From an uncultured Clostridia bacterium (GTDB taxonomy: Bacteria > Bacillota > Clostridia > TANB77 > CAG-465): a DNA stretch of 33,057 nt. A model generated the notes under the pieces. That model ran no database searches and was not told the origin of the DNA. It saw nothing but the letters and a program-made list of their open reading frames with translations. Of the stretch, positions 1-33,057 are shown piece after piece. Location: NCBI GenBank assembly GCA_944388545.1, contig CALXJE010000017.1, forward strand, positions 1 to 33,057, in the 5' to 3' direction. The first letter of the stretch is position 1. Each line of letters starts with the position of its first letter. A program made the translations under genes and the position numbers.

Positions 1-507
1 TTAATTCTAACAGTAAAATTCTTGCTCTAAAATTATCTAATCTTTTAAAGCCAAAAGATATTCTTTTTAATGTTTTAATTAAATTGTTTTTTCCTTCAGT
101 TGGACCATTAGATAAATTAAATTTAAATGCATTTGAAATATATTGATGCCATTGTCTTAATGTTTTAGTTGTTTTAAATCATCAACAACGTTATGAAATA
201 GTATATTAGATTTTCTAAAGTTTTTCTGAAGGAAGTCGTAATGTTCGTAAAAGCGTTTAGAACAAGTATGACAAACATATCTGCGTTTTTTTAGAATAAT
301 ATGTGATTCAATATGACCTATAGAAATATGTTGAATTTTTTGTGTGTGATAGTCATGAACATATTTAGTTTTAGATTTGCAACAAGGACAAATATGTACT
401 TTTGGATTAGTTTCAACATAAATATTAATAAAATTTTGACCTCTTTGAATATTTTTTACTAATTTCTCTTGAATTACTAACAAATTAATGATATTCTTTT
501 TATGCAA
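1..507 (-). pseudogene. ISL3-type transposase with internal deletion and frameshift
   Basis: The first 116 codons, from the start at 507, encode the N-terminal zinc-binding region of an ISL3 transposase. CPCC lies at residues 40-43 and a second CHTC pair about 40 residues later, in the context RRYVCHTCSKRF. This frame stops at 157. In a different minus-strand frame, 1 to about 178 encodes the typical ISL3 tail, including LRQWHQYISNAFKFNLSNG, PTEGKNNLIKTLKRISFGFK and a closing FRARILLLEL. The two parts meet near 160-180. Everything in between, which includes the DDE catalytic core of a roughly 400-residue family, is missing. The product cannot be an active transposase. The truncated zinc-finger protein could still be made, because it has a start codon and an AAGGGTG-like ribosome site upstream. 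The window edge cuts the tail before its stop. Confidence 0.8.
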
Positions 508-630
508 TTAAATCACCCTTTCAATTGGTTGATAACAATATTTTAAGGTATATATGATTTAATTGCAATTTTTTTATACCATAAAATAATGTTGGAGTAT
601 TTTTATACCCCCAACATTTATTGCAGAACC
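1..630 (-). mobile_element. Partial ISL3-family insertion sequence (one end)
   Basis: This is the left part of a decayed insertion sequence, read on the minus strand. It holds a transposase remnant (1-507) and about 120 bases of upstream DNA. Read on the minus strand, a plausible outer end starts at 630 with GGTTCTGCA, which resembles the GG-rich termini of ISL3 elements. The other end lies beyond position 1, so neither the inverted repeat nor a target duplication can be confirmed. The terminator just outside at 660-697 probably belongs to a plus-strand gene that the element separated from its tail. The family assignment rests on the transposase; the exact end is inference. Confidence 0.55.
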
Positions 631-659
631 GTATAATTTAATACAGTCATAGTTATTAA

Positions 660-697
660 AGCATGTAACGTTAACATAGTTACATGCTTTTTATTTT
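660..697 (+). terminator. Intrinsic terminator orphaned next to the IS end
   Basis: AGCATGTAAC (660-669) pairs with GTTACATGCT (679-688) and is followed by TTTTATTTT. No plus-strand gene lies upstream in the window, so it probably ended a gene that lay left of the insertion sequence. Confidence 0.65.
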
Positions 698-718
698 ATG
701 TAAATTTAATTACAGTTG

Positions 719-747
719 TTGACCTGATACAAATAAAATGTTATACT
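719..747 (+). promoter_or_regulatory. SigA-type promoter for the 809-1815 operon
   Basis: TTGACC (719-724) and TATACT (742-747) are separated by exactly 17 bases. This is close to the vegetative consensus, and it sits about 60 bases before the start codon at 809. Confidence 0.7.
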
Positions 748-808
748 ATTATAGTAGGTATTTATTAAGTAGTATAAAAAATTTTATAACTATTAGGAGG
801 AATAAGAA

Positions 809-1336
809 ATGTTTATTTATATTTTTTGGGCTGCTGTTATTATTTTCATGATTAATCAGATATATAATTACATTGAAAAAGAAAGAAACATTAAAAATTT
901 ATTTAGCTCTGATGAGATGTTAAAAGCAAGTACAATTATACTTTTCTCAAATAAAGATTTAGTGCGGGTAATAAGAAACTTTCTTATAACAACTAAAAAA
1001 GACATAAAAGTAGAATGCTTTAAAGAAGATTATTTAGTTTTAAGAAATAGTGATTCTGATGATGAAATAACAGAAAAGATAAATCACATACGTAAATCAA
1101 TCATTGAAAAAAAGTGTAAAGAAGGTGATAAGTTTAGCATAGGTGATTATGTAGATAATATTATGCTTAATATTTGGCTTGATTATGGACATGAGAAATA
1201 CTATAGAAGACTTTTTAAGAAAGAGATGTATAGATTATTAAACTCAGGAGAAATTGCAGATTCTAGTTTTAATGAAATGTACAGACGTTTCTATAAGTTT
1301 GATAGGAGTAAAATCATGATAGGAGGCATAGTATGA
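809..1336 (+). CDS. Small membrane-anchored protein, first of a paralogous pair
   Basis: I do not recognise this 175-residue protein. Residues 1-20 are hydrophobic and look like an uncleaved signal anchor; the rest is charged and soluble. It begins behind a strong AGGAGG site (795-800). Its neighbour at 1333 is a diverged paralogue. Shared features are an N-terminal anchor, a basic stretch leading to a K(N/K)LF motif near residue 30, an I(W)LxYxxxxxYRR/K segment around residue 130-145, and a C-terminal helix ending in (R/A)FY. The two genes overlap by four bases (ATGA) and share one promoter and one terminator, so they are probably made together and may form a heteromeric membrane-associated complex. 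No enzymatic motif is visible. The function is unknown. Confidence 0.75.
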   Translation: MFIYIFWAAVIIFMINQIYNYIEKERNIKNLFSSDEMLKASTIILFSNKDLVRVIRNFLITTKKDIKVECFKEDYLVLRNSDSDDEITEKINHIRKSIIEKKCKEGDKFSIGDYVDNIMLNIWLDYGHEKYYRRLFKKEMYRLLNSGEIADSSFNEMYRRFYKFDRSKIMIGGIV

Positions 1337-1815
1337 TACCTTATATATTCTTTTTTATTATGCTAGTACTTGTGATAATGGTTAATTTTAAATATTACCA
1401 AAAACCAAACTATAAAAAACTTTTTACAGAGGATACATGTACAAAAATTAATTTATCGTATGCAAATTTATTTTGTGTAAATGATATTGCAAGACAAATA
1501 CACAAGAGGATCAATAAAACTCCTTTTAATTATATTTCTATTAATTATAAAGATATAGAGTATATAATAACAAAGGAAACGGATTTTAGTGAAATTAAAG
1601 ATACGATAAATAATTTTCAAATGAACGTTGTTCAAAAATATGAAGATATATTTGAATCAGACAATTATTCAGACGTTATTCTTGGTATTTGGTTACTATA
1701 TTCTCAAAATAACAATTATAGAAAGAATTTTTTGAGAATACTCAATACTATGTATGAAGAAAAGATATTTTCAGAGGAAGTAAGACTTGATGCTATTAAT
1801 GCATTTTATTTTTAA
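1333..1815 (+). CDS. Small membrane-anchored protein, second of a paralogous pair
   Basis: This 160-residue protein starts with a hydrophobic segment (residues 2-18, PYIFFFIMLVLVIMVNF) and then becomes polar. It is translationally coupled to the gene before it: its ATG overlaps the upstream TGA, and AGGAGG at 1321-1326 lies inside the upstream gene. It shares the upstream protein's layout, with YKKLF after the anchor, LGIWLLYS followed by NNYRKNFLRIL near residue 118-138, and a final NAFYF. No catalytic motif or known domain is recognised. A perfect hairpin terminator follows at 1831, so the operon seems to contain only these two genes. Confidence 0.72.
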   Translation: MIPYIFFFIMLVLVIMVNFKYYQKPNYKKLFTEDTCTKINLSYANLFCVNDIARQIHKRINKTPFNYISINYKDIEYIITKETDFSEIKDTINNFQMNVVQKYEDIFESDNYSDVILGIWLLYSQNNNYRKNFLRILNTMYEEKIFSEEVRLDAINAFYF

Positions 1816-1830
1816 ATGTAAATAATGTAG

Positions 1831-1864
1831 TAGAAGTTGGCAAATGCCAACTTCTATTATATAT
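1831..1864 (+). terminator. Terminator of the two-gene hypothetical operon
   Basis: TAGAAGTTGGCA (1831-1842) and TGCCAACTTCTA (1845-1856) form a perfect 12-base stem with a two-base gap. The following bases are T-rich. Confidence 0.75.
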
Positions 1865-1898
1865 TATGAAAAATAAAATTGAATGCATAGTGAAATTT

Positions 1899-1929
1899 TA
1901 GTGAAATTAAAATATTTCACTATTTTTTT
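1899..1929 (+). terminator. Second hairpin with a T run, upstream of 1982
   Basis: TAGTGAAAT (1899-1907) pairs with ATTTCACTA (1914-1922) and is followed by seven Ts. It may be a back-up terminator for the hypothetical operon or an attenuator in front of the next gene. A partial extra copy of the left arm (atagtgaaat, 1888-1897) lies just upstream. Confidence 0.55.
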
Positions 1930-1981
1930 ATTACTTTATATGGTAAAATATACAAGAAATTAGAGATATAAGGAGATAATA

Positions 1982-3262
1982 ATGTTTAATTTAACCAAGT
2001 CAATATGTGATATGTACAATATAGATTATAAATATATTGAGTTAGATAATAAAATACAAAAAGATTTAAATAATATTTTTAATAATGTAGAAGAGATAGC
2101 TATGTATAATCAAGCAAAGGTACATAAAGCTTTTATAAAAAATAAAGTAAGTGAAGTTCATTTCGGGAAGACAACTGGTTATGGGTATAATGATATAGGA
2201 AGAGAAATAATTGAAAAAGTATATGCTGACATATTTAAAGCAGAGGATGCACTTGTAAGAATACAATTTGTAAATGGAACACATGCACTTTCTACAGCAC
2301 TTATGTGTAGTTTAAGAAAAGGAGACACATTACTTAGTATCACTGGAGATCCTTATGATACTTTAATGGAAACTGTAGGAGATGAAAATAAAATAGGCTC
2401 TTTAGTATGGCATGGTGTAACATATAATAAAATAGATCTAGTAAATAATGATTTTGATTATAGCAAGATAGAAGAATATATAACTAAGAATAATGTAAGC
2501 ATGATATTTATAGGAAGATCAAGAGGATATACAGCAAGAAAATCTATTACAATAGATAAAATAGAGGAAGTTATAAAATTCATTAAAAATATAAATAATA
2601 GCATAACAATTATGGTAGATAACTGTTATGGGGAGTTTGTAGAAAAAAAAGAACCTATAGAAGTTGGTGCAGACATAATAGCCGGAAGTTTGATAAAAAA
2701 TATTGGTGGTGGAATATGTGAGACAGGAGGATACATTGCAGGAAGAAAAGATTTAGTTAATTTAGCCGCAGAAAGATTAACAGCACCTGGAATAGGAAAA
2801 GAATGTGGAGCTACTCTTGGAAAAAATAAAGAAATACTTCAAGGTCTTTACATGTCTCCATCAATAGTAAAAAACGCCATTATGTCTGTTATATATGCAG
2901 CAAGATTAATGCAAGAACTAGGAATTAAAGCAGATCCTAGTTATGACGAAGCAAGGACAGATATAGTTCAACAAATAGAGTTAAATGATAGAAATAAGCT
3001 TATAAAATTTATACAAGGTATACAAGCTCAAAGTCCAATAGATAGTTTTGTTATGCCAGAACCTTGGGATATGCCAGGATACTCTGATCAAGTTATTATG
3101 GCCGCAGGAACTTTTGTGTCAGGAGCATCAATAGAGTTGTCAGCAGATGCCCCTATAAAAGAACCATTTATTGCATATTTGCAAGGTGGAATAACATACG
3201 AGTCTGCAAAACTCTCAATACTTTTAGCAACAATAAATATGTTAGGAGAAAATTATGAGTAA
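1982..3262 (+). CDS. PLP-dependent methionine gamma-lyase/aluminium-resistance family protein
   Basis: This 426-residue enzyme belongs to the fold-type I PLP family often annotated as methionine gamma-lyase-like or aluminium resistance protein (YnbB-like). The expected pieces are visible: GYGYNDIGRE near residue 66, a PLP-contacting VNGTHALSTAL near 97-107, D213 in IMVDNCYGEF, and the lysine that should bind PLP, K239, in GSLIKNIGGG. The C-terminal part has PYITYLQGG-like sequence (EPFIAYLQGG) typical of the family. The length is normal. AAGGAGA precedes the ATG by about five bases. It overlaps the next gene by eight bases, so the two are co-translated. Sulfur amino-acid lyase activity is the family expectation, not proven here; the true substrate of these proteins is uncertain. 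Confidence 0.88.
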   Translation: MFNLTKSICDMYNIDYKYIELDNKIQKDLNNIFNNVEEIAMYNQAKVHKAFIKNKVSEVHFGKTTGYGYNDIGREIIEKVYADIFKAEDALVRIQFVNGTHALSTALMCSLRKGDTLLSITGDPYDTLMETVGDENKIGSLVWHGVTYNKIDLVNNDFDYSKIEEYITKNNVSMIFIGRSRGYTARKSITIDKIEEVIKFIKNINNSITIMVDNCYGEFVEKKEPIEVGADIIAGSLIKNIGGGICETGGYIAGRKDLVNLAAERLTAPGIGKECGATLGKNKEILQGLYMSPSIVKNAIMSVIYAARLMQELGIKADPSYDEARTDIVQQIELNDRNKLIKFIQGIQAQSPIDSFVMPEPWDMPGYSDQVIMAAGTFVSGASIELSADAPIKEPFIAYLQGGITYESAKLSILLATINMLGENYE

Positions 3263-4514
3263 AGTAATAGTAATAGGTGGTGGACCAGCAGGATGCATGG
3301 CGGCTATTGTAGCAAGAAACAACGGACACGAAGTTACTTTAATAGAAAAAAACAGTATTATTGGAAAAAAGCTTAGTATTACTGGTAAAGGCAGATGCAA
3401 TATTACATACGAAGGCAATAATCAGAAATTTTTAGATAATGTAGTAAGTAATCCTAAATTTTTGATGAGTGCAATAAATACTTTTAATAATCAAGATTTA
3501 TTAGAATTTTTAACAAAATTAGGAATAGAAACAAAAACAGAAAGGGGAAATAGAGTATTTTTAAAGTCAGATAATGCTAAAGAATTATCAGATAGATTAT
3601 ATAAAGAACTTAAATATAAAAATGTCAATATATTTTTTAATTCATCTATTAAGGAAATACTAGTTAAGAATAATAGTATTTTTGGAGTTAAATTAGATAA
3701 TAATAAAATAATAGAATGTGATAGCTGTGTTATAGCAACAGGAGGCAAAAGTTATCCTGTAACAGGAAGTACTGGCGATGGTTATAGTATAGCTAAATCA
3801 GTAGGACATAGTATAAATAATATAAGACCAGCTCTTGTACCTATAAAATGCCATGAAATTGAAACTTGTAAAAAACTACAAGGCCTTACTCTAAAAAATG
3901 TTAATATAAAAATAATTGATATTGATGATCCTAAAAAGATATTATATAAAAATTTTGGAGAAATGTTATTTACACATTTTGGAATAAGTGGACCAATTGT
4001 ACTTAGTGCAAGTAGCAAAATAAATAATGTTTCTAATATTAACGAAAAAATGAAAAATAGTAAAATTAAGTGTATTATAGATCTAAAACCAGCATTAACA
4101 AATGAACAATTGTATAGAAGAATAGGAAGGGATTTTGAAAAATATTCAAATAAAGATTATAGAAATAGTTTAGATGATTTATTACCTAGAAGTATAATAC
4201 CTGTTGTAATACAAATGACTAATATAAATCAAAATAAAAAGGTAAATCAAATAACTCGAGAAGAAAAAGAAAAACTTGTAAAGGTAATAAAAGAATTTGA
4301 GCTTAAACTTAAATCATTATTTCCAATAGATACTGGAATAGTTACAGCAGGAGGAGTAAATACAAAGGAAATAAATCCTAAAACTATGGAATCAAAAATA
4401 GTTAGTAACCTGTATTTTGCAGGAGAAATAATAGATGTTGATGCATATACAGGTGGATACAATCTGCAAATAGCTTTTTCTACAGGTTATGTAGCAGGTA
4501 GTAGTATAAATTAA
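3255..4514 (+). CDS. BaiN/HI0933-family FAD-dependent oxidoreductase
   Basis: This 419-residue flavoprotein has an N-terminal dinucleotide-binding motif (VIGGGPAGCMAAIVARNNGH, residues 6-25, followed by LIEKN). It then has the family hallmark GKGRCNIT, the second FAD contact VIATGGKSYPVTGSTGDGY, and the C-terminal YFAGEIIDVDAYTGGYNLQI block that closes the cofactor site. These match the HI0933/YhiN/BaiN group of aminoacetone-oxidase-like or bile-acid-reductase-like proteins. The cellular substrate is not known for most members. It starts inside the tail of the preceding gene behind AGGAGA (3244-3249), and is followed 25 bases later by the HtrA gene, so all three are likely one transcript. Confidence 0.9.
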   Translation: MSKVIVIGGGPAGCMAAIVARNNGHEVTLIEKNSIIGKKLSITGKGRCNITYEGNNQKFLDNVVSNPKFLMSAINTFNNQDLLEFLTKLGIETKTERGNRVFLKSDNAKELSDRLYKELKYKNVNIFFNSSIKEILVKNNSIFGVKLDNNKIIECDSCVIATGGKSYPVTGSTGDGYSIAKSVGHSINNIRPALVPIKCHEIETCKKLQGLTLKNVNIKIIDIDDPKKILYKNFGEMLFTHFGISGPIVLSASSKINNVSNINEKMKNSKIKCIIDLKPALTNEQLYRRIGRDFEKYSNKDYRNSLDDLLPRSIIPVVIQMTNINQNKKVNQITREEKEKLVKVIKEFELKLKSLFPIDTGIVTAGGVNTKEINPKTMESKIVSNLYFAGEIIDVDAYTGGYNLQIAFSTGYVAGSSIN

Positions 4515-4539
4515 TTGTTATATAAGGAAAGGTGATAAA

Positions 4540-5661
4540 ATGGAAGAAAAAAATAATTATATTGTTAATAAAAAAACAAAAAGTAGCAGTAATATAATAA
4601 TTGTAATAATTGTAGCTTTGATAGGAGGAATACTAGGAGGAGCTATAATATCATTAGTAATGAATAGCGGAGGAGATATATCAAATGCGGTAAATGCAAT
4701 AACTAACAAATATGAAATAACAGAAACAGATAGCCCTGTAGTAGCAATATCGGCAAAAGTATCGCCATCTGTAGTTGGAATTAAGGTTACATATTCTCAT
4801 GAAATATTTAGAGGATTTTCTACTGAAGCAGAAGGAGAAGGATCCGGAATAATATATAGCGAAGACGGATATATTGTAACTAATTACCATGTAATAGAAG
4901 AAGCTATCTCAGATACTGATGCAAAGGTTGAAGTAGCACTTGAAGGAAGTGAAGAGTGGATAGCAGCTACTATTGTAGGATATGATAAAATAACAGATTT
5001 AGCAGTAGTAAAAATAGAAAAAACAGGATTACAAGCAGCTGAATTTGGCACATCTAGTGATTTAAAAGTAGGAGATATAGCAGTAGCAATAGGAAACCCA
5101 CTAGGTCAAGAATTTGCTGGAACAGTTACATCTGGTATCGTGTCAGCTTTAAATAGAACTATAACAACAGATGGAAGAACATATGAGTTAATTCAAACAG
5201 ATGCAGCAATAAATACAGGAAATAGTGGAGGAGCTCTTGCAAATAGTAAAGGTCAAGTTGTTGGAATTAATACAGTAAAGATAGTTGCAACAGGAGTTGA
5301 AGGAATAGGTTTTGCAATACCAAGCGATGAAGCGGTTCCTATTATAAAAGAACTAATACAAAACAAGAAAATATCAAGACCTAGCATTGGAATAGCAGGA
5401 TTAGATATAACAGAGAGTATGTCTAATACATATAATTTAGAAGTTGGTATATATGTAAGTGAAGTAATAGATGAAGGTCCTGCAGAAAAAGCCGGATTTA
5501 AAGTTGGTGATATAATAATTAAAGCCGAGGGAACAGAAGTAGAAACGATGGACGAATTAAATGAAATTAAGTATAAATATAAAATAGGAGATGAATTTAA
5601 AGTAACTGTATTAAGAAATGGCAAAGAGATTGAATTAAAAGTTACATTAGGAGAAGAATAA
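4540..5661 (+). CDS. Membrane-anchored HtrA/DegP-type serine protease
   Basis: This 373-residue protein has a short cytosolic N-terminus, one membrane segment at about residues 18-41, a trypsin-like protease domain, and one C-terminal PDZ domain (about 285-370). The catalytic triad is readable: H117 in TNYHVIE, D153 in TDLAVVKI and S239 in NTGNSGGAL. This is the layout of Firmicute HtrA proteases, which degrade misfolded proteins on the outer face of the membrane. AAGGAAAGGTGAT provides the ribosome site. The gene is four bases upstream of the yigZ-type gene. In many spore formers spo0A follows spoIVB, another PDZ-containing serine protease of a different peptidase family. Here the PDZ protease two genes upstream is HtrA. 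Confidence 0.93.
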   Translation: MEEKNNYIVNKKTKSSSNIIIVIIVALIGGILGGAIISLVMNSGGDISNAVNAITNKYEITETDSPVVAISAKVSPSVVGIKVTYSHEIFRGFSTEAEGEGSGIIYSEDGYIVTNYHVIEEAISDTDAKVEVALEGSEEWIAATIVGYDKITDLAVVKIEKTGLQAAEFGTSSDLKVGDIAVAIGNPLGQEFAGTVTSGIVSALNRTITTDGRTYELIQTDAAINTGNSGGALANSKGQVVGINTVKIVATGVEGIGFAIPSDEAVPIIKELIQNKKISRPSIGIAGLDITESMSNTYNLEVGIYVSEVIDEGPAEKAGFKVGDIIIKAEGTEVETMDELNEIKYKYKIGDEFKVTVLRNGKEIELKVTLGEE

Positions 5662-5665
5662 TTAA

Positions 5666-6277
5666 ATGAATAGAAAAGAATTTGTAAATTCTGATAATAG
5701 TTCATGTGGAAGTATAGGTAAATATGAATATATATCTAGTGGTATATACGAAGAGAAAAAATCAAAATTTTATTCATATATTTTTAGTATAAATAGCGAT
5801 AAAGAAGCAGTAGAAATATTATATGAAGTAAGAAAACAGTTTAAAGATGCAAGACATGTTGTTTATGCTTATGTGTTAGATAAAATATATAATTATTCTG
5901 ATGATGGAGAACCATCAGGTAGTGCCGGGAAAATTATATATTCGCTACTAGAAAAGCAAAATGTTATCAATACATTAGTTATTGTTATAAGATACTTTGG
6001 TGGTGTTTTACTTGGAGTAGGTCCTTTATCTAGGGCTTACTTAAAGGCAGTAAAAAATGCAGAAGAAAAACTACATATAGTAGATTATATTTCTAAAACA
6101 GTACTAGAAATTGAGTTTGGATATAATGAAGAACCAGAAGTAAAAAGAATTATAGAAAGCAGTAAATCTGAAATTATAGATACAAAGTATAGTGAAAATA
6201 TTGTATATGTAGTTAAAGTACCTGAAAATGATATAAAATTATTTAATAGATATCAAAAAAGTAAAAAAATTATATAA
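5666..6277 (+). CDS. YigZ/IMPACT family protein (UPF0029)
   Basis: This 203-residue protein belongs to the YigZ/IMPACT family. The conserved core is visible: KSKFYSYIF, RHVVYAYVL, then SDDGEPSGSAGK, and VIRYFGGVLLGVGPLSRAY. Family members have a two-domain ferredoxin-like fold and are linked to ribosome or translation control, but the reaction is not established. About 20 residues precede the conserved core, so the first ATG at 5666 is reasonable. It lies four bases after the HtrA stop codon, with an AGGAGAAG site inside that gene's tail. No terminator is visible after it, so transcription may continue into the 22-codon frame and spo0A. Confidence 0.88.
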   Translation: MNRKEFVNSDNSSCGSIGKYEYISSGIYEEKKSKFYSYIFSINSDKEAVEILYEVRKQFKDARHVVYAYVLDKIYNYSDDGEPSGSAGKIIYSLLEKQNVINTLVIVIRYFGGVLLGVGPLSRAYLKAVKNAEEKLHIVDYISKTVLEIEFGYNEEPEVKRIIESSKSEIIDTKYSENIVYVVKVPENDIKLFNRYQKSKKII

Positions 6278-6300
6278 ATTATGTAATAAAAGGAGATACT

Positions 6301-6369
6301 ATGAAAGTATTTCCTTTTTTAGACAAAAGTCGATGGAAAAAATTAACAAAAAGACTTGAAAAAGCATGA
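6301..6369 (+). CDS. Possible 22-residue basic peptide upstream of spo0A
   Basis: A complete short frame starts with ATG seven bases after a near-perfect AAAGGAGA site (about 6288-6295). It reads [20 protein letters not shown] followed by two more residues and TGA. The peptide has eight basic and two acidic residues (net about +6), with hydrophobic residues spaced as in an amphipathic helix. It sits between the yigZ-type gene and spo0A, about 50 bases before the spo0A start. Codon use resembles the neighbours. It may be a real microprotein, a leader peptide that couples translation to spo0A, or chance. No homologue is recognised. The main support is the strong ribosome binding site, which no other gene can use. 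Confidence 0.4.
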
Positions 6370-6418
6370 AATAGAATGTATAATAACCATATCGTTTGGA
6401 AAAAATTGGGAGGTAAAT

Positions 6419-7234
6419 ATGAACGACAAGTTAAAAATCATGGTAGTTGATGACAATAAAGAGTTTGTAAAAATATTAACTACATTTATAAATGGTGAGC
6501 AAGATATGGAGGTTGTGTGTAGCTCATTTGATGGATTAAATGCGATTAATTTAGTAAAAGAGCATAATCCTGATGTAATTCTTCTTGATATTATTATGCC
6601 AGAAAAAGATGGACTAGCGGTGTTAGAAGAGGTGCGTGAAAAGATAGATACTAAACCGTTAGTAATTATGATGTCAGCAATAGGACAAGAAAAAATAACA
6701 CAAAAGGCAGTATCTTTGGGAGCAACATATTATGTTGTAAAACCATTTGATCTAACAACTTTAACTGATAGGATAAGAGAATTAGTAGGAAATACAAGTA
6801 ATTCTATATTTGAAAGAGCAAAAGGAGAATATGTATTTAAACCTCAAAACAATACTAAAAAAATGGCACCTATAGAAGTTAGAGTAACAAATTTAATTCA
6901 CGACGTAGGAGTTCCAGCACATATAAAAGGATATCAGTATTTAAGAGAGGCAATTATAATGTCTGTAGAAAATGAAGAAGTAATAAATGCAGTTACAAAG
7001 ACGTTATATCCAACACTTGCTAAATCATTTAAAACGACACCATCAAGAGTAGAAAGAGCAATAAGACATGCTATAGAAGTAGCGTGGAATAGAGGTCAAA
7101 TTGAAGTTCATGATAAAATATTCGGATACACAGTAAATTCAAATAAAGGTAAACCTACAAATTCTGAGTTTATAGCAATGCTTGCAGATTTACTTAGAAT
7201 GGAAACAGTAGTTGCAGAAGAAGCGGTAATATAA
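6419..7234 (+). CDS. spo0A: Spo0A, master regulator of sporulation
   Basis: This is a 271-residue response regulator. The receiver domain has acidic residues D11 and D12, phospho-acceptor D57 in [13 protein letters not shown]86 and K108 in VVKPFD. A linker leads to the Spo0A DNA-binding domain, marked by [20 protein letters not shown] near the C-terminus. Phosphorylated Spo0A starts sporulation by activating and repressing transition-state genes. I chose the ATG at 6419 because GGGAGGT (6408-6414) precedes it and the protein then starts like other Spo0A proteins ([12 protein letters not shown]). An in-frame ATG at 6356 would add 21 unrelated residues and has no good ribosome site. A hairpin terminator follows at 7267. 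Confidence 0.97.
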
Positions 7235-7266
7235 AAGTAAAATGTACGGATTTTTATTTATATAGA

Positions 7267-7297
7267 TAGAAGATAGAAAAGATCTTCTATTTTTTTT
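7267..7297 (+). terminator. spo0A terminator
   Basis: TAGAAGAT (7267-7274) pairs with ATCTTCTA (7282-7289) and is followed by eight Ts. It separates spo0A from the spoIID operon. Confidence 0.75.
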
Positions 7298-7365
7298 GTA
7301 TTTTTTTAGGACAAACAGTTCTAAATCAAATTCATGCTGAATATATATTTTGTAGGTGATAAATA

Positions 7366-8400
7366 TTGAATAAAAAACTTATAGTATATTATGCAGTATT
7401 TTGTGCATTAATAGTTTTTATATTATTAATTTCAATGTTTGTTATAAAAAAATGGGAGGACAAAGATAAAAAAGATAATGAAGTAAAAGAAGAAATAGAG
7501 AAGGTAAAAGAATATGAGAAAAAAAATAAAGTACCCCAAAATATAAGGTTAAAAATAACAAAAACAGGTGAGATTGTTACTATGGATATAGATGAATATT
7601 TAAAAGGTGTAGTGCCATCAGAGATGCCTCCATCATATAATATGGAAGCACTAAAAGCTCAAGCTGTAGTTGCAAGAACATATACTTATGAGAAAATGCA
7701 AAACAATTCTCATAAAGATTGTGATGTGTGTGATAATTTTGCTTGTTGTCAAGCTTACTATAATAAAGAGCAAATATTAAATATATGGACAGGAAGAAAA
7801 TTTGATGAAAATACAAGAAAAGAATACTGGTCAAAGGTAGAAGAAGCAGTAGATAGTACTAATAATATAGTAATAACTTACAAAGGGGATTATATAAAAG
7901 CATACTTTCATGCAAATAGTGGGGGGAAAACAGAATCATCAACGGAAATATGGGGAAAACAAAAAATTGCATATTTAATACCTGTTGAAAGTCTGGGAGA
8001 AGAAGAACATCAATATTATAAAACAGAAGTAATATTAACTATAGATGAATTAGAACAAAAACTTAATAAAGGAAGTGATAAAAAATGTAATATAGATATA
8101 AATAATGAAGATGAAATAAAGATATTAAGTAATACTGTAAGCGGAAGAGTAAGAAATGTAAAAATAGGAAACAATATATATGAAGCAACAGACCTTAGAA
8201 CTTTGCTAGGATTAAAATCTACAAATTTTACAATAGATGTAAATGATAATAAAGTTATATTTAAAGTTACAGGGTACGGCCATGGCCTAGGTATGAGTCA
8301 AACTGGAAGTAATTATTACGCAAAACAAGGCTGGACGTACGATCAAATAATTAAACATTATTATACAGGTGTTGATATAACAAGAGCAACGCAAACATAA
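7366..8400 (+). CDS. spoIID: SpoIID, peptidoglycan hydrolase for engulfment
   Basis: This 344-residue protein has an N-terminal membrane segment (about residues 6-28) and a SpoIID/LytB domain outside. Family motifs are GVVPSEMPPS with the likely catalytic glutamate E86, EALKAQAVVARTYTY, YFHANSGGKTESSTEIWG, and the C-terminal GYGHGLGMSQTGSNYYAKQG. In sporulation it trims glycan strands as the mother-cell membrane engulfs the forespore. The start is TTG, supported by a TAGGTGAT ribosome site at about 7353-7359. An unusual CDVCDNFACCQAYY patch with four cysteines lies in the middle; related clostridial proteins carry similar cysteines. It is 17 bases upstream of spoIIQ and clearly in the same operon. 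Confidence 0.95.
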   Translation: MNKKLIVYYAVFCALIVFILLISMFVIKKWEDKDKKDNEVKEEIEKVKEYEKKNKVPQNIRLKITKTGEIVTMDIDEYLKGVVPSEMPPSYNMEALKAQAVVARTYTYEKMQNNSHKDCDVCDNFACCQAYYNKEQILNIWTGRKFDENTRKEYWSKVEEAVDSTNNIVITYKGDYIKAYFHANSGGKTESSTEIWGKQKIAYLIPVESLGEEEHQYYKTEVILTIDELEQKLNKGSDKKCNIDINNEDEIKILSNTVSGRVRNVKIGNNIYEATDLRTLLGLKSTNFTIDVNDNKVIFKVTGYGHGLGMSQTGSNYYAKQGWTYDQIIKHYYTGVDITRATQT

Positions 8401-8417
8401 AAGATGGAGGGATACAA

Positions 8418-9293
8418 ATGAAAATTAGTTATATAAATTTAAGAAAAAAATTACAAGAAATGAAAGAAAATAAGAAACAAAAGCCTAAAAATGAGGAGAC
8501 AAAATATATAGGGATAAATTACAGCAGAGATGATGAAAAAAAAGACAAGAAGTTTAAAAATATATTTAATAATTTTAAAAGCGCACCCAAAGGTAGTTAT
8601 ACTTTATTAATATTTATGATATTACTTCTTGTTATAACTACAAAGCTTAATGTCGATACTCGTTCAAATTTAAAGGAAGAAGAATATAATACATATAAAT
8701 TAGATGAAAACGAAGATGTTTCTTTCGTTAGTAACAGTAATGTAATGATATATAAAGAGGCAGTTAGTAGTATTTTTGAAGAAAATCCAAATTATGATGA
8801 AGAAGTAGAAACAATAGAAACGTCTAGCTTAAATGTAGTTGATTCAAATAAAGATATTTTAGAGGAAGAAAAATACGTTTATGAGTATACATATATAAGG
8901 CCAGTAAATGGCGATACAATGAAGGAATATAGTATGGACAAAGTTATATATTCTAAAACGTTAGATATGTGGAAAGTTCACGATGGGATTGATATATATG
9001 GTTCACTAAATGAAAAGGTTAAAGCTAGTGAAAAAGGAATTGTAGAAAGGGTATATGAAGATCCATTCTATGGTTATAGTGTAATAATAGATCACCAAAA
9101 TGGAATAAAAACTATTTATAGAAACTTAGACAGCGATATTAAAGTTAAAGAAAAACAAGAGGTAGATAAAGGTTATGTTATAGGAGAAGTGGGGAACACA
9201 TCAAGTGGAGAGTGTAAAGATGAACCACATATACATTTTGAGGTTGTTAAAAATGGTGAAATAGTAAATCCAAGTGTAATAGGAATAAAATAA
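8418..9293 (+). CDS. spoIIQ: SpoIIQ-like M23 (LytM) sporulation protein
   Basis: This 291-residue protein has a 60-residue basic cytosolic head, a membrane segment at about 60-76, and a C-terminal M23 domain (about 160-290). The position right after spoIID and before spoIIID supports SpoIIQ, which in the forespore membrane docks with SpoIIIAH to form the channel between the two cells. The zinc-binding residues are present: H188 and D192 in VHDGIDIYG, and H273 in the final HIHFEV. The YxHL histidine usual in active LytM enzymes is replaced by asparagine (N236 in IYRNLDSD), so hydrolytic activity is doubtful. GGAGGG precedes the ATG. The identification is by context plus domain, since M23 proteins alone are not specific. 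Confidence 0.87.
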   Translation: MKISYINLRKKLQEMKENKKQKPKNEETKYIGINYSRDDEKKDKKFKNIFNNFKSAPKGSYTLLIFMILLLVITTKLNVDTRSNLKEEEYNTYKLDENEDVSFVSNSNVMIYKEAVSSIFEENPNYDEEVETIETSSLNVVDSNKDILEEEKYVYEYTYIRPVNGDTMKEYSMDKVIYSKTLDMWKVHDGIDIYGSLNEKVKASEKGIVERVYEDPFYGYSVIIDHQNGIKTIYRNLDSDIKVKEKQEVDKGYVIGEVGNTSSGECKDEPHIHFEVVKNGEIVNPSVIGIK

Positions 9294-9359
9294 AGAATAA
9301 AAGAGAAAAATTTGAATACTATGTAATATAAAAACAAATAAATTAAAGAGGTGAGATTA

Positions 9360-9620
9360 TTGTTACAAAATGATATAGAAGAAAGGGTAAAAGCTCTAGC
9401 AACATATATAATAGAAACAGGAAGTACAGTTAGAGCGGCGGCCACTAAATTTAATGTGAGTAAGTCAACAGTACATAAGGATATATCAGAAAGACTAGAG
9501 AAAATAAATCCAACATTATGGAAAGAAGCAAAAATGGTGTTAGAGCATAACAAAGAGGAACGTCATATAAGAGGAGGAATGGCAACGAAAATGAAATATA
9601 AAGAGAGAAAAGTTATTTAA
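9360..9620 (+). CDS. spoIIID: SpoIIID, mother-cell transcription regulator
   Basis: This 86-residue DNA-binding protein matches SpoIIID almost throughout. It has YIIETGSTVRAAATKFNVSK, then STVHKDISERLEKINPTLW, and the basic tail RHIRGGMATKMKYKERK. The helix-turn-helix is in residues 20-45 and the basic tail adds DNA contacts. SpoIIID adjusts SigE-dependent gene expression in the mother cell and is needed for sigK transcription. I chose the TTG at 9360 because AGAGGTG (9347-9353) is correctly spaced for it; a GTG at 9351 is part of that ribosome site. A terminator follows directly after the stop. Confidence 0.95.
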   Translation: MLQNDIEERVKALATYIIETGSTVRAAATKFNVSKSTVHKDISERLEKINPTLWKEAKMVLEHNKEERHIRGGMATKMKYKERKVI

Positions 9621-9643
9621 AGAGAGCAAAATAGCTCTCTTTT
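9621..9643 (+). terminator. spoIIID terminator; left breakpoint of tandem duplication
   Basis: AGAGAGC (9621-9627) pairs with GCTCTCT (9634-9640) and is followed by TTTT. The loop holds the aaaatag sequence at which the downstream tandem duplication begins. A half-copy of this terminator reappears at 11550. Confidence 0.75.
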
Positions 9644-9674
9644 ATGTTTAGGGCTTCCAATTTTATGTAAAGTA

Positions 9675-9683
9675 TGATATAAT
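9675..9683 (+). promoter_or_regulatory. Extended -10 promoter of repeat-protein gene 1
   Basis: TG-A-TATAAT (9675-9683) is an extended -10 element preceded by a poor -35. The same sequence, with the flanking TATGTAAAG and TTATATAG, occurs in front of the second gene. It lies about 55 bases before the start codon. Confidence 0.55.
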
Positions 9684-9738
9684 TATATAGTATTAAATAG
9701 GAATATCCTAGAAATAATTTGAAAGGAAAGTGAATTTA

Positions 9739-11409
9739 ATGATGGAATTTATGCTAGGCGAGCGGGAATATGCAATAGAAGTATATAAAGAAGTGTTGCT
9801 AGGAAGTAGAAAAAAATTTCCTAATTATTTCTGGTCTGATTTTTATGGATTAGAACATGCAAAATACGTTGTTAGATACCTTATAGAAGAAAAACTAAAA
9901 TGGAGTGATGAACAAGTAAAAAAGAAGTTGAGTCATAATACATTTAAGCGGAATAAGCTTGGAGGAATGATAGCAATAATATTTAGTTCCAGTCCATTTG
10001 CGGCAATAGATAATGCATACCCAGAAAAATACAAAGAATGGGAACTTAGTCGTGTTCCAGTAGGCTTTTGGACATTAGAAAAAGCTAAAGAAGCAACAAG
10101 ATGGTTAATAGAAGAAAAGTTAAAGTGGAATGATGAGCAAGTAAAGGAAAATATGTGTAATGATATATTTGTAAAAAATAAATTTGGAGGAATGTTAAGT
10201 GTATTATTTAATGCTAGTTCATATGCAGCAATAGAAAATGCATATCCTGGAAAGTATAAAGCATGGGAGTTTAAAAATGTACCCAATAATTTTTGGAATT
10301 TGGAAACAGCTAAAGAAGCAACAAGATGGTTAATAGAAGAAAAATTAAAGTGGAGTGATGAGCAAGTTAAAAAAAGCTTGTGTAGGGCTATATTTAAACA
10401 AAATGATCTTGAAGGAATGCTACAAGTTGTATTTAATAGTAATTCATTTAGAGCAATAGAAAATGCATATCCTGGAAAATATAAAGAGTGGGAGTTTAAA
10501 GTTATTCTTGGCTCTAGAGCTTTATGGAATTTAGAAACAGCTAAGGAGGCAACAAAATGGCTAATAGAAGAAAAGTTAAAGTGGAATGATGAGCAAGTAA
10601 GAGATAATTTATGCTTAGATACTTTTAAAGAAAATGAACTAGGTGGAATGATAAGTGTTCTATTTAAAGGAAGTTCTTTCGGAGCAATAGAAAATGCATA
10701 TCCTGGAAAGTATAAAGCATGGGAATTTAAATTCACTCCTAGAAGTTTTTGGAATTTGGAAACAGCTAAGGAGGCAACAAAATGGCTAATAGAAGAAAAA
10801 CTAAAATGGAGTGATGAGCAAGTAAGAGATAATTTGTGCTTAGCTACTTTTAAAGAAAATGGATTAGGTGGAATGATAATCGACTTATTTAATGCTAGTT
10901 CATATGCAGCAATAGAAAATGCATATCCTGGAAAGTATAAAGCATGGGAATTTAAATTTACTCCTAAAAATTTTTGGAATTTGGAAACAGCTAAGGAGGC
11001 AACAAAATGGCTAATAGAAGAAAAGTTAAAGTGGAATGATGAGCAAGTAAGAAAAAATATTAAACAAATTGTATTTATACAAAATGGACTTTCAGGCATG
11101 TTAACTAAAGTATTTAACGGTAGTATATTTGCAGCAATAGAAAATGCATATCCTGGAAAGTATAAGCCGTGGGAGTTTAAATCTACTCCTAGAAATTTTT
11201 GGAATTTAGAAACAGCTAAAGAGGCAACAAAATGGCTAATAGAAGAAAAACTAAAATGGAGTGATGAGCAAGTACGGGAAAATTTTACTAGCGAAATATT
11301 TGTCCAAAATAGACTTTGTGGAATGTTAAGAGTTTTATTTAAAGGAAGTTCTTTTGCAGCATTAGAAAACGCCTATCCTGGAAAGTATTCTAGTAAATAT
11401 AAGAAATGA
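9739..11409 (+). CDS. 75-residue-repeat protein 1 (seven repeats)
   Basis: This 556-residue protein is almost entirely tandem repeats. A diverged first unit (residues 1 to about 109) is followed by six units starting at bases 10066, 10291, 10522, 10747, 10972 and 11197. Each is 75 residues long except one of 77. A unit reads FWNLETAKEATKWLIEEKLK, then W(S/N)DEQV, a variable stretch, a GGM(L/I)-type turn, (S/A)(S)xFAAIENAYPGKY and K.WEFK. Each unit is predicted to be helical, with Trp, Glu and Lys strongly conserved. No signal peptide, membrane segment or catalytic motif is visible, so it is probably cytosolic and binds DNA, RNA or protein through an array. It may correspond to a Pfam DUF family such as DUF4046, but I cannot check this. 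I chose the ATG at 9739 for its spacing from GAAAGGA; a GTG at 9730 is too close. Confidence 0.85.
   Translation: MMEFMLGEREYAIEVYKEVLLGSRKKFPNYFWSDFYGLEHAKYVVRYLIEEKLKWSDEQVKKKLSHNTFKRNKLGGMIAIIFSSSPFAAIDNAYPEKYKEWELSRVPVGFWTLEKAKEATRWLIEEKLKWNDEQVKENMCNDIFVKNKFGGMLSVLFNASSYAAIENAYPGKYKAWEFKNVPNNFWNLETAKEATRWLIEEKLKWSDEQVKKSLCRAIFKQNDLEGMLQVVFNSNSFRAIENAYPGKYKEWEFKVILGSRALWNLETAKEATKWLIEEKLKWNDEQVRDNLCLDTFKENELGGMISVLFKGSSFGAIENAYPGKYKAWEFKFTPRSFWNLETAKEATKWLIEEKLKWSDEQVRDNLCLATFKENGLGGMIIDLFNASSYAAIENAYPGKYKAWEFKFTPKNFWNLETAKEATKWLIEEKLKWNDEQVRKNIKQIVFIQNGLSGMLTKVFNGSIFAAIENAYPGKYKPWEFKSTPRNFWNLETAKEATKWLIEEKLKWSDEQVRENFTSEIFVQNRLCGMLRVLFKGSSFAALENAYPGKYSSKYKK
10066..11396 (+). repeat. Six in-frame 225-base repeats in repeat-protein gene 1
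   Basis: Units begin at 10066, 10291, 10522, 10747, 10972 and 11197 with spacing of 225, 231, 225, 225 and 225 bases. The third to sixth units share nearly identical DNA (for example AGGCAACAAAATGGCTAATA), which points to recent expansion or gene conversion. The first two units use a slightly different version. Confidence 0.9.
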
Positions 11410-11417
11410 AATGTTTT

Positions 11418-11455
11418 AAGAACTAGTAATTTAAAAATTACTGGTTCTTTATTTT
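11418..11455 (+). terminator. Terminator of repeat-protein gene 1
   Basis: AAGAACTAGTAATTT (11418-11432) pairs with AAATTACTGGTTCTT (11435-11449), with one G-U pair, and is followed by TATTTT. An equivalent hairpin follows gene 2 at 12881. Confidence 0.75.
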
Positions 11456-11596
11456 AATAATAATATTGTAAAAGCAAGTTAATATTATATAAATGACAAA
11501 GTAAAATTATAATTTTTATAATTAAAATTGAAATAAGTATAAATAATGAAAAATAGCTCTCTTTTATGTTTAGGGCTTTTATTTTTATGTAAAGTA

Positions 11597-11605
11597 TGAT
11601 ATAAT
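11597..11605 (+). promoter_or_regulatory. Extended -10 promoter of repeat-protein gene 2
   Basis: TG-A-TATAAT (11597-11605) is identical in sequence and distance to the element before gene 1. The -35 region is one of the few places where the two upstream regions differ. Confidence 0.55.
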
Positions 11606-11660
11606 TATATAGTATTAAATAGGAATATCCTAAAAATAATTTGAAAGGAAAGTGAAATTA

Positions 11661-12872
11661 ATGTTACATATGATGTTAGATGAGCGGGAGTATGCAATAG
11701 AAACATATAAAGAGGTACTGTCAAGGAGCCGTAAAAAATTTCCAGATTTTTTTTGGTCGGCACCTATGGGATTAATCCATGCAAGGGATTTAGTTAGATA
11801 TCTTATAGAAGAAAGGCTAAAATGGGATGATAAGCAGGTAAAAGAAAAATGGTGTATAAAGACGCTTGTACAAAATCGTCTTGGAGGAATGTTGGTTAAA
11901 ATGTTTAATGGTAGTGCATTTGCAGCTATAGAAAATGCATATCCTGGAAAGTATAAAGTATGGGAAATGAAAGTTGCTACTAACGCTTTTTGGGATTTAG
12001 AAACTGGCAAAGAAGCAACAAAATGGTTAATAGAGGAAAAGCTAAGGTGGAGTGATGATCAAGTAAAAGACAATATATGTAAAGAAATATTTATAAAAAA
12101 TGGACTGCAAGGTATGCTAATAGATGTATTTAAGAATAATTATTTTATAGCAATAGAAAATGCATATCCAGGTAAGTATAAAAAATGGGAATTTAGAAAC
12201 GTTTGTAATAATTTCTGGACATTAGAAACTGCTAAGGAAGCGACAAAGTGGTTAATAGAAGAAAAGCTAAAGTGGAGTGATGAGCAGGTAAAGGAGAGCT
12301 TAACGCAGGCAACATTTATACAAAATGGCCTTTTTGGAATGTTAAATAGAGTGTTTAAAGGTAGTCCATTTGCAGCTATAGAAAATGCGTATCCAGGGAA
12401 ATACAAGAAATGGGAATTTAAAGTCCCTAGTGGATTTTGGAATTTGGATACCGCCAAGGAAGCAACAAAATGGTTAATAGAAGAAAAACTAAAGTGGAGT
12501 GATGACCAAGTAAAACGAAATTTGTGTCAATCAATATTTGTCCAAAATGATCTTTCAGGAATGTTAAGTGGTGTATTCAAAGATAGCTCTTTTGCAGCTA
12601 TAGAAAATGCATATCCGGGTAAATATAAAGTTTGGGAATTTACGAGAGTTCCTAAGGGCTTTTGGACATTAGAAACTGCCAAGGAAGCAACAAAATGGTT
12701 GATAGAGGAGAAACTAAAATGGAACGATTGTCAAGTAAGACAAAATTTGGACGTAGCTACATTTAGGAAGAACAGACTTGGTGGAATGTTAAATGATTTA
12801 TTTAATAACAGTATATTTAAAGCTTTAGAAAATGCATATCCAGGTAAGTATTCCCGTAAAAATAGGAAATGA
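11661..12872 (+). CDS. 75-residue-repeat protein 2 (five repeats)
   Basis: This 403-residue paralogue of the preceding gene has a diverged head unit and four standard units starting at bases 11988, 12213, 12435 and 12660. It keeps the same motifs: KEATKWLIEEKL(K/R)W, (S/N)DxQV, and FxAIENAYPGKYK.WEF. The final unit ends in ALENAYPGKYSRKNRK, as in protein 1, so both proteins close with a basic tail. Its repeats resemble one another in DNA (AAGGAAGCAACAAAATGGTT) more than they resemble those of gene 1, which suggests repeats are homogenised within each gene. ATG at 11661 is the counterpart of the start chosen in gene 1. The head region differs clearly from gene 1, in contrast to the almost unchanged upstream DNA. 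The function is unknown. Confidence 0.85.
   Translation: MLHMMLDEREYAIETYKEVLSRSRKKFPDFFWSAPMGLIHARDLVRYLIEERLKWDDKQVKEKWCIKTLVQNRLGGMLVKMFNGSAFAAIENAYPGKYKVWEMKVATNAFWDLETGKEATKWLIEEKLRWSDDQVKDNICKEIFIKNGLQGMLIDVFKNNYFIAIENAYPGKYKKWEFRNVCNNFWTLETAKEATKWLIEEKLKWSDEQVKESLTQATFIQNGLFGMLNRVFKGSPFAAIENAYPGKYKKWEFKVPSGFWNLDTAKEATKWLIEEKLKWSDDQVKRNLCQSIFVQNDLSGMLSGVFKDSSFAAIENAYPGKYKVWEFTRVPKGFWTLETAKEATKWLIEEKLKWNDCQVRQNLDVATFRKNRLGGMLNDLFNNSIFKALENAYPGKYSRKNRK
11988..12860 (+). repeat. Four in-frame repeats of about 225 bases in repeat-protein gene 2
   Basis: Units start at 11988, 12213, 12435 and 12660 with spacing of 225, 222 and 225 bases. Indels are multiples of three and fall in the linker after WEFK, which is also where gene 1 varies. 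Confidence 0.88.
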
Positions 12873-12880
12873 AATGTTTT

Positions 12881-12918
12881 AAGAACTAGTAATTTAAAAA
12901 TTACTGGTTCTTTGTTTT
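12881..12918 (+). terminator. Terminator of repeat-protein gene 2
   Basis: The stem AAGAACTAGTAATTT (12881-12895) with AAATTACTGGTTCTT (12898-12912) is the same as after gene 1, followed by TTTGTTTT. Confidence 0.75.
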
Positions 12919-13009
12919 GGTAGAAATTTAAATAAAATTATAATTTTTATAATAAAAATTGAAATAAGTATAAATAATGAAAAATAGTATAAAATATTTA
13001 TGTGATATG

Positions 13010-13038
13010 TTGCAAATGAAACAGACTTGTAATATAAT
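13010..13038 (+). promoter_or_regulatory. Promoter of mbl
   Basis: TTGCAA (13010-13015) and TATAAT (13033-13038) are 17 bases apart, and the mbl start is 38 bases further on. It lies just right of the duplication, so mbl kept its own promoter. Confidence 0.6.
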
Positions 13039-13075
13039 TGTAACAAAGCAGTTAGTGAAAAGGAAAGGAAGTGAT

Positions 13076-14095
13076 ATGATGATGTTCGGCCAAGATATAG
13101 GTATTGATTTAGGAACGGCTACAATACTTGTATATGTTAAAGGAAAAGGTATAGTATTAAGAGAACCTGCAGTTGTTGCCATTGATAAAAATACTAATGA
13201 AGTATTAGCAGTGGGGCAAGAGGCACGAAAAATGTTAGGAAGAACTCCTGGAAACATAGTTGCAATTAGGCCTTTAAAAGATGGAGTTATATCAGATTAT
13301 ACTGTAACAGAAAAAATGCTCAAGTATTTTATAAATAAAGTATCTGGAAGATTTGTACTTAATCCTAGAATAATGATTTGTGTGCCATCTGGAGTTACGG
13401 AGGTTGAGAAAAAAGCAGTAATAGATGCGGCAAATCATGCTGGGGCAAGAAAAGTTTATCTTATAGAAGAACCTATTGCAGCAGCAATAGGAGCAGGAAT
13501 AGATATTGCTAAACCTTATGGAAGTATGATACTAGATATTGGCGGTGGAACAGCTGATATTGCTGTTATTTCTTTGGGAGGAGCAGTAAGAAGTAAGTCA
13601 ATAAAAATAGCAGGAGATAAATTTGATGAAGCTATAATAAAATATATAAAGCGAAAATATAATGTTATAATAGGCGAGAGAACAGCAGAAGATATAAAAA
13701 TAAATATTGGTTGTGTATATCCTAAAACAGTTGTTGAAACTATGAATATAAAAGGAAGAAATTTGACAACAGGATTACCAGTTGAACTGGAAATTACATC
13801 AGAGGAAACGATGGAAGCATTAGAAGAATGCGCAGCTCAAATTGTTGAAGGTGTTCATTCTGTACTAGAGGAAACGCCACCAGAATTGTCTGCAGATATA
13901 AGTGATAGAGGTATATATATAACTGGTGGGGGTGGTCTCGTATCTGGACTTGATCAACTCCTTCAAGAAAAGACAGGAATTCCAGTAATGATAGCAGAAG
14001 ATGCAATATCCTGCGTGGCTGTAGGGACAGGAAAAGCACTAAATCATATTGATTTATTAGAAACAGGGAATGCTGTAAAAATAAAGAAATTTTAA
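13076..14095 (+). CDS. mbl: Mbl/MreB-family actin-like cell-shape protein
   Basis: This 339-residue protein is a bacterial actin of the MreB/Mbl group. It has the first phosphate-binding motif GIDLGTATILVYVKGKGIVL near the N-terminus, EEPIAAAIGAGID, the second phosphate motif DIGGGTADIAVISLGG, and IYITGGGGLVSGLDQLL near the C-terminus. It forms membrane-bound filaments that guide wall synthesis. Mbl is favoured over MreB because it follows spoIIID, as in other spore formers. The frame opens further upstream at 12977, but the ATG cluster at 13076-13084 follows a GGAAG site and gives a normal MreB beginning (M-FGQDIGIDLG). The final LETGNAVKIKKF is a short basic tail. A strong terminator follows. 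Confidence 0.93.
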   Translation: MMMFGQDIGIDLGTATILVYVKGKGIVLREPAVVAIDKNTNEVLAVGQEARKMLGRTPGNIVAIRPLKDGVISDYTVTEKMLKYFINKVSGRFVLNPRIMICVPSGVTEVEKKAVIDAANHAGARKVYLIEEPIAAAIGAGIDIAKPYGSMILDIGGGTADIAVISLGGAVRSKSIKIAGDKFDEAIIKYIKRKYNVIIGERTAEDIKINIGCVYPKTVVETMNIKGRNLTTGLPVELEITSEETMEALEECAAQIVEGVHSVLEETPPELSADISDRGIYITGGGGLVSGLDQLLQEKTGIPVMIAEDAISCVAVGTGKALNHIDLLETGNAVKIKKF

Positions 14096-14104
14096 ATATA
14101 GACT

Positions 14105-14144
14105 AAAAATAACAATAGTATTAGTAATTACTATTGTTATTTTT
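14105..14144 (+). terminator. mbl terminator
   Basis: AAAAATAACAATAGTA (14105-14120) and TACTATTGTTATTTTT (14129-14144) form a perfect 16-base stem with an eight-base loop. Confidence 0.75.
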
Positions 14145-14181
14145 GCATGTATTTATTTCAACTCAAGTTTTATGTAAGTGG

Positions 14182-14211
14182 TTGAAAAAGTTATGTAAAA
14201 TATGATACAAT
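14182..14211 (+). promoter_or_regulatory. Promoter of the U32 peptidase operon
   Basis: TTGAAA (14182-14187) is followed by TACAAT (14206-14211) with 18 bases between them and a TG extension just before the -10. The stretch TTATGTAAAATATGATACAA closely resembles that before the repeat-protein genes. Confidence 0.6.
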
Positions 14212-14242
14212 ATATATGTAAATTATGAAAAGGAAGAATGTT

Positions 14243-15475
14243 ATGAAAAAATTTGAGTTATTAGCACCAGCAGGTAGTTTGGAAAAGGCAAAAGTTGCAT
14301 TTATGTATGGAGCAGATGCAGTATATGCAGGAACATCTAGATTATCGCTTAGAACTAGAGCTGAAATGAATTCAGATAGTTTAGAAGAGACTATTAAATA
14401 TGCACATAAAATAGGAAAAAAAGTATATGTTGCACTAAATATATATGCGTATGATGAAGATTATAAAGAGATTGAAGACGAAGTTAAAAGATTAAATGAG
14501 ATAGGAGCAGATGCACTTATTGTAGCAGATGGAGGAATTATTGAGATAGTTAAAAAAATAGCACCTAATATGCCTATTCATGTAAGTACACAAGCTAATA
14601 GTACAAGTCTTCATTCATGTGAGTTTTGGAAAAATAATGGAGCAAGTAGAATAATTCTTGCAAGAGAACTTTCTAAAGACAAAATTTCATATATAATGAA
14701 AAATAAAAGTAAAGATTTGGAAATCGAAATGTTTATACATGGTGCAATATGCTTTGCGTATTCTGGAAGATGTTATTTAAGTCAATATTTATCAGATAGA
14801 GGAGCAAATTGTGGTGATTGCAGTCAACCATGTAGATGGCAATATAAAATAACAGCAGAAGAAGTAAATACACCTGGAAGCATTATAAATTTAGATTATG
14901 ATGAAAAAGGTACTTATATATTTTCCTCTAAAGACCTTTGCCTTATAAATCAGATACCTGGAATAATAGACATGGGAGTAGAGAGTTTAAAGATAGAAGG
15001 TAGACTTAAAACAGAATACTATTTAGCTACAGTCGTAAGAGCATATAGACAAGCTATTGATGATTATTATAACAGTAAAGAAAATTGGAATTCCAATAAA
15101 TATTTAAAAGAACTAGAAACAGTAAAAACAAGGGGATTATCAGAATTTTATTATTCAGATAAAAATAATCAAGATATTCATGATTATTCAGGTCAAAATG
15201 AGAATTTAAAATATGAGTTTGGTGCCAAGGTTGAAAAAGTTTTAGAAAATAATTTAGTAATTGTTGAAATAAAAAATAAGTTATCTTTAGGAGATTGTTT
15301 AGAAGTGCTAATTCCAAATAGCATAGAAAATAGTTCTTTTACTATAGATGAATTATATGATATAGAAACAAATAGCAAAATAACAACAATAAATCCTGGA
15401 AGAAAAGGACAAAAAGTTAAAATAAAGATACCATTTAATGTAAAGAAAGGATATATTATTAGGAGAAAAAAGTGA
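14243..15475 (+). CDS. U32-family peptidase, probable tRNA hydroxylation factor (TrhP/YrrO-like)
   Basis: This 410-residue protein belongs to peptidase family U32. It starts with FELLAPAGSLEKAKVAFMYG and has the family signature EMFIHGAICFAYSGRCYLSQ followed by YLSDRGANCGDCSQPCRW. Four of the cysteines here are the likely iron-sulfur ligands. SLKIEGRLKTEYYLATVVRA follows, then a beta-rich C-terminal domain. Close relatives (TrhP, YrrN/YrrO) work in prephenate-dependent 5-hydroxylation of uridine 34 in tRNA, while the old name is collagenase-like peptidase. I chose ATG at 14243 because AAGGAAG sits eight bases ahead; an in-frame ATG at 14225 has no ribosome site. The stop codon overlaps the next gene's GTG, so it is coupled to tcdA, another tRNA-modification gene, which supports a tRNA role. 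Confidence 0.9.
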   Translation: MKKFELLAPAGSLEKAKVAFMYGADAVYAGTSRLSLRTRAEMNSDSLEETIKYAHKIGKKVYVALNIYAYDEDYKEIEDEVKRLNEIGADALIVADGGIIEIVKKIAPNMPIHVSTQANSTSLHSCEFWKNNGASRIILARELSKDKISYIMKNKSKDLEIEMFIHGAICFAYSGRCYLSQYLSDRGANCGDCSQPCRWQYKITAEEVNTPGSIINLDYDEKGTYIFSSKDLCLINQIPGIIDMGVESLKIEGRLKTEYYLATVVRAYRQAIDDYYNSKENWNSNKYLKELETVKTRGLSEFYYSDKNNQDIHDYSGQNENLKYEFGAKVEKVLENNLVIVEIKNKLSLGDCLEVLIPNSIENSSFTIDELYDIETNSKITTINPGRKGQKVKIKIPFNVKKGYIIRRKK

Positions 15476-16170
15476 ATATGGAAAATACAGAAGAAATATA
15501 TTCAAGAACTAAGCTTATTGTAGGAGAAGAAGGTATAGATAAGTTAAAAAAAAGTAAAGTATGTATATGTGGAATAGGAGGCGTTGGGTCTTTTACTCTA
15601 GAGGCCTTAGCAAGAATAGGTATAGGAAATATTACAGTTATAGATAAGGATAAAATTGATATTACAAATATAAATAGACAGATAATCGCCACTATGGATA
15701 ATGTGGATAAATCTAAAGTTAAATGTGCAGAAAAGAGAATAAATGATATAAACCCTGATATTAAAGTTAAATCATTAGAAGTATTTTTAGATCAAGATAC
15801 AATAGAAGAATATATAGATTCAAGTTATGATTATGTTATTGATGCAATTGATAATGTAAATTCTAAAGTACAGCTTATAAAATATTGTGTAGATAATAAT
15901 ATTAAAATTATTTCATGTATGGGAATGGGAAATAAGCTAGAACCACTTTCTATAAAAGTAAGTGATATATATAAAACTAAAGTATGCCCACTAGCTAAGA
16001 TTATGAGAAAAAGATTAAAAGAAAATAATATAAAAAAACTAAAAGTAGTGTATTCTGAGGAAATACCTCACAAAATTTCTGATGATAATACTTTAGGTAG
16101 CGTTTCATTCGTTCCATCAACAGCTGGACTTATAATTGCTTCAGAAGTAGTGCACGATATACTAATATAG
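15472..16170 (+). CDS. tcdA: TcdA, tRNA threonylcarbamoyladenosine dehydratase
   Basis: This 232-residue protein is an E1-like ThiF-fold enzyme. CGIGGVGSFTLEALARIGIG is the nucleotide-binding loop, VIDKDKIDITNINRQI contains the adenylation-site arginine, and DYVIDAIDNVNSKVQLIKYC and SCMGMGNKLEP complete the TcdA/YgdL pattern. It cyclises the t6A base at position 37 of ANN-decoding tRNAs to ct6A. The start is GTG at 15472 within the upstream TGA overlap, with AGGAGA at 15461-15466; an ATG two codons later is also possible. A four-cysteine microprotein gene follows 15 bases downstream. Confidence 0.9.
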   Translation: MNMENTEEIYSRTKLIVGEEGIDKLKKSKVCICGIGGVGSFTLEALARIGIGNITVIDKDKIDITNINRQIIATMDNVDKSKVKCAEKRINDINPDIKVKSLEVFLDQDTIEEYIDSSYDYVIDAIDNVNSKVQLIKYCVDNNIKIISCMGMGNKLEPLSIKVSDIYKTKVCPLAKIMRKRLKENNIKKLKVVYSEEIPHKISDDNTLGSVSFVPSTAGLIIASEVVHDILI

Positions 16171-16185
16171 GAGGTGAGATATATC

Positions 16186-16329
16186 ATGGGTAGAGGGAAA
16201 TATGACAATTGTTCAAATTGTATATATGCAACCAAAGATGGTGATAAATACACTTGTAAATTTGATAGAAACGGCGAATATGATGCAGATGACTGGTGCA
16301 AAAATCATGAAGGAGAAGATGAAGTATAA
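16186..16329 (+). CDS. 47-residue four-cysteine protein
   Basis: A short complete frame follows a perfect AGGAGGTGA site (16170-16178) with normal spacing. The protein begins MGRGKYDNCSNCIYATKDGD and has four cysteines: C9 and C12 as a CxxC pair, C24, and C38 in DDWCKNH. The spacing suggests a small zinc or iron-sulfur knuckle. It ends with an acidic tail. It is the last gene of the U32-tcdA operon, with a strong terminator after it. The strong ribosome site, ordered cysteines and codon use support a real gene. No named family is recognised, and a link to tRNA modification is only suggested by position. Confidence 0.75.
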   Translation: MGRGKYDNCSNCIYATKDGDKYTCKFDRNGEYDADDWCKNHEGEDEV

Positions 16330-16333
16330 TAAT

Positions 16334-16378
16334 AAAAAATAGAACTACATATTTAAAGTTTATGTAGTTCTATTTTTT
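16334..16378. terminator. Bidirectional terminator between convergent genes
   Basis: AAAAAATAGAACTACATA (16334-16351) pairs perfectly with TATGTAGTTCTATTTTTT (16361-16378). A/T tracts on both sides let it serve the plus-strand operon and the minus-strand LTA-synthase-type gene. Confidence 0.8.
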
Positions 16379-16382
16379 TATT

Positions 16383-18323
16383 TTATTTTAGGTTTAATTT
16401 ACTATAATAATTCTTATCTAGAATTAACGAAGATATATAAAACCTATTTGATACAATTGAATTTATACTTTCAACGTAATTTTCATTAATAGATTCATTT
16501 GTATCAATAATAAATGAATTTGTTAGAGCGTTATATCTTCCATGCTCTGATATCCAGCTTTTGTTTGCAAATATTACAAGAGGTTCTGTATCTGAGAAAA
16601 TATCCCTTCCCATTAGTAATCTAGAATCATATTTCAACCCAAACATATTAGCAAGTGTGGGAACAATATCCATACTTGAAGCCAATTTATTTACTTCAAC
16701 ATGTTTAATTCCTTTATGCCATAATAAAAATGTACTCTTATGAATATCAAAATTTTCGTCTCTTGTACTATCAGATAATTCATTTATTTGATCTTTGGTT
16801 AATCCATATGGGTAATGGTCACCACTTAGTGCAATGACTGTATCTTCAGCTTTACCAGCGACTTCTAAAGATTCAATTAGTTTTTGCATAGCTCTATCTA
16901 ATTCTATTTGACAAGCCAAATAAGCTTTAGCAGGAGTTGAATAATTAAGCTCTTCTACATTATTCCAGTTTTTAACAGCCATAGAATTATATAAGTTATA
17001 TTGTAGATGACCACTTACTGTTATATAGTAAGTTAAAAATGGTGTAGAACTATTAATGTATTCATTTGATGTAGCCTCTATCATTTCTAAATCACTTTCA
17101 GGCCATATTTTACAATTAATATTTAGGCCATCAGAACACGTTTTAAAGCTATCGTAACCTAAGTTAGGAATAGAATTATATCTAGAATAGTATGTTCCTG
17201 TATGATTATGATAGGCTTTTGTAGAATATCCTTCTTGATCTTTCAACATATTAGCAAGAGTAAATGGAAGAGATTTATCTCTAGCATATTTTAGACTCCA
17301 TACACCAGGTTTTGGTATTAACCCAGTAGCTGTTATATATTCGCCATCTAATGTACTTACAGGATATAAAGGTGTATAGAAATTATTAAAAGAAAATCCT
17401 TCGTTATACATTTTATATAATGTAGGTGTAAGGACGGGATCTATTGCTAAGTCTGTAAAACTTTCTGCAAGAACTAATATTAAATTTTTTCCTTTAAATA
17501 CACCAGTATATTCGTTTTGATTTGTGGGTTCTACTGATTTAAAATAATTATGCATATTTTTTACTACTTCATCAGTTTCGTTATTTATTAATGTATCAAA
17601 GTCTATTTCAATAATATTATATTTTACTTCTTCTTTCTGTTCTTCAAGGACTTCTTTATCTAAATTATTGTCTTCTGTTTTTATAGTTATGTTTGGTGTT
17701 ATAGTTTTAAGTACAACAGAATTTAAGTCCCAAAATAGTTCTGCATTGATACCAAAATAGTTTGTTATCAATATAGGATTATATGAATGTATTAGAGCTT
17801 CATATGTTTCTCTATCATTTTTCTTTGTAGTTGATAGCATTAGCATTGTAGAAGAGATACATAGTATTATTATAGATAATATTACTAAAAATTTAGATAA
17901 ATTTATTCTGTTATAATTAATAACTTTTAGAATATCGCAAATAATATAAATAATAAGTGGCACGAAAAGTAGTACTAATAAAGGATTTTGCAATATAGTT
18001 TCAAGTATTTTTCCAGATGCATCTAATGCTTGATTAGCCCCACCTTGTGTTAAGGAGTAAAAAGAAAATGGTGAGTTATATATCTTAAAATATATGTACT
18101 GAGCTCCGAAAGTAAAAGATATAATAATTAGTAAAATGTATGAAAAAACCCTGTTGAAAATTTTTCTAAATAATCTAGTAATAATTGTTAAAACACATCC
18201 TAATAATATTGAAAATACTATTAGATAGGGAAAACCAGCATTAAAAAAATCGCGAAATACTATCATTTTAAATATTAATTCTAATGATAATATGAAAGAT
18301 GTCCAAACTATAAAAGCAGACAT
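16383..18323 (-). CDS. LTA-synthase-family sulfatase-fold membrane enzyme 1
   Basis: This 646-residue protein has about five membrane segments in its first 190 residues and an extracellular alkaline-phosphatase/sulfatase-fold domain. The metal and catalytic motifs are visible: LILVLAESFTDLAIDP with the metal-binding glutamate, TPLYPVSTLDGEYITATG with the probable nucleophile threonine, and ALSGDHYPYG with the metal-binding Asp-His. This matches the family that polymerises glycerol phosphate for lipoteichoic acid or related polymers. The STLDGEY form of the nucleophile motif differs from the TSDxEF form in the second copy at 24343, so the substrate may differ. The ATG at 18323 is chosen over one at 18338, because GGAGGT (18331-18336) lies seven bases before it. 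Confidence 0.9.
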   Translation of the reverse strand: MSAFIVWTSFILSLELIFKMIVFRDFFNAGFPYLIVFSILLGCVLTIITRLFRKIFNRVFSYILLIIISFTFGAQYIYFKIYNSPFSFYSLTQGGANQALDASGKILETILQNPLLVLLFVPLIIYIICDILKVINYNRINLSKFLVILSIIILCISSTMLMLSTTKKNDRETYEALIHSYNPILITNYFGINAELFWDLNSVVLKTITPNITIKTEDNNLDKEVLEEQKEEVKYNIIEIDFDTLINNETDEVVKNMHNYFKSVEPTNQNEYTGVFKGKNLILVLAESFTDLAIDPVLTPTLYKMYNEGFSFNNFYTPLYPVSTLDGEYITATGLIPKPGVWSLKYARDKSLPFTLANMLKDQEGYSTKAYHNHTGTYYSRYNSIPNLGYDSFKTCSDGLNINCKIWPESDLEMIEATSNEYINSSTPFLTYYITVSGHLQYNLYNSMAVKNWNNVEELNYSTPAKAYLACQIELDRAMQKLIESLEVAGKAEDTVIALSGDHYPYGLTKDQINELSDSTRDENFDIHKSTFLLWHKGIKHVEVNKLASSMDIVPTLANMFGLKYDSRLLMGRDIFSDTEPLVIFANKSWISEHGRYNALTNSFIIDTNESINENYVESINSIVSNRFYISSLILDKNYYSKLNLK

Positions 18324-18511
18324 TATATGCACCTCCAAATTATATTGATTATTATATCATACATTATATGCAATTTAAACCATTACAAAACAACCTCCAT
18401 TCAATTATATTTTTTGGATAATTTAATAAATTTGAAAGTTAGTATAACATGCTATACAATAAATATCAATAATAAAAATGAAAGTTGTGTGAAAATTTAT
18501 ATAGGTTTACA

Positions 18512-18541
18512 TTGTATAATTAAAATTTCTTTACATATAAT
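18512..18541 (+). promoter_or_regulatory. Possible promoter of the structured RNA
   Basis: TATAAT at 18536-18541 is preceded, 18 bases earlier, by a weak TTGTAT (18512-18517). Transcription would begin near 18548, just before the outer stem of the structured region. A TATAAT on the minus strand right of the element makes the direction less certain. Confidence 0.4.
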
Positions 18542-18547
18542 ATAATT

Positions 18548-18740
18548 AATGATAAAATATAAGCAGATAGAGACAACAGATTATATGAAAATCTACAATT
18601 ATATGATAAGGGAATCGGGAATTATAGTTTGTGTTGAATGCTCTTTTTATCAGAGAATCCTAATAACTATGACAGGATGCCCACCTTTAAAAAAGGGTTT
18701 TATCATTTGCTGTTGTCTCTATCTGCTTGTGTTTTATTAG
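18548..18740 (+). ncRNA. 6S-RNA-like structured RNA candidate
   Basis: This 190-base stretch between two genes folds as a long rod. AAGCAGATAGAGACAACA (18561-18578) pairs perfectly with TGTTGTCTCTATCTGCTT (18711-18728). Inside, ATGATAAGG (about 18601) can pair with TTTTATCAT, and ATAGTT with AACTAT. The tip is a CTCT/AGAG hairpin. Between the inner stems is a large bubble whose 3' side carries a mini-hairpin, CCTTTAAAAAAGG. Closing stem, central bubble with a 3' mini-hairpin and apical stem are the layout of 6S RNA, which mimics an open promoter and binds RNA polymerase. The evidence is structural only. A small transposon-derived inverted repeat is the main alternative. No convincing reading frame is present. 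Confidence 0.45.
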
Positions 18741-18827
18741 AATATTTATATTATAAGGAATAAAAGACAAAAGTGACATGCAATAAATATATGAAAAAGA
18801 ATACATATAATCATGGAGAGTGATTAT

Positions 18828-19520
18828 ATGTTATCTTTTTTATCAAGTATATTTTCATATGTTGCTTTTTTGTTTGGATATATATCAAATTCAAATTTAT
18901 TTCCAGAACCTCTTAGTAAGTCAGAAGAAGAATTTTTATTAAAAAAGTATTTTAATGGAGATAAGGATGCAAAAAATAAACTTATAGAGCATAATTTAAG
19001 ATTAGTTGCTCATATAGCTAAAAAGTATTCAAATACTTCTCAAGATAATGAAGAATACATATCTATAGGTACTATTGGACTTATAAAAGGAATAAATAGT
19101 TTTAGTGAAAAAAAAGGATATAAACTAAGTACATATATATCAAAATGTATTGAGAATGAAATACTAATGCATATGAGAAGTACGAAAAAAACACAAGGAG
19201 ACGTGTCTATGAATAATATAATAGGTACAGATAAAGATGGAAATGATATGGAATTAATGGATATATTAGAAAATGATGATAAAGATCCAATTGACAGTAT
19301 ATATAATAAAATAATGACAAAACAAGTATTAGAATATATAGATAATAAATTGCCTAAAAGAGAAAAAGAAATAATGTATGATAGATATGGATTATATGGT
19401 AGAAAGATAAAAACACAGCAGGAGGTTGCTAATGATATGGGAATATCACGCTCATATGTATCTAGAATAGAGACAAAAATACAAAAAAAACTAGAAAAAT
19501 TTATCAAATGGAATGAGTAA
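18828..19520 (+). CDS. sigK: RNA polymerase sporulation sigma factor SigK
   Basis: This 230-residue sigma factor matches SigK. It contains LIEHNLRLVAHIAKKYSNTS, ISIGTIGLIKGINSF, CIENEILMHMRSTKKTQGDV in region 2, and REKEIMYDRYGLYG with QQEVANDMGISRSYVSRIET in region 4. SigK directs late mother-cell genes for coat and cortex. The first 17 residues (MLSFLSSIFSYVAFLFG) form a hydrophobic pro-sequence before YISNSN, aligned with the cleavage region of Bacillus pro-SigK. The factor is therefore probably made inactive and cut by SpoIVFB. The reading frame is continuous, with no skin-type insertion. The start at 18828 is set by GGAGAG (18815-18820). Confidence 0.95.
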   Translation: MLSFLSSIFSYVAFLFGYISNSNLFPEPLSKSEEEFLLKKYFNGDKDAKNKLIEHNLRLVAHIAKKYSNTSQDNEEYISIGTIGLIKGINSFSEKKGYKLSTYISKCIENEILMHMRSTKKTQGDVSMNNIIGTDKDGNDMELMDILENDDKDPIDSIYNKIMTKQVLEYIDNKLPKREKEIMYDRYGLYGRKIKTQQEVANDMGISRSYVSRIETKIQKKLEKFIKWNE

Positions 19521-19580
19521 AGAATAAAGGATTACTATTATTGAATATTAAATAAAGCGCATATAAAATGCTAGAGTTCT

Positions 19581-19610
19581 CATAACGACCAATAATAAAG
19601 GGTCGTTATG
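19581..19610. repeat. Inverted repeat between convergent sigK and GNAT genes
   Basis: CATAACGACC (19581-19590) pairs perfectly with GGTCGTTATG (19601-19610). Neither side has an immediate T run, so it is not a classical terminator, although it lies where one is expected. Confidence 0.5.
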
Positions 19611-19622
19611 AGGATGTTACTG

Positions 19623-20048
19623 TTATTTTTTAATCCACTCCATTAAATATTCTGTCTCTTTATTATCATGATCAGTACTTTTACCAATAACTTTAAATTG
19701 TTCTTTAAGATAGAAGTCAATTGCTCTTTTATTTTTTTCGTATACTTTAAGAGATAATTTATTATACTTAGATTTACAATAATTTAATAGCTTTTTTCCT
19801 ATGCCTTTTGATTGATTAGATTTTTCAACAAATAAACCAGCAATGTATCCATTATCAATTCCTATAAATCCACAAACTTTTTTATTATGTTCATAAATAT
19901 ATAGATTAGAATTAGGTAAAGCAGATTTAACATTATTATAATTATCTATCCAGTATTTTTTAGGAATAAAACTATGGGATGATATATTTGTTTCAAACCA
20001 AATTTTTATAACTTCTTCAATATCTTTTTCTAAAAATTTTCTTATCAT
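19623..20048 (-). CDS. GNAT-family N-acetyltransferase
   Basis: This 141-residue protein has the GNAT fold. It starts MIRKFLEKDIEEVIKIWFET, which is the first beta strand and helix, and has GYIAGLFVEKSNQSKGIGKK, which carries the acetyl-CoA pyrophosphate loop (QSKGIGKKLL). The C-terminal part, NKRAIDFYLKEQFKVIG, is also typical. Members acetylate small molecules or protein N-termini, and the substrate cannot be told from the sequence. The ATG at 20048 has AAAGGA upstream. It stands alone on the minus strand next to the amidohydrolase gene, from which it is 68 bases downstream and may be co-transcribed. Confidence 0.85.
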   Translation of the reverse strand: MIRKFLEKDIEEVIKIWFETNISSHSFIPKKYWIDNYNNVKSALPNSNLYIYEHNKKVCGFIGIDNGYIAGLFVEKSNQSKGIGKKLLNYCKSKYNKLSLKVYEKNKRAIDFYLKEQFKVIGKSTDHDNKETEYLMEWIKK

Positions 20049-20116
20049 ATAAATAGAATCCTTTAAATAAATATTAATATTTAAAAGTATATCATAAAAA
20101 ACAATATTAATATATA

Positions 20117-21691
20117 CTATACTTTAAATAATGTATTACCTTCTTTTATTGTTTCTAATACTCTAATGTTTTTAATTTCTTCTGTAGGAACTTTTAATGG
20201 ATTTTTATCAATGATTATTAAATTTGCAAGTTTACCTTCTTTTATACTTCCTTTATTATCTTCTTCGAAGTACTGATATGCACTATTTATAGTTACCGCT
20301 TTTATAGCATCTAAAACTGTTATTTTTTCCCCATCTCCTAATATAATATTATTTTTTGTTTTTCTAGTTACTGCACACCAAATAGTCTCAAACATATTTG
20401 GTTTTAATACAGGTGAATCTTGATGAAATGTAAATATAATATTTTTAAAAAGTGAAGATGCAGCGGGAGATATTATACTTGCTCTGTCATATCCAAAATT
20501 CTTAATATGTATATCTCCAAAATAAAAAATATGTGCTATAAAAAAAGATGGAATAATATTGTATTTTTTAATATCTTCTAATTGATCTATACCTAAAAAT
20601 TGAGCATGTATCATTACAGGTCTGTATTTTTCTATACTGCCTTCAAACTTTTTTATATTGTTTATATATTGTTCTGCGGCTTTATCACCATTACAGTGGG
20701 CTAATATTTGCATATTAGTAGTTAAAGCTATTTTAATAGAATTTTCCACATCAGTATCTGTCATTGTTCCATAACCAAAATAATTTGAGTCATCAATATA
20801 TGGTGTTCTCATCCATGCTGTTCTTCCTTGAGGAGAACCGTCTAAAAATATTTTATATCCTCCAATTTTAAAATTTTTATTATACTTGTTAATACTATTT
20901 TTAAAAGTACTAAAAAATATATCTTTATTTTCTGTTTCAATATATGATACTAAATTTATTTTAAGCTTATTGTCGTTTATTAATTTACTATAAATTGGTA
21001 TCATAGAAGGATATGACATGCCATCTTGAACGGTAGTAATACCATATGATAAATAATAGTCTTGAGCTTTTTCATAAGCTGTTAGTAATTCATTAATATT
21101 AGGCATAGGAACAATTTTTAAATATTTTAGAAAGCAATTTTCTTCCATGTATCCAGTGAGACTACCATTTTCTTTTTCTATAATTCCGCCTTCTATTTCA
21201 GAAGTGTCTTCATTTATATTCAATAATTCTAAAGCTTTACTATTAAATGTTCCTGAATGCCCAGATTTGTGTTGCAATACTACAGGATTATTTGGAAGTA
21301 TTTCATCTATGACTTGTTTTTTTGGATGAGTATTTTCTTTTAAAATGTTATGATCATACCCCGTTCCTATTATCCAAGTATTATTATCGGTTATATTGTT
21401 TTTTTCTTTAAAATCTTGTAATCTTTGTTTGATTTCTTCAAAGCTAGAACATTCTTCTAAATCTGCTTTTAAAAAATTATTTGCAACACCTGAAAAATGA
21501 CTATGAGAATCTATAAAAGAAGGCATTAACGTTTTACCTTTTAAATCTACTAACACAGTATTGTTATCTTTACAATTAAAAATATCTTCTTTATTTCCAG
21601 TTTTTTTAATTATTCCGTCTTCTATCAAAATAGCTTCTATTTCATTGTTTTCAAGAGTGATAAAATCACCATTATAATAAATTTTTTTCAT
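20117..21691 (-). CDS. YtcJ-like metal-dependent amidohydrolase
   Basis: This 524-residue protein is an amidohydrolase of the YtcJ group (amidohydrolase family 3). The N-terminal beta-sandwich (YYNGDFITLENNEIEAILIE) is followed by the metal-binding TLMPSFIDSHSHFSG. Further along are GYKIFLDGSPQGRTAWM, a histidine in ILAHCNGDKA, and the C-terminal GSIKEGKLANLIIIDKNPL. The family hydrolyses amide or related bonds in cyclic or linear compounds, and the substrate is unknown here. Length is typical. The ATG is preceded by AAAGGATCGAT. No signal peptide is present, so it acts in the cytosol. Confidence 0.9.
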   Translation of the reverse strand: MKKIYYNGDFITLENNEIEAILIEDGIIKKTGNKEDIFNCKDNNTVLVDLKGKTLMPSFIDSHSHFSGVANNFLKADLEECSSFEEIKQRLQDFKEKNNITDNNTWIIGTGYDHNILKENTHPKKQVIDEILPNNPVVLQHKSGHSGTFNSKALELLNINEDTSEIEGGIIEKENGSLTGYMEENCFLKYLKIVPMPNINELLTAYEKAQDYYLSYGITTVQDGMSYPSMIPIYSKLINDNKLKINLVSYIETENKDIFFSTFKNSINKYNKNFKIGGYKIFLDGSPQGRTAWMRTPYIDDSNYFGYGTMTDTDVENSIKIALTTNMQILAHCNGDKAAEQYINNIKKFEGSIEKYRPVMIHAQFLGIDQLEDIKKYNIIPSFFIAHIFYFGDIHIKNFGYDRASIISPAASSLFKNIIFTFHQDSPVLKPNMFETIWCAVTRKTKNNIILGDGEKITVLDAIKAVTINSAYQYFEEDNKGSIKEGKLANLIIIDKNPLKVPTEEIKNIRVLETIKEGNTLFKV

Positions 21692-21773
21692 AATATCGAT
21701 CCTTTCTATAATATATTATCTATATTACCATTATTTTTATTATTTTCAAAATATATTTTTTATATTCTTAAAA

Positions 21774-21810
21774 TTAAAAAAAGCATGTTAGTCTTTTAAG
21801 ACACATGCTT
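21774..21810 (-). terminator. Terminator overlapping the end of the phosphodiesterase gene
   Basis: Read on the minus strand, AAGCATGT-GTCTT pairs with AAGAC and ACATGCTT, followed by TTTTTTAATTTT. The left arm is formed by the last codons of the gene (encoding KKHVS), and the stop codon lies in the loop region. Confidence 0.7.
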
Positions 21811-22689
21811 TTTTCTTTTTTCTAAGTTTGTTAAGATATCATCCATAAAAGAATTATAATTTTCAAACGTATCAGGTTCAAAAATATAATTATCAAACAC
21901 AAAAGGTGAAATTTTAAGTTCATTTAAATCCGTTAAAGTCCAACCTATTACAGGTTTTTTTGTCACTTTACTTGCAAATTCAACAACTGTGTTTTGTACT
22001 TCGTCAGAAGTATTGAATATAAACTGTTCAATTTTATTGTTCCATCTTTTACTTTTGCTAAGTTCTAATCCAATATAGTCAGCTCTTGCTATCCAACATA
22101 TTGTGGACATTAACTTTTCATATAGATTAGAGATTGATTTAAAGTTTTCAACTTTAAATGTATCAATAAGAGATTTACCTCTGCAAATTAATTGCCCTCT
22201 TATAGCTTTAGGTAGCTTTATTCCCATAACTAGAACAAAAAATGGATTAAAGGATTGAATAGCATACTCGCCTTCATAGTGCTTAAGTAATTTTATTATA
22301 TTTGCTCTGTATTTAGTTACTTTAAACAAAGATGTTTCCTTAAAGTCTAGTACCATTGGAACAGTACCATTATTAATTTTTATACACTCTTCTAAAGTAG
22401 AAATACATAAGGTGTTTTTTGTATAATACCGTAGTTCTTCTAAAGTTAAATTACTTATTGCAACGTGTTTTCCATTTATAGATACGCTAAAATCATGATA
22501 CACTATTGGAATATCATCTTTAGTTTGAACAATATCTATTTCAAAGGGAATCCTTTTTTCTATAGATGATTTTATAGAAGCCATAGAGTTTTCTGGTATT
22601 AGTTTTCCATTATCATTTCCAAATGCCCCTTTATGTGCTATAGGAAAATCCAGAAGTTTGCAATTGCACTTTAGCCGTTCTATATACAT
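21796..22689 (-). CDS. Glycerophosphodiester phosphodiesterase
   Basis: This 297-residue protein has the GDPD pattern. H19 is in IAHKGAFG (HKG in place of the usual HRG), PENS follows near 32-35, E50 and D52 are in PFEIDIVQTKDD, and H65 is in IVYHDFSVS. These are the general acid/base histidines and calcium or magnesium ligands. LDFKETSLFKV and YAIQSFNPFFVL later in the chain fit the TIM barrel. The enzyme would release glycerol 3-phosphate from phospholipid head-group diesters. The 100 residues between SFNPFF and the end are longer and more basic than in short GDPDs. There is no signal peptide, so it is probably cytosolic. The start at 22689 has an AGGAAG site. Confidence 0.9.
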   Translation of the reverse strand: MYIERLKCNCKLLDFPIAHKGAFGNDNGKLIPENSMASIKSSIEKRIPFEIDIVQTKDDIPIVYHDFSVSINGKHVAISNLTLEELRYYTKNTLCISTLEECIKINNGTVPMVLDFKETSLFKVTKYRANIIKLLKHYEGEYAIQSFNPFFVLVMGIKLPKAIRGQLICRGKSLIDTFKVENFKSISNLYEKLMSTICWIARADYIGLELSKSKRWNNKIEQFIFNTSDEVQNTVVEFASKVTKKPVIGWTLTDLNELKISPFVFDNYIFEPDTFENYNSFMDDILTNLEKRKKHVS

Positions 22690-22832
22690 AGCAATCTTCC
22701 TCTCATATAATTATTATGTGGTAACAATTATACAACATTAGCTTTCATATGTCAAACATATATATGTAATTTGCACATAAAATTGTAATATATAGAGTAT
22801 AAATTATACAGATAAGGAAAAGAGGTAGCCAC

Positions 22833-24215
22833 TTGAATATAGATGCGTTTATAATAATAGTATATTTAGTTATAATATTATTGATAGGAATAATATCTTC
22901 AAGGAAATTAAAATCGATAGATGATTTTGCTGTATCTAATGTTAAATATGGAAAAACTGTTATTTTTATAACAATGTGTTGTTCTTTTTTAGGCGGAGGA
23001 TTTTCATTTGGAAATGCAACAGAGGTATTTAAAAATGGAATTGGAAATATAGTTGCTCTTTGTGGTTTTAGTATTGGTCAAATATTTATAGGTAAATGTA
23101 TAGCTTTAAAAATGTATAGATTTACAGGTTGTATATCTACTGGAAATATAATTGGTAAACTTTATGGAAGAAACATGCAAATAGCGACAGGAATATTATC
23201 TACGATAATATGTGCAGGTATATTAGGTGCGCAAGTTAGCGTAATGGGAAATATATTTCATATGTTTATGGGTATACCATCGTTTATAGGAGTAATAGTA
23301 GGTTTTGGAATAGTTTTAATATATTCTACATTGGGAGGAATAAAAGCGGATATAATAACAGATGTGGTTCAATTTTTTGTATTAATTATAGGGATACCTT
23401 TTCTTGTTTTTTATGGAATAATATCAGCAGGAGGTTTTAATAATATAATTCAAAGCATCTCAGTAGATCACTTAAATATACTTAACAATAGCAACATAAC
23501 TACTTTTATCTCTATGTTTACTACACTTATGATAGGAGAAATGCTGGTTCCTCCATACGTTCAAAGATTACTTATTGGAAAAGATGTAAAAGATACATCT
23601 AAGGCAACAATAATGAGTGGTTATGCATCAATAATATTCTTTATAATGACTGGATTAATAGGATTTATAGCATATACTATAAATCCAGAAATGAATCCAG
23701 AGTTTGCTATGATAGGAATTATAAGAAGTGTACTTCCTGTAGGACTTAGTGGTATTATTATATCAGCAATGATGGCAATTGTTCTATCTACCGCAGATTC
23801 ATTTTTAAATAGTGCTGCAGTTGGGATTATAAATGATGTATATATACCAATTAAAAATGGCAAAATAAGAGAAAGAGATAAACTTAAAATGGTTAGAATT
23901 GCTAATATGATTATAGGAACAATAGCAATACTCGTAGCTTTACTTATACCGAGTTTATTAAATATTTTAACTTTTTCATATAGTTTTTGGGCGCCAACGA
24001 TATTACCCGTATTATTAATGTCTATACTTGGTTTAAAGTTTAGAAAAACTATTGTTTGGATAGGGATAACTATTGGTTTTACAAGTACATTTCTATGGGA
24101 TTTTGTATTTAATAGCCCTTACGGAATAAACGGATTAATTATTGGATTCATATTAAATTTATTAGTAAGTATAATACTTCAATTTTTTAATAAAGTTATC
24201 TATATAAAATTATAA
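22833..24215 (+). CDS. Sodium:solute symporter family transporter
   Basis: This 460-residue membrane protein has about 12-13 hydrophobic helices in the LeuT-type SSS layout. Signature parts are SRKLKSIDDFAVSNVKYGK after the first helix, FLGGGFSFGNATEVFKNGIG, YSTLGGIKADIITDVVQFFV, and MMAIVLSTADSFLNSAAVGI with the conserved STADS sodium-site segment. Transport of an amino acid, vitamin or organic acid coupled to sodium is expected, but the substrate cannot be assigned. The start is TTG at 22833, supported by AGAGGT (22821-22826). It is divergent from the phosphodiesterase gene with a 143-base gap that holds both promoters. Confidence 0.9.
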   Translation: MNIDAFIIIVYLVIILLIGIISSRKLKSIDDFAVSNVKYGKTVIFITMCCSFLGGGFSFGNATEVFKNGIGNIVALCGFSIGQIFIGKCIALKMYRFTGCISTGNIIGKLYGRNMQIATGILSTIICAGILGAQVSVMGNIFHMFMGIPSFIGVIVGFGIVLIYSTLGGIKADIITDVVQFFVLIIGIPFLVFYGIISAGGFNNIIQSISVDHLNILNNSNITTFISMFTTLMIGEMLVPPYVQRLLIGKDVKDTSKATIMSGYASIIFFIMTGLIGFIAYTINPEMNPEFAMIGIIRSVLPVGLSGIIISAMMAIVLSTADSFLNSAAVGIINDVYIPIKNGKIRERDKLKMVRIANMIIGTIAILVALLIPSLLNILTFSYSFWAPTILPVLLMSILGLKFRKTIVWIGITIGFTSTFLWDFVFNSPYGINGLIIGFILNLLVSIILQFFNKVIYIKL

Positions 24216-24306
24216 TATAAGCTGGCAAAATATAGTTATGTAATAAAACTAATGTTTGACAATAAATATGTTATAAAGAGTAAAATAAATGTTAACAGAT
24301 AAAAAA

Positions 24307-24341
24307 CAGTATACTTCAAACTTAAAGTATACTGCTTTTTT
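24307..24341. terminator. Bidirectional terminator between convergent genes
   Basis: CAGTATACTT (24307-24316) pairs with AAGTATACTG (24325-24334), with T and A tracts on the two sides. It serves the symporter gene and the second LTA-synthase-type gene. Confidence 0.75.
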
Positions 24342-24342
24342 G

Positions 24343-26358
24343 TTATTTATCTTTTAATAAATCATAAAGAATTATAGATTGAGAAATAGATAGCATTTCA
24401 TCAGCTTTTTTAGAATTATTAATAATATCTTCTTGTGATGCAACAGAAGTATCGTTTAGTAATGAGAACTCATCTTTTTGAGCGTTATAATATATATTGT
24501 TTGTTAACCAGTTACCATTAGGAAATGATACAAGATTATCGTCTAAATTCATAATATCATGGCCTAGAGCATAAGGGCTATTTTCAAATCCAAATAAGTT
24601 TGCCATTGTAGGTAGTACATCATACATTCCCATGGCGGTAGTAATTTCTTCTCCAATAGTCTGATCTTTTGTCCAAATTATTAGAGGAACTTTTCTATTT
24701 AGTTCATACTTATAATAGTCAAAATCAACATAATTTGGATCTGATTCATCTAATATAGTATCAGTAGAAGGATCATAGTTGTACATTTTTATATAGTCAT
24801 CATAACTTAATCTTGCATCATGGTCTCCATATATGATGATAACAGTGTTGTCTAAAAGTCCTTCTTTATCAAGAGCGGATATAAACTCACCTATTGCGTA
24901 GTCTGCATAGTGTACAGATTTTAAATAACTTCCTAAAGTTGTATTTTCAAGATATGTAGCAGTGGCATCAGACATTGAACCGTCAGGATTAGTAATTTTA
25001 TATTTCATAGTAACATCTAAATTAGTATATTCGCTTACATCATAAAAAGGAGTATGATTTGTTAATGTTATTAATGTACCAGAAAATTTGTCATGCTTTT
25101 CAGATATTTCTTTTATCTTTTGAACAGATTGATTAAAGAATGATACATCTGATAATCCTAAACCTATCATATCGTCTAGTACATAAGAATCTTTTGCAAA
25201 GAAATCATCATAACCTAATTGTTTATGCATAACTAATCTATTCCAAAATGTTGCGTTATTAGCATGCATACTAAATGTGTAATAACCAGATTTTTTTAGT
25301 TGTTTTTGAAGACTTATATAGTTTCTATTCCAGTAAGATACAAATACAGTTCCATTATTTATTGGCATAAGAGAAGTATTTAAAGTAAACTCAGTATCAC
25401 TGCTAGTACCTGTACTTACTTGAGCATAGAAATTGCTAAAAAACAATCCTTCTTTTGCAAGTTTATTAAGATTAGGAGTTACTTCTTTTCCGTTAAAAGA
25501 TAAATCCATAGGGAATTTTTGCATACTTTCTGCATGAATCATTAGTATATTTTTATCTTTAAAAATATCTGTATATTTGTTCTTAATTACTTTTTTATCT
25601 TTATTTTCGTAAAATTCATTAAATTCCTCTAAAGCTTTATCATGACCAAAAGATGAAGCGAATGAGGAATGTATAGTTTTTATTAAATCATTAACTTGAT
25701 AAGTATATATTCCAAATCTAGATACAGTAAATTCTCTATTCCATTGTTTATAAAAACGACTAAGTTCTGTTGTAGAACAAGTTATAAAAAATATAGCAAA
25801 TGCAACAATAGAAAAAGCAAGTGTTCTTGAAAATCTTTTTTCTTTTTCCTCTATTTTTTGTGCTCTGTGATAATAGTTTTTCTTGATAAGCTTTTTGTGA
25901 ACTACAGTTAGGCATATAGGTTGCCATAAAAACAATAAATCTTTTATACTTAATACATTTTTACTAACAGCATCAGTTACACCAGCAAGTTGAGATAATG
26001 TTGATAACAAAGAAAAAGATGTAAAAGAAGTATAGTAATTATAATAAGCAGAATTAATAATACATATTAATGTTAGTAATATAGATATTGCTAAAAAATA
26101 TCTGTATTGTTTTTTACCTTTAAATAAATATGCAAATGCTCCTATTAATACTAGAAAAGTTATATCAGCAATTAATGGCCTTAATTCAAAGTAGTTATGA
26201 ACAGTAAAAAATCTAAGTAAGCATGCATTTATTAAGTTTGATATTATAAATGTTAAAAACAATATGTTGGTTTTAGTATATTGTCTATAATCAAAATTTT
26301 TAATATTATTTATTATATTTGTAAAATAATTAAATGGATTTTTTATGTTGTTTTTCAT
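24343..26358 (-). CDS. LTA-synthase-family sulfatase-fold membrane enzyme 2
   Basis: This 671-residue protein is a second, more canonical member of the LTA synthase family. Five membrane segments lie in about the first 210 residues, followed by a linker and the extracellular sulfatase domain. Motifs are ILMIHAESMQKFP, FYAQVSTGTSSDTEFTLNTS with the nucleophile threonine in TSSDTEF, SMHANNATFWNR with substrate-contact residues, and VIIIYGDHDARLSYDDY. It would transfer glycerol phosphate from phosphatidylglycerol to a growing polymer on the cell surface. The length and motifs are closer to LtaS than those of the gene at 16383. AAAGGAGA lies before the ATG. The glycerophosphodiesterase nearby could recycle related head groups, but they are separate transcripts. 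Confidence 0.92.
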   Translation of the reverse strand: MKNNIKNPFNYFTNIINNIKNFDYRQYTKTNILFLTFIISNLINACLLRFFTVHNYFELRPLIADITFLVLIGAFAYLFKGKKQYRYFLAISILLTLICIINSAYYNYYTSFTSFSLLSTLSQLAGVTDAVSKNVLSIKDLLFLWQPICLTVVHKKLIKKNYYHRAQKIEEKEKRFSRTLAFSIVAFAIFFITCSTTELSRFYKQWNREFTVSRFGIYTYQVNDLIKTIHSSFASSFGHDKALEEFNEFYENKDKKVIKNKYTDIFKDKNILMIHAESMQKFPMDLSFNGKEVTPNLNKLAKEGLFFSNFYAQVSTGTSSDTEFTLNTSLMPINNGTVFVSYWNRNYISLQKQLKKSGYYTFSMHANNATFWNRLVMHKQLGYDDFFAKDSYVLDDMIGLGLSDVSFFNQSVQKIKEISEKHDKFSGTLITLTNHTPFYDVSEYTNLDVTMKYKITNPDGSMSDATATYLENTTLGSYLKSVHYADYAIGEFISALDKEGLLDNTVIIIYGDHDARLSYDDYIKMYNYDPSTDTILDESDPNYVDFDYYKYELNRKVPLIIWTKDQTIGEEITTAMGMYDVLPTMANLFGFENSPYALGHDIMNLDDNLVSFPNGNWLTNNIYYNAQKDEFSLLNDTSVASQEDIINNSKKADEMLSISQSIILYDLLKDK

Positions 26359-26457
26359 TGAATCTCCTTTAAATACAGCTAAAACATTATATCATAATAA
26401 GCAAAAAAAGTATATATTTTTAAAAATTATTTTAACCCTTGATGATAACAAAAATAC

Positions 26458-26485
26458 TTGATTTTAAGTTTAATAATGATATAAT
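26458..26485 (+). promoter_or_regulatory. Promoter of tRNA-Thr
   Basis: TTGATT (26458-26463) and TATAAT (26480-26485) are 16 bases apart, with a TG extension before the -10. The tRNA starts nine bases after the -10. Confidence 0.6.
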
Positions 26486-26494
26486 TATATAGAT

Positions 26495-26570
26495 GCTTCT
26501 ATAGCTCAGTAGGTAGAGCGCATCCATGGTAAGGATGAGGTCATGGGTTCAATTCCCATTGGAAGCTCCA
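26495..26570 (+). tRNA. tRNA-Thr (anticodon GGT)
   Basis: A full cloverleaf is present. The acceptor GCTTCTA pairs with TGGAAGC. GCTC/GAGC forms the D stem, CATCC/GGATG the anticodon stem with loop ATGGTAA (anticodon GGT), and ATGGG/CCCAT the T stem around TTCAATT. The CCA end is encoded. Confidence 0.95.
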
Positions 26571-26603
26571 GCTAAATTTTTGTTTATATATGTTTTTATA
26601 TAA

Positions 26604-26645
26604 AAATAAATATCCGCGTATATAATATGCGGATATTTATTATAA
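26604..26645 (+). terminator. Hairpin after tRNA-Thr
   Basis: ATAAATATCCGC (26606-26617) pairs with GCGGATATTTAT (26629-26640). The T tail is weak (TATAATAATT), so termination is likely but not certain. It may also serve the minus-strand DedA gene. Confidence 0.55.
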
Positions 26646-26683
26646 TAATTCATAATACAAGAAATTAATAAAAATATAATTCA

Positions 26684-27304
26684 TTATTCACTATTTTTTT
26701 TAGTTCTTGATTTATAAAACTTATATATAAATATAATAAATATAAGTACTATTAAAATTAAAACAACATGAGAAATATTATCAATTATATTTAATATATA
26801 GTCTTTTTTATCGCCAGCAAATGCTCCTACAAAAACTAAAACAGAATTCCATATTGCGCTTCCAAATGTGGTATATAATATAAACTTAATTAATGGCATT
26901 TCACTCATTCCAGCAGGAATACTTATTAAACTTCTAACAACCGGAATAAATCTACAGAAGAATACTGTTTTATTTCCTTTTTCATCAAACCATTTATCAG
27001 CTTTTTCTATATCTTTAGGTTTTACTCTTAAGAATTTTCCATATTTACTTTTAACTATTTTAATAAGTCTTTCTTTGTTTAAAATTTTTCCAATGTAGTA
27101 TAAAATAATTGCACCTATTAATGATCCTAGTGTTGATGCTATTATAACACCCCAAATTGACATATCAGTATCTATAGTCATAAATCCACCAAAAGTTAAG
27201 ATTATTTCACTAGGAATAGGCGGAAATAAATTTTCTATTAAAATTAATAATCCAATACCTATATAACCATAATTATTCATTATTTCAATAATTAAATCTT
27301 CCAT
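26684..27304 (-). CDS. DedA-family membrane protein
   Basis: This 206-residue protein is a DedA/SNARE-associated family member. It has YIGIGLLILIENLFPPIPSE near the N-terminus, then GSLIGAIILYYIGK, FCRFIPVVRSLISIPAGMSE, and FILYTTFGSAIWNSVLVFVG. These are the re-entrant helix and Arg-Gly motifs of the family. About five membrane helices are present. DedA proteins help move lipid carriers (undecaprenyl phosphate or phospholipids) across the membrane and affect proton balance. The start at 27304 has AAGGAG. It is transcribed alone. Confidence 0.92.
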   Translation of the reverse strand: MEDLIIEIMNNYGYIGIGLLILIENLFPPIPSEIILTFGGFMTIDTDMSIWGVIIASTLGSLIGAIILYYIGKILNKERLIKIVKSKYGKFLRVKPKDIEKADKWFDEKGNKTVFFCRFIPVVRSLISIPAGMSEMPLIKFILYTTFGSAIWNSVLVFVGAFAGDKKDYILNIIDNISHVVLILIVLIFIIFIYKFYKSRTKKNSE

Positions 27305-27539
27305 ATTAAGCTCCTTTTTTAAATATTATTCTGTTAATGTGTTGATTATACCATTTAAAAATAAAACTATCAACATTTGATGTAAATTTTAATTATAAAA
27401 TAGTAAAACTTAAAGTTTGTTTTAACATAAATGAAATATTAATAAATTAGAATATTAAAATTTAAAAAATATGTAGTTTATTGTTGAAATATTTTTGTAT
27501 ATATAATAATATATTGTTATATAAATTTGGTGGTGGGAT

Positions 27540-28490
27540 ATGGAAAGTAATTCAATAAATGAAACAAGTTTTACTTCATTATATACAAAATTGTACAATG
27601 AAAATTTTAATGAATTAGAAAGCTTAAGGAACAAAGACAAAAAAAGGGCATTATCTGTAATAATTTTTGTAGCAATTTTATTTGTATCATTTTTTTTAAT
27701 GAGTTTTAATGTTATACTTGGAATAATTGGGTTTATAGGTATATTTGTTTATATTTTGTACGCTTCTAAACCTTCAAAAAATATTAATAAAACGGGTGGA
27801 ACATATAAAGACGTTTTTAAAAATAAAATAATTTATCCTATGATACAGCATATATTACCAGATTCAGAATACTACCCTTTAAGTGGAATGAGTAGAGCAG
27901 AATACTTCAAAGGTGAATGGGAAAATTGTGATGTGTTTGATTCGGAAGACAAGATAGTAACAAAAATTAAAATAGATGATAATAACGAGATGAAAGCAAG
28001 TTTAGTAATGTCTGAAGTTCATACTAGAAATAAACATAAAGATTCAGAAGGTCGTACTTCATATACAACGTTATTTTATGGTATTGCAGGACAAGTTAAC
28101 TTACCTAAAGATATAGGTTGCTATATTAAAGTTGTAGATAATAAGTTTAATTTGTTTTTTAAAAATCATGATAAGCTAGAAATGGATATGGCTGAATTTG
28201 AAAAAGTATTTGATGTAGAAACAGATAATAAAATAAAAGCAATGCAGATATTAACAGCTGATATAATGACAGATTTACTTGATCTAGTGAATAGTAGTAA
28301 AGTAAAATTTGAATTTTATATAAAGAATGATGTAATGTATATAAGATTTCATACAGGAGAAATGTTTGAACCTAATATTTTTGGAAAAACAATGCAACTC
28401 AATATTTTGAAGAGAAATTTTGATATTATAAATGGCGTAAAAATAGTTACAAAACATATTTGTAATGTAATTATGAATACCGAAGTATAA
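27540..28490 (+). CDS. DUF3137-domain membrane protein
   Basis: This 316-residue protein has two hydrophobic segments (about residues 40-55 and 60-76) and a C-terminal cytosolic domain. The domain begins near KGEWENCDVFDSED and includes SEVHTRNKHKDSEGRTSYTT followed by LFYGIAGQVNLP, which resembles the DUF3137 pattern of a short polar strand pair. Its function is unknown. It lies 11 bases upstream of a LemA gene and a DUF3137-LemA pairing is common, so the two probably act together at the membrane. A GGTGGTGGG ribosome site precedes the ATG. Confidence 0.8.
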   Translation: MESNSINETSFTSLYTKLYNENFNELESLRNKDKKRALSVIIFVAILFVSFFLMSFNVILGIIGFIGIFVYILYASKPSKNINKTGGTYKDVFKNKIIYPMIQHILPDSEYYPLSGMSRAEYFKGEWENCDVFDSEDKIVTKIKIDDNNEMKASLVMSEVHTRNKHKDSEGRTSYTTLFYGIAGQVNLPKDIGCYIKVVDNKFNLFFKNHDKLEMDMAEFEKVFDVETDNKIKAMQILTADIMTDLLDLVNSSKVKFEFYIKNDVMYIRFHTGEMFEPNIFGKTMQLNILKRNFDIINGVKIVTKHICNVIMNTEV

Positions 28491-28501
28491 AGGAGGTAAA
28501 A

Positions 28502-29158
28502 ATGAAAAGTAATAATAGTATAGGCAAGATAATTTTAACTATATTTTGTATATATTTTATAATCGCTTTTATAATTCCATTTTCTCCTATAATAATACCT
28601 TTTATTAAATCAATAGGAACAACATTTTGGATAATACTTGCAGTAATAATCCTTACGCTTTACTTAATATTTTCATATAATAAGTTTGTTGAATTATCTA
28701 AGAGAGTAAGTCAATCAGCAGGTGGGATAGAAGTATATTTAAAGCAAAGATTTGATTTGATACCTAATTTGGTAGAAACAGTAAAAGGTTATTCTAAGTA
28801 TGAAGAAAACATATTAGAAAAAATAACTGAATTAAGACAAGAATATATTAATAATGATGCTGGAAATATGGCAGTTAATGCGGATCTAAATAATAGATAT
28901 AGTCAGCTTATAGCTGTAGTAGAAAACTATCCGGAACTAAAAGCAAGTGAAGCGTTTTTAAATCTACAAAAACAACTTTCCAAAATAGAAAGTCAGATTC
29001 AAGCAGCAAGAAGAATATATAATGCAGACGTTACTGTATATAATACAAAAGTACAATCATTTCCATCTAATTTAATTGCCAAACTATTTAGATTTAAAGA
29101 AAAAGATTTGTTTGAAATTGATCCAAAGGAAAGAAAAAACGTAAATATAAACATATAA
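28502..29158 (+). CDS. lemA: LemA-family membrane protein
   Basis: This 218-residue protein has two N-terminal hydrophobic segments (about 10-30 and 37-56). The LemA helical domain follows: NKFVELSKRVSQSAGGIEVY, LKQRFDLIPNLVETVKGYSK, LNNRYSQLIAVVENYPELKA and QAARRIYNADVTVYNTKVQS. LemA proteins have a small helical bundle outside or at the membrane surface and are of unclear role. The usual single membrane segment is here preceded by an extra one. AAAGGAGG precedes the ATG at 28502. A terminator follows, so the operon is two genes. Confidence 0.93.
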   Translation: MKSNNSIGKIILTIFCIYFIIAFIIPFSPIIIPFIKSIGTTFWIILAVIILTLYLIFSYNKFVELSKRVSQSAGGIEVYLKQRFDLIPNLVETVKGYSKYEENILEKITELRQEYINNDAGNMAVNADLNNRYSQLIAVVENYPELKASEAFLNLQKQLSKIESQIQAARRIYNADVTVYNTKVQSFPSNLIAKLFRFKEKDLFEIDPKERKNVNINI

Positions 29159-29176
29159 TATTTTTACTAAAGATAA

Positions 29177-29213
29177 AAAGGTTGAAACAGCAAAGGACCT
29201 GTTTCAACTTTTC
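29177..29213 (+). terminator. Terminator of the DUF3137-LemA operon
   Basis: GTTGAAACAG (29181-29190) pairs with CTGTTTCAAC (29199-29208), with outer A-T and one G-U pair extending the stem, followed by TTTTC. Confidence 0.75.
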
Positions 29214-29255
29214 TGCGGCCATATTTTAAATTATATATAAAAGTAAGGAGCATTT

Positions 29256-31409
29256 ATGGAAGAAGAAATAATAAAAGATATAAGCAAATCACTTGATATA
29301 AAGAGAATACAAGTCACAAAAACTTTAGAACTTTTAAAAGAAAATAATACCATACCGTTTATAGCAAGATATCGCAAAGAAGTCACTGGAAATTTAGACG
29401 AGGAACAAATAAGAAAAATAAATGAAGTTTATGAGTATGAAATTAACTTGTTAAAGAAAAAAGAAGATGTTATAAGATTAATAGATGAAAAAGGAATGCT
29501 TACAAATGAATTAAAGCAAGAGATATTAAATTCTAAGAGGCTAATAGAAGTAGAAGATATATATAGACCATTTAAGGAAAAAAAGAAAACAAAGGCAACC
29601 GAAGCAATAAAGAATGGATTGGAACCGCTGGCCAATATCTTTATGAAATTTCCTAAAGATATGCCAGATTTAAAAGTATTTATTAATGATAAGGTAAAAA
29701 CTGAAGATGAAGTTATAGAAGGTGCAAAGTATATTATTGCAGAGAATATTAGTGATAATTACAATTATAGAAAGTGCATTAGAAATAACATTACAAGATA
29801 TGGTTTTATAAGTAGTAAAATAAAAAAGGGAGTAAATGATGAAAATAAAACATATAGTTTGTATTATGATTATATCGAAAAGATAAAAGAAATAAAATCA
29901 CATAGAGTTCTTGCTTTAAATAGAGGTGAAAAGACTGGAGTTTTATCAGTCAGTATAACATATGATAAAGACATTATTATAAACTGGTTAGAAAGTAAAA
30001 TAGTAAAAAATGAAAATCAAAAAAAGTCGCCAGTATATAAATATATATTAGAAGCAATAGAAGATAGTTATAAAAGATTAATGTTCCCTAGTTTGCAAAG
30101 AGAAATTAGGAAAGAACTTACAGAAAAGGCAGAGGAAGTTGCAATTTATGTCTTTGGTAAAAATTTGGAAAAATTACTGCTACAACCACCTATGAAAGAA
30201 AAAGTAGTATTAGGTTTAGATCCTGCATATAGAACAGGATGTAAACTTGCTGTAGTAGATAGTACAGGAAACTTAAAAGAAATATCAGTTATATACCCAC
30301 ATGAGCCCCAAAATAAATATGAGGAAAGTAAGAAAAAGCTCCTTGAATTAATAGATAAACATCAAGTAGATATTATAGCTATAGGAAATGGAACTGCATC
30401 TAGAGAAAGTGAATCATTAGTTTCAGATACTATAAAGAGTAGCAAAAGAAAAGTTAAATACATAATAGTAAATGAAGCTGGTGCAAGTGTTTATTCTGCA
30501 AGTAAACTTGCTATAGAAGAATTTCCTAATTTACACGTAGAAGAAAGAAGTGCAATAAGCATTGCCAGAAGATTACAAGATCCTTTAAGTGAACTAGTTA
30601 AAATAGATTCAAAAAGTATAGGGGTAGGTCAATATCAACATGATGTACAAGAGAAAAGACTAGATGAATCTTTAAAATTTGTTGTTACAAAAGTTGTAAA
30701 TAATGTTGGTGTAAATATAAACACAGCAAGTAGATCATTGCTTTCTTATGTATCTGGATTAAATAAAAAGTCTATAGACTCAATATTAGAATATAGAAAT
30801 AAAAATGGTAAAATAAACTCTAGAGAGGAACTTAAAAATATAAAGTCGTATGGCGATAAGGCCTATGAGCAATCAATTGGATTTATAAGAATAATGGATG
30901 GAAATAATTTATTGGATAAAACTGCAATACATCCTGAAAGTTACGGAGTCACACTTAAATTATTAGAACATTTAAATATAGATTGCTTAAAAATTCAAAA
31001 TCAAAGAATAACTGCATTACTCGATAAAATAGATATAAAAAAAGAAGCTAAATTATTAAAAATAGACGAGTATACATTAGAAGATATTATAAAAAGTTTA
31101 AAAGCACCGGGAAGAGATCCTAGAGATGATTTAGTAGCACCCATATTAAAAAGTGATGTTTTAAAACTAGAAGATTTAAAACCAGGAATGAAATTGCAAG
31201 GAACAATAAGAAATGTTGTAGATTTTGGGGCGTTTATTGATATAGGTATAAAAAATGATGGTTTAGTTCATATTTCAAATATTACAGACAGATATATAAA
31301 ACATCCATTAGAGGTGTTAAATGTTGGAGATGTAGTGGATTGTTATGTGGAAAAAATATTTCTGGATAAGAAAAAGGTTTCACTTACACTTATTTCTCCA
31401 AGTAAATAA
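29256..31409 (+). CDS. tex: Tex-family RNA-binding transcription accessory protein
   Basis: This 717-residue protein has the Tex order of domains. The N-terminal helical Tex domain contains NTIPFIARYRKEVTGNLDEE. A YqgF-like RNase H domain begins with VVLGLDPAYRTGCKLAVVDS, a helix-hairpin-helix region contains NINTASRSLLSYVSGL, and the S1 domain at about 645-715 contains GTIRNVVDFGAFIDIGIKND. Tex binds nucleic acid and influences transcription and RNA metabolism; no nuclease activity is generally shown. Its length is slightly below 720-780, which is normal. TAAGGAG sits upstream of the ATG. Single gene, cytosolic. Confidence 0.94.
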   Translation: MEEEIIKDISKSLDIKRIQVTKTLELLKENNTIPFIARYRKEVTGNLDEEQIRKINEVYEYEINLLKKKEDVIRLIDEKGMLTNELKQEILNSKRLIEVEDIYRPFKEKKKTKATEAIKNGLEPLANIFMKFPKDMPDLKVFINDKVKTEDEVIEGAKYIIAENISDNYNYRKCIRNNITRYGFISSKIKKGVNDENKTYSLYYDYIEKIKEIKSHRVLALNRGEKTGVLSVSITYDKDIIINWLESKIVKNENQKKSPVYKYILEAIEDSYKRLMFPSLQREIRKELTEKAEEVAIYVFGKNLEKLLLQPPMKEKVVLGLDPAYRTGCKLAVVDSTGNLKEISVIYPHEPQNKYEESKKKLLELIDKHQVDIIAIGNGTASRESESLVSDTIKSSKRKVKYIIVNEAGASVYSASKLAIEEFPNLHVEERSAISIARRLQDPLSELVKIDSKSIGVGQYQHDVQEKRLDESLKFVVTKVVNNVGVNINTASRSLLSYVSGLNKKSIDSILEYRNKNGKINSREELKNIKSYGDKAYEQSIGFIRIMDGNNLLDKTAIHPESYGVTLKLLEHLNIDCLKIQNQRITALLDKIDIKKEAKLLKIDEYTLEDIIKSLKAPGRDPRDDLVAPILKSDVLKLEDLKPGMKLQGTIRNVVDFGAFIDIGIKNDGLVHISNITDRYIKHPLEVLNVGDVVDCYVEKIFLDKKKVSLTLISPSK

Positions 31410-31485
31410 AGCATTCAAAAGATATTAATAAACATAGGATAAAATTAAGTAAAGATATATTATTGTTATATTAGGAGGAATTTAT

Positions 31486-32088
31486 ATGGCAAAGTTAAAG
31501 GTGTGTTATGGCGCAATGAATGCTGGCAAAACTATGGAAGCTATAAGAGTTATGTTTAATTATGAGCAATTAGGACACAGAGTATTGCTTGTTAAACCAG
31601 ATATTGATACAAAAGGTGGGGACAATATAGTTAGTAGAACTGGCTATAGCAAAAAAGTTGATTTATTATTAAAAGAAGATGAAGATGTATATAAATCTTT
31701 TCTTAGAGAAAATGCTAGAGGAAAGGATATAAAGTGTGTTATAGTAGATGAAGCACAATTTTTGACTAAAAAACAAGTTGAAGGATTAACTGACATATGT
31801 GATAAAAAGGACGTTGCAGTTATAGCATATGCTTTAAAAAATAATTTTCAAGGGGAATTATTTCCTGGAGTTAAATCTTTAATAGAATATGCTGATGAAT
31901 TAGAGGAAATACCAACACTATGTTTTAATTGTTTAGACGAACCAAAAAAAGCAAGATTTAATGTAAGAATAAAAGATGGCAAACCTATTATAGAAGGAGA
32001 TGAGGTGGCAATAGATGGAGAAGGTGTAGAGTATATACCAGTTTGTAGAAGTTGCTTTAAAGAGATACAACAAAATAAAGTAATATAG
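31486..32088 (+). CDS. tdk: Thymidine kinase (type II)
   Basis: This 200-residue protein is a TK1-type thymidine kinase. The P-loop is at residues 9-16 (GAMNAGKT), the catalytic glutamate is E89 in VIVDEAQFL, and AYALKNNFQGELFPG is the lasso-domain substrate motif. Four cysteines (C146, C149, C187, C190) form the zinc site. Several positions depart from the usual bacterial form: GAMNAGKT replaces GPMFSGKS, and YALKNNFQG replaces YGLRTDFQG. The core geometry is intact, so phosphorylation of thymidine is likely but the substrate range could be altered. AGGAGG precedes the ATG. The gene stands alone, just left of the tRNA-Gly that marks the accessory region. Confidence 0.9.
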   Translation: MAKLKVCYGAMNAGKTMEAIRVMFNYEQLGHRVLLVKPDIDTKGGDNIVSRTGYSKKVDLLLKEDEDVYKSFLRENARGKDIKCVIVDEAQFLTKKQVEGLTDICDKKDVAVIAYALKNNFQGELFPGVKSLIEYADELEEIPTLCFNCLDEPKKARFNVRIKDGKPIIEGDEVAIDGEGVEYIPVCRSCFKEIQQNKVI

Positions 32089-32091
32089 TAA

Positions 32092-32120
32092 TTGAAATAT
32101 GTAATGTATTATGTTAAAAT
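32092..32120 (+). promoter_or_regulatory. Promoter of tRNA-Gly
   Basis: TTGAAA (32092-32097) and TAAAAT (32115-32120) are 17 bases apart, with TG one base before the -10. The tRNA begins 14 bases later. Confidence 0.6.
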
Positions 32121-32133
32121 ATATTACATAAAG

Positions 32134-32207
32134 GCAGGTTTAGTTTAGTGGTAGAATAGAAGGCTTCCGATCTTTTGGCGTGGGTTCGATTCCCACAACC
32201 TGCTCCA
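32134..32207 (+). tRNA. tRNA-Gly (anticodon TCC), with weak stems
   Basis: The acceptor GCAGGTT pairs perfectly with AACCTGC, the T arm is GTGGG-TTCGATT-CCCAC, and CCA is encoded. The anticodon loop is CTTCCGA (anticodon TCC). The anticodon stem GAAGG/TCTTT contains two G-U pairs, the D stem GTTT/GAAT contains two more, and position 37 is G. It may be a diverged isoacceptor. It lies at the edge of an integrated element. Confidence 0.85.
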
Positions 32208-32221
32208 TAAGGTAAAATCGT

Positions 32222-32278
32222 CGCACAAATGTGACGTTAATGATTAAATCAATCTGAAAAGATTGATTTTTTTGTGCG
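32222..32278 (+). terminator. Nested palindrome and terminator after tRNA-Gly
   Basis: AAATCAATC (32246-32254) pairs with GATTGATTT (32261-32269), followed by Ts (32270-32273), which fits a terminator for tRNA-Gly. An outer stem CGCACAAA (32222-32229) pairs with TTTGTGCG (32271-32278), and CGTCGCAC/GTGACG gives an alternative inner fold. Such nesting is more than a terminator needs, so it may also be an element end or recombinase site. Confidence 0.55.
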
Positions 32279-32305
32279 TTATTGCAAAGAAAGGTGTGAT
32301 GTGAT

Positions 32306-32578
32306 ATGATTAAAATAATTAAAAAGAAAATCAATATGAGTGATGAACTTAGGAGTAAAATTAATTGGTCTTGCAAATTTAATAACAGACCCTACCAGAT
32401 TATTGAGGGTCACCTAAGAATTGTGGAACATACAAATCTAGCGTATGTTGAGCCACACAAAGTAATTATTGGAGATACACTATATTTATTCTTCAATGAA
32501 CAAAAACATTTTTATGTTGGGAATTTAAAGAAGAAAATCCCTATTGCTGATTTATCAGACTACATAGCAAGGCATTAA
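32306..32578 (+). CDS. Unknown 90-residue protein of the accessory region
   Basis: I do not recognise this protein. It starts MIKIIKKKINMSDELRSKIN and has a stretch WSCKFNNRPYQIIEGHLRIV, with many aromatic residues and a likely all-beta core (TLYLFFNEQKHFYVGNLKKK). There is no membrane segment or signal peptide. AAAGGTGTGATG precedes the ATG. It lies between the tRNA-Gly and the serine recombinase, a common place for a small accessory or excision factor, but nothing in the sequence shows such a role. The DNA is less AT-rich than the neighbours on the left. Confidence 0.65.
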   Translation: MIKIIKKKINMSDELRSKINWSCKFNNRPYQIIEGHLRIVEHTNLAYVEPHKVIIGDTLYLFFNEQKHFYVGNLKKKIPIADLSDYIARH

Positions 32579-32630
32579 TTAATTGAGAGTTTATATACTC
32601 CCACAAATATTGGTTTATTTTGTCGTGTAA

Positions 32631-33057
<427 letters not shown>

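What the first reader, a model, noticed from the sequence alone, without database searches (positions are those of the whole stretch)
9628..12987. Tandem duplicated genes for 75-residue-repeat proteins inside the spoIIID-mbl neighbourhood
spoIIID and mbl are usually close together in spore formers. Here 3.4 kb separates them, holding two genes whose products are arrays of seven and five repeats with a shared core (KEATKWLIEEKLKW, SDEQV, FAAIENAYPGKYK.WEF). They have no membrane, secretion or catalytic motifs. Strong conservation of Trp, Glu and Tyr-Pro-Gly-Lys within each unit suggests a folded, repeated helical module that binds a repetitive partner. Sitting in a sporulation/cell-shape block, with own promoters and terminators, they are the best candidate here for an undescribed system. 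Link to sporulation is inference.
Basis: partly seen in the sequence, partly recalled or inferred. Interest (0 to 1): 0.8.

Follow-up and report, generated by a model that had tools for sequence, protein, structure and literature searches.

The report
Two stacked helical-repeat binding proteins
Two neighbouring genes encode soluble proteins made of seven and five copies of a little-known helical building block that also occurs in archaea, fused to a pilus motor in other bacteria, and beside spore-germination genes in Bacillus relatives, so it is probably a modular binding scaffold of unknown partner, not a part of the spoIIID-mbl locus as such.

Summary
In detail: genes at 9739-11409 and 11661-12872 encode a short N-terminal cap plus 7 and 5 units of about 75 residues, each gene with its own promoter and terminator. 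The unit is not wholly unknown: cap plus first unit is the uncharacterised Pfam family DUF4046 (borderline in the window, clear in homologues). The unit as a repeat is not modelled in Pfam, has no solved relative found, and its confidently predicted five-helix fold (pLDDT 94.5) gave no match. The link to the locus fails: in 19 of 27 relatives spoIIID and mbl are at most 110 bp apart, in others unrelated genes fill the gap, and homologues lie at scattered loci. A different spore link appeared: relatives sit directly beside ger (germinant-receptor) operons in three branches of the family tree, including gerU on pBM700. Others carry four units on a PilB-type ATPase (Riflebacteria) or an N-terminal HTH (Woesearchaeota). 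Window units have a frozen framework (dN/dS about 0.1) and a faster-changing patch (about 0.5). Best reading: a soluble alpha-solenoid binding array with a variable face; partner unknown; a modular DNA reader is the main rival.

The parts
9663..9683 (+). promoter of gene 1: TTATGTAA element (9663-9670) and extended -10 TGATATAAT (9675-9683)
   Evidence: sequence; TTATGTAA in 16 of 34 upstream regions of family genes against 13 of 219 other upstream regions (not corrected for orthologues)
9698..9710 (.). inverted repeat TAGGA-N3-TCCTA in the 5' leader of gene 1; occurs only three times in the genome, each at a copy of this gene
9739..11409 (+). gene 1, 556 aa, pI 9.0: N-cap plus seven units
9739..9828 (+). 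N-terminal cap (EVYKEVLLGSRKKFPNY), with unit 1 the DUF4046-like part
9829..10065 (+). unit 1 of gene 1
10066..10290 (+). unit 2 of gene 1
10291..10521 (+). unit 3 of gene 1
10522..10746 (+). unit 4 of gene 1
10747..10971 (+). unit 5 of gene 1
10972..11196 (+). unit 6 of gene 1
11197..11406 (+). unit 7 of gene 1 (lacks the last Trp)
11418..11449 (+). intrinsic terminator of gene 1
11585..11605 (+). promoter of gene 2, near-identical to that of gene 1
11620..11632 (.). inverted repeat TAGGA-N3-TCCTA in the leader of gene 2
11661..12872 (+). gene 2, 403 aa, pI 9.3: N-cap plus five units
11751..11987 (+). unit 1 of gene 2
11988..12212 (+). unit 2 of gene 2
12213..12434 (+). unit 3 of gene 2 (modelled alone)
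12435..12659 (+). unit 4 of gene 2
12660..12869 (+). unit 5 of gene 2 (lacks the last Trp)
12881..12912 (+). intrinsic terminator of gene 2

Best explanation
Each protein is a soluble cytoplasmic alpha-solenoid: an N-terminal cap followed by stacked five-helix units. Helix 1 and the helix 5/AYPGKYKxWEF loop are the constant framework that stacks unit on unit; the short helices 2-4 carry a variable face (chiefly unit positions 22-27, 33, 35, 39-40, 44, 46, 48) that binds a macromolecular partner, most likely protein or peptide. The genes are stand-alone cassettes (promoter, gene, terminator) that spread and duplicate locally, and arrays lengthen or shorten by unit; the spoIIID-mbl gap is simply where this lineage's cassette landed and was duplicated. 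Shown: array structure, selection pattern, stand-alone units, scattered loci, domain fusions. Predicted: the fold. Inferred: that the variable face binds, and that the partner is protein.
For: Confident model of cap plus three units, pLDDT 94.5, pTM 0.83, and of one unit alone, pLDDT 91.9. Framework dN/dS 0.05-0.12 against about 0.5 in the H2-H4 patch, although synonymous sites are near saturation everywhere; positions that vary within the window arrays also tend to vary within other arrays (Spearman 0.64; single arrays weaker, Riflebacteria not significant), which partly reflects core against surface. Units occur as 1, 2, 3, 4, 5 and 7 copies and as parts of larger proteins: C-terminal to MshEN+T2SSE (PilB/GspE type) ATPases in Riflebacteria and after an HTH_11 domain in Woesearchaeota, as expected of a general binding module. 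Scattered monocistronic contexts in the window's family.
Against: No partner is known. The variable patch may be only relaxed surface: dN/dS stays below 1. No fold match means no analogy to a known binding solenoid. HTH fusion and basic pI (9.0, 9.3) would also fit nucleic-acid binding.
Confidence: 0.5

Rival explanations
1. Modular DNA (or RNA) reader: the short helices of each unit touch bases and the array is a local transcription regulator, perhaps autoregulated through the leader inverted repeat and acting on neighbours such as ger operons.
For: Basic proteins; N-terminal HTH_11 in Woesearchaeota homologues; TAGGA-N3-TCCTA occurs only at the three copies of this gene type in the genome, arms intact although the spacer of the decayed copy changed; TTATGTAA enriched in promoters of family genes; position beside or divergent from ger operons is typical of local regulators.
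Against: No profile similarity to the HNH_repeat DNA-binding repeat (hhalign 0.3%) nor to any HTH family for the unit; fusion to a pilus ATPase is hard to square with DNA reading; the leader repeat may be shared only by descent; no conserved basic residues in the variable patch.
Confidence: 0.25
2. Spore-germination accessory in all spore formers that have it, the window genome included.
For: Adjacent to ger operons in Priestia (dozens of plasmids and several chromosomes), Domibacillus, Neobacillus, Paenibacillus oralis, three Alicyclobacillus loci and one member of the window's own family; three separate branches of the tree; two different Priestia ger operons (GerA about 40% identical) each have their own paralogue.
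Against: The window's only GerA gene is on contig C29, away from these genes, and the window copies are not in a ger-linked branch. Homologues occur in archaea and Riflebacteria, and in Clostridium, Paenibacillus cremeus, Pontibacillus and Aneurinibacillus loci without a detected ger neighbour. One carrier, G018, had no SpoIIID match. A pBM700-cured strain regained glucose germination with a plasmid described as carrying gerU genes plus regulatory sequences (PMC4366231, PMC12772218), so the neighbouring homologue is probably not essential for the receptor.
Confidence: 0.2
3. A fast-evolving accessory cassette of the conflict type (between strains, or phage-host), whose variable array is swapped by recombination in conserved flanks.
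For: Leader 96% identical between the copies while coding DNA drops to 50-87% from the start codon on, dS about 1.2 in unit 1; decayed copy on C33; patchy occurrence, plasmids and two viral contigs.
Against: No PADLOC match for the unit, no toxin, nuclease or immunity partner, no defence-island context seen; framework under strong purifying selection.
Confidence: 0.05

Closest known systems
Pfam PF13255, DUF4046
   Same: N-cap (VYxxVLxGxxKRFPxxFW) and first unit align over the model; paralogue on C30 scores 40.7 bits against a cut-off of 22.8
   Different: The model covers only cap plus about one unit; window gene 1 is borderline (19.8-23.0 bits), gene 2 below; tandem units are not modelled; the family has no described function, and no paper in the library names it
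ger-linked homologue BMQ_RS27195 on Priestia megaterium pBM700
   Same: Same cap and unit architecture, three units
   Different: Lies 0.5 kb upstream of gerUA; belongs to another branch of the family
HNH_repeat (PF18780), homing-endonuclease associated repeat
   Same: Short tandem helical units with an F-x-S...A pattern (by eye)
   Different: No profile similarity; units 50 against 75 residues
Alpha-solenoid repeat scaffolds (TPR, HEAT, ARM) and modular readers (TALE, PUF)
   Same: Works like them in principle: constant framework, variable face, stackable units
   Different: Five-helix unit; no sequence or fold match

Membership tests
DUF4046 (PF13255) | profile score over the curated cut-off, 22.8 bits | tested here: inconclusive
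   Gene 1: 19.8 bits by hmmscan, 23.0 bits in the genome search; gene 2: 11.4 bits; close homologues and the C30 paralogue clearly over
DUF4046 (PF13255) | cap plus first unit in order at the N-terminus | tested here: met
   Alignment A1, matched residues 13-75 of gene 1
spoIIID-mbl locus system | conserved presence between spoIIID and mbl | tested here: not met
   19 of 27 genomes with both genes close have at most 110 bp between them; the rest have other content
ger-operon accessory | gene directly beside a ger operon | tested here: not met
   For the window: the genome's only GerA is on C29. Met for Bacilli relatives and G006
HNH_repeat (PF18780) | profile similarity to the repeat | tested here: not met
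   hhalign probability 0.3%; no Pfam hit among 74 units
TPR/HEAT/ARM-type solenoids | sequence profile of the repeat | tested here: not met
   No repeat family over its cut-off; a 0.32 E-value ARM_LIN_2nd hit on gene 1 is below cut-off
TPR/HEAT/ARM-type solenoids | same fold of the unit | tested here: inconclusive
   Foldseek E above 1 for all; best VIA Z 3.9 to one YqeY domain
Modular nucleic-acid readers (TALE-like) | constant framework with a few variable positions per unit | tested here: met
   this feature is shared with protein-binding repeats
Modular nucleic-acid readers (TALE-like) | sequence-specific nucleic-acid binding | not testable with these tools
   needs EMSA, SELEX or ChIP

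The most novel reading that the evidence does not exclude
The unit is a new class of modular recognition repeat in which each unit's variable patch (about ten positions) reads one element of a repetitive target, used by different lineages to steer germinant-receptor operons, a pilus motor and archaeal regulators; unit number and patch would form a readable code.
Probability: 0.1. Interest if true: 0.9.

Novelty: new variant of a known kind. Interest (0 to 1): 0.58.

Why it matters
An uncharacterised Pfam family turns out to be a true repeat module with a confidently predicted fold that found no match, present in archaea, Bacillota, Riflebacteria and viral contigs, and attached to a pilus ATPase in one phylum. 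Its repeated, apparently separate association with germinant-receptor operons gives a concrete, cheap handle: one gene next to the well-studied gerU operon of Priestia megaterium can be deleted. If the variable face binds a defined partner, the arrays could serve as designable binders.

Tried and rejected
Known-family explanation by Pfam, NCBIfam, PHROGs, PADLOC and PDB sequence: only DUF4046 is consistent; the weak hits (MPS-4, SpaA, arsC_related, phrog_4888 tail chaperone at 4e-7 with no single stretch passing) touch 25-40 residues, recur once per repeat unit, and are not credible. Fold search: best is one YqeY domain, Z 3.9 over 53 residues, in a list of helical noise; not used. HNH_repeat by profile comparison: rejected. 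Shared neighbours in the Clostridia (metK, mbl, SpoIID-domain genes): two independent cases each, about what chance gives, not used. TTATGTNA as a promoter motif: confounded by the extended -10 TGTTATAAT, only TTATGTAA kept as a lead. One alignment was too divergent for a collection scan. Literature: no paper names DUF4046, and none found describes the gene beside gerU; subscription papers could not be searched.
Full report
Observation. Between spoIIID (ends 9620) and mbl (from about 12977) lie two genes on the + strand. Gene 1 (9739-11409) encodes 556 residues, gene 2 (11661-12872) 403; both start with a cap of about 30 residues followed by seven and five units. Each has a leader with an extended -10 element and a strong intrinsic terminator. 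Upstream lie spo0A, spoIID, an M23 peptidase gene and spoIIID.

Family. The cap plus first unit matches DUF4046 (PF13255): 19.8 bits by hmmscan and 23.0 in the genome search for gene 1, 40.7 for the C30 paralogue, against a cut-off of 22.8. Scanned singly, 74 units gave only weak DUF4046 matches in 7, so the repeat itself is not modelled. No solved relative was found by sequence, and the library of open papers never mentions DUF4046.

Distribution. 26 of 56 relatives (57 genomes with the window's own) have a match. By the DUF4046 model the family is rare in the phylum sample (3 of 398 genomes including the window's), though that model misses many members. A pattern scan of species genomes gave 34 loci: gut Clostridia, Clostridium, Paenibacillus, Priestia, Domibacillus, Neobacillus, Alicyclobacillus, Riflebacteria, candidate division TA06, Methanophagales, Heimdallarchaeota, Woesearchaeota, plus two viral contigs and 55 plasmids.

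The locus is not the point. In 27 genomes of the family with both genes close together, spoIIID and mbl are at most 110 bp apart in 19; in the other eight the gap is larger and holds different things: a phosphorylase-family gene in the sister genome G001, a 606-residue pseudopilin-like protein in G003, an AAA-type ATPase in G032, no sizeable gene in G022 and G033 (counted by hand from the coordinates). G001 has no homologue. Homologues elsewhere stand alone between housekeeping genes such as lepA, typA or metK (annotation by eye).

A spore link from elsewhere. tblastn with Ger proteins found ger operons directly beside the homologue in Priestia, Domibacillus, Neobacillus, Paenibacillus oralis and Alicyclobacillus, and in G006 of the window's own family, where the preceding gene is a spore permease (PF03845) 76 bp away. 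On pBM700 of Priestia megaterium QM B1551 the homologue lies 0.5 kb upstream of gerUA; on another plasmid a paralogue is divergent from a different ger operon. These genomes hold 7-31 GerA matches in 3.7-8.1 Mb, so chance adjacency within about 2 kb is of the order of one to two per cent per locus (my estimate). On a tree the ger-linked proteins need three changes of the label, and starred branches force three: the link arose or was kept in at least three places, or was lost twice. The window copies are outside these branches, and their genome's only GerA gene is on contig C29. Homologues of Clostridium, Paenibacillus cremeus, Pontibacillus, Aneurinibacillus and the non-spore-forming lineages have no detected ger neighbour. 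In P. megaterium strains that had lost pBM700, a plasmid described as carrying the gerU genes plus regulatory sequences restored glucose germination (PMC4366231, PMC12772218), so the neighbouring homologue is probably not an essential receptor part; paralogues elsewhere could mask a role.

Domain fusions. In Riflebacteria four units follow MshEN and T2SSE domains (E 1.5e-17 and 6.7e-130) and precede an unassigned C-terminal domain; two Woesearchaeota proteins begin with HTH_11 (one over, one just under its cut-off); a Methanophagales protein has five units and an unassigned C-terminal domain.

Structure and selection. AlphaFold2 on 43 sequences gave cap plus three units at pLDDT 94.5, pTM 0.83, each unit five helices; one unit alone pLDDT 91.9. 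Neither Foldseek nor the second aligner found a convincing match; by the tools' own caution this does not prove a new fold. Among the twelve window units pooled dN/dS is 0.11 in helix 1, 0.51 in helices 2-4, 0.12 in helix 5 and the YPG loop. Eight residues occur at position 39 and nine at position 26, while L8, I9, E10, E11, W15, D17, Q19, V20, Y54 and P55 never change. Variation within other arrays falls at similar positions. This is the pattern of a stacking framework with a variable face; relaxed surface constraint is not excluded.

Cassette history. Leaders of the two genes are 95.6% identical over 114 bp, including half of the spoIIID terminator, so the duplication happened in place. From the start codon on, identity falls to 50-87% per 30 bases, and unit 1 has dS about 1.2. 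The decayed copy on C33 shares the leader (90.5% over 95 bp) and terminator, not the spoIIID flank. Fast coding divergence between near-identical flanks points to exchange of array interiors or to gene conversion of the flanks; I cannot tell which. The inverted repeat TAGGA-N3-TCCTA occurs three times in the genome, only at these copies.

Mechanism and verdict. Shown: repeat array, selection pattern, scattered stand-alone cassettes, fusions, ger adjacency in relatives. Predicted: fold. Inferred: binding by the variable face. I file it as an expanded, divergent relative of DUF4046 acting as a soluble alpha-solenoid binding array (0.5), with a modular DNA reader (0.25) and a general spore-germination accessory (0.2) as rivals.

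Noticed in passing
9629-9739 and 11551-11661; 11418-11449 and 12881-12912: Leaders and terminators of the two copies are 96-100% identical while the coding DNA between them has saturated synonymous sites; the boundary is at the start codon. Array exchange or flank conversion is suspected.
   Followed up: partly
G000 contig C33:529-867 (L058): Decayed one-unit copy of the same gene with stop codons, sharing leader, inverted repeat and terminator.
   Followed up: partly
L131, L133, L135-L139 (Riflebacteria/Ozemobacteria): PilB/GspE-type ATPase with four of these units and an unassigned C-terminal domain, conserved across the phylum's genomes seen here.
   Followed up: partly
L115:4480-5106 (Methanophagales): C-terminal domain without Pfam match after five units; by eye perhaps nuclease-like, untested.
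   Followed up: no
L163 (NC_014023.1, pBM700) 6001-6753: Uncharacterised DUF4046-type gene directly upstream of the well-studied gerU operon.
   Followed up: partly
L140, L141 (IMG/VR contigs): Four-unit homologues on putative phage contigs of 74-90 kb, next to small ribbon-helix-helix-like proteins.
   Followed up: no
G001:C106 13784-14897 (L044), G003:C8 (L045), G007:C34 (L046), G032:C12 (L048): The spoIIID-mbl gap of this family collects unrelated single genes, as if it were a favoured insertion place.
   Followed up: partly
promoters of family genes, e.g. 9663-9670 and 11585-11592: TTATGTAA between -35 and -10 is enriched upstream of these genes at unrelated loci.
   Followed up: partly
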